Positions 1-64,000 of a DNA stretch of 64,000 nucleotides are shown here, piece after piece. Under the pieces are notes generated by a model, which ran no database searches, was not told the DNA's origin, and saw only the letters and a list, made by a program, of their open reading frames with translations. Made by a program: the position numbers and the translations under genes. Origin of the DNA: Winogradskyella bathintestinalis. Lineage in GTDB: Bacteria > Bacteroidota > Bacteroidia > Flavobacteriales > Flavobacteriaceae. Numbering within the stretch: position 1 is the first letter of the stretch; every line of letters begins with the position of its first letter. The DNA lies in NCBI RefSeq assembly GCF_030407435.1, contig NZ_JASDDK010000002.1, forward strand, positions 528,702 through 592,701, read 5' to 3'.

Positions 1-1
1 T

Positions 2-796
2 GGTGAACATATTGCTTATGGCTATGGTTTGGGTGAAATGAATCTTAAAGGTTCTAAAGGATATTCACACAGTGGTGGAATTTTTGGCACCTCCACAGAT
101 GGAATTTATTTGATAAAAGAAGATGTATATGTTATTGGTTTAAGTAATTGTAGTTGCAATGACATCGGTGCTGTAACCCGTAATCTAGCTGCTGTTGCCA
201 TAGGAAAACCGTTTCCCACAATGTCTGATGTCGTAAACATACCTGAAGATAAAATGAAACAGTGGGTTGGAGCTTATGAATTTGAAGATGGAGCAGTAAG
301 GCATATTTTTTTAAAAGATAACAAACTCTATAGCATGAGAGAATCGGAAACGAATACAATTTTTGAAATTTTTCCGTTATCCGAAAATCGTTATATGTTT
401 GAGGGCAGTGGCATAGAATACAAGTTTTCTAATTCCGAAAATGGAAAACATGAAGCTATTTTTATTACCAATACTGAAAGTCGAGGTAAGAAAGTTAATA
501 AACTAATGCCCGAAGAAAAGAAAGCAGTGACACTTACAAATGCTGTTTTAAAACCGTACATCGGCAAATACGAGTTGGGACCTAATTTTCACGTTCAGAT
601 TAGTGTGGATGGCAGTCAAATTTTTGCCCAAGCTACAGGCCAAGGCCAATTTGAAATATATGCCGAAGATGAGACGACTTTTTTCGCTAAAGTTGCTGCC
701 ATAAAAGTTAAATTCAATAAAGATACTTCTGGAAAGGTAGAAAGCTTTACAATATTTCAGGCCGGACAGGAAAATGTGGCCAGGAAAGTTGAATAA
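2..796 (+). CDS. Serine hydrolase, class C beta-lactamase fold, C-terminal part (5' cut by window)
   Basis: The frame is open to the left edge (G-E-H-I-A-Y-G-Y-G-L-G-E-M), so this is the C-terminal part of a longer gene and the TTG at 29 is not a real start. YGYGLG followed by SHSGGIFG matches the end of the beta-lactamase/PBP4* fold, where an H-S/G-G motif replaces the KTG box of the active site. The catalytic SxxK and YxN motifs would lie upstream of the window. The remaining ~190 residues form two similar beta-rich segments beginning near 'MKQWVGAYEFEDG' and 'LKPYIGKYELGP', typical of the DUF3471-like lipocalin domains attached to these hydrolases. Likely periplasmic or lipoprotein peptidase/esterase; the substrate cannot be told. 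Confidence 0.8.
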   Translation, partial: GEHIAYGYGLGEMNLKGSKGYSHSGGIFGTSTDGIYLIKEDVYVIGLSNCSCNDIGAVTRNLAAVAIGKPFPTMSDVVNIPEDKMKQWVGAYEFEDGAVRHIFLKDNKLYSMRESETNTIFEIFPLSENRYMFEGSGIEYKFSNSENGKHEAIFITNTESRGKKVNKLMPEEKKAVTLTNAVLKPYIGKYELGPNFHVQISVDGSQIFAQATGQGQFEIYAEDETTFFAKVAAIKVKFNKDTSGKVESFTIFQAGQENVARKVE

Positions 797-926
797 GTAT
801 AAAAATTATTATTTGAAACCACTTTGTCAACGCAGAGTGGTTTTTTGTTGCTAATTAATAGGTACCACTCACTCACCAAAAAGCACAGTTCCCTGATTCT
901 TCATTTTTTATCTTCTCATTGATGTA

Positions 927-934
927 TAAGTTTG
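927..934 (+). promoter_or_regulatory. Putative -7 promoter element (TAAGTTTG)
   Basis: Matches the Bacteroidota -7 consensus TAnnTTTG, 29 bp before the start codon at 963. No clear -33 TTTG is seen at the right spacing. Confidence 0.35.
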
Positions 935-962
935 ATGCATAGTAACATTAAAACTTTACATC

Positions 963-1640
963 ATGAAAAATCAATTCCATTTAGACATTACAACACCATG
1001 TTCAGAAAATTTCGATCAGTTTTCACCGACTTCTAACGGCGGTTTTTGTGGTTCTTGCGAAAAAGAAGTTATAGACTTTTCTGTAATGACTACTGAAGAC
1101 ATTATAACCTTTTTCAAAACTAAAGCAACTCAAAACACTTGTGGCCGATTTAACAACAACCAATTAAAAACTTATAACGTTGAATCCAAAAAGAACAAGC
1201 GGATTGGTTTTATAACTACCATAGGATTGACATGTTTGGCATTCTTTTCTAGTTTTACAGCACAGGCTCAGGATACAGTAAAAGCTATAGCTCAAAAAAA
1301 TAACAAGTCAGAAATTAAAGCTTCAAAATTTGTGAAAAATATTGTGGTAAAAGGTAATGTCACAGAAAACAATATGCCACTTCCTGGAGCCAATGTAGTT
1401 TTAGAAGGTACGACTATTGGCGTTGCAACCGATTTTGACGGTAATTTTGAATTTCCTGAAAAATTAAAAATCGGAGATATTTTAATCATTAGTTATATCG
1501 GCATGGAATCTCAAAAAATTGTTATTGAGAATAAAGATGCTGATCTAAACATTGCACTTAATATTGATATGAAAGCTGATGCTTGCATCATTATGGGGAA
1601 AGTTGCCGTTAAAGACGTTTATAAGTCCAAAAGAAATTAA
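963..1640 (+). CDS. Four-cysteine N-terminal module, TM segment and CarboxypepD_reg-like domain
   Basis: 225 residues. The N-terminal ~75 residues carry four cysteines (C13, C29, C32, C60) in a CxSENF / FCGSC / TCGRF pattern, suggesting a small metal- or redox-binding module. A hydrophobic segment at about 81-100 ends in A-Q-A-Q. It is followed by a CarboxypepD_reg-like beta-sandwich (about 125-205) with the usual GxVTExxxPLPGANVVLEGTTxGVATDFDGNF pattern seen at the front of SusC/TonB receptors. The order implies a cytoplasmic Cys module and a periplasmic beta domain, although AQAQ could also be a cleavage site. The next gene starts 13 bp downstream, so they probably form an operon. Function unknown; this architecture recurs in Flavobacteriia. 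Confidence 0.75.
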   Translation: MKNQFHLDITTPCSENFDQFSPTSNGGFCGSCEKEVIDFSVMTTEDIITFFKTKATQNTCGRFNNNQLKTYNVESKKNKRIGFITTIGLTCLAFFSSFTAQAQDTVKAIAQKNNKSEIKASKFVKNIVVKGNVTENNMPLPGANVVLEGTTIGVATDFDGNFEFPEKLKIGDILIISYIGMESQKIVIENKDADLNIALNIDMKADACIIMGKVAVKDVYKSKRN

Positions 1641-1653
1641 GCCATTCTGTTTT

Positions 1654-2661
1654 ATGAAAAATAGACTCAGTTTCTTGTTGATTTTTATCTTGACTATTTG
1701 TAATGCCCAAGTTTCGGATTTTAAAACCATCGATTTCACGAAAGCAGATAATATTGCTAAATTAAATAAAGACGGAAGTTTAGAAAATTTACCAGTTTTG
1801 GTACATAAATTAACGTCGAAATTAACTACAGATGTAGAAAAATTTAGAGCAATTTACACATGGGTCTGCACAAATATTAGAGGAGATTACAAGCAACAAA
1901 ACAAAGTAAAAAAATCTCGGGAAAACTTTAAAAATGACAGTATAGGTTACTTGATATGGAATAGTGAGTTTAAAAAAACCGTTTTTAAAAAATTGCTGAA
2001 TCAGAAAAAAACCATTTGCACAGGTTATGCATATTTAATTAAAGAGATGTGTTTTATCGCTAATATTGAATCCGTAATCATTGATGGTTATGGCAGAAGT
2101 TTTGAAACAAACGTAGAAAAACTTGAATCTGCCAATCACTCTTGGAACGCTGTAAAACTAAATAATAAATGGTATTTATGTGATGCCACTTGGTCTAGTG
2201 GATATATGATTAATGGTCAGTTATTTATACAAGAGTATAATGACGGCTATTTTCTAACAGATCCCATATTATTTGCTAAAAATCATTTTCCCATACAAAA
2301 AAAATGGTTTCTAAATGACGATCAAATAAAGGCTAAATTTAGAGCAGAACCCATAGTTTATGGAGAAACATTTAGTCAAAAAACGATTCCTATTAGCCCG
2401 AAAAAATTGGTCACTACTATAAATAAAAATGAAGAAATAAACTTTAAATTTAAATACTTAAAATCCATTAATACAGACGAAATTTCACTAATTCAAATAT
2501 CAGGAGCGGATAAAAAGCCTTATAAAATTTATGATCTTAAAAACGAGAATGGGATAATCTCTTTTAAATGCAAGTTTAAAAGTAACGGCTTCTATGATGT
2601 GCATTTAAATATTAAGAATGATATTGTTGCCACTTATACTATTGAAGTTATAAAAACATAA
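1654..2661 (+). CDS. Exported transglutaminase-like (kyphoscoliosis-type) protein
   Basis: The open frame begins at 1579, but the ATG at 1654 is chosen because it gives a signal peptide (MKNRLSFLLIFILTICNAQ) and a 13-bp gap after the previous gene. A transglutaminase-like fold spans roughly residues 50-190. The Cys-His-Asp triad is visible: C122 in KTICTGYA, H162 in ANHSWN and D177 in CDATW. The C-terminal ~110 residues look like a beta-sandwich. Proteins of this type are cysteine peptidases or crosslinking enzymes with largely unknown substrates. Exported by the Sec pathway. Family assignment is good; the substrate is unknown. Confidence 0.8.
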   Translation: MKNRLSFLLIFILTICNAQVSDFKTIDFTKADNIAKLNKDGSLENLPVLVHKLTSKLTTDVEKFRAIYTWVCTNIRGDYKQQNKVKKSRENFKNDSIGYLIWNSEFKKTVFKKLLNQKKTICTGYAYLIKEMCFIANIESVIIDGYGRSFETNVEKLESANHSWNAVKLNNKWYLCDATWSSGYMINGQLFIQEYNDGYFLTDPILFAKNHFPIQKKWFLNDDQIKAKFRAEPIVYGETFSQKTIPISPKKLVTTINKNEEINFKFKYLKSINTDEISLIQISGADKKPYKIYDLKNENGIISFKCKFKSNGFYDVHLNIKNDIVATYTIEVIKT

Positions 2662-2870
2662 TATCAATTATAACTTTATTAATCAGCATTTAAAACGGCA
2701 CATAAATCTAGTTACACTAACTTACAATTTCCCAATCAACTTATTGCACTATAACCCATAGGTTTACATATTTAAAGCCGTCAACCTATTTTTTATTAAG
2801 TACAACGATATTAACCAAGTAAATTAGCAAGTTCTATATATATTTATCTAGCCAATCAACCCTAAATAAA

Positions 2871-3455
2871 GTGAACATTGTTAACCCAAAAACTCGAGAC
2901 ATTTTTAATGGTCTTAAATTCACGGATGAAGAACTTCAGATAATTGAGTCTTCTTTTCATAAGATTTTTGTAAAAAAAGGCACTATTTTACTCAATGCTG
3001 GGGATATTGCTGATTGTAAATACTATATTTTAGATGGCTGCTTAAGAAGTTATCATACGGCACCAAATGGAAAAGAGTACACCTTACAATTTGGAATAAA
3101 AGATTGGTGGATGGGTGATTTTACTGCGTTTCTCACATCAGAAAAGGCTAGTCTAACCATTGAAGTCTTACAAGATTCTACAATTTATAAAATTTCAAAA
3201 AAGGATAAGGATTATTTATATAATAACGTTCCGAAAGTTGATCGATTCTTTAGGATAAAGCTCGAACGTGCTTTTGCTGCTTTTCAAAAACGAATTCTCG
3301 CGAATATATCCAAAACCGCAACTGAGCGCTATCTCAACTTTATAAATACGTATCCAAATATTGAAAAAAGTATTAAAAACTATCATATCGCTTCTTACTT
3401 AGGTATAACCACTGAAAGTTTAAGTAGAATCAGAAAGGATCTAGCTCGTAAATAA
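2871..3455 (+). CDS. Crp/Fnr-family transcriptional regulator
   Basis: 194 residues from a GTG start; no upstream in-frame ATG fits better. Residues ~20-125 form a cyclic-nucleotide-binding beta-barrel (KGTILLNAGDIADCKYYILDGCLRSYH is the roll typical of the fold). A long helix follows, and a short HTH ends in HIASYLGITTESLSRIRKDL. The HTH is truncated relative to E. coli Crp, as is usual in Bacteroidota. There is no Fnr-type Cys cluster, and the cAMP-contact residues are not convincingly present, so the ligand is unknown. It is a single gene preceded by ~210 bp of AT-rich spacer and followed by a strong terminator. Confidence 0.85.
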   Translation: MNIVNPKTRDIFNGLKFTDEELQIIESSFHKIFVKKGTILLNAGDIADCKYYILDGCLRSYHTAPNGKEYTLQFGIKDWWMGDFTAFLTSEKASLTIEVLQDSTIYKISKKDKDYLYNNVPKVDRFFRIKLERAFAAFQKRILANISKTATERYLNFINTYPNIEKSIKNYHIASYLGITTESLSRIRKDLARK

Positions 3456-3496
3456 GTTTATTACCATACATCAATTTTTAGAAGAAAAAATATTAC

Positions 3497-3504
3497 TAAT
3501 TTTG
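3497..3504 (+). promoter_or_regulatory. Consensus -7 promoter element downstream of the Crp/Fnr gene (TAATTTTG)
   Basis: A perfect TAnnTTTG box lies 42 bp after the crp-like stop codon, with no protein gene downstream on this strand. It is the basis for the small-RNA candidate 3511-3597. No clear -33 element. Confidence 0.35.
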
Positions 3505-3510
3505 CACCAC

Positions 3511-3597
3511 AATTATACAATTGATTAAAGATCTTTTACCCTTAAAGATTAATAGCACCAAAAAGCGCAAGTTATATAACTTGCGCTTTTTATTTAA
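3511..3597 (+). ncRNA. Candidate small RNA
   Basis: A perfect -7 box (3497-3504) is followed about 55 bp later by a strong intrinsic terminator (3560-3591). A transcript of about 85 nt would contain no credible ORF. The alternative is that this is simply the 3' UTR and terminator of the Crp/Fnr gene, with the box a chance match in AT-rich DNA. Confidence 0.25.
3560..3591 (+). terminator. Intrinsic terminator
   Basis: Near-perfect hairpin AAAAAGCGCAAGTT/AACTTGCGCTTTTT closing on a short AT loop, followed by a T run. It ends the Crp/Fnr transcript and/or the small-RNA candidate. Confidence 0.85.
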
Positions 3598-3675
3598 ATG
3601 AGATTACAGAAAATCCCATTAATATTGTGGAATTTTGCTTTTATATAGCTTAATAAATTGAACTTTATTATAAAT

Positions 3676-3701
3676 AAAAGACCATCTTTCGATGGTCTTT
3701 T
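3676..3701 (-). terminator. Intrinsic terminator of the beta-helix gene
   Basis: Perfect 11-bp stem AAAAGACCATC/GATGGTCTTTT with a TTTC loop, 29 bp past the stop codon of the minus-strand giant gene. A- and T-runs on both sides make it plausibly bidirectional. Confidence 0.85.
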
Positions 3702-3729
3702 CAACTATATAAATGGTTTTAATACCCCT

Positions 3730-6700
3730 TTATTCTAAAATTAATTTATGTGACGAATCACCATTTTCTGTATTAATATTTACAATATAAACTCCTGCAG
3801 ACATTCCACTTATATCTAAAGCATTAGTGCCATTTCCAAGTAACAATTGTTTAACTAATCTTCCTGTCATTGATACAATTTGAACTTTTACATTCCCAGA
3901 AACTGCATCATCAATCACAATATTAAATTGTCCTTTGGTTGGATTTGGATATATATTTAAAACAGATGCAACATTGAAATCCTCTACAGATAAAGCCACT
4001 TGTGCTTCATAGGCTCCAATATCACGAGCACTACCAAATACCAACTGACCAATTTGATCTGTAAATGTATCTTCTGGATCACCTGCATTGAACGCTGGTG
4101 AATTGTCTAATAATTGATGTGTAAATGTTGTACCTCCATTATTCTGTAACGGTCCAACCAATGGATTAACATCAACAACATCATTAGCTTCCACTGTAAA
4201 TACATTCAGATCGTCTTCTCCAATTAAATTATAATTGTTTGACGTTATTAAACCTGAAACATCAACACCAGAACTGGCCATATTTAATGCTACGATAGTA
4301 TTCATTAAAGACGTATAACTTTCGGCATCTATACCTCCGCCATATCCATCGGTTGAATTCATTGCAACAGTAACAGCATTTAAGTCCATACTTGTACCAG
4401 CATTAGTTAAACCACCACCAGACATTGATGCAGAGTTACCAGAAATCGTAGTTGTCATCACCGTCGACGTTGCTCCCGTGTTATTGTAAACTCCACCACC
4501 TTCAGCGGCATAGTTACCGGAAACTTCAGAAGTAGTTACTGTCATATCTGACCCACCGTTCCAAAGTCCGCCACCTTCAACAGCATAATTATCTCGTATA
4601 GTTGAAAGCGCAATGGTTGCGGTTGCCATTCCACCTAAATGAAGTCCACCTCCATTTCCTGGTGCTGGCACTGCTGGTGAAACTCCAACATTATTAGCGC
4701 TTAAATCTGAATTGGTCATGTTTAATGTACCCGCTGCCAGCTCAATACCTCCACCAGCTCTATTAGCACGGTTATAAACAATAGAAGAATTTTCTACAGT
4801 TACAGAACCGCCTACACTTAATAATCCGCCACCAGAAGCAGAAGCTCCGTTAGCAATATTATTATTTATAATTGTTCCATTCGTTACATTTAAAGTTCCT
4901 CCATTATTGAAGATCCCTGCTCCACCATCATCAGCAGCACCACCCGAAGCAATATTACCATTAATAATCGTCGCATCAGTCGTCATTATTCCAGTACTAT
5001 TCCATAATCCACCACCTTCACGAGCCGCACTATTTTCATTAACTGTACTTCCAATAAATGTTGCGTCCGCCATGCCAGAAATGTGAAGTCCTCCTCCATT
5101 TCCTGGTGCTGGTGCTAAACTTCCGGCGTCGTTAGTGTTCAGGTCGGTATTTGTGACCAATAATGTACCATCTATAATTTCAATACCACCACCTGCTCGG
5201 TTAGCTTTATTTGATGTAATTACTGCACCAATAATAGTTATCATACCATCTGTGCTGAAAATTCCACCACCAGAACCAGAACTACCGTCTGCATAATTAT
5301 TTTTTATTTGAGTAGTGTCATTAATATTCAATGTACCTCCATTGTTGAAGATACCGCCACCACCATTATCAGCATCATTACCGTAAGCAATATTTCCGTC
5401 AATTAGAGTTCCGGCAATGGTCATTGTTCCTCCGTTATTCCATAATCCACCACCTTCACTAGCAGCTTCATTTGCAAAAACGGTTCCACCGGTATATGTT
5501 ATTACTGCAGCACCTCCTGTAACGTGAAGACCTCCACCATTACCTGGCGCGGGTGTTCCTGATTCCAATCCATTAACATCATTATTTAAAAGATTAGCAT
5601 TATTTAGAAAGTCAGCTGTACCATCAACAATCTCAACACCACCACCTGCACGATTTGCAGAATTGAATTGGATATTTGAATTATTAACTGTAACCGCCCC
5701 CGCAATACTAAAAATTCCACCACCTGAACCAGCGGTTCCGTTAGCCAAATTATTACTTATAATGGCATCGTTTTGAACCATTAAAGTTCCTCCATTATTA
5801 AAGATTCCACCACCACCATCGGCAGCATCATCACCTGAAGCAATATTTAAACTAATGGTAGACCCTTCGACAGTCATTGTTCCAGTACCGTTCCAAAGAC
5901 CACCACCTTCAGTAGCTGCAGTATTCATATTTACGGTTCCTCCTATTATATCAACAGTACTATTGCCACTAATATGAAGACCACCACCATTTCCTGGTGC
6001 TCCCATACCTGTTACAACTCCTGTATCATTAGAATTCAAAGTAACGTTTGTAAGCATTACTGCTCCACCTCCATTGGCTTCGATTCCTCCACCTGCTCGG
6101 TTAGAGGTATTATCCATAATCGCAATACCATTCGCTGTTAACGTTCCGGCTGCATTCAATATACCACCACCTGTGGATTGTGCTCCGTCGGCAACGTTAT
6201 TTGTAATTTCTGTTGAACCCGAAAGTTCTAAAGTTCCTCCTTCATTGTAAATCCCTCCACCTCCTGAAGCTCCCGCTGTATCAGCATCGCTTCCTGAGGC
6301 CGTATTACCATCTACCGTATGATCTATAACGGTCATTATTCCTGATCCGTTCCATAATCCACCACCTTCGTTAGCGGCTGTATTCATATTTGTTGTTCCC
6401 CCTGTGATGTCAACATTACTATTACCACTAATATGAAGTCCACCGCCATTTCCTGGTGCTCCCATTCCGGTTACGACTCCAGTGTCGTTTAAATTTAAAT
6501 AGACATTAGTCAGCATTACTGCTCCGCCACCGTTAACTTCAATTCCGCCACCTGCTCGGTTTGAGGTGTTATCTTGAATTGTAATTCCATTAGCCGTTAA
6601 GGTTCCGGCAGCATTCAATATGCCACCACCTGTGGATTGTGCTCCGTCGGCTATGTTATTTTTAATTTCTGTTGCACCTGAAAGTTCCAAAGTTCCACCT

Positions 6701-9700
6701 TCATTGTAGATGCCTCCGCCACCTGCTGCGCCTGCTGTTTCAGCATCACTTCCGGAGGCTATATTGCCATCAACCGTATGGTCAACAATAGTCATTACAC
6801 CAGATCCATTCCATAATCCACCACCTTCGTTAGCAGCTGTGTTCATATTTGTTGTTCCTCCTGTAATTGTTGCATTACCTGGACCCGTGATATGTAAACC
6901 TCCACCATTTCCAGGGGCAGAAGCAGTAGAATTATTATCTAAAGTTACATTAGTTAATATTAAAGTTCCTGAGGCCATTGTAGAATTATCTTCAATGCCA
7001 CCACCAGCACGATTGGAAGTATTCCCTGTAATTACAGAGTTTAAAACAGTTACGTTACCTCCAGAAATATTTTGAATGCCTCCACCAGAACCTGAGGCTC
7101 CAGTTGCTGTATTGTTAGTAATAGCTGTGTCATTTTGAACAATTAATGTACCTCCATTGTTGAATATTCCACCACCACCGTCATCCGCTGCCGGTCCTTG
7201 TGCTTCATTTCCATTGATGGTTGTACCATTAATGGTCATAGTTCCTGTACTGTTCCACAATCCACCACCTTCTCTCGCGGCAACGTTATTGCTCATCGTT
7301 CCACCTGTAATCGTCGCAGATGCAGAACCACTAATATGTAGTGCGCCTCCATTTCCTGGATTTGCGACTGCTGGTTCAACTCCTGTGTTGTTATTGCTTA
7401 CATTAAAGTTTTCTGAAAATTCAATTGAACCTTCTATAATTTCTATGGCACCACCTGCACGATTAGATCGGTTAAACGTTATAACTGCACCTGAAATCGT
7501 TACAGCACCATCCGTACTTAAAATAGCACCACCAGATCCTGAAGCTCCGTCAGCAATATTATTTAATATTGACGCTGCGTTTCCAACAATCAATGTACCT
7601 CCATTGTTAAAGATTGCTCCCCCACCATCATCGGCATCATCACCTGAAGCTATATTACCGTCCAAAAATGATACGCTCACGTCCATGGTTCCCATATTGT
7701 TCCAGAGTCCTCCACCTTCTTTAGCAGCATAATTATTTGAAATCGTTGAAAAGTTGGAAACTGTGGCATTTGTTGTACCAGATAAGTGTATCGCACCACC
7801 ATTTCCTGGATTAGGAGTTATGGTGTTTCCTAATTCAATATCGACTCCAGCAGCATTTCCTGTAAATGTTACTCCAGATAAAATCAAAGTTCCATTTGAG
7901 CTATCTTCAATGGCTCCACCAGCCCTACTTGCGAAGTTTCCGGTGATTGCTAATCCATTAGCCAAATTTAAAGTTCCATTTTCATTATTGAAAATAGCAC
8001 CACCTCTACCACCAACATCTGTTCCGTCAGCAATATTTCCTGTTAAGGTAGTATCTTCATCTACATTTAAGATTCCACCATTATTAAAAAGTCCACCACC
8101 GCCAGTAGCATTGCCATTGGCTGTGTTTCCTGTAATAGTAGTTCCATTAATTGACATTACACCTACACTATTCCATAGTCCACCACCTTCAAAAGCCGTA
8201 TTATTGGTAACAGCTCCACCATTATAAACTACATTCCCCATTCCTGAGATATGTAAGCCACCACCATTTCCTGGTGCTGGACCGTTTACCGTATTTGAAT
8301 GTAAGGATAGATTATTAAAGGTATAAGTTTCATAAGCTGCTGAATTAATTTCGATTCCTCCACCAGCACGGTTAGCCGTATTGTTATTTATTGTTATGCC
8401 ATCGATATCAAGCGTCCCTGGTGTTAAAGAAAAGATTCCACCACCAGAACCTAATGTTCCTGAAGCCATATTATTTGAAATTGTGGTTCCTGGCATCACC
8501 ACTAAAGCACCCCCATTATTAAAGATTCCTCCACCTCCATCGTCGCTTGCTGCACCTTGTGCATCATTGCCATCTATAATCGTTCCATCTACAGTCATGC
8601 TCCCAGAACCATTCCATAGTCCACCACCTTCTCGTGCTGCTATATTATCTTTTACGGTTCCATTATTTATATAAGCATCTGCAGCACCGGTAATATGAAG
8701 TCCTCCTCCATTTCCTGGCGCTGGTCCAGTTTCATTATAGTCTAATGTAACATTAGTAAGATTTATCGTTCCTTCAATAGCTTCAATACCACCACCAGCT
8801 CTCTGTGAATTATTATAAGCTACCCATGATGAATTAATAGTTACAACTCCATTAGTACTAAAAATACCACCACCAGATCCAGATGTTCCATCAGCAGTAT
8901 TGTATAAAACTTGAGATCCACCATATAATGTTAACGTTCCTCCATTATTAAAGATTCCACCTCCACCATCATCTGCAGCATCTCCAGAAGCTGTATTGTT
9001 CTGCACAGTTGCGTTGTCAATAGTCATTACACCAGAACCATTCCATAGTCCACCACCTTCGAGTGCAGCAACGTTTCCATTTGCAGTTCCTCCAGAAATA
9101 TTAGTGTCGCCTGCACCTGTAATGTGTAAACCACCACCATTTCCTGGTGCAGCAATAGCCGGATATACCCCTGCATTATTATAATCTAGATTTACGTTAT
9201 TTAATGTAATTGCTAAACCAGCACCCGAGTTGTCTTCAATTCCACCACCTGCTCTATTTGCCGTGTTGTTAGAAATTTCAGAATCATTCACGACCAAAGT
9301 ACCACCAGCCGCATTGTAAATTCCTCCACCAGAACCAGAAGCTCCGTAGGCTATATTATTTGAAATTGTACAATTATTTATTGTAACAGCTGCATTGGTC
9401 ATATAAATACCACCACCATCTATAGCCATTCCATTAGTTAATGTTAGATAATTTAATTCTAACGAACCAGCTGTAACGTAGAATACTCTACTATTATTAT
9501 TAGCATCAATCGTAACTGAGGGACCAGTAATTGTTAATTCTTTCGTTATTAATAGTTCGCTCGTTAAAGTTACTGTTGTTACTGCAGGATCAAAAGTAAT
9601 AGTTCCTCCAGCAGGTGTGTCCGCAATTTCGTTTCGCAGAGTTCCGTCTGTTCCATCATCTGCACTACTAGTAACTACTTGTGCAAACAAATCTGTTGAA

Positions 9701-9750
9701 ATAAAAAAAGTCATTGCAAATGCAATAACCATAGTAATTTTGTTTTTCAT
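3730..9750 (-). CDS. Giant secreted parallel beta-helix adhesin with T9SS type A sorting domain
   Basis: 2006 residues. Signal peptide: MKNKITMVIAFAMTFFISTDLFAQ. Residues ~25-95 start a right-handed beta-helix resembling polymorphic outer membrane proteins and pectate-lyase-like folds. The body (~95-1780) is built from eleven super-repeats of about 150 residues, each with four signatures in fixed order: RAGGGIE, APGNGGGLHI, EGGGLWN and GGGGIFNNGGTL. A closing choice-of-anchor-like segment (NTIVALNMASS, HQLLDNSPAFNAGD) precedes a Por-secretion type A tail (~1925-2006: YPNPTKGQF, LDISGMSAGVYIV, HKLILE). It should be exported by Sec, cross the outer membrane by T9SS, and be anchored to or released from the cell surface. 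Probably an adhesin; no catalytic residues of a lyase were recognised. It is monocistronic, between convergent crp and divergent MOSC genes. Confidence 0.9.
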   Translation of the reverse strand: MKNKITMVIAFAMTFFISTDLFAQVVTSSADDGTDGTLRNEIADTPAGGTITFDPAVTTVTLTSELLITKELTITGPSVTIDANNNSRVFYVTAGSLELNYLTLTNGMAIDGGGIYMTNAAVTINNCTISNNIAYGASGSGGGIYNAAGGTLVVNDSEISNNTANRAGGGIEDNSGAGLAITLNNVNLDYNNAGVYPAIAAPGNGGGLHITGAGDTNISGGTANGNVAALEGGGLWNGSGVMTIDNATVQNNTASGDAADDGGGGIFNNGGTLTLYGGSQVLYNTADGTSGSGGGIFSTNGVVTINSSWVAYNNSQRAGGGIEAIEGTINLTNVTLDYNETGPAPGNGGGLHITGAADAYINNGTVKDNIAAREGGGLWNGSGSMTVDGTIIDGNDAQGAASDDGGGGIFNNGGALVVMPGTTISNNMASGTLGSGGGIFSLTPGTLDIDGITINNNTANRAGGGIEINSAAYETYTFNNLSLHSNTVNGPAPGNGGGLHISGMGNVVYNGGAVTNNTAFEGGGLWNSVGVMSINGTTITGNTANGNATGGGGLFNNGGILNVDEDTTLTGNIADGTDVGGRGGAIFNNENGTLNLANGLAITGNFASRAGGAIEDSSNGTLILSGVTFTGNAAGVDIELGNTITPNPGNGGAIHLSGTTNATVSNFSTISNNYAAKEGGGLWNNMGTMDVSVSFLDGNIASGDDADDGGGAIFNNGGTLIVGNAASILNNIADGASGSGGAILSTDGAVTISGAVITFNRSNRAGGAIEIIEGSIEFSENFNVSNNNTGVEPAVANPGNGGALHISGSASATITGGTMSNNVAAREGGGLWNSTGTMTINGTTINGNEAQGPAADDGGGGIFNNGGTLIVQNDTAITNNTATGASGSGGGIQNISGGNVTVLNSVITGNTSNRAGGGIEDNSTMASGTLILTNVTLDNNSTASAPGNGGGLHITGPGNATITGGTTNMNTAANEGGGLWNGSGVMTIVDHTVDGNIASGSDAETAGAAGGGGIYNEGGTLELSGATEIKNNIADGAQSTGGGILNAAGTLTANGITIQDNTSNRAGGGIEVNGGGAVMLTNVYLNLNDTGVVTGMGAPGNGGGLHISGNSNVDITGGTTNMNTAANEGGGLWNGSGIMTVIDHTVDGNTASGSDADTAGASGGGGIYNEGGTLELSGSTEITNNVADGAQSTGGGILNAAGTLTANGIAIMDNTSNRAGGGIEANGGGAVMLTNVTLNSNDTGVVTGMGAPGNGGGLHISGNSTVDIIGGTVNMNTAATEGGGLWNGTGTMTVEGSTISLNIASGDDAADGGGGIFNNGGTLMVQNDAIISNNLANGTAGSGGGIFSIAGAVTVNNSNIQFNSANRAGGGVEIVDGTADFLNNANLLNNDVNGLESGTPAPGNGGGLHVTGGAAVITYTGGTVFANEAASEGGGLWNNGGTMTIAGTLIDGNIAYGNDADNGGGGIFNNGGTLNINDTTQIKNNYADGSSGSGGGIFSTDGMITIIGAVITSNKANRAGGGIEIIDGTLLVTNTDLNTNDAGSLAPAPGNGGGLHISGMADATFIGSTVNENSAAREGGGLWNSTGIMTTDATIINGNIASGGAADDGGAGIFNNGGTLNVTNGTIINNNIANGASASGGGLLSVGGSVTVENSSIVYNRANRAGGGIELAAGTLNMTNSDLSANNVGVSPAVPAPGNGGGLHLGGMATATIALSTIRDNYAVEGGGLWNGGSDMTVTTSEVSGNYAAEGGGVYNNTGATSTVMTTTISGNSASMSGGGLTNAGTSMDLNAVTVAMNSTDGYGGGIDAESYTSLMNTIVALNMASSGVDVSGLITSNNYNLIGEDDLNVFTVEANDVVDVNPLVGPLQNNGGTTFTHQLLDNSPAFNAGDPEDTFTDQIGQLVFGSARDIGAYEAQVALSVEDFNVASVLNIYPNPTKGQFNIVIDDAVSGNVKVQIVSMTGRLVKQLLLGNGTNALDISGMSAGVYIVNINTENGDSSHKLILE
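4753..9265 (-). repeat. Eleven ~450-bp in-frame super-repeats
   Basis: The RAGG[G/A][I/V]E signature occurs eleven times in the encoded protein, with its first and last copies about 4.49 kb apart, a mean period of ~449 bp. Most copies are diverged at the DNA level. Confidence 0.9.
5958..6875 (-). repeat. Recent 459-bp tandem duplication within the beta-helix gene
   Basis: Two adjacent units (about 6875-6417 and 6416-5958) are much more alike than any other pair. The encoded stretches from TTNMNTAANEGGGLWNGSG through GMGAPGNGGGLHISGNS are nearly identical. Aligning the same site in each copy (6829 and 6370) gives a period of exactly 459 bp (153 codons). Confidence 0.85.
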
Positions 9751-9903
9751 GTTGATTAGTTTTTAGTTTGAAGGTTAACGATTAACGCCTCTTTGGGTAA
9801 GACATTAATACTTACGAGAAATTGAATAGTCGGGTTTTAAAAAATTTAAATTTTAACATTTTGTTAACATAATTTTATTATGAATTCAGAAAATTCAAAG
9901 GTT

Positions 9904-9911
9904 TATTTTTG
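9904..9911 (+). promoter_or_regulatory. Putative -7 promoter element (TATTTTTG) for the MOSC gene
   Basis: Consensus TAnnTTTG, 60 bp before the start at 9972, in the divergent gap between the beta-helix and MOSC genes. No -33 element at the standard spacing. Confidence 0.4.
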
Positions 9912-9971
9912 TTCAATTATTAAAGAATTTTAATTAAACTTCAATTATTCTTATTATAGTACTTTTAACAC

Positions 9972-10607
9972 ATGGAAATCATTTCAACCAATATTGCGCA
10001 ACCTCAAACTTTTCAATGGCATGGAAAAGAGGTCACCACTGGAATCTATAAGAAACCCATTGACGTACCCATACATTTAGAAAAAGACCGTGTTAGAAGC
10101 GATGAAGTTTCAGACCGAAAAGTTCATGGTGGAGAATTTAAAGCTTGTTATTTATTTTCAGCAAATCAATATCCGTACTGGCAAAATTTATACCCCAATT
10201 TAGATTGGACTTACGGAATGCTGGGTGAAAACCTAACGGTTAAAAATTTAGACGAAAAACAGCTATATATTGGTGATAAATATAAAGTTGGTAATGCTTT
10301 AATACAAATTACTCAACCAAGAGAACCTTGCTTCAAGTTTGCTCATAAATTTGGGAGTGAAGCAGTATTGCAACAATTTATAGATCATGGTTATTCTGGA
10401 ACCTACGTTCGGGTTTTAGAAGTAGGAACTGTAAAAAATGGAGACTTATTTCAATTGGTTGAACGTTCAAATAACAGTCTTTCCATTTTTCATCTCTTCA
10501 AACTATTATATGCCGAACATAAAAACAAAAAACATATCAGTGTATTACTAACCAATGAGGCTCTGCCTCCAAGTATAAAAAAGCGCTTAATGCCTTTTTT
10601 ACGTTGA
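9972..10607 (+). CDS. MOSC domain protein, YiiM-like
   Basis: 211 residues, cytoplasmic. It shows the MOSC features VHGG (51-54), GENLT (85-89) and the conserved cysteine C120 in QPREPCFKF, which in this family is implicated in sulfur or molybdenum-cofactor handling. The C-terminal ~50 residues (FHLFKLLYAEHKNKK onward) resemble the 3-alpha domain that follows MOSC in YiiM/YuaD-type proteins. E. coli YiiM reduces N-hydroxylated purines such as 6-hydroxylaminopurine; a similar detoxifying role is possible here but inferred. Single gene with its own promoter box, divergent from the giant beta-helix gene. Confidence 0.85.
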   Translation: MEIISTNIAQPQTFQWHGKEVTTGIYKKPIDVPIHLEKDRVRSDEVSDRKVHGGEFKACYLFSANQYPYWQNLYPNLDWTYGMLGENLTVKNLDEKQLYIGDKYKVGNALIQITQPREPCFKFAHKFGSEAVLQQFIDHGYSGTYVRVLEVGTVKNGDLFQLVERSNNSLSIFHLFKLLYAEHKNKKHISVLLTNEALPPSIKKRLMPFLR

Positions 10608-10762
10608 TTATTATTTCCACGCACTCCTCTAGACTTATAATCTTCTTTAAAGACTGAATTAGTTTATGGTAATTGCAAAAATTAACCGAGAATCTTCACA
10701 TCTAATTATTAGCTTTAAAAAAAATATACCATAATTACGAAAACGTTGTAGTAAGTCTTTTA

Positions 10763-10770
10763 TATATTTG
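10763..10770 (+). promoter_or_regulatory. Putative -7 promoter element (TATATTTG) for pyc
   Basis: Perfect match to TAnnTTTG, 75 bp before the pyc start at 10846. Confidence 0.45.
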
Positions 10771-10845
10771 AGAATAACTAAAACGAAACAACATAATTAC
10801 GTATAAAACTTATATATTATTACAAATCATCATATTCTGCCGACC

Positions 10846-13800
10846 ATGAAAATTAAAAAAATATTAGTTGCCAATCGAAGTGAAATTGCCATCCGTGTAC
10901 TAAGAGCTTGTACAGAACTTAACATTGCGACTGTAGCTATATACACTTATGAGGATCGCTACTCACAACATAGAAACAAAGCTGATGAATCTTACCAAAT
11001 TGGCGAAAATAATGATCCTTTAAAACCCTATTTAGATATTGATGAGATTGTGGCTTTAGCGAAGGATAAAAATGTCGATGCCATACATCCGGGTTATGGA
11101 TTTTTGTCTGAAAATTCAGAATTTGCAAGACGATGTGCCGAAAACGACATCATTTTTATCGGTCCAGATCCCGAAGTTATGGATGCCTTGGGAGATAAAA
11201 TAACCGCAAAGAAAATCGCTGTAAAATGTAAAGTTCCTATTATTGAAAGTAACAAAAAAAACCTTTCCTCATTAAAAATAGCACTTTCGGAAGCCAATTC
11301 CATTGGTTTCCCTTTAATGCTCAAAGCGGCTTCAGGTGGCGGAGGTCGTGGTATGCGTGTGGTAAGAAATGACAAAGATTTGGAGCAACATTTTGATTCT
11401 GCAAGAAACGAAGCTCTGAACGCCTTTGGTGATGACACCATGTTTTTAGAAAAATATGTCGAAAACCCAAAACATATTGAAATACAAATTGTAGCCGATA
11501 GACATGGCAATATTCGCCATTTATTTGAGCGCGATTGTTCCGTACAACGTCGTCATCAAAAAGTGGTGGAAGTGGCACCTTCTTACAATGTATCTCAAAA
11601 AGTGAAAGATGCCTTGTACAAATACGCCATCGCAATTACTTCAGAAGTAAATTACAACAATATTGGTACGGTTGAATTTTTAGTCGATCAACAAGACAAC
11701 ATTTATTTTATTGAAGTCAATCCAAGAATTCAGGTAGAACATACGGTAACTGAAATGGTCACTGGAATCGATTTGGTTAAAACACAAATATTTATTGCTG
11801 GGGGTTATAAATTATCTGATAAACAAATAAAAATATATGAGCAAGAGACCTTAGCCACTTATGGTTTTGCGCTTCAATGTCGATTAACTACCGAAGATCC
11901 TGAAAATAATTTTACGCCAGATTACGGTAATATCACAACTTATAGAAGTGCGTCGGGAATGGGGATTCGATTAGATGCCGGCAGTATTTACCAAGGTTAT
12001 AATGTTAGTCCGTTTTTCGATTCTATGCTTGTAAAAGTGTCTGCTCATGGTAGAACTTTAGATGGAGCCGTTCGGAAAATGACTCGCGCATTGAAAGAAT
12101 TTAGGATTAGAGGTGTAAAGACCAACATTCATTTTCTTCAAAATGTCATTCAGCATGAAACTTTCAAAGAAGGTAAAGTGACGGTTAATTTTATTCAGAA
12201 TACACCATCTTTATTCGAAATAAAATTACCGCAAGACCGTACTACCAAGGCTGTTAATTTTCTTGCCGAAGTTATTGTCAATGGAAATTCTGATGTTAAA
12301 AACATTGATAAGACTAAAATATTCAGAACCGCTAAAATTCCAAAATATAACCGTACGGAATCGTTTCCGAAAGGCACAAAAAATTTATTAACAGAATTAG
12401 GTCCTGAAGCATTTTGTGAATGGTTAATGAAAGACAAAAAGATTCATTATACAGATACCACGATGCGCGATGCACATCAATCACTTTTGGCAACTCGAAT
12501 GCGAAGTTACGATATGTTGAAAGTTGCAGAAAGTTTTGCAAAAAACCATCCTAATACGTTTAGTATGGAAGTTTGGGGAGGAGCTACTTTTGATGTTTGT
12601 TTACGATTTTTACACGAAAGTCCGTGGACACGTTTGCGAGAATTACGTAAAGCGGTTCCAAATATCCTATTTCAAATGTTACTTCGCGGCTCCAATGCAG
12701 TGGGTTATAAAGCCTATCCTGATAACCTGATCGAGAAATTCGTGGAAAAATCTTGGGAAAATGGCGTTGATATTTTTAGAATTTTCGATTCGCTCAATTG
12801 GGTAAAAGCTATGGAACCAAGTATTAATTATGTTAGAAACAAAACTGGTGGTATTGCCCAAGCTGCGATCAGTTATACAGGTGATATTTTAGATCCAAAA
12901 GAAACCAAATATAATCTAAAATACTACACGCAACTCGCTAAGGATTTAGAAAATGCAGGTGCACACATGGTCGCCATTAAAGATATGGCAGGCCTATTAA
13001 AGCCTTATGCTGCAACGGAATTGGTAACGGCGTTAAAAGACACTTTAAATATTCCTATTCATTTGCATACGCATGATACCTCGTCATTACAAACTGCCAC
13101 CTATTTAAAAGCCATAGAGTCCGGAGTTGATGTGGTTGATGTTGCGCTTGGTGGGCTGTCAGGTCTTACTTCCCAACCCAATTTTAATGCAGTAGTAGAA
13201 ATGATAAAAGGGCAAGATCGTGCACACGATTTTGATATGGGCTCATTAAATCAATTTTCTAATTATTGGGAAGATACGCGCGAAATGTATTATCCATTTG
13301 AATCGGGCTTAAAAGCAGGAACAGCAGAAGTGTATCAGCATGAAATTCCTGGAGGTCAATATTCAAACTTACGACCTCAAGCCATTGCTTTAGGATTAGG
13401 CGATCGTTTCGATGACGTTAAAAAAATGTACGCAGAGGTCAATAATATGTTTGGTAACTTGATTAAGGTAACACCAAGTTCTAAAGTCGTTGGTGACATG
13501 GCCATTTTTATGGTGACCAATAATCTAACTCCTGCTGATGTGATGGAACGTGGGGAAGGAATTTCGTTTCCTGAATCGGTAATTAATTTCTTTAAGGGAG
13601 ACTTAGGACAACCTGTTGGAGGGTTTCCAAAGAAACTACAGAAAATTATTCTTAAAAATAGAGAAGCCTATACTGACCGACCAAATGCACATTTAGAGCC
13701 AATAGATTTCACTAAGGAATATGCTGCTTTTAAGAAAAAATTTCAACAAGGCTTTACAAGACCTATTGAAATGGAAGACTTTTTATCTTATATGTTATAT

Positions 13801-14298
13801 CCAAAAGTATTTGAGAAAGCTCACGAAAATTATAAACTTTACGGAAATATTGCCCTGATACCAACTAAGGATTTCTTCTTTGGTATGAAACTTCAAGAAG
13901 AAACTAATATTACTTTAGAGCCTGGTAAAACAATTATTGTTAAACTACTTTCTGTAGGAATTCCTAATGATGAAGGTGTAAGAACAGTCTTTTTCAAAGT
14001 TAACGGTGAAAACAGATTTGTAGAAGTCTTTGACACTTCATTAAATATAGAAAAAGTAGAAAATGCAAAAATAGATAAAGATGATATTAACCAAATTGGA
14101 GCGCCATTACAGGGTTCACTGTATAAAATACTGGTAAAGAAAGGAGCTTCGGTTGAAGAAAATGATCCATTGTTTGTGATAGAAGCCATGAAAATGGAAA
14201 CTACAGTAACCGCTCATAAATCTGGAAAAATTAAATCGGTAATCCTAAAAGAAGGTCGAATGGTGAAACAAGATGATTTGATAATTATTATGGAATAA
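10846..14298 (+). CDS. pyc: Pyruvate carboxylase
   Basis: 1150 residues, the usual size of single-chain pyruvate carboxylase. It converts pyruvate, bicarbonate and ATP to oxaloacetate, refilling the TCA cycle and feeding gluconeogenesis. Domains in order: biotin carboxylase (1-~455) with NRSEIAIRVLRA, the ATP-grasp glycine loop GGGGRGMRVV and EVNPRIQVEHTVTE; carboxyltransferase (~530-800) opening with YTDTTMRDAHQSLLATRMR; a PYC/OADA conserved domain (~820-1040); and a C-terminal biotinyl domain with the biotin-accepting lysine K1116 in EAMKMET. No interruption or missing motif. Transcribed alone; the next gene begins ~170 bp later. Confidence 0.97.
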   Translation: MKIKKILVANRSEIAIRVLRACTELNIATVAIYTYEDRYSQHRNKADESYQIGENNDPLKPYLDIDEIVALAKDKNVDAIHPGYGFLSENSEFARRCAENDIIFIGPDPEVMDALGDKITAKKIAVKCKVPIIESNKKNLSSLKIALSEANSIGFPLMLKAASGGGGRGMRVVRNDKDLEQHFDSARNEALNAFGDDTMFLEKYVENPKHIEIQIVADRHGNIRHLFERDCSVQRRHQKVVEVAPSYNVSQKVKDALYKYAIAITSEVNYNNIGTVEFLVDQQDNIYFIEVNPRIQVEHTVTEMVTGIDLVKTQIFIAGGYKLSDKQIKIYEQETLATYGFALQCRLTTEDPENNFTPDYGNITTYRSASGMGIRLDAGSIYQGYNVSPFFDSMLVKVSAHGRTLDGAVRKMTRALKEFRIRGVKTNIHFLQNVIQHETFKEGKVTVNFIQNTPSLFEIKLPQDRTTKAVNFLAEVIVNGNSDVKNIDKTKIFRTAKIPKYNRTESFPKGTKNLLTELGPEAFCEWLMKDKKIHYTDTTMRDAHQSLLATRMRSYDMLKVAESFAKNHPNTFSMEVWGGATFDVCLRFLHESPWTRLRELRKAVPNILFQMLLRGSNAVGYKAYPDNLIEKFVEKSWENGVDIFRIFDSLNWVKAMEPSINYVRNKTGGIAQAAISYTGDILDPKETKYNLKYYTQLAKDLENAGAHMVAIKDMAGLLKPYAATELVTALKDTLNIPIHLHTHDTSSLQTATYLKAIESGVDVVDVALGGLSGLTSQPNFNAVVEMIKGQDRAHDFDMGSLNQFSNYWEDTREMYYPFESGLKAGTAEVYQHEIPGGQYSNLRPQAIALGLGDRFDDVKKMYAEVNNMFGNLIKVTPSSKVVGDMAIFMVTNNLTPADVMERGEGISFPESVINFFKGDLGQPVGGFPKKLQKIILKNREAYTDRPNAHLEPIDFTKEYAAFKKKFQQGFTRPIEMEDFLSYMLYPKVFEKAHENYKLYGNIALIPTKDFFFGMKLQEETNITLEPGKTIIVKLLSVGIPNDEGVRTVFFKVNGENRFVEVFDTSLNIEKVENAKIDKDDINQIGAPLQGSLYKILVKKGASVEENDPLFVIEAMKMETTVTAHKSGKIKSVILKEGRMVKQDDLIIIME

Positions 14299-14470
14299 CA
14301 TGTGCTCTTCCTTTTACATCGCAACCTTAAGAATATATTGTTCATAGGGCTTAAAATAAAACGCTCAATAAAAATGAATTAGTAATTTTTCTAACATAGA
14401 TTTAACGTTTTATGCTGTCTAATGAAAGGTATTTTGAATATATTTTAATTTCAAAATTAAATAGAAATAT

Positions 14471-15157
14471 ATGTTTAAGTTAAAAACACTTTTTATTATA
14501 ATGTTTACTGTCCTATTAACGTCTTGTGGGTCTTCAAAAAATGCAACTACAATCTCAACTTATTGGGTAAATAGTGCTAAAGTAGATTGCGATGCTGGTG
14601 TAGGAAAAACGCAATGTTTACAAGTAACTAAAGCAGAAAGCTATGTGAATGCTGATTGGAATTTGTTTTATGCCTCCATAAATGGCTTTACTTTTGAACC
14701 TGGATATTTATATAAAATTGAAGTTTCTGAAACTACCTTAGATCCTAATAAAGTTCCTGCTGATACATCATCAATTCAATATGAACTTATTGATGTTTTA
14801 GAGAAAATTCAAGATCCAAAATTGGCAATTCACGATATTTGGTCAACCACCCATATTAATGGAAAAGCAATTACGGATCAACTAATAGCACCAAGCTTAG
14901 AAATTAATACCACTGAAATGCGTGTTATGGGAAACAATGGTTGCAACAATTACAACGGATCAATTACATCCTTGGACTCGATATCCATTAAATTTGGGGC
15001 CATAGCGACCACTAGAAAAATGTGCCCGGATATGACTGTTTCAGATCGTTTTGACAATGCCTTAAGGAATTCAGTGAGCTATAAAAAAGATGGTTTAAAT
15101 TTATTATTATTAAATAATAGCGGAGAAGAAATTCTTCGATTTAAGAAAGTTGATTAA
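14471..15157 (+). CDS. Lipoprotein with DUF4377 and META domains
   Basis: 228 residues. The signal ends in a lipobox (LLTSCGSSK, acylated Cys at 19), so it is a membrane lipoprotein. Residues ~30-112 fit DUF4377 (YWVNSAKVDCDAG, WNLFYASINGFTFEPGYLY). Residues ~118-225 fit the META/HslJ domain (IHDIWSTTHINGKAI, MRVMGNNGCNNYNGSI, ATTRKMCPD). META domains occur in secreted or envelope proteins and in HslJ, linked to novobiocin tolerance in E. coli; the molecular role is unknown. Monocistronic. Confidence 0.85.
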   Translation: MFKLKTLFIIMFTVLLTSCGSSKNATTISTYWVNSAKVDCDAGVGKTQCLQVTKAESYVNADWNLFYASINGFTFEPGYLYKIEVSETTLDPNKVPADTSSIQYELIDVLEKIQDPKLAIHDIWSTTHINGKAITDQLIAPSLEINTTEMRVMGNNGCNNYNGSITSLDSISIKFGAIATTRKMCPDMTVSDRFDNALRNSVSYKKDGLNLLLLNNSGEEILRFKKVD

Positions 15158-15253
15158 GTTTTGCTATCCTATTAATCGCATTTTATAATCGTAAGCATCT
15201 TATAATAATTTAATTTGAAATTGAAAATTACTGATCATCATTCTCTTTTAACC

Positions 15254-15261
15254 TACCTTTG
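15254..15261 (+). promoter_or_regulatory. Putative -7 promoter element (TACCTTTG) for rlmF
   Basis: Consensus TAnnTTTG, 20 bp before the TTG start at 15282, implying a very short leader. Confidence 0.45.
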
Positions 15262-15281
15262 GTCTAACTAATTTTAATACA

Positions 15282-16238
15282 TTGCAAAAGAAAAAATCAC
15301 ATCCGAAAGTAAAATCAGAACTTCATCCCAGAAGTCAACACAGAGAACGCTATAATTTTGAAGCACTTATTAAAAGTTCACCAAAATTAGCAGCATTCGT
15401 TGCTCCAAATAAATATGGGGATGAGTCTATCGATTTTTTTAACCCTAATGCCGTTAAAGCTTTAAACAAAGCTTTGTTAATTCATCATTATGGATTAGAA
15501 TATTGGGATATTCCTAAACATTATTTATGTCCACCGATTCCTGGACGGGCAGATTATATCCATAATATTGCTGATCTTTTAAAAGGTAATCGTTCTGATA
15601 TCCCAAAAGGCAAACAAATAAAAGGTCTAGATATTGGTGTGGGAGCCAATTGTATTTATCCAATTATTGGTCAGCACGAGTATGGTTGGTCATTTATAGG
15701 CAGTGATACAGACGATACCGCAATTACGTCGGCTAAAGAAATTGAGCAGCGCAATTCTAGTTTAAAATCTACATTAGAAATTAGACGACAAGAAAAATCC
15801 AATGACTTCTTTCACAACATTTTAAAACCCGAAGAAAAAGTTGATTTTACAATTTGCAATCCACCGTTTCATGCGTCTGCAGAAGAAGCTCAAAAGGCAA
15901 GTTTAAAAAAGCAGAAAAATCTTAAAGGAAAACGACCAAACAAAGCCCTTTTAAATTTTGGCGGCCAGCATAACGAACTTTGGACCAAAGGAGGTGAAGC
16001 ACGTTTTGTAAAAGATATGATTTATGAAAGCAAGCATTTTGGCAAACAATGCTTTTGGTTTACAAGTTTAATCTCGAAAGAAACGACACTAAAACCTACC
16101 TATAAAATTTTACAAAAGGTTAATGCTACCGATGTAAAAACGATAGAAATGGGTCAAGGCCATAAAATTAGCCGATGTATTGCTTGGACGTTTTTGTCTG
16201 AAGAGGAACAGAAGAATTGGATAAAAGATCGTTGGTAG
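15282..16238 (+). CDS. rlmF: 23S rRNA (adenine(1618)-N6)-methyltransferase RlmF
   Basis: 318 residues. The start is TTG; no in-frame ATG lies near the N-terminus, and the protein begins with the basic stretch expected of the family. It uses S-adenosylmethionine to methylate N6 of A1618 in 23S rRNA. SAM-binding motif I is visible at 116-127 (LDIGVGANCIYP), an acidic motif follows at SDTDD, and the adenine N6-methyltransferase catalytic motif NPPF is at 193-196. Length is close to E. coli YbiN. The DEAD-box gene follows 35 bp downstream but has its own promoter box. Confidence 0.93.
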   Translation: MQKKKSHPKVKSELHPRSQHRERYNFEALIKSSPKLAAFVAPNKYGDESIDFFNPNAVKALNKALLIHHYGLEYWDIPKHYLCPPIPGRADYIHNIADLLKGNRSDIPKGKQIKGLDIGVGANCIYPIIGQHEYGWSFIGSDTDDTAITSAKEIEQRNSSLKSTLEIRRQEKSNDFFHNILKPEEKVDFTICNPPFHASAEEAQKASLKKQKNLKGKRPNKALLNFGGQHNELWTKGGEARFVKDMIYESKHFGKQCFWFTSLISKETTLKPTYKILQKVNATDVKTIEMGQGHKISRCIAWTFLSEEEQKNWIKDRW

Positions 16239-16249
16239 AACATTTATTC

Positions 16250-16257
16250 TACCTTTG
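16250..16257 (+). promoter_or_regulatory. Putative -7 promoter element (TACCTTTG) for the DEAD-box helicase
   Basis: Same octamer as the element before rlmF, 16 bp before the ATG at 16274 and 11 bp past the rlmF stop codon. It suggests a short-leader internal promoter. Confidence 0.45.
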
Positions 16258-16273
16258 CTAAAATAAAAAGCAC

Positions 16274-17509
16274 ATGTCATTTAAAGACTTACAACTTATT
16301 AAACCCCTATTGAAAGCCATAGACGCCTCTGGATACACAGAGCCAACGTTAGTTCAGCAACGTGCTATTCCATTGGTTTTAGATAAAAAGGATGTGATTG
16401 TTTCAGCACAAACCGGAACAGGCAAAACAGCAGCTTTTGCACTTCCCATTTTACAGCAACTTTTTGATAGACAGGACGCCCCAAAAAAAGGTAAAAAAAT
16501 CAGAGCACTTATTGTAAGTCCGACACGTGAATTAGCGGTTCAAATTCAACAGAATTTTAAAACTTACGCTCAATTTACTAATCTGCGCTCTTTAGTCGTT
16601 TTTGGTGGCGCTTCTATTGAACCACAAATCGATGTACTAAATAAAGGAGTTGATATTTTAGTAGCCACTCCTGGTAGATTGCTCGATTTGCACAAACAAG
16701 ATTACATTAACCTCGATCATATTGAGACTTTTGTTTTAGACGAAGCCGATCTCATGTTAGATATGGGTTTTATCGATGATATAAAGAAAGTTGAACGCTT
16801 GTGTCCAGAAGACAAACAGACCTTATTATTTTCGGCAACCATTCCTCATAAAATTGAAGAATTAGCAAATACTATTCTCAAAAATCCCGAACGTATTGAT
16901 GTGACTCCAACAAAATCGGTGGCCAAAGATGTTAGTCAAGTGTTGTATTATGTTCCAAAACGCAACAAAATTGAACTGTGTTTGCACTTGTTAAGAAATA
17001 CCATTAAAGGTAATATCCTTATTTTTAGACGTACCAAGTTCGGTGTTGATAAATTAGAGCAAACTTTGCTTAAAAATGGCTATTCTGTAAATAGTATTCA
17101 CGGAGATAAAAACCAAAGTGATCGGCAAACGGCTTTAAATAAATTTAAAAATGGCTATGTAAAGGTATTAATTGCAACTGATGTTGCAGCTCGTGGCATT
17201 GACATCAATGAATTAGACAATGTTCTAAATTTTGATATGCCAAATGTACCTGAAACTTACGTACACCGTATTGGTAGAACAGGCAGAGCGGGTAACTCTG
17301 GTAAAGCTTACGCCATGTGTTCTGCTGATGAAAAAAGCTATGTAAAATCGATTCAGAATGCTATAAATGTTCAAATTCCTGTAGAGAATGAACATCCTTA
17401 TCCGCTGGATCCAAAGGCGAAACCTATTGTACATAAAAAACAAGGAAGTAAGTACAAAAAAGGACGTAAAAGTGAAGCTTCTAAAAAGAAGAAAAAGCGT
17501 TGGTATTGA
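16274..17509 (+). CDS. DEAD-box ATP-dependent RNA helicase, RhlE-like
   Basis: 411 residues with the full set of helicase motifs: Q motif (GYTEPTLVQQRAIP), AQTGTGKT (45-52), PTRELA (~83-88), TPGR (~132-135), DEAD (156-159), SAT, and in the second RecA domain ARGIDI and HRIGRTGRAG. The C-terminal ~25 residues are a lysine-rich tail (KKQGSKYKKGRKSEASKKKK) likely to hold RNA. Probably works in ribosome assembly or mRNA turnover, which fits its place next to the rRNA methyltransferase rlmF. RhlE versus other subfamilies is a judgement by architecture. Confidence 0.92.
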   Translation: MSFKDLQLIKPLLKAIDASGYTEPTLVQQRAIPLVLDKKDVIVSAQTGTGKTAAFALPILQQLFDRQDAPKKGKKIRALIVSPTRELAVQIQQNFKTYAQFTNLRSLVVFGGASIEPQIDVLNKGVDILVATPGRLLDLHKQDYINLDHIETFVLDEADLMLDMGFIDDIKKVERLCPEDKQTLLFSATIPHKIEELANTILKNPERIDVTPTKSVAKDVSQVLYYVPKRNKIELCLHLLRNTIKGNILIFRRTKFGVDKLEQTLLKNGYSVNSIHGDKNQSDRQTALNKFKNGYVKVLIATDVAARGIDINELDNVLNFDMPNVPETYVHRIGRTGRAGNSGKAYAMCSADEKSYVKSIQNAINVQIPVENEHPYPLDPKAKPIVHKKQGSKYKKGRKSEASKKKKKRWY

Positions 17510-17545
17510 GAAGTGTGATGTTAGAAGTGGGAAGTTGAGAGAGAA
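17508..17545 (+). repeat. Short degenerate purine-rich GAAGTK repeats
   Basis: Directly after the helicase stop, near-repeats of GAAGTG/GAAGTT recur within ~35 bp. No gene or hairpin is formed. It looks like a short intergenic repeat tract. Confidence 0.3.
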
Positions 17546-17654
17546 ACTAAATATACCTAGAAAACGTATTTTTTTCAGTAATTATCCATTCCATTAATTG
17601 TAATCTCGAATTTATTTCAGCATCTTTAATCTTTTACCTAACGAAAATTGAAAT

Positions 17655-18632
17655 ATGTACAAAACTTTAGCCCTATTTCTATTCATCGGGCCATTGGCTT
17701 TTAGTCAGATTACTATTAAAGACAGTATTACAACCTATCCTGTAAGTTATGCTACTATTTCTTTTGGTAATGGCAACGGTATTTTTGCAGATGATGAAGG
17801 GCAATTTTACTTTACTGAAAAATTATATCCAGATATCGACTCACTCTTTATTTCGGCTTTGGGTTTTAAAGACCTAAATGTGGCGACAAAAAATTTACCA
17901 AATCAATTACGCATGCACCCCGAAGCTGCTGAATTAGACGAAGTGGTACTTGATGTCGCGTTAGACCGAAAATTTAGAGAAGAAAACCTAAAGCCATACT
18001 TAGACAATGATTATTATAATTGCTGGTTGCCCACTATAGAATCCGAAATAGCAGTTTATTTTCCTAAAACGACAAGTCAGGATCAAAGGTTGAAAACGGT
18101 ATTTTTTCCTATTGCCTTAGAATCTAAAGATTGGGAGAAACGCAATCGCAAGAACAGTGAAAAGAAAAAGTTTTCTACACTGTTTAAAGTGAAGTTTTAC
18201 AATAATAACGATGGTGTTCCAGACAAAGTATTAACTAATGAAACTATTGTTTTTAGAGCTACTGAAAAAGATGGAGATGCATTTGAATTGCAAGTAGATG
18301 AATTTGATATTTATATTCCGGAAAACGGCTTTTTTGTATCGCTTCAAGTTTTAGGTTACACCAATAAAGCCGGTAAGTTGCTGCCCAACAAGAAATACAA
18401 AGAGATAAAATCTAAAACTGGAGGCATCGTTAAAATCCCGACCAACTTTAGACCCTTATTACCATTTACTGATAAAGTTGAAGAAAAAAACACCTATATA
18501 AAACGAGTGTTTATCAATGGAAATAATTGGGTAAATTTCGACAAAGGCAATGGTCTGCAATCTAGTTTACTCAAAAGAGATTTATTTAACTATGGCATAG
18601 GATTAACTTATAAAACCTACAAAGATGAATGA
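17655..18632 (+). CDS. Exported CarboxypepD_reg-like protein of unknown function
   Basis: 325 residues with a signal peptide (MYKTLALFLFIGPLAFSQ). Residues ~20-100 resemble the carboxypeptidase regulatory-like fold (ITTYPVSYATISFGNGNG, FADDEGQFYFTE, ISALGFKDL). The remainder has no recognised motif. Flavobacterial proteins of this shape are annotated only as carboxypeptidase-like regulatory-domain proteins. The next gene overlaps its 3' end by 8 bp and an MFS transporter follows 7 bp later, so the three are probably one transcription unit. Confidence 0.75.
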   Translation: MYKTLALFLFIGPLAFSQITIKDSITTYPVSYATISFGNGNGIFADDEGQFYFTEKLYPDIDSLFISALGFKDLNVATKNLPNQLRMHPEAAELDEVVLDVALDRKFREENLKPYLDNDYYNCWLPTIESEIAVYFPKTTSQDQRLKTVFFPIALESKDWEKRNRKNSEKKKFSTLFKVKFYNNNDGVPDKVLTNETIVFRATEKDGDAFELQVDEFDIYIPENGFFVSLQVLGYTNKAGKLLPNKKYKEIKSKTGGIVKIPTNFRPLLPFTDKVEEKNTYIKRVFINGNNWVNFDKGNGLQSSLLKRDLFNYGIGLTYKTYKDE

Positions 18633-18981
18633 ACCGTTAGGTCTATATATTATGGCAGGAATTTATGTTTTCGCCGGATTAATGCATTTCTTCAAACCGA
18701 AAATGTATATGCGAATTATGCCTAAGTATTTACCGGGTCATAAAGCTTTAGTCTATTTAAGCGGTATTGCAGAAATTTTATTAGGCATAGGCTTATGCGT
18801 TCCAGATTTAAAAGCTATATCTATTTATGGAATTATTGCTATGTTGGCTGTTTTTCTATTGGTACATTTCTATATGCTTTCTAGCGAAAAAGCTGCAGCA
18901 GGTATTCCAAGATGGATTTTGATACTTCGTATTCCATTGCAATTTGGATTGATGTATTGGGCTTGGATTTATTTAAACTAA
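18625..18981 (+). CDS. DoxX-like small membrane protein
   Basis: 118 residues, almost entirely four hydrophobic helices (about 5-20, 38-58, 64-85, 95-116). The loops match DoxX/DoxD-like proteins (GLMHFFKPKMYMRIMPKYLPGHK). Its start overlaps the previous gene by 8 bp, suggesting translational coupling. DoxX-family proteins are linked to thiosulfate:quinone oxidoreductase or membrane redox complexes in some organisms, but nothing here points to a substrate. Confidence 0.75.
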   Translation: MNEPLGLYIMAGIYVFAGLMHFFKPKMYMRIMPKYLPGHKALVYLSGIAEILLGIGLCVPDLKAISIYGIIAMLAVFLLVHFYMLSSEKAAAGIPRWILILRIPLQFGLMYWAWIYLN

Positions 18982-18988
18982 AATCACG

Positions 18989-20170
18989 TTGAAAACCCAA
19001 ACCAAATCTCGCACCACGAAACGGGTTTTACCAATTATTATTTTTTCCCAATTTTGTTGCACGTCTATTTGGTTTGCAGGCAACTCAGTTATTGAAGATT
19101 TAATCGCTGTTTACAACCTGAATCCACAATCGTTGGGTTATTTGAGCGCTTCCGTACAGTTCGGTTTTATAGTTGGAACCTTAATATTTGCCATCCTTAC
19201 GTTAAGTGATCGTTTTTCGCCTTCCAAGATATTTTTTACCTGTGCCCTTCTTGGTGCTGGTTTTAATCTTGGTATGCTTTATTCTCACAATACCATTTCT
19301 ACATTATTATGTTTTCGTTTTTTAACAGGTTTTAGTTTAGCCGGGATTTATCCTGTGGGGATGAAAATTGCAGCTGACCATTTTAAAAAAGGTCTGGGAA
19401 AATCAGTGAGTTTTTTAGTTGCAGCATTAGTTTTAGGCACCGCTTTTCCTCATTTTATTAAATCTCTTGGGTTAAACTTCGATTGGAAAATTGTTGTATG
19501 GACGACTTCCATCATGGCATTGATTGGAGGTTTGCTCATTTTTATGTTCGTGAAAAATGGTCCTTATCAAAAATTAGCCTCTAAGTTTGAAATAACTAAG
19601 ATTATTAAAATTTTTAAAAACAACGCATTTAGAGCCGCCGCCTTCGGTTATTTTGGACACATGTGGGAACTGTATGCGTTTTGGACCTTTCTACCGGTTT
19701 TGCTTATCTCCTATTGCACGTTTCATAACATAATAATAAATGTTTATTTGTTAATTTTTACTATCATTGCTTCTGGCGCAATTGCCTGTGTTTTAAGTGG
19801 TATAGGCTTCAAAATTTATGGCATTAAGAAAACGGCAATGGTAGCTTTGTGTACGTCTGGTTTATGCTGTTTACTGTCTCCATTGTTCTTTATAATAAAT
19901 TCCAGTATCTTATTTATTGCATTTCTTATTATTTGGGGTATGGCCGTTATCGCAGACTCTCCATTGTTTTCCACTATGGTTGCACAAAACAGCAATTCTA
20001 AATCAAAAGGAACGGCCTTAACGATTGTAAATTGTATTGGTTTCGCTATCACCATTGTAAGCATACAGTTAATAAACCTGTTAATTGCAGTAGAAATATC
20101 TATACAATATGTATTTCTAATCCTCGCTATAGGACCCGCCGTTGGACTTATCTATTTAAGAAAGACATAG
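18989..20170 (+). CDS. MFS transporter
   Basis: 393 residues from a TTG start, 7 bp after the DoxX-like gene. About 12 hydrophobic segments in two halves. The N-terminal half resembles major facilitator proteins (QLGYLSASVQFGFIVGTLIFA; SDRFSPSKIFF, in the position of the loop 2-3 motif; FRFLTGFSLAGIYPVGMKIAADHF, as in MFS helices 4-5). Substrate unknown. Its stop codon is one base from the stop of the convergent vanX-like gene, leaving no room for a dedicated terminator. Confidence 0.88.
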   Translation: MKTQTKSRTTKRVLPIIIFSQFCCTSIWFAGNSVIEDLIAVYNLNPQSLGYLSASVQFGFIVGTLIFAILTLSDRFSPSKIFFTCALLGAGFNLGMLYSHNTISTLLCFRFLTGFSLAGIYPVGMKIAADHFKKGLGKSVSFLVAALVLGTAFPHFIKSLGLNFDWKIVVWTTSIMALIGGLLIFMFVKNGPYQKLASKFEITKIIKIFKNNAFRAAAFGYFGHMWELYAFWTFLPVLLISYCTFHNIIINVYLLIFTIIASGAIACVLSGIGFKIYGIKKTAMVALCTSGLCCLLSPLFFIINSSILFIAFLIIWGMAVIADSPLFSTMVAQNSNSKSKGTALTIVNCIGFAITIVSIQLINLLIAVEISIQYVFLILAIGPAVGLIYLRKT

Positions 20171-20171
20171 A

Positions 20172-20852
20172 TTATTCTACTTCAAAATCAAAATAAGTTT
20201 TAGGAAATGGTTCCCAACGCAATGTAAAATGCCACCATTCTTTACTATAATTTCTGAAGTTGTGTTTTAACATTACGGTTTGTAATAATTGTCGGTTCTT
20301 TTTTTGTTCTTCACTTATATCATTGTGATCTACCCAAGATTGCTCACCAAAAAAGTCATAAGGACTGCCCATATCCAAAGGCTCACCCGTTTCTCCATCA
20401 CTAATCGTTAGATCTATTGTACTGCCTCTACTATGCCCAGAACGAGATGATATATAACCTGCTTCAAATAAGGTGTTTTTACAAACTTCAGGATAAAATT
20501 GTGGTTTGTTGATTGTGTCATTCAAATCTTTTGCCCAGCGGATAAAATGATTAACTGCACGTTGCGGTCGGTACCCGTCGTACACTTTGAGACATAAATT
20601 TTGTTTTTGCAATTCATCTTGAACCAATTTTAGTTTTTCCGCTGTATCCCTTGTTAAAATTAAACGATTGGATTTGTATCCGTCTATGGTATCACCGACA
20701 AAATTGTTTTCAGAAAAATACCGTAATTCAACATTTAAATCGGGAATAACCGATTTTGCATACACGAAACCATCAGGTAAGGTTTCCTTTTTTTGAAAAC
20801 TTAAAGTCATGAATAACAAGCTTCCTAAAAGTAAAATTATTTTATAATTCAT
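20172..20852 (-). CDS. D-alanyl-D-alanine dipeptidase, VanX/DdpX type (peptidase M15D)
   Basis: 226 residues with an N-terminal hydrophobic segment (IILLLGSLLFMTLSF) that should export or anchor it in the periplasm. The M15D zinc site is complete: H140 and D147 in SGHSRGSTID, H208 in EWWHFT, catalytic base E205 and the transition-state arginine R95 in DGYRP. It cleaves D-Ala-D-Ala. There is no vanH/vanA ligase or VanRS pair nearby, so glycopeptide resistance is not implied; murein dipeptide recycling, as proposed for E. coli DdpX, is more likely. Convergent with the MFS gene with a 1-bp gap. Confidence 0.92.
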   Translation of the reverse strand: MNYKIILLLGSLLFMTLSFQKKETLPDGFVYAKSVIPDLNVELRYFSENNFVGDTIDGYKSNRLILTRDTAEKLKLVQDELQKQNLCLKVYDGYRPQRAVNHFIRWAKDLNDTINKPQFYPEVCKNTLFEAGYISSRSGHSRGSTIDLTISDGETGEPLDMGSPYDFFGEQSWVDHNDISEEQKKNRQLLQTVMLKHNFRNYSKEWWHFTLRWEPFPKTYFDFEVE

Positions 20853-21173
20853 ATTGAAATATTAAAATTAATGTGTAGTCGAAAATAGAAACATAGTATA
20901 AACTGAATTATTCTGGATGAAATTTTGTTCTTTTCCATGAGTTGCGCATGAACAGTAAACGATTAAAAACAAAGGCAAATATCGTAGAAAAGCATATACT
21001 GAACTAGACTTGGAAAAAACCTCTTTCAAATTGTACTATTTCTGACCAGATACTAAATTACTAAAAAAATAGAATGTAGACCAGTTTGCTGGAGCCAAAC
21101 AAAAATTTAATTAAACTAAAACCTTTTAATTTATAAGAAAAATGCAGAATAGCTGAGCTAGATCGAAACTCTT

Positions 21174-21316
21174 AAAAACAAAAAACCGAGATCCCTCAAT
21201 CTCGGTTTTCGTTTATTTGCTTTCTAACTATGCTGGTAGATTTAGGGTCTCTAATTACACAACATAAGGCAAATATTAATTAATTAATCCATTGAACTAA
21301 AAACTAATTTTCAGTA
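21174..21316 (-). ncRNA. Candidate small RNA on the minus strand
   Basis: A consensus promoter box (TATATTTG on the minus strand, 21329-21322) is followed about 115 bp later by a strong hairpin with a T-tract on that strand. The flanking genes point away from each other, so the terminator has no protein gene to serve. Predicted length ~140 nt; no credible ORF. The -33 element is not clear. Confidence 0.35.
21182..21209 (-). terminator. Orphan intrinsic terminator
   Basis: Perfect 11-bp stem AAAACCGAGAT/ATCTCGGTTTT with a 6-nt loop. The T-tract is better on the minus strand (TTTTTTGTTTTT) than on the plus strand, so it most likely terminates leftward transcription. Confidence 0.8.
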
Positions 21317-21321
21317 CATGT

Positions 21322-21329
21322 CAAATATA
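21322..21329 (-). promoter_or_regulatory. Consensus -7 promoter element for the small-RNA candidate
   Basis: CAAATATA on the plus strand, i.e. TATATTTG read leftward, identical to the -7 box of the T9SS operon promoter at 39293-39300. Confidence 0.4.
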
Positions 21330-21548
21330 TAATTCATTTTGAAATATAACGCTAAAAAACATATTTAATCGATGTAATGCGCTTAATTTTAACATTTACA
21401 GTTGAAAATATCATTTTTATCGTTGAAATACATATTTCAAAACAGAATATATTGTGCTAGTAAAATTTAAATTGGAATAAAACTTGAATCTAAAATTTCA
21501 TTTTCAATCTTTATAAAGTAACTTTAAACCTCATTAAATAGATTTGAA

Positions 21549-22475
21549 ATGAAACAGTATATAATTCTCGCTTTGTGTTTAATTTGTTTTAATGGTTTTG
21601 GTCAAGAAAGAACGTATTCAGAAGAAGAATTAGCTATAACCAAATGGATTGATGGTACATTACTAACACCCAAAATAAATACAAAACCTAATTTAGCCAT
21701 TATAATTGCCGGTTCTGGGCCTACAAATCGTAATGGCAATCAGAATTTCTTAAAAAATAATTCTCTCAAGAAATTAGCGGAAGGTTTAACGGAAAATGGT
21801 ATAGCCACATTTCGATACGATAAACGTATTGTAAAACAAATTCTCAAAAATGATATCGATAAAGATATTACGTTTGATGATTTTGTAAGTGATGCTTCCG
21901 CTGTATTGAATTACTTCAAGAATGAAAAAAATTATAACAAAATTTATGTGATTGGTCACAGTCAAGGGAGTTTAGTCGGAATGCTATCTGCTAAAGACAA
22001 AGCCGATGGTTTTATTTCATTAGCTGGTGCGGGTAACAATATTGGAGATGTTATTATTGAGCAAGTCACTAAAATGGCACCTAAATTAGGTGAAGAAGCC
22101 CAACGCGTTGTTAGTTTACTAAAACAAGGCGAAAATACCACAGATTATCCTGCCGCATTAGGCTCCTTATTTGGTCCAGAGATTCAAGAATTTATGATGA
22201 ATTGGATGACCCACAATCCGACCGAAATTATTAACGAGCTAGACATGCCTATTTTGATTATTAATGGTACCAAGGATCTTCAGGTTTCTGTTAAGGAAGC
22301 TGAAGTCCTAAAAGGAGCCAACAACAAAGCTAAATTAATTATTATTGAAAATATGAATCATGTACTATTTGAAATTGATGGAGGTGATTTAGAAAATTCA
22401 AAATCGTACAATGAGTCATTTCGTAATATTTCACCGCAGCTTATTGAGAGTATTGTGGAATTCATACAATCCTAA
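21549..22475 (+). CDS. Exported alpha/beta hydrolase
   Basis: 308 residues with a signal peptide (MKQYIILALCLICFNGFGQ). Alpha/beta-hydrolase fold with nucleophile S138 in GHSQGS, acid D243 in NGTKDLQV and H271 in NHVLFE. The oxyanion region is GSGPTNRNGN near residue 55, as in the YbbA/BAAT-like family of periplasmic hydrolases. Substrate unknown; probably an esterase or acyl-peptide hydrolase. Monocistronic, with a strong terminator 75 bp downstream. Confidence 0.88.
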   Translation: MKQYIILALCLICFNGFGQERTYSEEELAITKWIDGTLLTPKINTKPNLAIIIAGSGPTNRNGNQNFLKNNSLKKLAEGLTENGIATFRYDKRIVKQILKNDIDKDITFDDFVSDASAVLNYFKNEKNYNKIYVIGHSQGSLVGMLSAKDKADGFISLAGAGNNIGDVIIEQVTKMAPKLGEEAQRVVSLLKQGENTTDYPAALGSLFGPEIQEFMMNWMTHNPTEIINELDMPILIINGTKDLQVSVKEAEVLKGANNKAKLIIIENMNHVLFEIDGGDLENSKSYNESFRNISPQLIESIVEFIQS

Positions 22476-23004
22476 TATATTACAAAATCCTACTTTAATA
22501 ACACTGCATTTTTCTTCGTTTTGCTTTTAGATTCTAGCATAATTAAAAATAAAAAGCATCCCAACCACGAGATGCTTTTTCTAACTAACCAACCAAAAAA
22601 TAATGCTACTACTTTGTAGTATTGTTACCAAATGGTAACTCTTGTAATAGTCATTACGCTTAGTATATTACAAATGCTGTGCCAAACTTTATATTTCACT
22701 TATTTTGCAATAATTTATTGCTTATATAGATTAATAAAAATTTTGGTTATTAAAACCTTTTATGGATAAACAATTGCTTCCTCTTTTGTATCCTCTCCAT
22801 TGCTACTCTTTCCGTTAAAATATTTCCTAAGCACCTTATCCGAAATTGTGATTACGACGGATACTGAAATGAAAAATTGAAACTGTAACCGAGACTGTAA
22901 CAAATTAAATATTTGCACACTAATAAAATAAAACATATCTTTATGATATCATTTTAATATCATATTGAATTAAAAGGATTACTAACCAATTAAATCTAAA
23001 ACTT
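22476..23004. other. 529-bp intergenic region with several inverted repeats
   Basis: Contains the hydrolase terminator (22551-22580) and four short inverted repeats: ACTAC/GTAGT at 22608-22620, GTTACC/GGTAAC at 22624-22639, GCAATAA/TTATTGC at 22707-22721 and ATGATAT/ATATCAT at 22943-22963. The last is 42 bp before the SPFH start and could be an operator. No ORF of note. Confidence 0.5.
22551..22580 (+). terminator. Intrinsic terminator of the alpha/beta hydrolase gene
   Basis: Perfect 10-bp stem AAAAAGCATC/GATGCTTTTT around a 10-nt loop, ending in a T run. Confidence 0.85.
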
Positions 23005-23865
23005 ATGTCTGCAGAAAAAATCATCGTCCCAGCAAATGGCTACTTAATGCTTTTCCTATTTATAGCGTTATTTTTTGGAAGTATTGCACTTATACCATTA
23101 ACACAAACAGGTTGGTCCATAATTGGAATAATTACGGCCATTATATTGGCATTCGGGTTTTTAATGGTACAACCAAATGGCTCACGTGTATTGCTTTTAT
23201 TTGGAAAATATGTAGGTACTGTAAAAAAGAATGGCTTTTATTGGGTAAATCCACTCTTCACCAAAAAGAAAATATCTCTTAGAGCTAGAAATTTTGATAG
23301 CGAGCGGTTAAAAGTGAATGACAAGTTAGGGAATCCAGTAATGATTAGTACCATATTGGTTTGGCGAGTAGCAAACACCTATAACGCCGCCTTTGATGTT
23401 GATAATTACGAAAACTTTGTGCGTGTACAGACCGATGCTGCCGTTAGGAAATTAGCAAGTATGTATCCTTATGATAACTTTGCAGATGAAGGGTTGGATG
23501 AAGATATTACGCTTCGTTCTAGCCTCAATGAAGTCAGTGAAGCTCTAGAAAAAGAAATTGACGAACGCTTAACTATAGCTGGCATAGAAGTTTTGGAAGC
23601 GAGAATTGGCTATTTGGCTTATGCAAACGAAATTGCCAACGCGATGCTAAAACGACAACAAGCCACTGCGATTGTAGCCGCTAGACATAAAATCGTTGAG
23701 GGAGCTGTGAGCATGGTAGAGATGGCTATAGACCAATTGAGTAAAAAGCAAGTGGTAGATTTAGATGAAGAACGTAAGGCGGCTATGGTCAGTAATCTTA
23801 TGGTAGTGCTTTGTGGTGATAAAGATGTTTCACCCGTAGTAAATACAGGAACACTGAACCATTAA
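23005..23865 (+). CDS. SPFH/Band 7 (prohibitin-like) membrane protein
   Basis: 286 residues. Two hydrophobic helices in the first ~60 residues (GYLMLFLFIALFFGSIALI; WSIIGIITAIILAFGFLMV) are followed by an SPFH domain (~60-190: GRVL-like GSRVLLLFGKYVGTV, LRARNFDSERLKVNDKLGNP, MISTILVWRV). A helical, charged segment rich in A, E and K (~150-250) then follows, as in stomatin/HflK-type proteins that oligomerise into rings or microdomains. It is followed by a PH-like membrane protein and an Arc-type protein on the same strand. Function unknown; membrane organisation or protease control are family-level possibilities. Confidence 0.88.
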   Translation: MSAEKIIVPANGYLMLFLFIALFFGSIALIPLTQTGWSIIGIITAIILAFGFLMVQPNGSRVLLLFGKYVGTVKKNGFYWVNPLFTKKKISLRARNFDSERLKVNDKLGNPVMISTILVWRVANTYNAAFDVDNYENFVRVQTDAAVRKLASMYPYDNFADEGLDEDITLRSSLNEVSEALEKEIDERLTIAGIEVLEARIGYLAYANEIANAMLKRQQATAIVAARHKIVEGAVSMVEMAIDQLSKKQVVDLDEERKAAMVSNLMVVLCGDKDVSPVVNTGTLNH

Positions 23866-23881
23866 AAGGATCCCCTGTTAA

Positions 23882-23899
23882 TTTTTGCCATAGCAAAAA
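23882..23899. repeat. Short inverted repeat after the SPFH gene
   Basis: TTTTTGC/GCAAAAA arms around a CATA loop, 17 bp past the SPFH stop codon. The stem is mostly A-T and the T-tract is poor; it may be a weak terminator or attenuator. Confidence 0.3.
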
Positions 23900-24076
23900 A
23901 TAGATCTTAAATATTTAATATGTAGGATCCTAAAGTAACTAGGTCAAAATTCTGATTTAGAACCTTCACAGAAAACTGTTTACGAAACTAATTTTTATGC
24001 ATATGAAGGTAGAAGTGACAATAAAAATTATAATTAACTAAGCAGCTCTAGCTTTTAAAATGCTTGAAATAAAATT

Positions 24077-24577
24077 ATGAGAATATTTAAAGAAGAACAG
24101 CGGTTTACCAAGGCATGGTTAATTATACTATTAGTAATTAGCATGATGGTACCGATAGGAATCACAATTAAAGATTACATCAATAGTCCAAGCAGTTTTT
24201 CCACCATAGAATTTATATTGACAATTAGTTTCATAGTCTTGGCAGCTAGTTTAATATTTTTGTTTAAGTTAAGCACAAGAATAGACAAAACAGGAATCCA
24301 TTATAAATTCTTTCCGTTTCATTGGAGTTATAAAATCATTACATGGAAGGAAATAAACAATGCCTATATAAGAACGTACAGTCCTTTAAATGAATATGGT
24401 GGTTGGGGATTAAGAGGAGGAATTCTTTGGAATACATCTAAAGGAAAAGCTATTAATGTTTCTGGAGATATCGGTATTCAACTAGAGTTAGAAAACGGTA
24501 ACAAACTTTTAATTGGCACTCAAAAACAAATTGAAGCCGAAAGTGTATTAGCCACTTACAAACCAAAAATTAACTAA
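24077..24577 (+). CDS. Two-TM membrane protein with PH-like cytoplasmic domain
   Basis: 166 residues. Two hydrophobic helices (about 14-32 and 45-66) form a hairpin, followed by a ~95-residue soluble domain (TRIDKTGIHYKFFPF, YKIITWKEINNAYIRTY, LELENGNKLLIGTQ) with the strand pattern of bacterial PH-like domains. No enzyme motif. It lies 211 bp after the SPFH gene and 6 bp before the Arc-type gene, so it is probably cotranscribed with the latter. Confidence 0.65.
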   Translation: MRIFKEEQRFTKAWLIILLVISMMVPIGITIKDYINSPSSFSTIEFILTISFIVLAASLIFLFKLSTRIDKTGIHYKFFPFHWSYKIITWKEINNAYIRTYSPLNEYGGWGLRGGILWNTSKGKAINVSGDIGIQLELENGNKLLIGTQKQIEAESVLATYKPKIN

Positions 24578-24583
24578 TTTATA

Positions 24584-24763
24584 ATGTCTAAAAAGAAAGC
24601 CTTTGCACTACGCATGAATGAAGATATGCTGAAAGCCATTGAAAAATGGGCTTCAGATGAGTTTCGTAGTACCAACGGCCAAATTGAGTGGATGCTAATG
24701 CAATATCTAAAAGAACACAATAGACAACCCAAACCAAAAGATAATTCTGCAGATAAAAAGTAA
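24584..24763 (+). CDS. Small Arc-type (ribbon-helix-helix) DNA-binding protein
   Basis: 59 residues, starting at an ATG 6 bp after the preceding stop: MSKKKAFALRMNEDMLKAI, then EKWASDEFRSTNGQIEWML. The pattern KxFALRM (beta strand), DMLKAIEKWASDEF (helix 1), SxNGQIEWMLMQYL (helix 2) is the Arc/MetJ ribbon-helix-helix fold, with F, L and R of the strand facing DNA in that family. The C-terminal ~15 residues are polar. A repressor of its own cluster or an adapter for the SPFH protein are both possible. Its stop codon sits inside the stem of the downstream terminator. Confidence 0.8.
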   Translation: MSKKKAFALRMNEDMLKAIEKWASDEFRSTNGQIEWMLMQYLKEHNRQPKPKDNSADKK

Positions 24764-24787
24764 TCGGAAACGGTTACTTTTTTTTTG
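24759..24787 (+). terminator. Intrinsic terminator overlapping the Arc-type stop codon
   Basis: 8-bp stem AGTAATCG/CGGTTACT (one G-U pair) with a GAAA tetraloop and a run of nine Ts. The TAA stop of the Arc-type gene (24761-24763) lies in the 5' arm. Confidence 0.85.
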
Positions 24788-24821
24788 TTTTTGTATTTTG
24801 CACGCACTAAACAACTAAACT

Positions 24822-26132
24822 ATGGACAATACTCCAATTTTTACTGATGACACTATTGTGTTTGGACTCTTAATGCTTGCACTTGGATTTGTATTTATCA
24901 CAGAATCCATTAAAACGGGCTTCTGGCCAAAATTCTATAAAATTGTGCCAGGTTTATTTATGGCTTACATGTTACCCGCTGTTTTGACTACTACTGGTTT
25001 AATTGCACCAGAATGGACAACGGTTTCTGAAACTGGTGTTCTCACAGAACACAGCACAAGTCTTTATTATGTGGCGAGTCGGTATTTGTTACCAGCAGCT
25101 TTGGTACTTATGACGTTGAGCATCGATTTAAAAGCCGTGTTTAATTTAGGTTGGAAAGCATTGGTTATGTTTTTTACAGGAACATTAGGCATTGTAATTG
25201 GAGGCCCTATTGCCATTTTATTGATTGCAAGTATCCATCCTGATACCGTTGGAGGTGTAGGACCAGATGCGGTTTGGAGAGGACTTTCCACTCTAGCAGG
25301 AAGCTGGATTGGTGGAGGTGCCAACCAAACAGCAATGCTTGAAATTTATGGTTATAACCAAGCCAAATATGGAGGTATGGTGTTTGTTGATATTGTAGTC
25401 GCCAATATTTGGATGGCCATTATTTTAATTGGGATTGGAAAAAGAAACCGCATTAATAAATGGTTAAAAGCCGATACCTCTTCAATTGAAGACCTTAAGG
25501 AAAAAGTATCTTCATTTTCAGAAAAAGTAAAACGAAATCCATCGCTTACAGACATTATGATTATCGGAGCCATTGCTTTCGGCACCGTGAGTTTTGCACA
25601 TTTAAGTGCTAATTATCTCGCCCCACTTTTTGAAGGTATGGTTGCAGATATAGCTTCACCAACCACACGGAATATCTTTACGTTCTTAGGCTCAGAATTC
25701 TTTTGGATGATAAGTGTGTCCACATTAATTGCAATATTATTATCTAATACTAAAGCCAAAAATTATGAAGGGGCTGGCGCTAGTAAATTTGGGAGTGTTT
25801 TTATTTACATTCTTGTAGCAAGTATCGGTATGAAAATGGATCTTAAGATGATTTTTGATAACGTTGGTCTAATCGCTATTGGTGTGGTATGGATGACCAT
25901 ACATGCTATATTATTGATTTTGGTCGCAAAACTTATTAAAGCTCCCTATTTCTTTTTAGCGGTTGGAAGTCAAGCGAACGTTGGCGGTGCGGCCTCTGCT
26001 CCTATTGTAGCTTCTGCTTTTCATCCATCTTTAGCAACTGTAGGAGTTTTACTTGCTGTATTTGGTTATGCCGTGGGCACAATTGCTGCAATTGGCTGTA
26101 CAATTCTAATGGAGTTGGCTGCCGTTAGCTAA
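24822..26132 (+). CDS. DUF819 family multi-pass membrane protein
   Basis: 436 residues, ten or more hydrophobic helices. Recognisable DUF819 (YjcL-like) traits are the GGPIAILLIASIHP and WIGGGANQTAM segments in the first half and the mirrored VGSQANVGGAASAPIVA segment near the C-terminus. These two Gly/Asn-rich loops in inverted halves suggest a secondary transporter with internal repeat symmetry. Substrate unknown. It has a 34-bp gap from the preceding terminator, so probably its own promoter. Confidence 0.85.
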   Translation: MDNTPIFTDDTIVFGLLMLALGFVFITESIKTGFWPKFYKIVPGLFMAYMLPAVLTTTGLIAPEWTTVSETGVLTEHSTSLYYVASRYLLPAALVLMTLSIDLKAVFNLGWKALVMFFTGTLGIVIGGPIAILLIASIHPDTVGGVGPDAVWRGLSTLAGSWIGGGANQTAMLEIYGYNQAKYGGMVFVDIVVANIWMAIILIGIGKRNRINKWLKADTSSIEDLKEKVSSFSEKVKRNPSLTDIMIIGAIAFGTVSFAHLSANYLAPLFEGMVADIASPTTRNIFTFLGSEFFWMISVSTLIAILLSNTKAKNYEGAGASKFGSVFIYILVASIGMKMDLKMIFDNVGLIAIGVVWMTIHAILLILVAKLIKAPYFFLAVGSQANVGGAASAPIVASAFHPSLATVGVLLAVFGYAVGTIAAIGCTILMELAAVS

Positions 26133-26240
26133 CATTTGATATTAATTAATTTTCAGTATTTCCTTAAAAATAAAAAGACAAGTTGTCTTCAATATTAAAA
26201 CTATTATAAGATATTTGCCCACCAAAAATTTTAGCCCAGC

Positions 26241-26951
26241 ATGACAAAATTAAGTAAAGCCCTAAGTCTTATTATCTTAGTCATTTTAGCCGTTTCTTGC
26301 GGAAAAGAAAATACTTCTAACTTTACCTTAAAGGGTAATATTAAAGATTTAAAAAAAGGTGTAGTTTATCTTCAAAAGGATGGTGATTCTAGTATTGTAG
26401 ATTTAGATTCTATGGTCATCGTAGGTCAATCTGAATTTAAATTACAAACCAATATAGAAGAACCAATTCTACTCTATTTGAAATTATTTAAAAATGATGG
26501 AGAGGAGCATTATATTCCTTTTTTTGCTGATAAAGGCGTAACTGAAATTAATACCTCTCTAAAACATTTCGATTTCGATTCTGAAATTAAAGGTTCTAAG
26601 CAACAAGTACTTTTAGAAGAATATTTAGATGTGATGGCACAATACAATAATAAAAACTTAGATGTTTTTGAAGCACGCTTTAATGCTCAAAAAAGTAAAG
26701 ATAGTATCGCAGCAGATTCTTTAACGAAAGTAGCAGATCAACTCATAAAACGAAAATACGCGTACACTATTCAATTTGCAATGAATAATAACGATAGTGA
26801 AGTAGCTCCTTATCTCGTATTGTATGAAGCTCGAAATACGAATCCTGTGTATGTTGATTCTGTTTATAACAATTTAACTTCTGATATTAAGAATTCATTT
26901 TACGGGAAAAAATTAGGTGAAGCTATTGCAGATAGAGATTCGGTTGAATAA
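26241..26951 (+). CDS. DUF4369 lipoprotein
   Basis: 236 residues with a lipobox (ILAVSCGKEN, Cys at 20), hence a lipoprotein. Residues ~28-120 match DUF4369 (FTLKGNIKDLKKGVVYLQKD, VDLDSMVIVGQSEFKL, EEPILLYLKL), the beta-rich domain often found in front of thioredoxin-like domains in Bacteroidota. The remainder is helical and charged, and no CxxC thioredoxin motif is present, so this is a DUF4369-only protein with a helical tail. Function unknown. Confidence 0.8.
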   Translation: MTKLSKALSLIILVILAVSCGKENTSNFTLKGNIKDLKKGVVYLQKDGDSSIVDLDSMVIVGQSEFKLQTNIEEPILLYLKLFKNDGEEHYIPFFADKGVTEINTSLKHFDFDSEIKGSKQQVLLEEYLDVMAQYNNKNLDVFEARFNAQKSKDSIAADSLTKVADQLIKRKYAYTIQFAMNNNDSEVAPYLVLYEARNTNPVYVDSVYNNLTSDIKNSFYGKKLGEAIADRDSVE

Positions 26952-27004
26952 TATTCGCTAACTTTCATTGATCTATTATTTTTAGAAGTAGAATAACTAC
27001 TAAT

Positions 27005-27043
27005 GCAAAAAATCCAATCACTTTTTAATGATTGGATTTTTTG
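27005..27043 (+). terminator. Intrinsic terminator of the DUF4369 gene
   Basis: Long stem CAAAAAATCCAATCA/TGATTGGATTTTTTG around an 8-nt loop, followed by more Ts, about 55 bp after the stop codon. Confidence 0.85.
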
Positions 27044-27123
27044 TTTTTGGAACCTATAAAGAACAAAACAACCTTTGTGAACTCTAAAAGCAAAATTTAA
27101 AAGTATCTACATTATTTACAAAA

Positions 27124-27155
27124 AAAACTCCAACTAAATAATATAGTTGGAGTTT
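27124..27155 (-). terminator. Intrinsic terminator downstream of tRNA-Thr
   Basis: 12-bp stem AAAACTCCAACT/AGTTGGAGTTTT, just past the tRNA 3' end on the minus strand, with a T-run on that strand. Confidence 0.8.
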
Positions 27156-27163
27156 TAACTTAG

Positions 27164-27237
27164 AGCCGATGGAGGGACTCGAACCCACGACCTGCTGATT
27201 ACAAATCAGCTGCTCTAGCCAGCTGAGCTACATCGGC
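27164..27237 (-). tRNA. tRNA-Thr (anticodon UGU)
   Basis: 74-nt cloverleaf on the minus strand. The acceptor arms GCCGATG/CATCGGC pair fully. The D arm contains AGCTCAGCTGGCTAGAGC, the anticodon stem-loop CTGATTTGTAATCAG gives anticodon TGT, and the T arm contains GGTTCGAGTCC. CCA is not encoded. Confidence 0.97.
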
Positions 27238-27309
27238 AATAAAAAAGCTTACCTAATTATGGTAAGCAGGCGCAAATTTAAAATAGATTTTCAAATTTAC
27301 AAATCCTTT

Positions 27310-27579
27310 TTATTTTAATTTATTTATTTTTTCAATAAGATCTCTTCCTTTAGATTCTAGATCGTTATTAATAGCCTTGAAGTGTGCTTTTTTGTTTTCG
27401 ACACTTCTATCATTCACTCGAGCAATTAACTCATCAAAGGTTACGATAGCTTCATCAATAATTGCTTCACTTTCTTTCGTTGAGTTTTCTGAATTTGTCA
27501 GTTCCCAAATGTAAACGGCTTCAATAATATCTCCTAAAACGTAGTTGATATCCTTTTTTAAATCTCTTTTATTCGACAT
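27310..27579 (-). CDS. Small helical protein of unknown function
   Basis: 89 residues, charged and predicted almost all-helical, with no signal peptide and no cysteines. It opens with SNKRDLKKDINYVLGDIIEA; heptad-like spacing suggests a coiled-coil pair of helices. No recognised domain. It lies alone between tRNA-Thr and queD, with a possible -7 box at 27638-27645. The clear start and coding-like composition make it a credible gene. Confidence 0.65.
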   Translation of the reverse strand: MSNKRDLKKDINYVLGDIIEAVYIWELTNSENSTKESEAIIDEAIVTFDELIARVNDRSVENKKAHFKAINNDLESKGRDLIEKINKLK

Positions 27580-27637
27580 GTTATTTATGTTTTATATAAC
27601 TTACACCTTAGCAAATAGGCCTCGGCTAATTTGGATG

Positions 27638-27645
27638 CAAAAATA
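27638..27645 (-). promoter_or_regulatory. Putative -7 promoter element for the small helical protein
   Basis: CAAAAATA on the plus strand, i.e. TATTTTTG leftward, 59 bp before the start at 27579. Confidence 0.35.
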
Positions 27646-27773
27646 CTAAATCCATTTAGTTATTTTATTATTTATTATCTTAAGTTTAAGACTTATAATT
27701 CTAAAATGTTCTGTAAATCATTACCACTTTATACCTTTTAATTTAAAAGTGTAAAGCACTAAATTTTTTACTA

Positions 27774-28187
27774 CTATTCGTCTCCAGAATAAGTTACAAA
27801 GTTACGTGGCGTTTCATAGAGTGTAATTTCAAGATGAAATTTTGAATCTAACTTGGCTTTTATTTTGTTATAAATAATGACAGCAATATTCTCGGCTGTT
27901 GGATTTAAATCTTTAAATTCAGGCACATCAACATTTAAATTCTTATGATCAAAGGCCTCTTCAACTTCAGATTTAATGATGTCTTTTAAAGTTTTAATAT
28001 CTATAACATAACCGGTTTCTGGATCTATATCTCCTGTAACACTAGCAATCAATTCATAATTATGACCGTGAAAATTAGGATTGTTACATAAACCAAAAAC
28101 CGCATCATTTTTTTCGAAGCTCCAATCTTTTCTATAAAGACGATGTGCTGCGTTAAAATGTGCTTTTCTATGTACTGTAACCTTCAT
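27774..28187 (-). CDS. queD: 6-carboxytetrahydropterin synthase (QueD/PTPS family)
   Basis: 137 residues, cytoplasmic. The zinc ligands are visible: H15 in FNAAHR, and H40 and H42 in NFHGHNYEL. Catalytic C34 lies in FGLCNNPNFHGH, and DHKNLN near residue 85 is the conserved Asp-His region. It converts dihydroneopterin triphosphate to 6-carboxytetrahydropterin in queuosine/7-deazaguanine biosynthesis. A general 6-pyruvoyltetrahydropterin synthase activity is the alternative. No queC/queE is adjacent. It starts 2 bp after idi ends, so the two are probably cotranscribed. Confidence 0.88.
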   Translation of the reverse strand: MKVTVHRKAHFNAAHRLYRKDWSFEKNDAVFGLCNNPNFHGHNYELIASVTGDIDPETGYVIDIKTLKDIIKSEVEEAFDHKNLNVDVPEFKDLNPTAENIAVIIYNKIKAKLDSKFHLEITLYETPRNFVTYSGDE

Positions 28188-28189
28188 TA

Positions 28190-28714
28190 TTATTTGTTAA
28201 TATTTATAAATTCGTAAAACTTTTCAAAAATTATTTTAAACCAAGCTGTATATAATTGAGGGTTCACAGCCATATCTGATTTTACAACATCTAGTGACAT
28301 CCATTTCCAGTCCTCTACTTCATCAGCATTAATTTTTGGACTATCATTATAGTAACCAATCATAATATGATCATATTCATGTTCGGTTAAACCATTATCA
28401 AAAGGTGCTTTATAAATAAAGGAGGTCGATTCCTCTAATTCGGTAACAAAACCCATTTCTTCTTGCAAACGTCGTTTTCCGGCTTCAAGATTACTTTCTC
28501 CATCCCTTTGATGACTGCAGCAGGTATTGGTCCACAAACCCGGTGTATGGTATTTATGCAACGCGCGCTGTTGAAGCATTAACTCATTCTTATCGTTAAA
28601 TATAAAAACCGAAAATGCACGATGTAAAAGGGCTTTTTCATGGGCTTCCATCTTTGGCATTAAGCCAATCTGTTTATCATTCTCATCGACTAGGATGACT
28701 TGTTCTTCTGTCAT
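28190..28714 (-). CDS. idi: Isopentenyl-diphosphate delta-isomerase, type 1
   Basis: 174 residues with a Nudix-like fold. Metal and catalytic residues fit type 1 Idi: H25 and H31, C66 and H68 in TNTCCSH, and E111 and E113 in LTEHEYDH. It interconverts isopentenyl and dimethylallyl diphosphate for isoprenoid synthesis (quinones, carotenoids, undecaprenyl carrier). First gene of the idi-queD unit. Confidence 0.93.
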   Translation of the reverse strand: MTEEQVILVDENDKQIGLMPKMEAHEKALLHRAFSVFIFNDKNELMLQQRALHKYHTPGLWTNTCCSHQRDGESNLEAGKRRLQEEMGFVTELEESTSFIYKAPFDNGLTEHEYDHIMIGYYNDSPKINADEVEDWKWMSLDVVKSDMAVNPQLYTAWFKIIFEKFYEFININK

Positions 28715-28765
28715 ATTGCGAAATTACTACCTTAAGTTTAAATAAAAGTAAATGATTTCATAAAA

Positions 28766-28792
28766 ATAGCCGTTTAATAATTAAACGGCTAT
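28766..28792 (-). terminator. Intrinsic terminator of the T9SS operon
   Basis: Perfect 12-bp stem ATAGCCGTTTAA/TTAAACGGCTAT with a 3-nt loop, followed on the minus strand by a T-rich stretch, 27 bp past the stop of the OmpA-like gene. Confidence 0.8.
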
Positions 28793-28818
28793 CTAAACAG
28801 AGTTATTTTAATTAATGC

Positions 28819-30801
28819 TTATTCCTTCTCTTCACAAGTTTTACCATTAATACTTGTAATTATAAATTCACTACGTCTATTAAGTTGGTGTTCTTCTTCA
28901 GAACAATTTGAATCGTTAGATGGTTCGCAACCACAATCGTTTACCAAGCGAGCTTCCCCATAACCTTTTGCTGTTAAACGGTCTGCATCAATGCCGTTAT
29001 CGATAAGATATTGACGCGTAGATTGAGCTCTTTTATCAGATAATTTTTCGTTATATGTTGCGGCTCCTCTACAATCTGTATGACTACGAATATCAATATG
29101 CATCGTTGGGTACTTAGTCAACACTGCTAATACTTTTTGAATTTCAATTTCAGCATCGTATCTTATAATTGATTTATCGAAGTCAAAATAAATAATAGGA
29201 ATATCTAATACTTTGGCTAAATCGTCGCAAGGTTCAATTTGTTGCTCGTCTTGTTCTATTAGCAACACCATTTTTAATTCTTGATTTTTATTTGGGGTTA
29301 TAAAGCGTTTTTCGTCTGATGTATATTTGTCTTTTTCTGCTCTAATAAGATATTCTTTTTTAGGATCAACTTCAAAATTGAAATAAGCCTCATCCCCAAC
29401 GGTGTCACGCATTATTTCATTTCCATTTTCATCATACAAAATAACTGTTGCACCTGGTATTAATTCTCTTGAATTAAGGTCTTCAACAGTACCTTCCACT
29501 AAGAGTTTTAATTCTGGAATTTCAAAAGTATAAATGTCATCACTTCCTTTTCCGCCTTCCCTATTTGAACTGAAATAAACGCGTTTAGTGACTAAGTTTT
29601 CGTAATAGCCGAAGTCATCCTTTGCACTGTTTACAGGTTTCCCTACATTTTGGATTGGAAAATTTCTGTTAGAACCTTCTTTCACTTTTTTATCTAAACC
29701 TTCTGATTTAAACACATCTAAACCACCTAAACCTGGAAAGCCGGTTGAGGAATAATACAAGTCACCATTAGTGTTAATAAATGGAAACGACTCTTGCCCT
29801 TCCGTATTTATTGATGTGCCTAAATTTTCTGGTTCACCTAATGTTCCATCATCATTCACATCTACTACAAAAATGTCAGATTGGCCAAAAGTTCCAGGCA
29901 TATCTGAAGCAAAATATAGTTTAGTTCCTGTTAAATTTAGCGCAGGATGTGCCACACTATAATCGATACTATTGAAATGAATTTTATGAATATTGTCCCA
30001 AGTACCATCGTCACTTAAAGTAGCTCTGTATAATTGTAATCTATTGATGCCCGATTCGTCTTCTTTATACTTAAGGCGGTGATAATTATTTCTCGTAAAA
30101 AACATGTATTTTCCATTAGGTGAAAATACAGCACTCGACTCATGGTATTTTGTATTCACTTCGCCTTCTACTGCTTTAGCCTCACCAAAATTACCTTCCT
30201 CGTCTTTTTCTACCGCATACAAATCTAAATAAGGCTCTTCATTCCATCTATATTTTCGACCTCCACCTCTCGCTGAAGAGAAGACAATACTGTTTTCGTA
30301 TTCTGTAGTGCCAAAATCTGATAGCTCGGTATTGATGTCGAGGTTAACAATTTCAATATCTTCTCTACTCAATTCCTCTATTGAGGATTTATAATCTACT
30401 TTAGATAAGAAAGCCTTTCCCCTTAAGTCATCGGGTTTAAGTTCATTGAATTTCTTCATCCATTTATCAGAACCTTCGTAATCCTTAATTCCTTTTAAAG
30501 CTAAAGCGTATCTAAAGTAATATTCTGGATCTACAACCTCTTCCATGTTCATTAATTCCCCATACCATTTGGCTGCGTCTTCCATTTTATTCTGAAAATA
30601 GAATGAATTTGCTAATTTCTGAAACAGGTCTGCAGATTTGTAACCTTTATTCGCCACCTCTAATAATACTTCACTAGTTTTCACATAAGCGAAATCCCGA
30701 TAATCATCTTTTACACTTTGAATTTTGCCATTCTGTGCCAAAGCAATTGTGGCAAATAAACTTACAAATGTTACTAATATATATTTCGATATTGTTTTCA
30801 T
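28819..30801 (-). CDS. OmpA-family protein with TPR-like, PD40 and carboxypeptidase-regulatory domains (T9SS partner)
   Basis: 660 residues. Signal peptide MKTISKYILVTFVSLFATIALAQ. Helical TPR-like repeats (~25-125: DLFQKLANSFYFQNKMEDA) are followed by a WD40/PD40-type propeller (~145-405, with IVFSSARGGG, MFFTRNN, LYFASDMPG and VYFSSNREGG blades). A CarboxypepD_reg-like domain (~413-510) precedes an OmpA peptidoglycan-binding domain (~535-650: IYFDFDKSIIR, DIRSHTDCRG, LSDKRAQSTRQYL). This is the architecture of the OmpA-like proteins (PorE-like in part) encoded beside porP/sprF. It should tether the complex to peptidoglycan in the periplasm. Third gene of the operon, 10 bp after the PorP/SprF gene. 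Confidence 0.9.
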   Translation of the reverse strand: MKTISKYILVTFVSLFATIALAQNGKIQSVKDDYRDFAYVKTSEVLLEVANKGYKSADLFQKLANSFYFQNKMEDAAKWYGELMNMEEVVDPEYYFRYALALKGIKDYEGSDKWMKKFNELKPDDLRGKAFLSKVDYKSSIEELSREDIEIVNLDINTELSDFGTTEYENSIVFSSARGGGRKYRWNEEPYLDLYAVEKDEEGNFGEAKAVEGEVNTKYHESSAVFSPNGKYMFFTRNNYHRLKYKEDESGINRLQLYRATLSDDGTWDNIHKIHFNSIDYSVAHPALNLTGTKLYFASDMPGTFGQSDIFVVDVNDDGTLGEPENLGTSINTEGQESFPFINTNGDLYYSSTGFPGLGGLDVFKSEGLDKKVKEGSNRNFPIQNVGKPVNSAKDDFGYYENLVTKRVYFSSNREGGKGSDDIYTFEIPELKLLVEGTVEDLNSRELIPGATVILYDENGNEIMRDTVGDEAYFNFEVDPKKEYLIRAEKDKYTSDEKRFITPNKNQELKMVLLIEQDEQQIEPCDDLAKVLDIPIIYFDFDKSIIRYDAEIEIQKVLAVLTKYPTMHIDIRSHTDCRGAATYNEKLSDKRAQSTRQYLIDNGIDADRLTAKGYGEARLVNDCGCEPSNDSNCSEEEHQLNRRSEFIITSINGKTCEEKE

Positions 30802-30811
30802 AATATTGTTT

Positions 30812-31741
30812 TTAGAAGAAACGTGGTGATAATATTCTACCTAATCTTTTAACTTCGAATCTTAGGGTTAGCTCATGTGTTCCACTGTTATAATTGCTTA
30901 GACCTGTCGTAGTAAGATCATAACTATAACCAAAAAACATACCAGGGGTTATTTGCAAACCAGCAAGTGCACTTACAGAATCGTCCCACCTCCATGCTAA
31001 ACCTAAAGTTAATTTCTTTTGAATCCATAAATTTGCTGAAACATCTGCAATTAATGGTGCGCCTGAAACTCCTTTTACTAAAAATGCAGGTTTCAACTCT
31101 GTAGTTTCACTTATATTAAATACATATCCACCAATTAAATAAAAATGCATTCGCTCTATTGCAACCGATTCTTTATAATCGTCATAATGCTCAGTCTCTA
31201 TAAAATTAGGAACAGCTAAACCTACATACCACTTTCGTGTGTGCATATATAAACCTGCTCCTATCATTGGGGAAGTCAAATTTATATTATCCCCAAAGTT
31301 ATTAGGGTCAGAATTTTTGTAGCGTCCTTTACTCCAATCTGAATCTAACATGTGAAATCCTCCTTTAGCACCAAATGATAATTTTAAATCATTAGCGTTT
31401 AAAGGTATGGTATATGAAAAATTAGCATCTACGAAAGTTTCGCTCACTGGTCCTAATGCGTCATTGACCACATTTAATCCTAAACCTATTCGCTCGTTGC
31501 GTAAAGGAGTATGAATACCTAATGATTGCGTTTGTGGTGCTCCATCAACTCCAACCCATTGGGATCGGTGAAGACCTACAATACTTAGCGTTTCTCTTTG
31601 ACCTGCATAAGCAGGATTTACACTCAATGTATTAAACATATAATGTGTGTACTGAGGGTCTTGTTGTGCATAGCTAAATGCACTAATCAGTACAAACACT
31701 AAAGCTATTAATCCCTTTATTAATGATGATTTATGTATCAT
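30812..31741 (-). CDS. PorP/SprF family type IX secretion membrane protein
   Basis: 309 residues, signal peptide ending in SAFSYA, then the family hallmark QQDPQYTHYMFNTLSVNPAYAGQR. The rest is an outer-membrane beta-barrel of short amphipathic strands (IGLGLNVVNDALGPVSET, LSFGAKGGFHML, LGLAWRWDDSVSALAGLQITPGMFFGYSYD). In Flavobacterium johnsoniae SprF is needed for surface delivery of the type B cargo SprB. This gene sits 28 bp after the gene for a type B cargo, so it is most likely that cargo's dedicated partner. Confidence 0.93.
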   Translation of the reverse strand: MIHKSSLIKGLIALVFVLISAFSYAQQDPQYTHYMFNTLSVNPAYAGQRETLSIVGLHRSQWVGVDGAPQTQSLGIHTPLRNERIGLGLNVVNDALGPVSETFVDANFSYTIPLNANDLKLSFGAKGGFHMLDSDWSKGRYKNSDPNNFGDNINLTSPMIGAGLYMHTRKWYVGLAVPNFIETEHYDDYKESVAIERMHFYLIGGYVFNISETTELKPAFLVKGVSGAPLIADVSANLWIQKKLTLGLAWRWDDSVSALAGLQITPGMFFGYSYDLTTTGLSNYNSGTHELTLRFEVKRLGRILSPRFF

Positions 31742-31769
31742 TTTAATATATTTTATATTTCAGTATTTA

Positions 31770-34700
31770 TTAGTTATTTCTATTAATGTATAACCATCCT
31801 ACTCGCGGTTCTGAACCATCACCTAAATCTAAGACATAATAATAGGTTCCAACAGGTAACTCATCGGATTGATTGATAACAGCTCTTCCATTAGAGGTAC
31901 CATCCCAATCATTGTTATAGCGTTTGACACTATAAACTATGTTCCCCCATCTATTATAGACTTCTAAATTATTATTGGCGTATTGTTCAATACAATCAAT
32001 TACAAATGTTTCATTAACACCATCACCATCGGGAGAAAACTCGTTATAAATTGTTAAACAAACAGGTTCTACTGTAGCATTGGCCTCATTATTACTTGAG
32101 TCAATATCATCTCCACCATCAAATTCCTGTATATATGCCGTATTTAAATATTCTCCGAAACCTAACACTTCAACGGTGATTTCAAGAATTTCTACTTGAT
32201 CTGGATTTAATTGTGAAATTATCCATTCTCCATTTAATTCAGAATATATTCCTTCAGTTATAAGTGCTGAAATGAATCGGTAACCACTTGGAATTTGTTC
32301 ATCAATACTAATATTAGTGGCTGTAACATTTCCAATATTTGCCACTTCAATAATGAAAGTAACTTGATTACCCACAATTGGATTAGTTTCATCAACCGTT
32401 TTAGTAATCGCCAAATCAAAAACGGATGTTACAGGTGTGACGGTTGGATCATCTGGATCGCCATCACCATTATCATCAATATTGGTTGTATCATTTGGAT
32501 CATCACTGATATCTGTAATATCGTCTGTTGGATCATTTAAATCTCCATCAGATAATTCACTACTTACAGAAGCCGTGTTAGTAACACTTCCTAAATCTAC
32601 ATCTGCTTGAGTTATTACATACGTTGCCGTAAAGGTTGTACTATCTGATTCACCAGGATTTAACTGAGCTATTGATCCTCCTATTAAGTCTACCCCTAAT
32701 AAGTCATCTTCTACTACAATATTAGTTAACGTTAAATTACCTATGTTTTCTACAGTGAATGCATACATGATAATATCATCTATACCTCCAACTATACCAT
32801 CACCATTAGTGTCTTCTAAAGGCAATGCAGTTTTAATTAAACTGATTTTAGGATCTGGCACAAGACTTGTTTCTGTGGGATCATCTTCAGTGTTCCCATC
32901 GGTATCATCTCCATCATCACTGGTATCATTTACTGTGGTATCTGCTGGACTATCTCCACTCGCTACGACACTGTTTTCAAAACCTCCGGCATCTACAGCT
33001 TCTTGAGCGATAACATATGTCGCTGTATAGCTTGCTGATTCTCCAACTAATAAAATTCCTTCAATATTGTCTGAATTCGCAGCATCGAACGTTGGACCTG
33101 TAGTCAATACTAATGGGTTACCATCAGTATCAGTTAAGGTATCTACTATAGCAACGTTATCTAAAGTCACATCTCCGGTGTTGGTCACAGTAATAATATA
33201 TGTCATAGTATCTCCTAGACTTGCTCCTACTGGTGCGATATCATTAGTGATTGCTACCGTTTTTTCGGCTTCGATACTTGGGTTCTCTGCGATGATTGTT
33301 TCTGTGGGATCATCTTCAGTATTCCCATCGGTATCATCTCCATCGTCACTGGTATCATTTACCGTGGTATCTGCAGGACTATCTCCACTCGCTACGACAC
33401 TGTTTTCAAAACCTCCGGCATCTACAGCTTCTTGAGCGATAACATATGTTGCTGTATAGCTTGCTGATTCTCCAACTAATAAAATTCCTTCAATATTGTC
33501 TGAATTCGCAGCATCGAACGTTGGACCTGTAGTCAATACTAATGGGTTACCATCAGTATCAGTTAAGGTATCTACTATAGCAACGTTATCTAAAGTCACA
33601 TCTCCGGTGTTGGTCACAGTAATAATATATGTCATAGTATCTCCTAGACTTGCTCCTACTGGTGCGATATCATTAGTGATTGCTACCGTTTTTTCGGCTT
33701 CGATACTTGGGTTCTGTACAATTGAAAATGGTGTGACGTCATTCGTCGGGTCTGCATCATTATTATCTCCATTGACACTATCGATATCATCAGTTTCAAC
33801 GGTTTCAGGATCTGCTACTATCGAACCATCTGCTGTGGTTCCTGTATCTGAGACATCAACAATATCATCATTAGGATCGGACGCATTACCACCGGGGGCT
33901 TCAGCTCTCACATTAGCTGTATTTTCTATACCACCAGCATCAATATCACTTTGTAAGACTGTGTAGGTAGCTTCACATGTTGTACTTGTCCCTGGTAGAA
34001 GAGTTGTTGCTACACAAAGAACTGTGCCGACAATAGGATCATTAACTATAATATTGGATAATGTTTCATTTCCTGTATTAGTAACAGTAAAAGTATACGT
34101 AAGTTCATCATCTAATATGCCTGAGGCACCCAAAGCTGTGTTATTAGTTATACTCTTAATTAATGATATACTAGGACAGTTGGCTGTATTTAAAGTAATT
34201 GGATTGATAGAAACAGCCAAACATTCTGGTGTCAATTCATATCTTACTGCAGGTGTATATGTATCTGGCAACAAGCTGTTAAATACATTAGACGTTTGCC
34301 ATGGACCTGCAGCACCATTAATACTATATTCTATTGCACCTCCTCCATTATCGATAGCATCAATTGTAATTGACCCTTCGTTAGATGGACATGTCGGTTG
34401 CACTACACTTGTTGTTGATGCTATTGTCGGAGGTGGTGTTAAGAAGGCTGGATCGTACATTACAAAAACTTTTCCGTCAGCACCATCGCCACCAGAAGCT
34501 CCAGATTGTGTTACTCTAAAACCATAAATTTCACTACCGGAATTTAGAAAACTCGTCAAAGGATAAACAGCCATACCAATATCTTGTGCTGCCCCTCCCG
34601 TACTAGGTATAGCTGGCACTGTAGTATTAAAATAGTTTCCAGGGTTTACCTCAATTGCTGTTCCTACAACATTTCCTGTAGCATCTAATGCTTGGACCCT

Positions 34701-37700
34701 AACACGGTTATTGCCGTCTCTTTCTGTAACTGCAACATATCTGTTAGATGCTGCTGAAATAGGGGCATCATAACGTATTTGAACATAATCTGTATTAGTA
34801 ATTTGATTATCTGCAGCCAAATAATGTGTAAGATCTCTATCTGAAAAAGTTTCTAAAAGTTCTGGATCGAATACTATTGGCCCATCAGTAATGTTTGTAC
34901 CTACTAATGACATATCATCTACAAACTGATTTGACGCACCAGGATTGGCAAATTGATAATTAACCTGACTTGGTATATAAAAACCTGTAAATGAATTAGG
35001 TTCACCAGCAATGGTAATGGAATTTAGAATTGCACTCGAAGCACCACCAGCTCCAGTTACATCTATAGTAACATCGCTAGAAGTTATTTGTGCTGTTGGA
35101 CTACCTTCTGGTATCGAATCAAAACAGCCATCATCACTACATTCTGATGGTGCTGTAAAAACGTTTGAATTGGTAAATGGACAGCCAGCTTGTCCTGAAA
35201 ATGTAGCTATTAAATTAATAGAATTACCGTTTGCAGGAAGTACAACATCTACAAATGTGTATGGAGAAGTTAATCCCGTAACCGATACAGATGTTGTTCC
35301 ATCTCCCGATAAATTTAATGTTCCACTAGCTGGAGCAGATATAAAAGTAACTGTTATATCTGCAGTAAATGTATCGTCCGTTAAAATAGCTGGGGTTCCG
35401 TTATCATTACATTGATCTATATTTAATGCTGAGATTCCTGTAATATTACAGCAAGCCTCTATTAGTGTTACTGGATTAGCAGATATCGCTATACAGTCTG
35501 GTGCTGCTTGATACCTTACTACAACCGTATACTCATCTGGCGGCAAATTATTAAAGACATTTGAGGTTTGCCATGTCACTTCATTCGTACCGCTTAGACT
35601 AGTTAAACTGTATTCAATAGTACCTCCGCCATTATTAGTTGCATCGACAGTAATTGAACCTTCGTTTGAGGGACAAGTGGGTTGCACCACATTAGTTAAT
35701 GGATTAATAGTTGGTGGTGGAGTTAAGAATGCAGAATCGAACATTACAAAAACCTTTCCATCACCACCATCATTACCTGCGGCCCCAGATTGTGTTAAGA
35801 TAAAACCATAAATTTCGCTTCCAGAAGTTACAAAACTAGTTAAAGGATATACGGCCATATAAATATTTTGTGATGCACCACCTGTACTTGGTACAGCGGA
35901 CACCGTGGTGTCAAAATAATTACTAGGGTTTATTTCTCTCGCTGTACCCATTAAGTTGCCTAAAGCATCTAATGCTTGTAATCTAACACGATTGTTACCA
36001 TTTCTTTCGGTTACCGCAACATATCGATTTGATGCTGCTGAAATCGGAGCGTCATAGCGCAAAATAACATTATCTGTATTAGTTATTTGATTATCCGTTG
36101 CTAAATAATGTGTAAGATCTCTATCTGTGAATGCGGCTAAAAGTTCGGCATCAAAAACGGTTGCCCCATTTGTAATATTAGCACCTGTCGTAGACATATC
36201 GTCTATATATTGATTAGATGCTCCAGGATTAGCAAATTGATAATACATTCGACTTGGAATATATAATTCTGTAAATGGATTAGGCTCACCCGCAATAGAA
36301 ATAGAATTTAGAATAGCACTAGACGCTCCACCTGTCCCTGTAATATCTAATGTTATATCTGCAGCATCGATTTGAGCGGTTGGACTACCTAAAGGTATCA
36401 CATCATCACAAGCGTCATCACTACATTCAAATGGTGCTATTAAAACATTGGTGTTTTCAAGAGTACATGTTAATTCATCTGAAAAAGTCGCCGTTAATGA
36501 TATCGCATTACCATTTGCAGGTAATACTACATTACTAAACGTGTATGGTGACGTTAAACTAGAAACTGAAATAGTATAAGTTCCGATAACATCTCCCGTT
36601 AAATTTAATGTTCCTGTAGAAGGTTGATTACTAAAAGTAATCGCAATATCAGCTGTAAAGGTATCATCAGTGGTATCTGAAGGCGTACCATTGTTATTAC
36701 AGGTTGTTTCGTTTGAATAGGCAATATCTGTTATACCACAATCACATACAGATACTCCTGTAGCATCTGTCACTGCCGCATTAGTGCCAATGGTGTAATC
36801 TACTTCAGTATCGGACACCAATCCGTTTGTAATATTTATAGTAACTGGATCACCAAAACCGAACTGACCGCCATCGCCACCATCTGCATTAGCATCATTA
36901 TAGGCCTCGTTAGCATCAGAACATCCATCACCATCACTATCTGTGTTTTGAAAATCGAAACTTCCATCACTCAAAGTATCTATCGGTGATGTTAATTCTG
37001 ATGTATCATTAGCACCATTACCGTCAGCATCGTTTAAATCTCCGGTATCACCTGAATCTATAAAACCATTACTATTAGTATCTAAGGCACCATTACCTGA
37101 TTCGACTATATCGTAAATACCATCGTTATCTGAATCTAAATCTAAACGATCTACTATACCATCATTATCAGAATCTGAACATGAATTTCCAACGGAAGGT
37201 CTTAACTTAAAAACCACACCACTACTTCTTCTTGTTGCAGAGATAGTACCACTTAAGGCAATAGACTGCGTGATATTAGACGTGTAATTCATTCCTCCTA
37301 ATGAAGACCCCGAAACCCCAATCTCTGTAATTTCCGTGCCCTGATCAAAGGTATAAGTTGCACCAGTACTCCCACTATTAGCGAACATAAACAAATTATC
37401 ACTTGCTATATAATTCACTGTAGGTGCTGAATAATTTACATTAGTATCATCGGACCCGATGAGTCCTATATCGAAAAACACCGGACTAATAGTATCTGTA
37501 ATTTCAGTATTTTCTGCAGTCATAACATATGCGGCGAAAGATTGATTAATGCCAACCGCATTTACAATTATATTAGTATTTGCTGCGGCTATAATATCTG
37601 ATTCATATAAAGCATATACTGCGATATAATTATTATCTCCAGCTGTTTTCACCCCATATTTTATACCTAACTGTTGCATCTGTATACCACCGAAAGAAAC

Positions 37701-39017
37701 GGTTGCATTTTCTGTAAGACCGGCATCAGCAGGAGAATATTCTGAGCCTAACACTAGAATTAAAGCTCTATTATTACCTGTTACTGGAGTAAAAGTAGAG
37801 GAGAACGATGAAATATCTCCGCCTGCACCACTAGACAATGTTGAGGAATTTAATATCGTGATACCGCCACCACATTCATCGATATCTAAAATACCATCGT
37901 TATCATCATCGACATCACATATATTATTAATCCCGTCGGCATCTGGGTCATTAGCAGTTACTGTACCCACAATTGCCCCATCTAAACATGGGTCCACATC
38001 TACTGTTACACTTAAGGTAGCCTGATTCGATGTTGCAGGTACCGGAATAGAATCAACTGAGTAATCGTCTTTTACAGTATACAATAAGGTTGCTGTGCCA
38101 GTAAAACCATTTACTGGAGTAAAAGTAACATCACCATTGGTATCAACAGACCAAGTTCCTTGAGCTGTTAATATAGTGTTCTGGATTCCAGGTGTACTTA
38201 CATCTAAATCTACTGAAGCATCTACTATATTTCCATCGATGTCCGTATCCGTATTAGTGACATTGAAGGTTGTGGATGTATTAAATGGAGTAACATCAGA
38301 ATTGTCATCCGCTACTGGTGCTGTATTAATAGCATCTAATGTTATAGATAATTGTACAGTCTCATAAACGAATCTAGAGCCAACCCCTGTACCTCTAGGA
38401 GCAGCATCAGTACCAGGATAAAACGTAAAATCCATATCCGTTGCAGTTGCCATAAATCTTACAGCAGTTGTATTCCACTGATTTCTGTCCGGACTATTAA
38501 CAAATATGAATTGTCTAGAACTACCTTCTACTTGGTATTCAAAATCTTCAATATAGGTTCCTGCATAAAAGCTATTTCCACCTGGCTGTCCTACTCCTCT
38601 AGTAATTGGCGCAAACCAATATAAAATTATCTCGTAGGTAGCACCTACAGTTAAATTCGTCATAGTTGTAGTAACGGACTCCTCGGTGCCACCAATATCT
38701 CTCAATGATATCCATAATGCATGATTATTAGGAGGTAACGGTAATTGATTTGAAGGAGAAAAATTCCATCCATCAGATCCACCACCCACAGTACCTGCTG
38801 CTGCAAGAATAGCATTTGACATATCTGGAGTTCCACCGGTATCTGCCCAATTGGTTGGAACACAATTGTAACAAGGATTATTGCCATTAGAATTAAGATT
38901 AGAAGCGGGAATGTTCTGACCAAAACTTTCCAACATTGACAGCATTACAAATGTCAACGTAATACAGAATAATCGTGTTAAATTATTATTCTTAGAGAAT
39001 CGAGTAGAGATTTTCAT
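31770..39017 (-). CDS. Giant SprB-like surface protein with DUF11 repeats and T9SS type B sorting domain
   Basis: 2415 residues. The N-terminal signal (residues ~15-34, FCITLTFVMLSMLESFGQ) is preceded by a short basic stretch. Then: an ~190-residue beta-rich region, a cadherin/Ig-like segment (~232-345), aspartate-rich calcium-binding repeats of thrombospondin type 3 style (~352-378 and ~613-640), two diverged copies of a ~420-residue module (~761-1192 and ~1192-1609), five DUF11-type repeats (~1610-2316), and a gliding-motility type B C-terminal domain (~2318-2415: NEFSPDGDGVNETF, YNRWGNIVY, LPVGTYYYVLDLGDG, GWLYINR). Exported by Sec and T9SS to the cell surface, where such proteins act as adhesins or gliding tracks. 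First gene of a three-gene operon. Confidence 0.92.
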   Translation of the reverse strand: MKISTRFSKNNNLTRLFCITLTFVMLSMLESFGQNIPASNLNSNGNNPCYNCVPTNWADTGGTPDMSNAILAAAGTVGGGSDGWNFSPSNQLPLPPNNHALWISLRDIGGTEESVTTTMTNLTVGATYEIILYWFAPITRGVGQPGGNSFYAGTYIEDFEYQVEGSSRQFIFVNSPDRNQWNTTAVRFMATATDMDFTFYPGTDAAPRGTGVGSRFVYETVQLSITLDAINTAPVADDNSDVTPFNTSTTFNVTNTDTDIDGNIVDASVDLDVSTPGIQNTILTAQGTWSVDTNGDVTFTPVNGFTGTATLLYTVKDDYSVDSIPVPATSNQATLSVTVDVDPCLDGAIVGTVTANDPDADGINNICDVDDDNDGILDIDECGGGITILNSSTLSSGAGGDISSFSSTFTPVTGNNRALILVLGSEYSPADAGLTENATVSFGGIQMQQLGIKYGVKTAGDNNYIAVYALYESDIIAAANTNIIVNAVGINQSFAAYVMTAENTEITDTISPVFFDIGLIGSDDTNVNYSAPTVNYIASDNLFMFANSGSTGATYTFDQGTEITEIGVSGSSLGGMNYTSNITQSIALSGTISATRRSSGVVFKLRPSVGNSCSDSDNDGIVDRLDLDSDNDGIYDIVESGNGALDTNSNGFIDSGDTGDLNDADGNGANDTSELTSPIDTLSDGSFDFQNTDSDGDGCSDANEAYNDANADGGDGGQFGFGDPVTINITNGLVSDTEVDYTIGTNAAVTDATGVSVCDCGITDIAYSNETTCNNNGTPSDTTDDTFTADIAITFSNQPSTGTLNLTGDVIGTYTISVSSLTSPYTFSNVVLPANGNAISLTATFSDELTCTLENTNVLIAPFECSDDACDDVIPLGSPTAQIDAADITLDITGTGGASSAILNSISIAGEPNPFTELYIPSRMYYQFANPGASNQYIDDMSTTGANITNGATVFDAELLAAFTDRDLTHYLATDNQITNTDNVILRYDAPISAASNRYVAVTERNGNNRVRLQALDALGNLMGTAREINPSNYFDTTVSAVPSTGGASQNIYMAVYPLTSFVTSGSEIYGFILTQSGAAGNDGGDGKVFVMFDSAFLTPPPTINPLTNVVQPTCPSNEGSITVDATNNGGGTIEYSLTSLSGTNEVTWQTSNVFNNLPPDEYTVVVRYQAAPDCIAISANPVTLIEACCNITGISALNIDQCNDNGTPAILTDDTFTADITVTFISAPASGTLNLSGDGTTSVSVTGLTSPYTFVDVVLPANGNSINLIATFSGQAGCPFTNSNVFTAPSECSDDGCFDSIPEGSPTAQITSSDVTIDVTGAGGASSAILNSITIAGEPNSFTGFYIPSQVNYQFANPGASNQFVDDMSLVGTNITDGPIVFDPELLETFSDRDLTHYLAADNQITNTDYVQIRYDAPISAASNRYVAVTERDGNNRVRVQALDATGNVVGTAIEVNPGNYFNTTVPAIPSTGGAAQDIGMAVYPLTSFLNSGSEIYGFRVTQSGASGGDGADGKVFVMYDPAFLTPPPTIASTTSVVQPTCPSNEGSITIDAIDNGGGAIEYSINGAAGPWQTSNVFNSLLPDTYTPAVRYELTPECLAVSINPITLNTANCPSISLIKSITNNTALGASGILDDELTYTFTVTNTGNETLSNIIVNDPIVGTVLCVATTLLPGTSTTCEATYTVLQSDIDAGGIENTANVRAEAPGGNASDPNDDIVDVSDTGTTADGSIVADPETVETDDIDSVNGDNNDADPTNDVTPFSIVQNPSIEAEKTVAITNDIAPVGASLGDTMTYIITVTNTGDVTLDNVAIVDTLTDTDGNPLVLTTGPTFDAANSDNIEGILLVGESASYTATYVIAQEAVDAGGFENSVVASGDSPADTTVNDTSDDGDDTDGNTEDDPTETIIAENPSIEAEKTVAITNDIAPVGASLGDTMTYIITVTNTGDVTLDNVAIVDTLTDTDGNPLVLTTGPTFDAANSDNIEGILLVGESASYTATYVIAQEAVDAGGFENSVVASGDSPADTTVNDTSDDGDDTDGNTEDDPTETSLVPDPKISLIKTALPLEDTNGDGIVGGIDDIIMYAFTVENIGNLTLTNIVVEDDLLGVDLIGGSIAQLNPGESDSTTFTATYVITQADVDLGSVTNTASVSSELSDGDLNDPTDDITDISDDPNDTTNIDDNGDGDPDDPTVTPVTSVFDLAITKTVDETNPIVGNQVTFIIEVANIGNVTATNISIDEQIPSGYRFISALITEGIYSELNGEWIISQLNPDQVEILEITVEVLGFGEYLNTAYIQEFDGGDDIDSSNNEANATVEPVCLTIYNEFSPDGDGVNETFVIDCIEQYANNNLEVYNRWGNIVYSVKRYNNDWDGTSNGRAVINQSDELPVGTYYYVLDLGDGSEPRVGWLYINRNN
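32868..33713 (-). repeat. Near-perfect 429-bp tandem duplication (one DUF11 repeat)
   Basis: Two copies with period exactly 429 bp (143 codons). By eye I count five base differences over ~415 bp, all synonymous and near one end; the encoded copies are identical from NPSIEAEKTVAITND to NTEDDPTET. This is a recent duplication or gene-conversion tract. Confidence 0.92.
34190..36740 (-). repeat. Older duplication of a ~1.25-kb module in the SprB-like gene
   Basis: Two adjacent ~420-residue modules share the order TFTADI...GTLNL...LPANGN...ECSDD...GSPTAQI...GGASSAILNSI...YQFANPGASNQ...DRDLTHYLA...RYDAPISAASNRYVAVTER...PTCPSNEGSIT. The two copies are clearly diverged at the DNA level. Confidence 0.85.
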
Positions 39018-39249
39018 GTTATTTTGAGGTAAAATTATTTAATATTTTGATGTTTTATTAGTCACTATAGACTTATGATAATTCATTTTTTAGCACAATA
39101 AAATCCTAGATATAAAAAACAAAAAAACCTGATCTCGCATAATGCGTGATAGGCTTAAATGAAATGTCTGTAGGTTCAAAATGATTATGCTATTAATCGT
39201 TATTAAATTACAAAAATTATATTTCTATAACTTTTTTTTAACATATTTC

Positions 39250-39276
39250 GTCGACAAAAGTCGACATTTAGTCGAT
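39250..39276. repeat. Three GTCGA[C/T] direct repeats in the leader of the T9SS operon
   Basis: GTCGAC at 39250, GTCGAC at 39260 and GTCGAT at 39271, spaced 10 and 11 bp (about one helical turn) and just downstream of the mapped promoter elements. GTCGAC is itself a palindrome. Could be an operator for a regulator. Confidence 0.45.
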
Positions 39277-39292
39277 AAAATGCAATTTGGTG

Positions 39293-39323
39293 CAAATATA
39301 AATTAAAAGTTAACATTTTCAAA
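39293..39323 (-). promoter_or_regulatory. Canonical Bacteroidota promoter of the T9SS operon
   Basis: Read leftward: -33 TTTG (39323-39320), exactly 19-bp spacer, -7 TATATTTG (39300-39293). Both elements and the spacing match the housekeeping sigma consensus. The predicted leader before the ATG at 39017 is ~270 nt. Confidence 0.75.
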
Positions 39324-39543
39324 TGTTTTTATTTATTTATTATGCACGCATAGTAATTTTAATGTAATTGTATTTTAGAAATTTACATTATAGCAATTAA
39401 TAATAAACCTGTAAAACCTACCACAGCTACCGAATACGATAATTCACGTCTTATAAAATATGTCACCAGAATAAAATTCATTTCAACGATTCCATCAGTG
39501 GAGAATTATAGCAAGACAGTTTTATAAACTTGGTGTATTCGCT

Positions 39544-39551
39544 TATATTTG
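39544..39551 (+). promoter_or_regulatory. Putative -7 promoter element (TATATTTG) for prfC
   Basis: Perfect consensus octamer 90 bp before the prfC ATG at 39642; -33 element unclear. Confidence 0.45.
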
Positions 39552-39641
39552 CACTCGTTTTTTAACTAAAAAAAAAAGTTTATTCACCTTTTACAACATA
39601 AGAGGAAGAAATCAAACTTTAAAACGGATCCAATTATAAAT

Positions 39642-41231
39642 ATGAGTTTTTTAAAAGAAATAAACAGACGACGCACCTTTGGTATCATCTCGCACCCTGA
39701 TGCAGGTAAAACCACACTTACTGAAAAACTTCTATTATTTGGCGGTGCGATACAAGAAGCTGGAGCCGTAAAAAGCAATAAGATAAAAAAAGGTGCTACG
39801 AGTGATTTTATGGAAATTGAACGTCAGCGTGGTATTTCTGTGGCGACTTCCGTTTTAGCATTTGAGTATAATGGAATTAAGATAAATATTCTCGATACGC
39901 CTGGTCATAAGGATTTTGCTGAAGATACATTTAGAACTTTAACTGCCGTAGATAGCGTTATAGTGGTTATTGATGTCGCCAAAGGTGTAGAAGAGCAGAC
40001 AGAAAAATTAGTTGAAGTCTGTAGAATGCGAAAGATTCCAATTATTGTATTTATCAATAAAATGGATAGAGAAGGTAAAGATGCTTTTGATCTTTTAGAT
40101 GAAATTGAACAAAAATTAGGTCTAAAGGTTGTGCCACTTAGTTTCCCAATAGGCATGGGTTACGACTTCAAAGGAATCTATAATATCTGGGAGAAAAACA
40201 TTAATCTTTTCTCGGGTGATAGCCGTAAAGATATTGAGGAAACCATTGAGATTTCAGATTTATCATCTTCTAACTTAGATAAACTCGTTGGCGAAAAAGC
40301 TGCAAATACATTAAGAGACGAAATTGAATTGGTTACTGGTATTTATCCTCAATTTAATAAAGATGAATATCTCAATGGAAATCAACAGCTCGTATTTTTT
40401 GGCTCGGCTTTAAATAATTTTGGTGTAAGAGAACTATTAGACTGTTTTGTTGAAATTGCCCCTAAACCAAGACCTAAACAGAGTGAAGAACGTTTAGTAA
40501 AACCTGATGAGAAGAAATTTAGTGGTTTTGTGTTTAAAATACACGCTAACATGGATCCTAACCATAGAAACAGATTAGCTTTTGTAAAAATTGTATCGGG
40601 AGAATTTAAACGAAATTCTCCATATTTACATGTTAGACATGATAAAAAATTAAAATTTTCTAGTCCAAATGCGTTTTTTGCTGAAAAGAAAGAAATCGTG
40701 GATATTTCGTATCCTGGTGATATTGTTGGACTTCAAGATACCGGTAGTTTTAAAATTGGAGATACACTTACTGAAGGTGAAATATTAAACTACAAAGGAG
40801 TTCCTAGTTTTTCACCAGAACACTTTAGATATATTAACAATGCAGACCCAATGAAGGCAAAGCAGTTATACAAAGGTATCGATCAATTGATGGATGAAGG
40901 TGTAGCGCAATTATTTACCCTCGATTTTAACGGCAGAAAAGTTATTGGTACTGTAGGAGCTCTTCAATATGAAGTTATTCAATACCGATTAGAACATGAA
41001 TATGGTGCGAAATGTACCTATGAAAATCTTAATGTTCATAAAGCATGTTGGATTAAAACGGATGACGAGAAAAGTGAAGAATATAAAGATTTCCTAAGAG
41101 TAAAACAACGCTATTTGGCAAGGGACAAACATAATCAGTTGGTATTTTTAGCAGATTCTATGTTTTCGTTACAAATGTCTCAACAAAAATATCCTAGTAT
41201 TACCTTTCATATGACTTCAGAATTTGAATAA
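39642..41231 (+). CDS. prfC: Peptide chain release factor 3
   Basis: 529 residues, the family's usual length. Translational GTPase that removes RF1/RF2 from the ribosome after termination. P-loop SHPDAGKT (17-24), switch region ERQRGISVATSV, G3 DTPGHKDF (~87-94), G4 NKMDREGKD, then domain II and the RF3-specific C-terminal domain (YGAKCTYENLNVHKACW). SHPDAG in the P-loop separates it from EF-G. Single gene with its own promoter box. Confidence 0.97.
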   Translation: MSFLKEINRRRTFGIISHPDAGKTTLTEKLLLFGGAIQEAGAVKSNKIKKGATSDFMEIERQRGISVATSVLAFEYNGIKINILDTPGHKDFAEDTFRTLTAVDSVIVVIDVAKGVEEQTEKLVEVCRMRKIPIIVFINKMDREGKDAFDLLDEIEQKLGLKVVPLSFPIGMGYDFKGIYNIWEKNINLFSGDSRKDIEETIEISDLSSSNLDKLVGEKAANTLRDEIELVTGIYPQFNKDEYLNGNQQLVFFGSALNNFGVRELLDCFVEIAPKPRPKQSEERLVKPDEKKFSGFVFKIHANMDPNHRNRLAFVKIVSGEFKRNSPYLHVRHDKKLKFSSPNAFFAEKKEIVDISYPGDIVGLQDTGSFKIGDTLTEGEILNYKGVPSFSPEHFRYINNADPMKAKQLYKGIDQLMDEGVAQLFTLDFNGRKVIGTVGALQYEVIQYRLEHEYGAKCTYENLNVHKACWIKTDDEKSEEYKDFLRVKQRYLARDKHNQLVFLADSMFSLQMSQQKYPSITFHMTSEFE

Positions 41232-41364
41232 AACAATTCATCTTATTAGTTAAAATAAAAAGCACTTTATCGATCTTTTTTGTTTTTAAACTATATTTTA
41301 GCTAGATTTACTTAGCTATATCCAGTTAAATTTATATGCTTAACCCCAAACTAATCTACTTATT

Positions 41365-41595
41365 ATGGAATTTAACGCAAACGTTTTCAGTAATTCTGAA
41401 ATTACCGTAACCTACACCCCTCGTTGTTGCGCAAATGCAGAACTATGTGCACAACAATTGTCAGATGTTTTTCGAAGATCCGTGATTCCTTGGATTGATT
41501 TAGAAGGGGCACAAACCGAAACAATTGTAAATCAGATTAAGAAATGCCCATCCGGCGCCCTGCAATTTCATTTGAATAAAAAAGATGTTGCCTAA
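41365..41595 (+). CDS. Divergent 4Fe-4S mono-cluster protein (Fer4_19)
   Basis: 76 residues with cysteines C21, C22, C28 and C61. The pattern TYTPRCCANAELC ... VFRRSVIPWIDLEG ... KKCPSGAL is the Fer4_19 family of short proteins predicted to bind one 4Fe-4S cluster. Probably a small electron carrier or a sensor; partners unknown. It lies alone, 133 bp after prfC. Confidence 0.82.
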   Translation: MEFNANVFSNSEITVTYTPRCCANAELCAQQLSDVFRRSVIPWIDLEGAQTETIVNQIKKCPSGALQFHLNKKDVA

Positions 41596-41744
41596 TTTTT
41601 ATTTTTCATATTTCCCTGCTGTAAAATAATATAGAAAATTTAAAATGACTTCAGATCATCGCATAATTTCAAATCTATATTGCATTCGGTGTCGCTTTAT
41701 TCAGATATAAATACCTTGCTATTTTATTGATAGTATAGAATGTA

Positions 41745-42617
41745 TTAAAATTCTATTTCAATAAATACAGGGAAATGGTCTGAGGGAAACTTAAAATTTA
41801 TTGCACTTGACAATACCCCATATTTATGAACTTCAACATTTGGTAATTTAGAAACAAAAATATAATCGATTCTTCGGGCATTCGGTTCATTATATTTAAA
41901 ACCATTAAACGTTCCATCAGGTCCAAATTCTATTTGTGCAATATCTTTTGAGTCCGTCATTGTGTTAGATATCTCAGCTACCACTTCACTTTGAGGTTCT
42001 ACATTAAAATCACCCATAAGCATAACAGGGTAATTTTCAGTATTTACCAACTTTATTTTTTTAAGTATGAGCTGAATACTTTTTTGCCGCGATACTGTAC
42101 CTACATGATCCAAATGGGTGTTAAAGACCCAAAATTTCCGTTGATTTCTAAGTGATGTAAACAAGCCATAAGTACAAACCCTAGGATACGCAGCATCCCA
42201 ATCTTTAGAAACTTCATTTGGTGTATTAGACAACCAAAAGGTATCTTCCCTTTCTACGCCCATATGCCTGGAGTTATAATAGATAGCTGCATGCTCACCC
42301 TCTCCATTGTTATCGCGCCCTATGCCAATGAATTGATAATTTGGCAAGGCTTTATTTAAATCTTGAATTTGGTTAGGTCTAGCCTCTTGAACTCCAAAAA
42401 TATCTGGATCTAAAAATAAAATTTGCGAACTCAAAAAATTACGTCGATTCGGCCAGGCATTTTCTCCATCGGAAGCAATATCTAATCGGATGTTATATGA
42501 CATTAATTTTAAAGTAACGTCAGAACTTTTGGTTAAAGAATTTTCGTTAACAGATTTACAGCCTAAAAACATAAGGCATATAACATATAAATGTACAAGT
42601 TTGATAGTTCGCTTCAT
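41745..42617 (-). CDS. Endonuclease/exonuclease/phosphatase family lipoprotein
   Basis: 290 residues with a lipobox LMFLGC (Cys20), so anchored in the envelope. EEP-fold motifs are all present: SYNIRLD, FGVQEARPNQ, FNTHLDHVG, LMGDFNVEP, RRIDYIFVS and SDHFPVF, with the metal-binding Asn/Glu and catalytic Asp/His. Members cleave phosphodiesters in nucleic acids, phospholipids or sugars; a lipoprotein of this group could be a nuclease or sphingomyelinase-like enzyme. Monocistronic. Confidence 0.88.
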   Translation of the reverse strand: MKRTIKLVHLYVICLMFLGCKSVNENSLTKSSDVTLKLMSYNIRLDIASDGENAWPNRRNFLSSQILFLDPDIFGVQEARPNQIQDLNKALPNYQFIGIGRDNNGEGEHAAIYYNSRHMGVEREDTFWLSNTPNEVSKDWDAAYPRVCTYGLFTSLRNQRKFWVFNTHLDHVGTVSRQKSIQLILKKIKLVNTENYPVMLMGDFNVEPQSEVVAEISNTMTDSKDIAQIEFGPDGTFNGFKYNEPNARRIDYIFVSKLPNVEVHKYGVLSSAINFKFPSDHFPVFIEIEF

Positions 42618-42757
42618 AAATTCGTTATTTTGAAAAAACGTCTAATTCTTTTCAATTTATTTTTAGGTAATGTTTTATTCATTGTAAAGGTAATTCAGGA
42701 TTTACCATAATCTTAACTGTTCTCCGTCCAATATTTTAAAGCCTCAATAGCCTTGTA

Positions 42758-43495
42758 CTATCCTGTTATCTTGGCTTTTATTACTGTGCAATCAGAAGTT
42801 TGGTTAAATTTCGATATTTGTTCTGCTAACCATTTGTCGGTCTCAATAAATTCCGCTCTAATTAATTCACTCACCATTGGTGCAACTTCCACTGCTGCTT
42901 TAGCACCTAAAAACAGTACGCGTACACTCTCTCCCTAAAACACTATAATAGTTCTTGCTATTTCATGGCGTACAGCCCAAATGATTTAGGCGTTTGTAAA
43001 CTTTAATCGAGTATGCAAATTTTCGCCCAAATCAGGATTTTCTATTATCTATTTTTCAATTCCTTTTTGATCTGTACCGTAAATATACAAACGATTAGAC
43101 TAATCTTCCGTGCCATTTGCTCCGTGAATCTTTTAAGATTTATTTTTTGGTGCAACTAAAGGTCTAAGACCAGCAAAGACGCTTAAGACATCTTTTTTAC
43201 TTGCTTATTTATTCAGGTATCTATTAGCCGTTTCTAATACAAAATCGATTTCATTCTCTAATAGTTTTGGTTCTAAACTGTAGCTATCAAATAACGTATC
43301 TGTTGTACCTACCACTACTCTATTGTGCCATGGTACTAAAAATAATTCACGACTATCAGCTGTTTTCGGAACCAGTATAGCATTATTGCCCGGTAAAAAC
43401 AAATTATCAAAAACTAAATGAACGCCTTGAATTGGACGAATGCTATTTTCTGATGCAGGATTAGTGTCAGAATTAAACAAACCTTCGAAAGTGAA
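42758..43495 (-). pseudogene. glpD: Decayed C-terminal part of aerobic glycerol-3-phosphate dehydrogenase (glpD)
   Basis: One minus-strand frame reads through GlpD-like sequence: IRPIQGVHLVFD, FLVPWHNRVVVGTTDTLFD, LSVFAGLRPLVAPK, NRLYIYGTDQKGIEK, NPDLGENLHTR, IWAVRHEIARTI, RVRVLFLGAKAAVEVAPMV. It contains six in-frame stops (after NRYLNK, PKNKS, NGTED, GIEK, FTNA and IIVF) before the final one. The conserved GGKWTTYR segment expected between LRPLVAPK and NRLYIYG is missing, an in-frame deletion of roughly 50-60 codons. The N-terminal FAD-binding half is absent, and a TGA lies in frame at 43496-43498. No functional product is expected. Confidence 0.88.
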
Positions 43496-43537
43496 TCAAT
43501 AGTAGAAAAGCTTAGTATTCATTTCCAATGTTATGAA

Positions 43538-43571
43538 TAAAAAAAACCTGTGAAATATTAGTTCACAGGTT
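43538..43571 (-). terminator. Intrinsic terminator of the FKBP gene
   Basis: 10-bp stem AACCTGTGAA/TTCACAGGTT followed on the minus strand by eight Ts, 25 bp past the stop codon at 43596. Confidence 0.85.
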
Positions 43572-43595
43572 ATTCTATTTTTATGAAAAAATTAA

Positions 43596-44024
43596 TTATT
43601 TGATCTCTACAACTTCAAGTTCAAACACTAATTCTTGACCAGCTAAAGGGTGATTTCCATCAACAATTACGTGATCTTCATTTACCTCAACAATTCTAAA
43701 CTGGTGCTCATTACCTTGTTCATCTCTAGAAGCTAAACCTAAACCAACTTCGGGTTTTACTTCTTCTGGTAATTGTGCTTTTTCTACTTTATGGAATAAT
43801 TCTTTTCTCACATCTCCATAAGCTTCAGTTACTGGAATGTCAACTGTTTTCTTATCATTCACCTTCATATCAATAACTGCATTTTCAAAACCAGGAATTA
43901 ACATACCTTGTCCTAATGTAAATTCTAAAGGCTCACGCTCTAAAGAACTATCAAAGACTTGTCCGCTTTTTAATTTTCCTGTGTAATGTACCTTTACAGT
44001 ATCATTTTCTTTTACTTGACTCAT
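43596..44024 (-). CDS. FKBP-type peptidyl-prolyl isomerase, SlyD-like
   Basis: 142 residues, cytoplasmic. The FKBP core is split by an insert-in-flap domain: VKVHYTGKLKSGQVFDSS and GQGMLIPGFENAVIDM at the front, then EVGLGLASRDEQGNEHQFRIV in the insert, and NHPLAGQELVFELEVVEI at the end. This is the SlyD arrangement, but the His/Cys-rich nickel-binding tail of E. coli SlyD is absent. It acts as a prolyl isomerase and chaperone in the cytosol. Monocistronic with a promoter box at 44054-44061. Confidence 0.92.
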   Translation of the reverse strand: MSQVKENDTVKVHYTGKLKSGQVFDSSLEREPLEFTLGQGMLIPGFENAVIDMKVNDKKTVDIPVTEAYGDVRKELFHKVEKAQLPEEVKPEVGLGLASRDEQGNEHQFRIVEVNEDHVIVDGNHPLAGQELVFELEVVEIK

Positions 44025-44053
44025 AAATTTCTGATTTCATTTTAAATATGCTG

Positions 44054-44061
44054 CAAAACTA
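44054..44061 (-). promoter_or_regulatory. Putative -7 promoter element for the FKBP gene
   Basis: CAAAACTA on the plus strand, i.e. TAGTTTTG leftward, 30 bp before the start codon at 44024. Confidence 0.4.
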
Positions 44062-44248
44062 TTGTTTCTTCTACACAAAAGAGAACGAAACCTACATTTT
44101 CCCTTGGATTTAAGAAAAACTTAACGTCTTTAAAATCATCTCATTTACAAATTTTGAAAGTTTATTCGCAAACTGAAACACATCTGAATTTTCAACAGGT
44201 CTCTCAAAGAAGTATTTTTAAAGAAATCCAGCTTATAACAAGCACTAT

Positions 44249-47200
44249 TTAAAATCTAAACCCTGCGGTAAATATAATTCGGCTATCTTCATTACTTTGG
44301 TAATACCCCACATTTGCTGTGAATGCCTGAAATCCATTAATAAAGATTGATCCACCATAACTATTATGCCATTGGCTAGAATCTTCATTTTCATTCCAAA
44401 CTCGTCCATAATCAAACCCTCCGGTTACACCAATTCTAAGGGGCACAAATCCAGTTCGTCTCTCAAGAAAGCACACTCGTAAATCTGTAGTTTGAAAAAA
44501 TGATGTTTCACCAGAAAAGCGCTCATTTCTATACCCTCGTAAACTTGTATTCCCACCTACCGTGGCCGCATGATAAAACTCATAATTGTCTCCAAGAATA
44601 AAATTGGCTTGTGCTTTGGTCGCTAAAGTCGCTAAACCACTTTCGTGAATAGGAAAAATAAACGAAGCCGTTGGAGTTATATAAGAAAATTTATTATCAT
44701 AATCTGAATCAATAGTTTGCTTGTAACCTGCAACAAGGCCCAATTCCATTCCACGACGAGGTAAACTCAATAAACCTTCTTTATTATTGAAATTTATGCC
44801 GACTTCAGCTCCTGCATATATTTGGTTATCAAAAACATCATCATCTAAACTAAACATAGTTTCTGTAATTCCGTCATCAGAATTTTCTACTTCATGGGCT
44901 TCTATTCTTGCCGCAACATGAGCACTTACATTTCCACTCGACCTATAAATTAATGATGGTTGAATATGCCATTGTTTAATTTTTACCCGATTAAAGTCCA
45001 TATCCTTATCATCTTCATCATATACCGTTTCATTGCCAATTCCGAAGAAATTGGTAGCGAAATTTGCACTCGTTATACGTGTATCTAAATTCAAATTCCA
45101 ATTTTGAAAAATATGAGCAAACTCGCCAATATAAGAAAACTCAAAACCTTGTGTTGCTGAATAATATGAAGCATTTAATGTATGTTGCGTAGTAAATGGA
45201 TTTCTTAACAAACTGTAAGTTGTAAAGGTGTTTGTTATTCCGGCATTAAATCCAGCATCAGGATCAAAGCCTACAGTTGGCAAGACTACATTATTTGAAT
45301 ACTTTCGTTTTTGCGGGTCAAAATGATTAATATCGTAAGCATCTGTAAGCATTTTACGCACCGGAGAATTGAATGTATTTTTCTTCGATTTGTAATCGTA
45401 AACTTTTATAGCGCGCTTATTTTCTACATTATAGATATCATTTTCTTCACCACCAAAAATTTTAATGTGTATGTAATCATCGCCATCACCTGTAATGTTA
45501 ATGTCATCATTACCATCTAAGGCATATATCCAAAGTTCTTTGGTGAGATCTTTAGAATAGGTATTATTAATAAGTGTTTTATCTTTTTGACGAATAGTTA
45601 CATTCGTTTTTCCGTTTGGCAATCTCACTATATCGATAGTATTATCTTTATTGGTGGCTACAATAATTTCATGCTCCTTAAAATATTGATAATAATCTTT
45701 TGCTATAGAAACTATATTCTCACGTCTCTGTTTTAAAATCGACTTAATTTTTTCTGTACTTTGATCTTTAGTATCTTCTAATAAGTTCGCAAATGCGTTA
45801 TCTATTACCTCGTCGGTTAAATTGTTTTGTAGTTGCTCTGCCTGTTTTTTCCAATCCTCCCACTGTGCATGATTTATAAAATTTTTATCTAAATAATAAA
45901 CTGCGTTGTTAAAGGTTTTTATATTTTGAATCTCTGGTGCATACGTTTGCATGTTTCTTGCCAACGGAGCTGCTAATTTTAGAATAGCGGGAAAGACTCC
46001 ATCGTATTTTGGAAATGCTTGATCGCGATCTCTTGGTATAGGTTTGTAGAGCATAACACCATCTTCTTTTTCGTGCAGCGCCCAACGCCATTGATCGGCG
46101 TGTCTATCCCAATCTCCAATAAGCAAATCGAATAATCGTGCTCTTAAATAACTGTCTTCATCAATTTTTGCGTCTTTATCATTTTGAAGTTCTAGCAGCA
46201 TATCTTTAGTACTAATAATGTCATCTGCATTACCAAACGTTTCAAAACTTTTATTTTCATCACCTACATGCTCTTCATACATGTATAATTTATCTCCATA
46301 GTTTTCATTAAATCGACCTAACCTTTCCTGTTTAGGCAGATAAACAATTTTAGGATTTGCATGTGGTATATCGATAGCATCTAGTAAATCATTAATGACA
46401 AATTGGGCATAAGGCTGTGCTGTAGTGTAATAATCTTGCACTAAAGTTTCAACTGCTGTATTGTCAGCATATTCTATGACGTAATGATCTTTTATAAAAG
46501 ACTGTATAAAACGAACTCCACTTTTACGCAATTCTCTCGCCGTAAATTCATTTTCATTATCATCAATAAGTCGTAAACTTCGGGATTGATTACCACCACC
46601 TTCAGTAATTGCTCTAACATTGTTTGGTAAACTGTCTAAAAATAATACTGGAGCTTCTATTTTACGACCATAAGTTTCTCTATAATGATCACCCCAAAAC
46701 CATTTATAAAATCCAGATTTATTAGTTTCTTTTTCTGTGTAGATTGATGATTTATAAGTCTCGCCAAAATCGCTATTTGTATGATAGTCAAAATCTTCTA
46801 ATGCGCCCTTTTTTAATTTTATTTGAGAAGTAAATACTTTATTAGACTGGTTGTTCTTTACAGTATAAATTTCCACTTCAGAACTTCCATCTTTAAAAAT
46901 GTTGAGTTTAGCAAAACCCGGTTCATCGCTACCAAAATGACCATCTTTAGTATCAGGCCTAGACTTGCTCGTTTTTCCGGTGGCACCACTAATAATTTGA
47001 GGGATACCATCGTCCATTAAAAACTGTAAATTTCTATCGCTACCAGAAACGAAAATAACATCATTAAATTGACTTGCTAAAGTTTCTAATCGCCCTATTA
47101 AATACTGCATATTATTATTATAATAGGCTTGTTTAGACAAACCTCCCATACGACCAATTAATCCATGGTTTGTGGCAGTTAAAACCGGATGATGTAATGC

Positions 47201-47857
47201 TACAACAATAGTCTTATTTTGCTCGTCTTTAAGCTCGTCTTTAAATTCTATAAAAAATTGTTCGCGGGTCTTTATTTCACAATCATTATTTATATAAGGA
47301 TAGTTGTCCCAATCTTCTAAAAACCATTGAGTATCTACCATAACTAGTTCCACCTCATCACTTAACGTCTCTCGCTCTAAAGGACAGCCATCATTCGGCC
47401 AAAATTCGGAAGTACTATTATCTTGCAGAAATGACTCTAAGTCATCTAAATTTTTGTGACCACCTTTATTCCATTCATTCTTTCCTGGAATAAAAATTAA
47501 TTCACCATTAAAATTTTTAAGTGGTTCTAATAATTGTGATCTAAGATATGCTTCTTCTTTACTTCTGTCATTTTTATCTTTAGGATATCCATTTTTTCTG
47601 GTGGTATTACCCAATGCAAGAAATACAGCCTTGTCATCCGACTGGGAAGCTTTAATAATAGCCTGAATAATATCAGCGGAATTTGTTGACTGATCCAAAC
47701 CTATATTGGCTGTTAAATAAATACTTTTTGAAATCTCTTTTGAAGTTGTACTCACCGTACTTTGAGAAAAAATTTGAGTAGAAAAACTCAGATACAGTAG
47801 TGATAAAACTATCTGTTGAAAATTTAAATTTATATTAGTAATAGTGCGATTGCTCAT
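44249..47857 (-). CDS. Outer-membrane protein with degenerate metallophosphoesterase domain and Omp85-like barrel
   Basis: 1202 residues, N-terminal export signal (~15-32). Residues ~45-345 align in order with the metallophosphoesterase domain of large flavobacterial outer-membrane phosphoesterases, but the metal motifs are lost: GDxG is ANIG (50-53), GDNxY is GNTTR (83-87), GNHDW is GKNEW (125-129) and GHxH is GSDR (272-275); only HHP (222-224) remains. A middle domain (~395-760) carries NQSRSLRL, GDWDRHADQWRWAL and PRDRDQAF. The last ~340 residues form a beta-barrel with GGNTSLRGYRNERFSG, like the Omp85 RGY/F motif. Probably an outer-membrane pseudo-enzyme. Intact frame, monocistronic. Confidence 0.85.
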   Translation of the reverse strand: MSNRTITNINLNFQQIVLSLLYLSFSTQIFSQSTVSTTSKEISKSIYLTANIGLDQSTNSADIIQAIIKASQSDDKAVFLALGNTTRKNGYPKDKNDRSKEEAYLRSQLLEPLKNFNGELIFIPGKNEWNKGGHKNLDDLESFLQDNSTSEFWPNDGCPLERETLSDEVELVMVDTQWFLEDWDNYPYINNDCEIKTREQFFIEFKDELKDEQNKTIVVALHHPVLTATNHGLIGRMGGLSKQAYYNNNMQYLIGRLETLASQFNDVIFVSGSDRNLQFLMDDGIPQIISGATGKTSKSRPDTKDGHFGSDEPGFAKLNIFKDGSSEVEIYTVKNNQSNKVFTSQIKLKKGALEDFDYHTNSDFGETYKSSIYTEKETNKSGFYKWFWGDHYRETYGRKIEAPVLFLDSLPNNVRAITEGGGNQSRSLRLIDDNENEFTARELRKSGVRFIQSFIKDHYVIEYADNTAVETLVQDYYTTAQPYAQFVINDLLDAIDIPHANPKIVYLPKQERLGRFNENYGDKLYMYEEHVGDENKSFETFGNADDIISTKDMLLELQNDKDAKIDEDSYLRARLFDLLIGDWDRHADQWRWALHEKEDGVMLYKPIPRDRDQAFPKYDGVFPAILKLAAPLARNMQTYAPEIQNIKTFNNAVYYLDKNFINHAQWEDWKKQAEQLQNNLTDEVIDNAFANLLEDTKDQSTEKIKSILKQRRENIVSIAKDYYQYFKEHEIIVATNKDNTIDIVRLPNGKTNVTIRQKDKTLINNTYSKDLTKELWIYALDGNDDINITGDGDDYIHIKIFGGEENDIYNVENKRAIKVYDYKSKKNTFNSPVRKMLTDAYDINHFDPQKRKYSNNVVLPTVGFDPDAGFNAGITNTFTTYSLLRNPFTTQHTLNASYYSATQGFEFSYIGEFAHIFQNWNLNLDTRITSANFATNFFGIGNETVYDEDDKDMDFNRVKIKQWHIQPSLIYRSSGNVSAHVAARIEAHEVENSDDGITETMFSLDDDVFDNQIYAGAEVGINFNNKEGLLSLPRRGMELGLVAGYKQTIDSDYDNKFSYITPTASFIFPIHESGLATLATKAQANFILGDNYEFYHAATVGGNTSLRGYRNERFSGETSFFQTTDLRVCFLERRTGFVPLRIGVTGGFDYGRVWNENEDSSQWHNSYGGSIFINGFQAFTANVGYYQSNEDSRIIFTAGFRF

Positions 47858-48059
47858 ATTAGGGAAATTTTTTGTGCAAATTCCTGAATTATTCGCTAGA
47901 AAGAGTGCTTATATAAGAAAAAGGTTGAAGCATTCGATAAACGACTAAATTATTAAGATTATTAACTACTCATATCAGCAAATTTTTCTCGTATTTCAAT
48001 TAATAAGACATAGCATTATTACCGACCTTATAATCCAAATTATAAAAACATTAATATCT

Positions 48060-48299
48060 ATGGAAGGCTCAAGAATTAAAAACGAAGATCAATACGATGC
48101 TTTACGAGACAAAAGGTATAGTAAGGAGAAAGCGGCTCGTATTGCCAATACGCCAAATGCAGGTAAAAAAGGAGGCAAAGCAAGTCCGTATGAAGATTGG
48201 ACAAAAGAGGAACTCTATCAACAAGCAAAAAATGTTGACATAGACGGCAGATCTAAAATGAATAAAAGTGAATTAATTAAAGCTTTGAGAAAAGATTAA
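48060..48299 (+). CDS. Small Rho_N-like (SAP-type) domain protein
   Basis: 79 residues, basic and hydrophilic. The C-terminal ~35 residues (DWTKEELYQQAKNVDIDGRS, MNKSELIKALRK) form the helix-extended-loop-helix of the Rho termination factor N-terminal/SAP-like domain. The N-terminal part (RDKRYSKEKAARIANTP, GKKGGKASPYE) is like the small DUF7218-type proteins of stress regulons. Probably a nucleic-acid-binding accessory protein. It precedes msrB by 68 bp on the same strand. Confidence 0.75.
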   Translation: MEGSRIKNEDQYDALRDKRYSKEKAARIANTPNAGKKGGKASPYEDWTKEELYQQAKNVDIDGRSKMNKSELIKALRKD

Positions 48300-48367
48300 A
48301 ACTTCATTATGAAAGTATTTTAGAAAAATTACGACAATTTTGAAATCAAATATAAAAAAGACAGAGT

Positions 48368-48823
48368 ATGTTAACTTGGAAAGATATAATTAGCTTTTCC
48401 GTAAATGGAAACCCTACACCAGATAGACGTGTTGAAAAAACCGAAGCCGAATGGCGAGCGCAATTAACCCCAGAACAATACAGAATTACAAGACAACAAG
48501 GCACAGAAGCTCCAAATAGCGGAGCCCTTTGTACCACTTATGACGATGGCCAATATAATTGTATCTGTTGTGGCACACCTTTGTTTGACTCGACTATAAA
48601 ATTCAGTTCTAATTCAGGTTGGCCTAGTTTTACTCAACCCATTGAGGTGAACGCAATTAAATATCATAAAGATTCGAGCTTTGGTATGGTGCGCGTAGAA
48701 GTATTGTGCAATACCTGTGATGCACATTTGGGACATGTGTTTCCAGATGGCCCAGAACCTAGCGGACTACGTTATTGTGTGAATTCAGAATCCATGGCTT
48801 TAAATAAAGGAATTGCCAAATGA
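48368..48823 (+). CDS. msrB: Peptide-methionine (R)-S-oxide reductase MsrB
   Basis: 151 residues, no signal peptide, so cytoplasmic. It reduces the R-epimer of methionine sulfoxide using thioredoxin. The zinc site is given by CICCG and CNTC; the catalytic cysteine is C137 in RYCVNSESM, and HLGHVFPDG and GWPSF are the MsrB substrate-pocket motifs. The start overlaps nothing upstream; its stop overlaps the msrA start by 4 bp (ATGA), so the two are translationally coupled. Confidence 0.96.
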   Translation: MLTWKDIISFSVNGNPTPDRRVEKTEAEWRAQLTPEQYRITRQQGTEAPNSGALCTTYDDGQYNCICCGTPLFDSTIKFSSNSGWPSFTQPIEVNAIKYHKDSSFGMVRVEVLCNTCDAHLGHVFPDGPEPSGLRYCVNSESMALNKGIAK

Positions 48824-49371
48824 TAAAAAAAAATTTACAAACAGCTACAGTTGGTGGAGGTTGCTTTTGGTGTACAGAAGCTGTATTTGAGGAAGTAAAA
48901 GGCGTAGAAAAAGTTGTTTCAGGTTACACTGGTGGTGATGCTCCTGGTCGCCCTACATATAGAGAAATATGCTCTGGACTCTCAGGCTTTGTCGAAGTGG
49001 TGAAAGTTACTTTTGATGCCAATGTGATAAGTTATGAAGATATTTTAATCATCTTTATGACAACTCATGATCCTACTAGTCTTAACAAACAAGGAGCAGA
49101 TCGTGGAACACAATATCGCTCTGTAATTTATTATCATAATGAAAAGCAAAAAGAAATGGCAGAAATTGTTTTTAACGAATTGAAACCTCATTACGATAAT
49201 CCGATTGTAACGGAATTATCTGCCGCTCCGATTTTTTATGACGCAGAAAAAGAGCACCAGGATTTTTATAAAAATAATCCAGATTATGGTTATTGTAGTT
49301 TTGTAATCGATCCGAAATTAGCGAAGCTTCGCCAATTACATGCTGATAAATTAAAGACACTAAAGCATTAG
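48820..49371 (+). CDS. msrA: Peptide-methionine (S)-S-oxide reductase MsrA
   Basis: 183 residues. Active-site GGGCFWC with nucleophile C15, and downstream GYTGG, THDPTSLNKQGADRGTQYRS and NPDYGYC, all typical of MsrA. It repairs the S-epimer of methionine sulfoxide, complementing the coupled MsrB. Cytoplasmic. A second, diverged MsrA follows 51 bp later. Confidence 0.96.
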   Translation: MIKKNLQTATVGGGCFWCTEAVFEEVKGVEKVVSGYTGGDAPGRPTYREICSGLSGFVEVVKVTFDANVISYEDILIIFMTTHDPTSLNKQGADRGTQYRSVIYYHNEKQKEMAEIVFNELKPHYDNPIVTELSAAPIFYDAEKEHQDFYKNNPDYGYCSFVIDPKLAKLRQLHADKLKTLKH

Positions 49372-49422
49372 TCCAAGGTAAGATTTTACAAAATGTTATT
49401 CATATAATTTATTATTAATGTA

Positions 49423-49965
49423 TTGAAAAAGCGAACAAAAATAGCGATGGGTGGTGGTTGCCATTGGTGTACTGAAGCTGTTGTTCAAGCATTGATTGGG
49501 GTTTACAAGGTTGAACAAGGTTATGTGGCTTCAATCGGTGATAATCATTCGTTTTCTGAAGCCGTTATAATTCATTTTAATCCTGAAGAGATTTCGCTTC
49601 AATTGTTGATCGAAATTCATTTACATACTCATAAAAGTACTTCGCAACATACCATGCGAGAGAAATACCGTTCAGCGGTTTATTATTTCTCAGGCGCTCA
49701 AAAAAGAGAGGCCGATAACATCTTAAAATCGTTTCAACCTGAGTTCGGTAATGAACTTGTTACAAGAGTGTATCCCTTTTCAGAATTTAAACCGTCTCGC
49801 GAAGCGATTCAGAATTACTATCGAAAAAATCCAGAGAAACCTTTTTGTGAACGATTTATAAATCCAAAATTAAAACTCTTATTGAATAGATTTTCAGAAC
49901 ATATAAAAATTGGATTTATTCCAAAAAAATTAAAAACGACTGAAGCACAATTAAAAAATGAGTGA
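49423..49965 (+). CDS. Divergent MsrA paralogue with GCHW active-site variant
   Basis: 180 residues from a TTG start. MsrA fold: GGGCHWCTEAV (C13), REKYRSAVYYFSG, SREAIQNYYRKNPEKPFCERFINPKL. The Phe of the universal GCFW motif, which helps form the methyl pocket, is His here, and the usual THDPT segment is replaced by THKSTSQHTMREKYRS. The nucleophilic Cys and the distal C-terminal Cys region (KPFCERF) are kept. Likely an MsrA with altered substrate range or reductant. Overlaps the next gene by 8 bp; part of the msr operon. Confidence 0.85.
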   Translation: MKKRTKIAMGGGCHWCTEAVVQALIGVYKVEQGYVASIGDNHSFSEAVIIHFNPEEISLQLLIEIHLHTHKSTSQHTMREKYRSAVYYFSGAQKREADNILKSFQPEFGNELVTRVYPFSEFKPSREAIQNYYRKNPEKPFCERFINPKLKLLLNRFSEHIKIGFIPKKLKTTEAQLKNE

Positions 49966-50914
49966 TACTAAAATTGGATTGGGACTTGCGGCATTAGGAA
50001 GACCAGAATATATAAACATTAAATCGAAAACGGATATCGACAAATCCGTTGATGCTTTTAAGCATAATACTTTTAAGGTTTTGGACGAAAGCTATAATTT
50101 AGGTATTCGACATTTTGATGTTGCTCCTTCCTATGGACTGGGAGAACAATTTTTGCTGGAATGGCATAATTCGAGACAACATAAAGACGTCCACCTCTCC
50201 ACAAAATTTGGTTATACTTATGTTGCTAATTGGGAAATTGGTTTTTCTGAAAAACACGAAATTAAAGAACATTCCATTGATAAATTGAATTCACAATGGG
50301 AAGTTTCAAAAGCATTTTTACCCAATTTAAATATTTATCAAATTCACTCTGCCACTTTAGACAGTGGTGTATTAAGCAATGATGCTGTTCTTTCTAGATT
50401 ATATGAATTAAAAGCAAAACATCATCTTAAAATCGGAATTTCATCTAGCGGTACCGAACAAATAAAAATTATTGAAGCTGCGCGAAAAATTGTTTTTGAT
50501 GGTGAAGAATTATTCGACAGTTACCAAGTTACTTTCAACCTTTTTGAACAAACAACTTTCCATATTTTAAAAGAATTGCGCGCTAACGGTAAAACGATAA
50601 TTATTAAAGAAGCACTAGCTAATGGTCGCGTCTTTAGAAATGATAACTATCAAATTTACCAACAGGCATATGATTATTTAGAATCTCTTTCTTCACACTA
50701 TAAAGTTGGATTTGATGCTATTGCTATTCGATTTATCATGCAATATTTAAACCCTAATTTAGTTTTGAGTGGAGCTACCAACTCAAAACAATTACAACAA
50801 AATGTAAAAGCATTAGACTTTGAATTGACCACAGATGAAATTTCAAAATTGAAATCTTATGGGGTCTCAACTGGACATTATTGGCAAGAACGAAATAACT
50901 TATCATGGAATTAA
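49958..50914 (+). CDS. Aldo/keto reductase
   Basis: 318 residues with a TIM-barrel AKR pattern: IRHFDVAPSYGLGEQFLLEW contains the conserved Asp and Tyr of the tetrad, LSTKFGYTY provides the Lys, and YQIHSATLD the His. NADPH-binding segments near the C-terminus (VLSGATNSKQLQQNVKAL) are present. It reduces a carbonyl with NADPH; substrate unknown. Its start overlaps the MsrA paralogue by 8 bp and its end overlaps the next gene by 10 bp, placing it in a redox-repair operon. Confidence 0.88.
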   Translation: MSDTKIGLGLAALGRPEYINIKSKTDIDKSVDAFKHNTFKVLDESYNLGIRHFDVAPSYGLGEQFLLEWHNSRQHKDVHLSTKFGYTYVANWEIGFSEKHEIKEHSIDKLNSQWEVSKAFLPNLNIYQIHSATLDSGVLSNDAVLSRLYELKAKHHLKIGISSSGTEQIKIIEAARKIVFDGEELFDSYQVTFNLFEQTTFHILKELRANGKTIIIKEALANGRVFRNDNYQIYQQAYDYLESLSSHYKVGFDAIAIRFIMQYLNPNLVLSGATNSKQLQQNVKALDFELTTDEISKLKSYGVSTGHYWQERNNLSWN

Positions 50915-51162
50915 ACCATCTCATCCGCCTATATGTAATTGGCTTAACTATTCTTATTATCGCTATTTTAGCAAATGGTATTATAGGAAAACTAGGACTT
51001 AAATCGTGGTATGGTTTTATAGAATTATTATCTAAAAATGGAAGTACTGCTTTTAGACAATTAACAGTGATCGACTATTTATGGCTATTTATTGGCTATC
51101 CCCTAGTCTTGGGATTCGGCTATTGGTTAGGCGATAAATTATTTCACCTCCTATTCGGTTAA
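50905..51162 (+). CDS. Small two-TM membrane protein
   Basis: 85 residues, two hydrophobic helices (about 8-27 and 58-80) around a polar loop (KLGLKSWYGFIELLSKNG). The start overlaps the aldo/keto reductase by 10 bp, so it is translationally coupled. The conserved-looking GFIELL and IGYPLVLGFGYWLG segments recall an unnamed small family of Flavobacteriia. Function unknown. Confidence 0.7.
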   Translation: MELNHLIRLYVIGLTILIIAILANGIIGKLGLKSWYGFIELLSKNGSTAFRQLTVIDYLWLFIGYPLVLGFGYWLGDKLFHLLFG

Positions 51163-51502
51163 TAAAACTTTTTACAATCTATACTCGTAAGTAGACTTGG
51201 GATTTCATCAACCCATTTGGTTTTTCTAATAATTAGCTCATTAGAGCTTTCTTGGTTCTTTAGGGTTGCGGCATACATTTATATATTTTTAAAACTTACT
51301 CTTCCGATTTTATTCTAATGAGCAAAAGTCTATTGTTTTTGTAGTAGCCAAAAAGTCGATTTGTTTATAATTTTAAGCGCGTATTTAAATCGCTAATTAT
51401 CTAGAAGACATTCATTAAAAGTAATCTAATGGTAGCATTTCTAATGAAATAGCATATTCAAATTCGTAACAGAACCAGTTTAAATTTTTAAGCGTAATAC
51501 AC
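51163..51502. other. 340-bp intergenic region
   Basis: AT-rich. A 39-codon minus-strand ORF (51159-51278) is the only one of note and is not convincing. No consensus promoter box or strong hairpin was seen. Confidence 0.5.
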
Positions 51503-52351
51503 ATGAACAAACCAAAAAAATTCCCAGAACAAGATCAGGAACTTCCAGGAAAGGAACATAAAATGAACCCACAACCTGAAATTATTAGCGATGATTATCG
51601 CGGAAGTGGTAAACTTAAAGGAAAAATTGCGCTCTTAACAGGTGCAGACAGTGGCATTGGCAGAAGCGTTGCAGTACATTTTGCACGTGAGGGTGCGGAT
51701 ATTGCTATTATTTATTTATCCGAAACTAAAGATGCTGAAAAAACAAAGTCTTTAGTAGAAGCAGAAGGACAAGCGTGTTTGTTAATTAAAGCGAATCTTC
51801 AAGACACACAGCAATGCGATGACGCCCTTGAAAAATGTATTGATCAATACGGTCAATTAAATATTCTCGTTAATAATGCCGCCGTTCAATTTCCAAAAGA
51901 TTCCATTGAAGATATTGCAATGGATGATTTTGAAAAAACGTTTAAAACCAATATTTACGCCTATTTTTATATGTCTAAAATCGCGCTAAAATATCTCGAT
52001 AAGGAGGACTGTATTATAAATACTAGTTCTGTAACGGCCTATCGGGGCAGTGATCACTTAGTGGATTACGCTAGTACCAAGGGAGCCATTGTGAGTTTCA
52101 CAAGATCACTTTCTGCTCAACTAGCTAAAAAGAATATACGTGTAAACGGTGTTGCACCTGGACCAATTTGGACACCACTTATCCCAGCCTCATTTGATGA
52201 TGTTAGCGATTTTGGACAAGACACTCCGTTAGGCCGAGCTGGCCAACCCAGTGAGGTTGCGCCTGCTTATGTATTTTTAGCTTGTAAAGACAGTAGCTAT
52301 ATTACAGGTCAATTTATTCATGTTAATGGTGGAGAAATTATCGGCGGGTAA
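51503..52351 (+). CDS. Short-chain dehydrogenase, general-stress (YhdG/GSP39-like) type
   Basis: 282 residues. An N-terminal extension (PKKFPEQDQELPGKEHKM) typical of the stress-type SDRs precedes the Rossmann fold: nucleotide motif TGADSGIG (46-53), NNAA at ~124-127, and catalytic S175/S176, Y189 and K193 (YASTKGA). Oxidises or reduces an unknown alcohol/carbonyl with NAD(P). First gene of the stress-like block; a strong terminator follows ~20 bp downstream. Confidence 0.9.
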   Translation: MNKPKKFPEQDQELPGKEHKMNPQPEIISDDYRGSGKLKGKIALLTGADSGIGRSVAVHFAREGADIAIIYLSETKDAEKTKSLVEAEGQACLLIKANLQDTQQCDDALEKCIDQYGQLNILVNNAAVQFPKDSIEDIAMDDFEKTFKTNIYAYFYMSKIALKYLDKEDCIINTSSVTAYRGSDHLVDYASTKGAIVSFTRSLSAQLAKKNIRVNGVAPGPIWTPLIPASFDDVSDFGQDTPLGRAGQPSEVAPAYVFLACKDSSYITGQFIHVNGGEIIGG

Positions 52352-52361
52352 ATTTATAAGC

Positions 52362-52402
52362 CAAAAAAAATGCCAAGTTCCTAATTAGAACTTGGCACTT
52401 TA
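52362..52402 (+). terminator. Bidirectional intrinsic terminator
   Basis: 10-bp stem TGCCAAGTTC/GAACTTGGCA with a 7-nt loop, A-run on the left and T-rich right side. It lies between the SDR gene and the convergent 50-residue ORF, serving both. Confidence 0.85.
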
Positions 52403-52410
52403 AATTATTG

Positions 52411-52563
52411 TTATTCTTCTTCACTGTTGGCTTTAGGTTTCCACCCATCTTCTTGAGAATTATCTAATGGACTATGGACACTTTTACTCTCTCTGGATTT
52501 TTTAGTACTAGAATCTGGAATCTCTCTAGCCTTGTCTTTACTATCATTTGATTTTGAACTCAT
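52411..52563 (-). CDS. Small disordered acidic/basic protein (50 aa)
   Basis: 50 residues: starts MSSKSNDSKDKAREIPD and ends DGWKPKANSEEE. Rich in S, K, D and E with no hydrophobic core, so intrinsically disordered. It ends 9 bp from the shared terminator. It resembles the short hydrophilic proteins that accompany stress genes in Flavobacteriia (compare 58696-58854 and 58974-59204). Function unknown. Confidence 0.6.
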   Translation of the reverse strand: MSSKSNDSKDKAREIPDSSTKKSRESKSVHSPLDNSQEDGWKPKANSEEE

Positions 52564-52706
52564 AACTGTTAGTTTTTATTAAATTAAATCTACTATTATT
52601 AAGATAAGAATTAATTCAATCGTGATAAAAAAATTATTAAAATTTTAAGATTTTAACTATATTTTAAAGAATAACAATGACCGTTTAATCATAAAAAGAT
52701 AATACT

Positions 52707-53282
52707 ATGAGCACTATTTATGCATTACAGCTATTACTATTTGCACAAAATTCTAACAATCAACCTAGTAGTTTGTTTGATTATTCCGCGCAATCATTAA
52801 TTACAATAGTACTAACCAGTATTGGTATTTATTCCGCAATAATAATTTACACACGTATTTTTGGAAAACGGAGTTTTTCTAAAATGTCGAGTTTCGATTT
52901 TGCAATGACCGTTGCTGTAGGTTCCATTACTGCAACCACAATTTTAGCAGACGCAGTAAGTTTTTTAGAAGGAGCTTTGGGATTAGTTATGATTTATGCC
53001 CTTCAACTTATCGCTGCTTATTTTCGACGTTTCAAATGGTTTAGAAAAGTGATAGACAATCAGCCTACGCTTTTAATGGATGGTGAAGTTATTTTAACGG
53101 AAAACCTGAAAGCTGTTAGAGTCACCGAAGGTGATTTACGGTCAAAATTACGAGAGGCTAATGTTGTAAAACTTTCGGAAGTAAAGGCCGTGATATTCGA
53201 AACTACAGGCAATATGGTAGTTCTACATAATAAAAATAACGATTCTATTGATGATTGGTTACTAAAAGATGTGCAAAGATAA
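52707..53282 (+). CDS. YetF-like DUF421 membrane protein (first copy)
   Basis: 191 residues. Three hydrophobic helices (about 26-46, 58-80, 88-105) precede a small soluble domain (~110-191) with DGEVILTENLKAVRVTEGDL and EVKAVIFETTGNMVVL, the DUF421/YetF pattern. FGKRSFSKMSSFDFAMTVAVG is the family signature. YetF proteins assemble in the cytoplasmic membrane and have been linked to spore/stress physiology in Bacillus; the molecular function is unclear. A second homologue is at 55985-56503 on the other strand. Confidence 0.88.
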   Translation: MSTIYALQLLLFAQNSNNQPSSLFDYSAQSLITIVLTSIGIYSAIIIYTRIFGKRSFSKMSSFDFAMTVAVGSITATTILADAVSFLEGALGLVMIYALQLIAAYFRRFKWFRKVIDNQPTLLMDGEVILTENLKAVRVTEGDLRSKLREANVVKLSEVKAVIFETTGNMVVLHNKNNDSIDDWLLKDVQR

Positions 53283-53362
53283 ATCTTGTAATTCAAGTTT
53301 AACTCAACACATCCTGATAATTGATCAAAAATTCTGATGGCTTAAAACCCGTCTCTATAGAA

Positions 53363-53782
53363 TTAGTTCGGATTTTGCTTAGACCAATCACGGTACATGG
53401 CATATTGTGCTTCATTCAATACAGCGTTTAAGGTCGCACTGTGTTGCTCTTCCATAATTTGCTCATCCATATCTTGGTTCGGATTTTTATTCTTCCAATC
53501 ATCAACAACAGCGCGATAATCCGCAACATAGCGTTTTCTTTGCTCTTCTGTCATTCCTAAGTCATTATACATCCGTTGCGTTCTTTCATCAGAATCTGAA
53601 TTATCGTTCAAATCCCTATTCGCATTAGACGGTTTTTGGGTGTTTGACTTAGATGTTTTTATCCGAGAAGTATGATCCGAACTTTTTAATTTTTCACTTG
53701 GAATATTCCACCATTTTCTAGTTATATAAGCTATCCCTGAAGTTGCAGCAGCTACCACAAGTATTTTTCCTAATTTATTCAT
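53363..53782 (-). CDS. Membrane-anchored protein of unknown function
   Basis: 139 residues. One N-terminal hydrophobic segment (ILVVAAATSGIAYITRKWW), then a polar linker and a helical C-terminal region with MTEEQRKRYVADYRAVVDDW and LNEAQYAMYRDW. The repeated 'xxxEQxxxY' patterns recall the LTxxQ motifs of Spy/CpxP-like periplasmic chaperones, but the match is weak. Function unknown; a possible envelope-stress protein from its place in the stress block. Confidence 0.6.
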   Translation of the reverse strand: MNKLGKILVVAAATSGIAYITRKWWNIPSEKLKSSDHTSRIKTSKSNTQKPSNANRDLNDNSDSDERTQRMYNDLGMTEEQRKRYVADYRAVVDDWKNKNPNQDMDEQIMEEQHSATLNAVLNEAQYAMYRDWSKQNPN

Positions 53783-54065
53783 TGTTCAAAGTTTTTAGAT
53801 TTATACTATGCAAAAGGTAAAATTTTAAGCGCTCAATGGTGTTCTTTAATACATTTAATTTTAACTCATCTCATATTTTAATTGTTGATTCTTATCTCTT
53901 CGAACTATCCGTTATTACCACGACACACTCAGGTTTTAAATCCTAATTAAATTACTTATTTAAACTGTAATGTCATAAATTTTAGATTGTACAACTGTAA
54001 TTACCTTATTTAATTCGTAAATTGAGCACAACCCTATAGGCAACCCCCAATTTCGATACCATTTA

Positions 54066-55082
54066 ATGAAAATTTGTAAAGTAAGTTCCATACCTCTTAA
54101 AGAAGTTATTATAAGCATTGCTCAATGTTTTAATGTGGACTATCACGAAAGTTGCAGTGAATATTATTTAGAATTACCTCATACGATAGGAAAAGGCCAA
54201 ATAAGAGGTATTAATTTTGACAACGGCTTGGGCATAATAATCTACCAATGTGAATTTTATGAAGATATTAGGATTGACTTTACCGTCGACCAAATTCATC
54301 CTATCAAATACATTTATTCAGTTAACGGCCCCGTATATCACCGTTTTGCCGATGAAAAAGACACTCATGAAATTGCACAATATAAGTGTGCTATTGTGGC
54401 AAGCAATACAACTAATGGACACATCCTTTCGTTCAAAAAAAATGTAAAAACCGATATTGTCAGTTTAGAGATTAATAGAGAAATATTTCTGAAAAGTACA
54501 ATTTGTGAGATGACGGGCGTGACTGAGGATTTAAGGAAATTGTACCAAGATGTTCTTGCTGAAAATACATTTTATCATGATGGATTTTATGGTATTGAAT
54601 TCAAAACGCTACTAACGAACATATCCCAATACGAAAATCTGAAATTAGTCCGAAAATTCTATTTAGAAAGTATAGGATTGCAAATATTTGTGAATCAATT
54701 ATTGCAATTTGAGGACGACCAATTAAATGAGTCTAACAAAACAATTTTAAGAATTAATGAAATAAAGCGTATAGAAAAAACAACTTCTTACATCTCACAA
54801 AATTTAGATGAAGATTTGTCGATATCTGCGTTATCACGAGCTTCAGGATTAAATCCCAACAAACTACAGACAGGTTTCAAACATCTTTATAATTTTACAG
54901 TCAATGAATTTGTAATTAATGTAAGATTAGAAACCGCCTATCAAATCCTTCAAAATGAAGATATCAATGTTTCGGAAACCGTCTCAAGGATTGGCCTAAA
55001 AAGCTTGAGTTACTTTTCAAAAATTTTTAAAGAAAAATACCATATCAGTCCTAGCGTCTTCAAGGATCTTAATGACAGGTAG
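54066..55082 (+). CDS. AraC-family transcriptional regulator
   Basis: 338 residues. The C-terminal ~100 residues are an AraC/XylS double HTH: TTSYISQNLDEDLSISALSR, then ASGLNPNKLQTGFKHLYNFTV, and VSETVSRIGLKSLSYFSKIFKEKYHISPSVFK. The N-terminal ~230 residues form a beta-rich sensor without a recognised ligand motif, as in other Bacteroidota AraC proteins. It is not next to an obvious metabolic operon; the SemiSWEET gene is 64 bp downstream. Confidence 0.88.
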   Translation: MKICKVSSIPLKEVIISIAQCFNVDYHESCSEYYLELPHTIGKGQIRGINFDNGLGIIIYQCEFYEDIRIDFTVDQIHPIKYIYSVNGPVYHRFADEKDTHEIAQYKCAIVASNTTNGHILSFKKNVKTDIVSLEINREIFLKSTICEMTGVTEDLRKLYQDVLAENTFYHDGFYGIEFKTLLTNISQYENLKLVRKFYLESIGLQIFVNQLLQFEDDQLNESNKTILRINEIKRIEKTTSYISQNLDEDLSISALSRASGLNPNKLQTGFKHLYNFTVNEFVINVRLETAYQILQNEDINVSETVSRIGLKSLSYFSKIFKEKYHISPSVFKDLNDR

Positions 55083-55146
55083 TTTTTCAGTTAAAGAAAA
55101 TAGCTATATTGTTATTCGATGAAGTGGACTCTGCTTAAATTTAGAA

Positions 55147-55407
55147 ATGAATTTAGAAGAAATTATTGGTATAGCAGCTGGTATATTCACAACACTTGGG
55201 GTATTACCTCAAATTATTAAAGCTATTAAAACAAAAAAGGTTAAAGATGTAAGCCCTTATATGTTTGTAATACTCTGCATTGGCGTAGGGCTCTGGACCG
55301 TTTACGGTATAATGAAGCAAGATTGGCCCATAATTATCACCAATGGCATCTCTTTTCTTTTAAATGGAATTATGCTTTATATTATTATAACACAGCCAAA
55401 AGATTAA
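55147..55407 (+). CDS. SemiSWEET sugar transporter (PQ-loop)
   Basis: 86 residues with three hydrophobic helices. LEEIIGIAAGIFTTLGVLPQ contains the PQ motif, and KTKKVKDVSPYMFVILCIG and GIMKQDWPIIITNGISFLLN match SemiSWEETs, which dimerise into a six-helix sugar channel/carrier. Substrate probably a small sugar. Its stop overlaps the stop of the convergent gene (TTAA at 55404-55407). Confidence 0.88.
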   Translation: MNLEEIIGIAAGIFTTLGVLPQIIKAIKTKKVKDVSPYMFVILCIGVGLWTVYGIMKQDWPIIITNGISFLLNGIMLYIIITQPKD

Positions 55408-55985
55408 TTTTCATCGTTCATTTCTTCATTCATTTCGTCTTTCTGTTCTTCAATCTTCTCGTCAGCCTCCTCATTAGAAAGCATGGGATGGTCCTCATCT
55501 AAGCCTATGATTGCTATAAGATTAGTCACGGCATTATAGAGCATTAAAATTACACCAATCATCATTCCGCTAATTACGGAGGTCGATGCTAAAGTCACCC
55601 AATAAATCATATCGTACCATGATGTCGGAACGTTATCCGATTCTGTAATTGGTATATTAAAAAATTGAAAAATTATTAATGCAGAAATAAAAAGAATGAC
55701 ATCGAATTTGGCAATACTCAATACCTGATAATAGTGTCTTTTTTTAATGGTATTTTGTGAACTAGAACTCACACTTAATAACGTTAATAATAAAGCCAAA
55801 ATTGTAGCAGAAGCAAGTACTATAGTATTACACAACATATTTAAACCTTCTAAAGATTCTTTCAATAAGTGCTTTGCCTCATAGCCAGAAACATTTCCCA
55901 ATAGGAAAATTCCCAACCCTGTAAATAACGTTGCTAATGCTCCACCATAAATAGCATTTTTATTATTTTTTAGAAAATCTAGCAT
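55404..55985 (-). CDS. Four-TM membrane protein of unknown function
   Basis: 193 residues. About four hydrophobic helices (15-31, 52-70, 90-110, 127-150) and a charged C-terminal tail (EEADEKIEEQKDEMNEEMND). No enzyme or transporter motif seen. The start overlaps the upstream DUF421 stop by one base (TAATG at 55983-55987), so the two are translationally coupled and probably work together. Confidence 0.65.
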   Translation of the reverse strand: MLDFLKNNKNAIYGGALATLFTGLGIFLLGNVSGYEAKHLLKESLEGLNMLCNTIVLASATILALLLTLLSVSSSSQNTIKKRHYYQVLSIAKFDVILFISALIIFQFFNIPITESDNVPTSWYDMIYWVTLASTSVISGMMIGVILMLYNAVTNLIAIIGLDEDHPMLSNEEADEKIEEQKDEMNEEMNDEN

Positions 55986-56503
55986 TACTGTTTTATGTGT
56001 TGTGTATTAATATCTTTAAGTAATTGCGGCATTATACCTTTATTCTCATTATTATGAATTACAGAAACGTCTCCCGTACTTTCAAAAATCACAGCTTTGA
56101 CCTCATCAAAATGATGAACATTCGCCTCTCTTAATTTGGCTATAAGATCATCTTCACCAACATTGCATTTTTTAAGTCTATCGTATAATATCTTACCATT
56201 CCACATAATAATTTGTGGTTTATTGGTGAATAATGATTTAATAAATTCATTTTTTCGCACTAAGAATGAAAACAAGGTTTGAAACCCTATAATCGCTGTG
56301 AGGGTTATCGCACCTTTTAATAAAGTATAATCAGTATTAAGAATTATAGACGCTAAAACAGAGCCTACGGCAATTGTAGATGCAAAATCAAAACTCGACA
56401 TTTTAGCGAAAGTTCTCAAACCAAATACGCGCGTTATTATTATAATAATAGAAAAAATACCTAATACGGATAATACTAACCAAATTGAATCTTGTAAAGT
56501 CAT
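55985..56503 (-). CDS. YetF-like DUF421 membrane protein (second copy)
   Basis: 172 residues, homologous in layout to 52707-53282: FGLRTFAKMSSFDFASTIAVGSVLAS in the membrane part and KILYDRLKKCNVGEDDLIAKL, then VKAVIFESTGDVSVIHNNENKG in the soluble DUF421 part. Three N-terminal helices. It shares a one-base overlap with the following four-TM gene. The two DUF421 proteins lie ~2.7 kb apart on opposite strands; an old duplication is possible. Confidence 0.88.
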   Translation of the reverse strand: MTLQDSIWLVLSVLGIFSIIIIITRVFGLRTFAKMSSFDFASTIAVGSVLASIILNTDYTLLKGAITLTAIIGFQTLFSFLVRKNEFIKSLFTNKPQIIMWNGKILYDRLKKCNVGEDDLIAKLREANVHHFDEVKAVIFESTGDVSVIHNNENKGIMPQLLKDINTQHIKQ

Positions 56504-56717
56504 ATCAAAAAAATTTAATAGGATAAAAATAGAGCTTTATCAAAGCTTCGATTAGTGCTTATGCCCCAATTATTAACCTATTTAAATAATTAGATATCAG
56601 AACATGAAAATTATACCAAAAGCGATAAATGAAAATTTAATAGAGTTAATAAATCCCTCCTTTAGCTTGTAATTTCGTAGAGTTAGAGATAAAAACTTCT
56701 TTATATATACACACGAT

Positions 56718-57380
56718 ATGAGTACAAGCAACATAACTAGCGACGTAGAAACAGCGTACAAGAATTTTATTTTAGAAGCGAAACATCCTTGCATAATGGC
56801 TAAGACGCTATTTATGACGGACAATTATCATTTAAAAACTTATGATTCCATTACGGATGTAGAATCTTTAAAATTACTTTTAAACGACATCGCTTCCTTT
56901 TTAGATCAATACGATTTTGAATCTAACGAATTTGAGTCCCTACTGGCTGTTTTTCCTAATAATCATTTTGAAACTGAAATTGATTTTGAAAAAGCACTAT
57001 GGAAAGCGCTTCAACGACTGCACGACATGGATGATTCCGAATGGGATACAACTGTGAGCAAAAATCCAGAAGATTCTAATTTTAGCTTCAGCCTAAAAGG
57101 AAAAGCCTTTTATATTGTTGGTCTACATCCTAACAGCTCTAGAATAGCACGTCAAAGTCCATATACCACTATTGTTTTTAATTTACATTGGCAATTTGAG
57201 AAACTACGGGAAATGGGAACCTATAAAAAAGTTAAAAAGAGAATCCGTAAACGCGATAAAAAACTGCAAGGTCATATTAACCCTATGCTTAAAGATTTCA
57301 GAAAAGATTCTGAAGTTAAACAGTATAGTGGCAGAAATTTAGACAACCAGTGGAAATGTCCTTTTCACTCTAAATCTTAA
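56718..57380 (+). CDS. GntA-family (YqcI/YcgG) heme-dependent N-hydroxylase
   Basis: 220 residues, cytoplasmic. It matches the YqcI/YcgG family: FPNNHFETEIDFEKALWKAL, KGKAFYIVGLHPNSSRIARQ, YTTIVFNLHWQFEKLREMG and NQWKCPFHS. Characterised relatives are GntA (heme-dependent N-hydroxylase of pre-guanitoxin) and the related DcsA, which hydroxylates L-arginine; both act on guanidino nitrogens. An equivalent reaction on a guanidino compound is inferred here. The DUF1989 gene follows 5 bp later. Confidence 0.82.
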   Translation: MSTSNITSDVETAYKNFILEAKHPCIMAKTLFMTDNYHLKTYDSITDVESLKLLLNDIASFLDQYDFESNEFESLLAVFPNNHFETEIDFEKALWKALQRLHDMDDSEWDTTVSKNPEDSNFSFSLKGKAFYIVGLHPNSSRIARQSPYTTIVFNLHWQFEKLREMGTYKKVKKRIRKRDKKLQGHINPMLKDFRKDSEVKQYSGRNLDNQWKCPFHSKS

Positions 57381-57385
57381 CATCC

Positions 57386-57973
57386 ATGAAAACAAAACAT
57401 GTTATAGATACACAAAGCGGTAAAGCATTTGAGCTCAAAAAAGGAGACACCTTAACCGTTATTGATCCATTAGGACAACAAGTAAGCGATATGGTGCTTT
57501 TTAACCGTAAGGATTTTAATGAAAAATTGTCCTCGGGTAAATCTTTAGATTTTGAAGAATCCATATTATTAACCAAAGGAAATCATCTATGGAGCAATCG
57601 TTCTAATCAGATGGTTAAGATTATTGAAGACACTAATGGCAGAAATGACTTTTTGTTAGCTCCCTGCAGCAAAGAGACCTTTAAAATTATGTACAATTAC
57701 GAAGGTTACCACCCAAGCTGTTTAGAAAATTTATATACCAACTTAGAACCGTTTGGATTGTCTATAGACGATATCCCTACGGCATTCAATATTTTTATGA
57801 ATGTACAGTTCGATAAAGATGGGAAACTCTCCGTTTTACCTCCGACTTCAAAACCGGGTGATTCTATAAAATTTTTGGCTCAAATGGATTTATTAGTTTG
57901 TCTCACTGCTTGCTCTGCTGAGGATAGTAATGGAGGCTCATTTAAACCCATTCATTTTATAATTAACGCTTAA
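57386..57973 (+). CDS. DUF1989 (urea carboxylase-associated) family protein
   Basis: 195 residues, cytoplasmic. Family features: GKAFELKKGDTLTVIDPLGQQ, SDMVLFNRKD, LLAPCSKETFKIMYN, YHPSCLENL, DDIPTAFNIFMNVQ and LVCLTACSAEDSNGGSFKP. Characterised DUF1989 pairs (CgdA/CgdB) deiminate carboxyguanidine in bacterial guanidine degradation, usually beside a urea/guanidine carboxylase. Only one DUF1989 gene is present here and no carboxylase, so the pathway differs. 5-bp gap from the GntA-like gene. Confidence 0.82.
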   Translation: MKTKHVIDTQSGKAFELKKGDTLTVIDPLGQQVSDMVLFNRKDFNEKLSSGKSLDFEESILLTKGNHLWSNRSNQMVKIIEDTNGRNDFLLAPCSKETFKIMYNYEGYHPSCLENLYTNLEPFGLSIDDIPTAFNIFMNVQFDKDGKLSVLPPTSKPGDSIKFLAQMDLLVCLTACSAEDSNGGSFKPIHFIINA

Positions 57974-58190
57974 TATGAAACCTATAATGCCCAACATTAA
58001 TTGTTAATAATATTCGAATCTACCTTTATAATCCATTCTTAGGTCAAATTATCTATTCTATATTACTCTCATTAAAATCTACAAATTAAAAATGGTTTGA
58101 GTCAATTTAAATTGTCTTTGCGATATTAAGAACGCTTTTCAATAGTTATTTTTAGTTACAATTAGTAATTAATTAAAATCCAAAAAAAAT

Positions 58191-58673
58191 ATGAAAGACT
58201 TAAAATCATTATTCGAACACCAATTAAAAGATTTATATAGCGCAGAAAGCCAACTTGTTGAGGCACTTCCTAAAATGGTTAAAAATGCATCTGATTCTGA
58301 TTTGAAAAAATCGTTTGAAGACCATCTAAAAGAAACCAAAGAACATAAATCACGATTAGAAGAAATTTGCGAGAAATTAGATATTAAGCCAGGCGGTGAA
58401 AAATGTAAAGCTATGGAAGGACTCATTAAGGAGGCTGAAGGTTTTATTAAAGAAGCCGATAATGACGACATAATGAATGTTGGCTTAATCGCAGAAGCGC
58501 AACGTGTAGAACATTATGAAATTTCAGGTTACGGAACGGCGGTTAGGTTTGCCAAAGAACTAGGATATGATGATATCGCTTCAAAATTGCAGAAAACCTT
58601 AGATGAAGAATATGATGCAGATAACAAGTTAGATAAACTTGCGCAGAACCGATTGAACAAAAAAGCCAAATAA
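58191..58673 (+). CDS. DUF892 ferritin-like (YciE/YciF) protein
   Basis: 160 residues, all-helical. FEHQLKDLYSAESQLVEALP, EDHLKETKEHKSRLEEICEK, GLIAEAQRVEHYEISGYGTA and DEEYDADNKL supply the E, H and D residues of the di-iron ferritin-like fold of the DUF892 family. E. coli YciE/YciF belong to the RpoS stress regulon. A small disordered protein follows 22 bp downstream. Confidence 0.93.
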   Translation: MKDLKSLFEHQLKDLYSAESQLVEALPKMVKNASDSDLKKSFEDHLKETKEHKSRLEEICEKLDIKPGGEKCKAMEGLIKEAEGFIKEADNDDIMNVGLIAEAQRVEHYEISGYGTAVRFAKELGYDDIASKLQKTLDEEYDADNKLDKLAQNRLNKKAK

Positions 58674-58695
58674 GTTTAACCAAAAAATTCAAAAG

Positions 58696-58854
58696 ATGTC
58701 AAAAGATAGAGAAAATCCGAAAACAGATCATGAAAAGACGCTTTATCAAAATGCTACCGACGAGAAGGGTGCTCAGAAAACAGAGCATTACAATCAATAC
58801 GGTAAAAAAGATGATGATGATCGTAAGGTGAGAAAATCAAAGAAAGATAATTAA
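58696..58854 (+). CDS. Small disordered highly charged protein (52 aa)
   Basis: ATG 22 bp after the DUF892 stop. 52 residues (starts MSKDRENPKTDHEKTLYQ, ends DDDDRKVRKSKKDN), rich in K, D, E, N and Q with no hydrophobic core. Probably cotranscribed with the DUF892 gene. Function unknown. Confidence 0.6.
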   Translation: MSKDRENPKTDHEKTLYQNATDEKGAQKTEHYNQYGKKDDDDRKVRKSKKDN

Positions 58855-58973
58855 TTCTCATAATTCTTTCACCAATCGATTTAGAATATAGACGGAGTAA
58901 TTTATAAAGTATTGTTTTTATATCATTTGTAAATTCTAAAGGTGCCTTATTGTAGAACTAAAAACTTAAAATT

Positions 58974-59204
58974 ATGAGTAACGAAAAAAAACATGCTGAT
59001 TTTCAAGATAATTATAGAAAATCATCAAATTTCAATAAACAAACTAAAGATGTTAATTTGGAGACCGATGGAAAAGGAAATCTAAAAAAGACGACTAAAA
59101 TTAATGAACTTTCAGATTCAGAAAAAAATAAAATCGCGGATTCTATGGATAAGATGCAACGAAATATCGAAATGATTCCCGATGGTAATTCTGAAGAAGA
59201 ATAG
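58974..59204 (+). CDS. Small hydrophilic protein (76 aa)
   Basis: 76 residues (begins MSNEKKHADFQDNYRKSSNF, ends NIEMIPDGNSEEE). Very polar, with a likely C-terminal helix (INELSDSEKNKIADSMDKMQ). No recognised domain. Ends just before a perfect 46-nt palindromic terminator. Function unknown; typical companion of the stress genes around it. Confidence 0.6.
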   Translation: MSNEKKHADFQDNYRKSSNFNKQTKDVNLETDGKGNLKKTTKINELSDSEKNKIADSMDKMQRNIEMIPDGNSEEE

Positions 59205-59517
59205 TTAAATGCACATAGAAACGTTAAAAACCAATTCAATTGAATTGGTTTTTAACGTTTCTTAAGTTTCTTAAATTCAGATATTGAGAAAAACATTTCA
59301 ACACCTTAAGAAGAATCATTTTTACTGAATTTTTCTTCTAAGAATGCCCTTTATAAATTAGAAAACAACTAAAATTAATGAAAACATTTCAGACTTAGTT
59401 TAGCGATACAGTTATAATTAAAAGTATTTGTGCTAAAGTATATCATTAAATATTAAGAATTTAGTGATCAAAATTTTCAATTTTGAAAAGTCAATTTCAA
59501 CTTCATAATTATTAACC
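59205..59517. other. 313-bp spacer upstream of the catalase gene
   Basis: Contains the palindromic terminator 59217-59262. The rest is AT-rich, with no clear promoter octamer matching TAnnTTTG. Confidence 0.5.
59217..59262 (+). terminator. Perfect 46-nt palindromic terminator
   Basis: The sequence reads the same on both strands: AGAAACGTTAAAAACC at the left end mirrors the right end, with AATT at the centre. As RNA it forms a hairpin of up to 21 bp. It lies 13 bp after the small hydrophilic gene and is symmetric, so it could stop transcription from either side. Confidence 0.8.
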
Positions 59518-61650
59518 ATGGCAAAAAAGAACAATTCAGAAAGTAAGAAAACGAAAGACCTTAAGCAATTTGAAAAAGATGCTAAAGACAAGGTAATGAC
59601 CACTAACCAAGGTTTAAAAATCAATGACACCAACAATTCCCTAAAATCGGGAGAACGAGGATCTACCCTATTAGAAGACTTTTTGTTGAGGGAAAAAATC
59701 ACCCACTTTGATCACGAACGTATTCCAGAACGCATTGTTCATGCCAGAGGAAGCGCAGCACATGGCTATTTTGAATTGTATGACAGTATTGAAAAATATA
59801 GTAAAGCCGGTATTTTTACAGATACCAATAGAAAGACACCTGTATTTGCTAGATTTTCCACGGTTGCTGGCTCAAAGGGTTCGCCAGATCTAGCCAGGGA
59901 TGTTCGTGGTTTCGCCGTAAAATTTTATACAGAAGAAGGCACATGGGATTTGGTGGGCAATAATATGCCTATTTTTTTCATTCAAGATGCTATGAAGTTT
60001 CCAGATTTAATCCATGCGGTTAAGCCAGAACCTAATAATGAAATTCCTCAAGCGGCTTCGGCTCACGATACATTCTACGATTTTATTTCCCGAACCACAG
60101 AAACACTTCATAATCATATCTGGGCCATGAGCGACAGAGCCATACCTCGCAGTTTACGTATGATGGAAGGTTTTGGTATTCATACATTTAGATTAATTAA
60201 TTCTAAAAATGAATCGCATTTTGTGAAATTCCATTGGAAACCTAAATTAGGAGCACATTCAGTGACTTGGGATGAAGCCGTAAAAATTAATGGTGCAGAT
60301 GCCGATTTTCATCGACGTGATTTATGGGAAGCAATTGAAGCTGGTCAGTTTCCAGAGTGGGAATTAGGCATTCAGGTCGTAGCAGAAGAAGATGAACATA
60401 AATTTGATTTCGATTTATTAGATCCTACTAAACTAATTCCTGAAGAAATGGTTCCTGTAGAGATTATTGGTAAAATGACGTTAAATAAAAATCCAGAAAA
60501 TTTCTTTGCAGAAACTGAGCAAGTTGCATTTTTGCCGGGACATATTGTTCCTGGTATTGATTTTACAAACGATCCATTGTTGCAAGGTCGATTATTTTCG
60601 TATCGTGATACTCAATTATCAAGATTAGGTAGTCCTAATTTTCATCAAATCCCAATCAATCGTCCAATTACTAATACACATAATAATCAGCGTGACGGAC
60701 ATATGCAAATGGATATTCCTAAAGGACAAACTGCTTATTTTCCAAATTCTTTGGGTGGCGGTTGTCCTCATTTAGCTAAAATGTCTGAAGGAGCCTTTCA
60801 TTCTTATGAAGAGCGCATTGATGCCAAAAAAATAAGAACACGTAGCGAGAGCTTTAGTGATCACTATTCGCAACCTGCATTATTTTACAGAAGTCTGGCT
60901 GACTGGGAGAAAGAACACGTTGCAGATGCCTATACTTTTGAGTTAGGAAAATGTACCCACAAATCCATTAAAGAGCGCATGTTGTATCAAATTGCTCAAA
61001 TTGATAGTGATTTAGCCAAGAAAGTCGCCAAAGGTTTAGGTCTTAATGTTCCTGAAAATATTGAGCAACCGGTTAACCAAGCCATCGGTGCTGACGATAA
61101 TTCTGGTAAACAGCAACCACCAAAAAAGAAAAATTATTTAGAACGTGACAATGCTTTAAGTCAGGCGCACACAAAATTTGATTCTATCGCAACAAGGCAA
61201 ATTGCCGTGCTAGTGGCGGAAGGGTTCTCGATGAGCGATTATAAATCAATGAAAAAAGCGTTAGAAGCCGGGGATGCTATGGTAAAATTAATTGCACCAC
61301 ACGGAGGCACCGTTAAATGTGATGAAAATATGGATCACGATGTCGATGCTTCTATTATGACTACAGAAAGTGTTTTATTTGATGCTATTTATATACCTGG
61401 TGGGCAGCAATCAATTGATAAGTTGAAAGATGAACCTAAGTATAAAAAGTTTATTAATGAAGCTTTTAAGCACTGCAAAGCCATAGCTGTAGCTAATGAA
61501 GGTGAACATTTAATTGATGACACCTTTGTGGGCGATTATAAGGATGATAAAGCCATCTTTATTAATGCGAAGCCTGAAGCATTTATTGATGCCATAGCTA
61601 AACATCGCAATTGGGAACGGATGCCAATAGCAGCTAAAGTACCAGCATAG
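59518..61650 (+). CDS. katE: Large-subunit catalase (KatE/HPII type)
   Basis: 710 residues, cytoplasmic heme enzyme that dismutates H2O2. N-terminal basic arm, then the catalase barrel: distal H75 in VHARGSAAHG, RFSTVAGSKGSPDLARDVRG, distal Asn near residue 148 in VGNNMPIFFIQD, and proximal tyrosine Y362 in RLFSYRDTQLSRLG. The C-terminal ~150 residues (RQIAVLVAEGFSMSDYKSM, PGGQQSIDKL) form the flavodoxin/GATase-1-like domain of clade 2 catalases. Intact. Preceded by 313 bp of spacer; the antiporter gene starts 25 bp downstream, so they may be cotranscribed. Confidence 0.97.
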   Translation: MAKKNNSESKKTKDLKQFEKDAKDKVMTTNQGLKINDTNNSLKSGERGSTLLEDFLLREKITHFDHERIPERIVHARGSAAHGYFELYDSIEKYSKAGIFTDTNRKTPVFARFSTVAGSKGSPDLARDVRGFAVKFYTEEGTWDLVGNNMPIFFIQDAMKFPDLIHAVKPEPNNEIPQAASAHDTFYDFISRTTETLHNHIWAMSDRAIPRSLRMMEGFGIHTFRLINSKNESHFVKFHWKPKLGAHSVTWDEAVKINGADADFHRRDLWEAIEAGQFPEWELGIQVVAEEDEHKFDFDLLDPTKLIPEEMVPVEIIGKMTLNKNPENFFAETEQVAFLPGHIVPGIDFTNDPLLQGRLFSYRDTQLSRLGSPNFHQIPINRPITNTHNNQRDGHMQMDIPKGQTAYFPNSLGGGCPHLAKMSEGAFHSYEERIDAKKIRTRSESFSDHYSQPALFYRSLADWEKEHVADAYTFELGKCTHKSIKERMLYQIAQIDSDLAKKVAKGLGLNVPENIEQPVNQAIGADDNSGKQQPPKKKNYLERDNALSQAHTKFDSIATRQIAVLVAEGFSMSDYKSMKKALEAGDAMVKLIAPHGGTVKCDENMDHDVDASIMTTESVLFDAIYIPGGQQSIDKLKDEPKYKKFINEAFKHCKAIAVANEGEHLIDDTFVGDYKDDKAIFINAKPEAFIDAIAKHRNWERMPIAAKVPA

Positions 61651-61674
61651 ATTTTTAATACTTAAAAAGGCACT

Positions 61675-62904
61675 GTGAATAGATACTATATTGTACTATT
61701 AATATTAGGTATAACCTCACTTCTAGCGAGTTTTTTACCTATTCTAATAAAGAAATTTAAATTCAGTTTTACAATACCATTATTAATTTTTGGTGCCTTT
61801 CTCTATTATATTAATATGCCATTGCCGTGGCCTAATCCGGTATGGGAAATTGATTTAACCTTACGGTTCTCAGAATTAGTGGTTATCATTAGCCTTATGG
61901 TGGCTGGCTTAAAAATTGGGCTTAACTACTCTTGGAAAGAGTGGCAGAATCCAATTCGATTATTAAGTATAACGATGCCTTTATTTATGGGGGTTGTTTT
62001 CTTAATATCCCATTACTTATTAAATTTTAACGGTCCAATTTCTTTACTTCTCGCTGCAGTTTTGGCACCTACAGATCCTGCTTTAGCGTCTGAAATTCAA
62101 CTGAACAAAAAGCAGTCCGTCGAATCTAAGAATGTTGGCATTCAGTATAATTTAACTGCTGAGGCCGGATTGAATGACGGCTTGGCATTTCCTTTCGTGT
62201 TTTTAGCAATTTTATGGTCTAAGCAAAATGCATTAGGAGTTGAGGAATGGAAAGAATGGCTAAGTTATTATGTACTCTATAAAGTAGCTATCGGGACTTT
62301 AATTGGAGCGGTCATAGGGTTTTGTTATAGCTATTTTACCAAAAAATTATCAAATAATTATGAGCGTAAAATACATCAAGCTTTTGTGGCACTTTCTTTA
62401 ACATTTATCTCTTACGGATTAGCTGAAATGCTCAATTCGTATGGCTTTTTGAGTGTATTTTTTACTGGTCTATTTGCCAATTACCATAAACATACTAAAG
62501 ATATAAAAACAGAAAGTGATCCAAATTTAGATTTTATAACCAATACGGAGAAATTTTTAATTACGTTTTGGATGATTTTCTTCGGTGGCTCCGTTATGGC
62601 TGGAATATTAAATTTTATAACCTTGCCGACATTTATCTTTGCCTGTTTTTTGGTTCTAATTGCTAGACCTCTATTAGGATACATCAGCTTGAAAAGAACA
62701 GGACTGGATAAAGGAAAACGATTAGCTATATCATTTTTGGGAATTAGAGGTATCGGCTCTGTTTTTTATCTCACTTACGCCATTAAGCATGGACAGTTTA
62801 ATGATTTAAACCACATTTTTTCAATCGTGGCGTTAGTCATTTTAATTTCCATTTTAATACATGGATTTTCAGCAAAACGAATTATGAAAACTTTTGAAAA
62901 ATAA
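61675..62904 (+). CDS. Na+/H+ (cation:proton) antiporter, CPA1 family
   Basis: 409 residues from a GTG start. About 12 hydrophobic segments. The second helix cluster has LAAVLAPTDPALASEIQ with the conserved TDP, and NLTAEAGLNDGLAFPFVF contains the acidic ND of the CPA1 ion site. GNQNIRG-like segment LGIRGIGSVFYLTYA lies near the C-terminus. It exchanges Na+ (or K+) for protons across the inner membrane. 25 bp after katE; convergent with the topoisomerase gene. Confidence 0.9.
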   Translation: MNRYYIVLLILGITSLLASFLPILIKKFKFSFTIPLLIFGAFLYYINMPLPWPNPVWEIDLTLRFSELVVIISLMVAGLKIGLNYSWKEWQNPIRLLSITMPLFMGVVFLISHYLLNFNGPISLLLAAVLAPTDPALASEIQLNKKQSVESKNVGIQYNLTAEAGLNDGLAFPFVFLAILWSKQNALGVEEWKEWLSYYVLYKVAIGTLIGAVIGFCYSYFTKKLSNNYERKIHQAFVALSLTFISYGLAEMLNSYGFLSVFFTGLFANYHKHTKDIKTESDPNLDFITNTEKFLITFWMIFFGGSVMAGILNFITLPTFIFACFLVLIARPLLGYISLKRTGLDKGKRLAISFLGIRGIGSVFYLTYAIKHGQFNDLNHIFSIVALVILISILIHGFSAKRIMKTFEK

Positions 62905-62917
62905 GGTTTCCTTTCAT

Positions 62918-63904
62918 CTAATTCAATTTCTTTTTTAGCATACACAACACACCAATTTCTTCTCGCGAAAGATTTTCATTCACCTTTAAAAGTCGTGAAA
63001 TCTCCTTTTGAAAATAATTAATGGTTTTGCCATCTATATATTCATCTATTACGCGCGGATCAATGTAAGAACTACGGGCAACCGATGGAGTATTTCCTAG
63101 TCTTTCGCTCACCTTAATTACGGCCTCACGAATATTATTATCTAATTCTTTTTGATCTTGTTCTTTAGACAAACCAATTTCGTCTAATGCCAACGCTGCA
63201 ATTACAGTTCCTGCCCATGTTCTAAAATCCTTGGTAGAAAATTCTTCTCCCATAATTTCTTTAATGTAGTTATTAAGATGATCACTTTTCACATCATGCT
63301 TTACTCCTGCTTCATCTATAAACTTAAATATTTCATAACCAGGCAAATCATCTATTTCCTTTACTATTTTGGCTAACTTCTTATCAACAATATGACGCTC
63401 TTGTGCCTTTCCAGATTTTCCCTTGTAACTAAATACGAGTTCCTCACCTTCAATCTGCAAATGTTTACTTCTCATTGTGGTTAGGCCATAACTACTATTC
63501 TCTTTAGCGTAATAGTCATTACCTGGCCGAAAATAAGCCGCCTCTAAAAGACGTACCATACAGGCCAATACTTTCTCTTTAGATAATTTTCGTTTTCTAA
63601 GGTGTTGCCCTGTAACTCGCCTCATATGTTCTATATTATCGGCAAATTTAACAATGCGGTCAAATTTTTCTTGATTCTGCTTTTCTCTAAATTTAGGGTT
63701 ATAGATATACTGTTTGCGATTTTTATCATCACGACCTACCACTAATATTTTAGCATTTTTTTTGGCACTAATCTCTACATCGGTCCACGCTGGTGGAATA
63801 ACTAGAGATTTAAACCACAATTTTAATTTTTTGTCTTTTATGGTTTGATTAGAGTCATCGACATAGCGAAAGCCTCTTCCATGTTTTCTACGGTAATACA
63901 TCAT
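62918..63904 (-). CDS. DNA topoisomerase IB (eukaryotic/poxvirus-like)
   Basis: 328 residues. N-terminal domain (GRGFRYVDDSNQTIKDKK, IPPAWTDVEISAKKNAKI), then the catalytic domain with FRPGNDYYAKENSSYGLTTM, the RKR-containing GQHLRKRKLSKEK region, KDFRTWAGTV and catalytic tyrosine Y280 in VARSSYIDPRV. Relaxes supercoils by a 3'-phosphotyrosine intermediate. Type IB enzymes are scattered among bacteria and often sit with stress genes. Convergent with the antiporter gene (13-bp gap). Confidence 0.95.
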   Translation of the reverse strand: MMYYRRKHGRGFRYVDDSNQTIKDKKLKLWFKSLVIPPAWTDVEISAKKNAKILVVGRDDKNRKQYIYNPKFREKQNQEKFDRIVKFADNIEHMRRVTGQHLRKRKLSKEKVLACMVRLLEAAYFRPGNDYYAKENSSYGLTTMRSKHLQIEGEELVFSYKGKSGKAQERHIVDKKLAKIVKEIDDLPGYEIFKFIDEAGVKHDVKSDHLNNYIKEIMGEEFSTKDFRTWAGTVIAALALDEIGLSKEQDQKELDNNIREAVIKVSERLGNTPSVARSSYIDPRVIDEYIDGKTINYFQKEISRLLKVNENLSREEIGVLCMLKKKLN

Positions 63905-64000
63905 TTTGCCTAATTAAGAACATATAAAATAACTACTTTATTAAGACAAGGATTAACTCAAAAGCTATTAAATGTATCTATTTCAGCACAATGTTATTAT

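Follow-up and report, generated by a model that had tools for sequence, protein, structure and literature searches.

The window, by which we mean the whole 64 kb stretch of DNA that was analysed, contains a YqcI/YcgG-family gene at 56718-57380 and a DUF1989 (YcgI-type) gene at 57386-57973, both on the forward strand and encoding proteins of 220 and 195 aa, respectively. The genes were delimited as open reading frames and are separated by 5 nt (57381-57385, +), as an earlier, sequence-only reading of this DNA had noted. That reading had assigned the products to the GntA-type heme N-hydroxylases and to DUF1989, and both assignments are borne out by profile scores. The first product matches Pfam YqcI_YcgG (PF08892) with 211 bits against a cut-off of 27 and NCBIfam GntA (NF041366) with 298 bits against a cut-off of 145, and the second matches Pfam DUF1989 (PF09347) with 186.5 bits against a cut-off of 27. 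A profile search of the source genome (3.83 Mb, 35 contigs) gave one DUF1989 match, so that the protein is indeed alone in its genome, and no urea or guanidine carboxylase above cut-off. No guanidine riboswitch was found in a gathering-level RNA scan of the 64 kb, which matched one tRNA only, nor in a permissive scan of 55000-58500, which gave a single sub-threshold match to a plant snoRNA. The reported lack of a carboxylase and of a riboswitch thus stands. Bacillus subtilis presumably has the genes in a ycgG-ycgH-ycgI neighbourhood, in keeping with the names YcgG and YcgI that are given to the two families and with the matches of both Pfam families in this species.

The pair is located in a block (51503-63904) that encodes two DUF421/YetF membrane proteins, a SemiSWEET transporter, a short-chain dehydrogenase, a DUF892 protein, a long catalase, a cation:proton antiporter and an AraC-type regulator; a topoisomerase IB gene closes the block, and its gene order is shuffled between Flavobacteriaceae genomes. 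Recurrent neighbours are the two DUF421/YetF genes (55985-56503, -, and 52707-53282, +), both in Flavobacteriaceae, and the genes for SemiSWEET (55147-55407, +), DUF892 (58191-58673, +) and the short-chain dehydrogenase (51503-52351, +). The earlier description of these surroundings as stress-like was supported by a comparison in Flavobacteriaceae. At least one of nine block query proteins (two DUF421/YetF, SemiSWEET, short-chain dehydrogenase, DUF892, catalase, antiporter and two small membrane proteins) was found in 18 of 20 regions of 16-17 kb around the pair, against 0 of 20 control regions, placed at positions of our choice, one in each of these genomes (Fisher p = 2e-9). Outside Bacteroidota, matches to block proteins are sporadic, as in Sphingobium sp. 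RAC03, where YetF and cation:proton antiporter genes precede the pair. This indicates that the pair is the unit and that the block is mainly the habit of one lineage. The claim that no transporter accompanies the pair stood only in part, since SemiSWEET and the antiporter are nearby, but neither is a constant partner outside Flavobacteriaceae.

Clustering of neighbours, which relied on a crude ORF picker (of 91 loci, it detected YqcI in 72 and DUF1989 in 60), identified no third gene that recurs at a rate like that of the pair. A cluster of 17 loci coincides in position with the pair itself and resembles antisense ORFs; the largest of the others comprises 10 loci. A PaiB-like (FMN_bind_2) gene is inserted between the two genes in 4/20 Flavobacteriaceae regions and 7/80 named loci (L049, L053, L055, L060, L120, L129, L134, L154, L155, L157 and L159, L055 and L129 being from the same genome), assigned by Pfam for one insert and by clustering or sequence similarity for the others. 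In L058 and L126 the inserted gene encodes an MgtC-type membrane protein, as determined by Pfam on the L126 copy, and an equally long insert is present in L127.

The YqcI/YcgG and DUF1989 genes form a conserved two-gene unit. The less biased counts come from three surveys of genomes, rather than from the 80-locus scan described further on. Among 199 Flavobacteriaceae genomes screened with Pfam profiles, YqcI was found in 24 (25 copies) and DUF1989 in 23, which corresponds to 22 genomes with both, two with YqcI only (G145 and G175), one with DUF1989 only (G025, a weaker match of 89 bits) and 174 with neither (Fisher p = 6e-26, uncorrected for relatedness). In all 22 the genes are adjacent on the same strand and YqcI comes first. 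A Bacteroidota sample of 296 genomes, which shares four paired genomes with the former set, contains YqcI in seven and DUF1989 in eight genomes. All seven YqcI genomes are paired, and the eighth DUF1989 genome (G344) has tandem DUF1989 genes no more than 2 kb away from a urea/guanidine carboxylase gene. The adjacency is, hence, conserved in Bacteroidota, which is the check that the sequence-only reading had proposed. In the Nitrospira family (147 genomes) YqcI occurs in 17 genomes (20 copies) and DUF1989 in 15; a lone DUF1989, which here means non-tandem and scored by Pfam instead of a pair-specific profile, is present in 14 of the 17 YqcI genomes and in none without YqcI, while G555 has DUF1989 of the tandem type only, beside a carboxylase. 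DUF1989 immediately follows 13 of the 20 YqcI copies. As for the others, the order is reversed in G585, with YqcI some 690 nt downstream of DUF1989; the genes are in different parts of the genome in G489 and G591, which together with G487 make three Nitrospira genomes with unlinked genes; the copies of G627 and G490 are at a contig end; and the copy of G491 and the second one of G621 have no DUF1989 nearby.

A one-genome-per-species scan with a YqcI alignment identified at least 565 relatives, of which the best 80 of 565 were used. Its patterns were made from 17 sequences, namely 12 paired ones (the window and 11 plasmid loci), an unpaired one from Rahnella and four of unchecked context, and given these mostly paired queries and the retention of the best 80, the scan favours paired members. 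DUF1989 is downstream of YqcI on the same strand in 71 of these 80 best-matching loci. YqcI is upstream in 71/71, L147 having an additional DUF1989 upstream, and no YqcI-DUF1989 fusion occurs in the 71. According to record titles the pair is found in ten phyla (Acidobacteriota, Eremiobacterota, Actinomycetota, Pseudomonadota, Bacteroidota, Armatimonadota, Planctomycetota, Gemmatimonadota, Nitrospirota and Verrucomicrobiota), several of which are represented by MAG contigs alone, and a pair on a plasmid of Deinococcus ficus adds an eleventh, Deinococcota. Gene order is thus near-fixed over many phyla, and the pairing is not confined to a few unrelated genomes, the outcome that the earlier reading had named as speaking against it. 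For 64 of the 71 pairs the gap could be classed: 37 overlap, 15 are 0-30 nt apart, six 31-200 nt and six more, so that 52/64 have no gap larger than 30 nt, where it should be considered that classing by the start codon nearest the upstream stop favours small gaps.

The nine unpaired loci (L106, L111, L113, L131, L137, L138, L163, L169 and L173) have no DUF1989, the contig of L163 ending 60 nt past YqcI. Six of their genomes, several of which are draft MAGs, lack any DUF1989, which suggests that YqcI can act alone or with another partner; in two Nitrospira genomes DUF1989 is on a different contig, and the remaining genome carries it in a second, paired locus. In L147 (Cesiribacter sp. SM1) the order is DUF1989, YqcI, DUF1989 and a divergent YqcI-like gene that lacks the heme Cys motif, an arrangement that resembles a duplicated unit with one decayed copy.

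The pair is also carried by plasmids. Of 23 plasmid records with YqcI, 14 have an adjoining DUF1989, one of these next to a YqcI fragment, and nine have no DUF1989 among the matches listed. The best 14 of 60 listed plasmid DUF1989 matches (49.7-78.8% identity) are exactly the YqcI-paired records, the other 46 listed having at most 35% identity (60 listed of 477 records). In the 11 annotated plasmid loci the genes overlap or are a few nt apart, save in one with an unannotated second gene, and the remaining neighbours vary between plasmids. On the Hymenobacter volaticus plasmid (L091, approximately 7000-7570) the DUF1989 partner is unannotated and matches in two pieces, due to either a frameshift or a sequencing error. 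The Rahnella sikkimica plasmid (L093, 6944-12229) carries a GntA-like gene without partner, after which six genes run in the same direction (SDR, hypothetical, 2Fe-2S, LysE-type exporter, PheRS-beta-like and MOSC); the whole resembles a separate small biosynthetic cluster. Two other plasmid contexts of DUF1989 appear uncharacterised, one in Salipiger sp. (L190), where the gene touches an arginase-family gene beside an amino acid ABC transporter, the other in Rhodococcus qingshengii (L188), where it touches an APC permease gene.

For analysis of residues the collected pairs were reduced from 102 to 99 distinct ones, as L118, L129 and L145 were already in the Flavobacteriaceae set. The distance matrices of the two proteins correlate (r = 0.71, with species relatedness left in), and none of 1000 permutations exceeded 0.11.

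The AglA paper gives Cys44 as heme ligand and Arg166, Lys196 and Arg200 as propionate partners (PMC12866846). Alignment to AglA chains puts these at Cys25, the candidate heme ligand, which is kept in 99/99 distinct pairs, and at the candidate propionate residues Arg145 (99/99), Lys173 (Lys or Arg in 78/99) and Arg177 (92/99). Candidate pocket residues, obtained from the same alignment, are Tyr132, Asn155, His157 and Phe160. AglA Phe152 corresponds to Phe or Tyr132 in 98/99 and Phe182 to Phe160 in 99/99 pairs, whereas Gln177 is replaced by Asn155 in 99/99 and Arg179 by His157 in 96/99, which suggests the substrate may differ from arginine derivatives. The protein from the window deviates at a single site, Arg195, where 97/99 pairs have Gly. 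Its predicted structure (pLDDT 90) has AglA (9ubb) as best structural match with a TM score of 0.80, and combines AglA's sandwich fold with, by alignment, the Cys ligand and the basic propionate residues. The first protein is predicted to be a thiolate-heme N-hydroxylase on the basis of sequence, model and analogy. Six bacterial YqcI-family members have been characterized, with hydroxylation of arginine derivatives (PMC12866846), and ChmN yields hydroxyarginines and dihydroxyarginine (PMC10849742). The GntA model NF041366 matches all 86 of 86 YqcI relatives scanned at E 0.001, which makes the guanitoxin GntA label too broad to discriminate. No guanitoxin gene cluster is present among the named neighbours in the window and the 11 paired plasmid loci, the plasmid gene tables being incomplete. 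Many public genomes carry the toxin-biosynthesis label via NF041366, unsupported by gene context.

A DUF1989 domain occurs in trimethylamine N-oxide demethylase (Tdm) as well, a point missing from the sequence-only reading. Tdm has Zn cysteines 263, 279 and 343 and Asp198 in its DUF1989 domain, as described in the Tdm paper, in which the proposed Fe site is also within this domain and the location of the active site is left open (PMC12560246). With a 22-residue offset between the numbering of the paper and of the PDB, which is our reading of the alignment, the cysteines correspond to Cys94, Cys112 and Cys176, conserved in 99, 99 and 98 of the 99 distinct pairs; the single exception is a frameshifted copy that lacks the Cys176 equivalent. 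These three, which were also aligned with structure 3oru, are the candidate Zn ligands. Further metal-site candidates, by Tdm alignment and conservation, are Asp35 (Tdm Asp198, 99/99) and His109 (Tdm His276, 86/99, with Arg in eight and Val in three pairs), and the equivalent of Tdm Asp346 is variable. The predicted model (pLDDT 96) superposes on DUF1989 structure 3siy with a TM score of 0.94, and Tdm was not among the best 50 matches of the structure search. Family score, predicted fold and the three Zn-type cysteines thus all place the protein in DUF1989, and it is predicted to be a Zn enzyme. The loss of heme or metal residues, which the earlier reading had regarded as decisive against its proposal, is not what these alignments display.

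The paired DUF1989 proteins form a single clade with a FastTree support of 0.92 and an IQ-TREE support of 91, in the latter case with one archaeal outsider (Halalkalicoccus) inside, in a tree of 105 paired-type rows, duplicate genomes included, and only 12 outside DUF1989 sequences. This bears on deiminase chemistry, which the sequence-only reading had taken from the carboxyguanidine deiminase CgdA/B: the family membership holds, but since the paired proteins form a clade apart from the CgdA/CgdB type, the chemistry is an analogy. The paired protein misses both UAAP cut-offs (119.3 against 284.7 and 82.5 against 205.95 bits; TIGR03424/TIGR03425). CgdAB consists of two DUF1989 subunits and the source genome encodes one. 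A urea or guanidine carboxylase above cut-off is found in 0/22 pair-positive Flavobacteriaceae genomes, as compared with 5/5 genomes that were picked for tandem DUF1989 genes, in which one is within 2 kb of the tandem. Three of these five (G566, G621 and G628) also carry the pair, hence the two systems are separate. Pantoea UAAP1 lacks all three Zn-type cysteines and UAAP2 has them, which is consistent with one inactive CgdAB subunit as described in PMC11271267. The CgdAB guanidine carboxylase pathway was, given the missed cut-offs, the lone subunit and the missing carboxylase, rejected, and the pair likely belongs to a pathway other than known guanidine degradation.

How, then, might the two proteins work together? 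We tentatively favour a sequence in which the YcgG-type heme protein would N-hydroxylate a guanidino nitrogen of a small molecule, after which the YcgI-type Zn protein would hydrolyse the C-N bond at the carbon of the resulting N-hydroxyguanidine, a reading based on analogy to which we give somewhat less than an even chance. Heme binding and O2-dependent N-hydroxylation are predicted by analogy with AglA, GntA and ChmN. Zn binding and hydrolysis are likely in analogy to carboxyguanidine deiminase, which gives the highest score among the DUF1989 families whose function is known. The order from heme enzyme to DUF1989 is the one we infer, L-arginine or a similar guanidino acid would be our first guess as substrate, and the products would be a ureido or hydroxyureido compound with ammonia or hydroxylamine. 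Arginine and free guanidine, the examples given in the sequence-only reading, are putative substrates. As the unit encodes no reductase, electrons probably come from shared cell reductases; one candidate for passing them to the heme enzyme is the FMN-binding, PaiB-like protein that some Flavobacteriaceae encode between the pair. The position in a stress-type block in Flavobacteriaceae would fit a role in protection or detoxification better than one in nutrition.

The main chemical rival to hydrolysis is an N-O-dependent cleavage as in Tdm, i.e. an oxidative N-dealkylation in which the heme enzyme would make an N-O group that DUF1989 would use to cleave an N-C bond. The Tdm Zn cysteines and proposed Fe site both sit in its DUF1989 domain (PMC12560246), the paired protein keeps the three cysteines as well as the Asp198 equivalent in 99/99 pairs, and the preceding enzyme belongs to a family that installs N-O groups (PMC12866846). 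Against this, the pair is devoid of Tdm's extra DUF1989-like and GcvT-like domains, the paired DUF1989 reaches 119 bits with UAAP2 as compared with 74 bits with the Tdm model, and the equivalents of the Fe ligands vary, Asp346 being unconserved and His276 lost in 13/99 pairs. We consider this rival unlikely.

A reversed order, in which DUF1989 would first free or prepare a substrate with a guanidino or amidine group, to be hydroxylated afterwards by the heme enzyme to a final product such as a small metal chelator or an inhibitor, is in keeping with the natural-product pathways that known YqcI members serve and with the arginase-family, amidase or permease genes that adjoin some plasmid DUF1989 genes. 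We deem it doubtful, given that no biosynthetic gene recurs beside the pair in the neighbour clustering and that YqcI is the upstream gene in all 71 paired loci, although gene order is weak evidence for reaction order.

It appears quite improbable that, in bacteria lacking NO synthase, the pair converts arginine to NO, HNO or hydroxylamine. NO synthase, too, begins by N-hydroxylating arginine with a thiolate heme. One could envisage a P450-like thiolate-heme protein that makes N-hydroxyarginine and a metal-dependent DUF1989 enzyme that splits it into NO, HNO or hydroxylamine, the two forming a module for stress or signalling in at least 11 phyla, a picture to which we would assign only a small chance. 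It would agree with the location of the pair in a stress-type block and with the NO synthase domain PF02898 occurring in 0/44 Flavobacteriaceae genomes, the source genome included; this count, however, does not discriminate, as the domain is lacking from the 22 genomes with and the 22 without the pair alike. The neighbour clustering identified no recurrent NO-related neighbour, and we know of no DUF1989 enzyme that acts on N-hydroxyarginine. As a co-occurring partner the arginase superfamily was discarded, since it is present in all 44 of these genomes and hence uninformative.

Nitrogen assimilation, with guanidine or arginine degraded by the pair as N source, has in its favour a likely guanidino substrate and the part that carboxyguanidine deiminase, a DUF1989 enzyme, plays in guanidine assimilation. 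It is nevertheless improbable, since the unit comes without guanidine transporter, carboxylase, urease or riboswitch, and three genomes with tandem DUF1989 and carboxylase carry the pair separately. That the proteins are merely co-regulated members of the stress block without a shared pathway, as the other block members in 18/20 Flavobacteriaceae pair regions might suggest, is very improbable, because the two genes are still found side by side in phyla that have no such block or only sporadic members of it.

We found no description of a YqcI/YcgG/GntA and DUF1989 pairing in the literature searched, from which subscription papers and outside preprints were excluded, and none of the listed papers that matched at least two search terms brings a term for the first family together with one for the second. 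The passages searched in three YqcI papers do not mention a urea-associated or deiminase partner, and for ycgG/ycgH/ycgI only an unrelated E. coli paper was retrieved. Both families have been characterized in other settings, i.e. antibiotic or toxin biosynthesis and guanidine assimilation; here one subfamily of each forms a stand-alone and widely conserved pair that is also plasmid-borne. The surveys indicate that the database names, guanitoxin biosynthesis and urea-carboxylase associated, mislead for this pair. It offers a ready two-protein system for reconstitution, and would connect the N-hydroxylation of guanidino groups with metabolism or stress in settings other than antibiotic clusters. 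If true, the formation of reactive nitrogen would be a second, NO-synthase-independent bacterial route from arginine.

When compared with known systems, the paired DUF1989 protein resembles CgdA and CgdB in fold and, as regards the Zn-type cysteines, the UAAP2 subunit. It differs in being single, without a UAAP1-like partner, in scoring below the UAAP cut-offs, in the lack of a genomic carboxylase and in its separate clade. With Tdm it shares the DUF1989 domain, the three Zn-type cysteines and the Asp35 equivalent, but at 195 aa it is a one-domain protein, whereas Tdm has a DUF1989 and a GcvT-like domain in one chain as well as a second DUF1989-like domain, and Tdm's proposed Fe ligands are partly unconserved. 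The D-cycloserine system of DcsA and DcsB has a YqcI-type arginine hydroxylase, DcsA, in common with the pair. DcsB is reportedly a metal hydrolase that cleaves the hydroxyguanidine after DcsA in D-cycloserine biosynthesis, and is an arginase-type enzyme, not DUF1989. The heme protein, finally, is like AglA, GntA, ChmN and DcsA in fold, in the position of the Cys heme ligand and of the propionate-binding Arg and in its predicted N-hydroxylation, and is set apart from them by a location outside any biosynthetic cluster, by Asn155 and His157 in place of AglA Gln177 and Arg179, and by DUF1989 as its partner.
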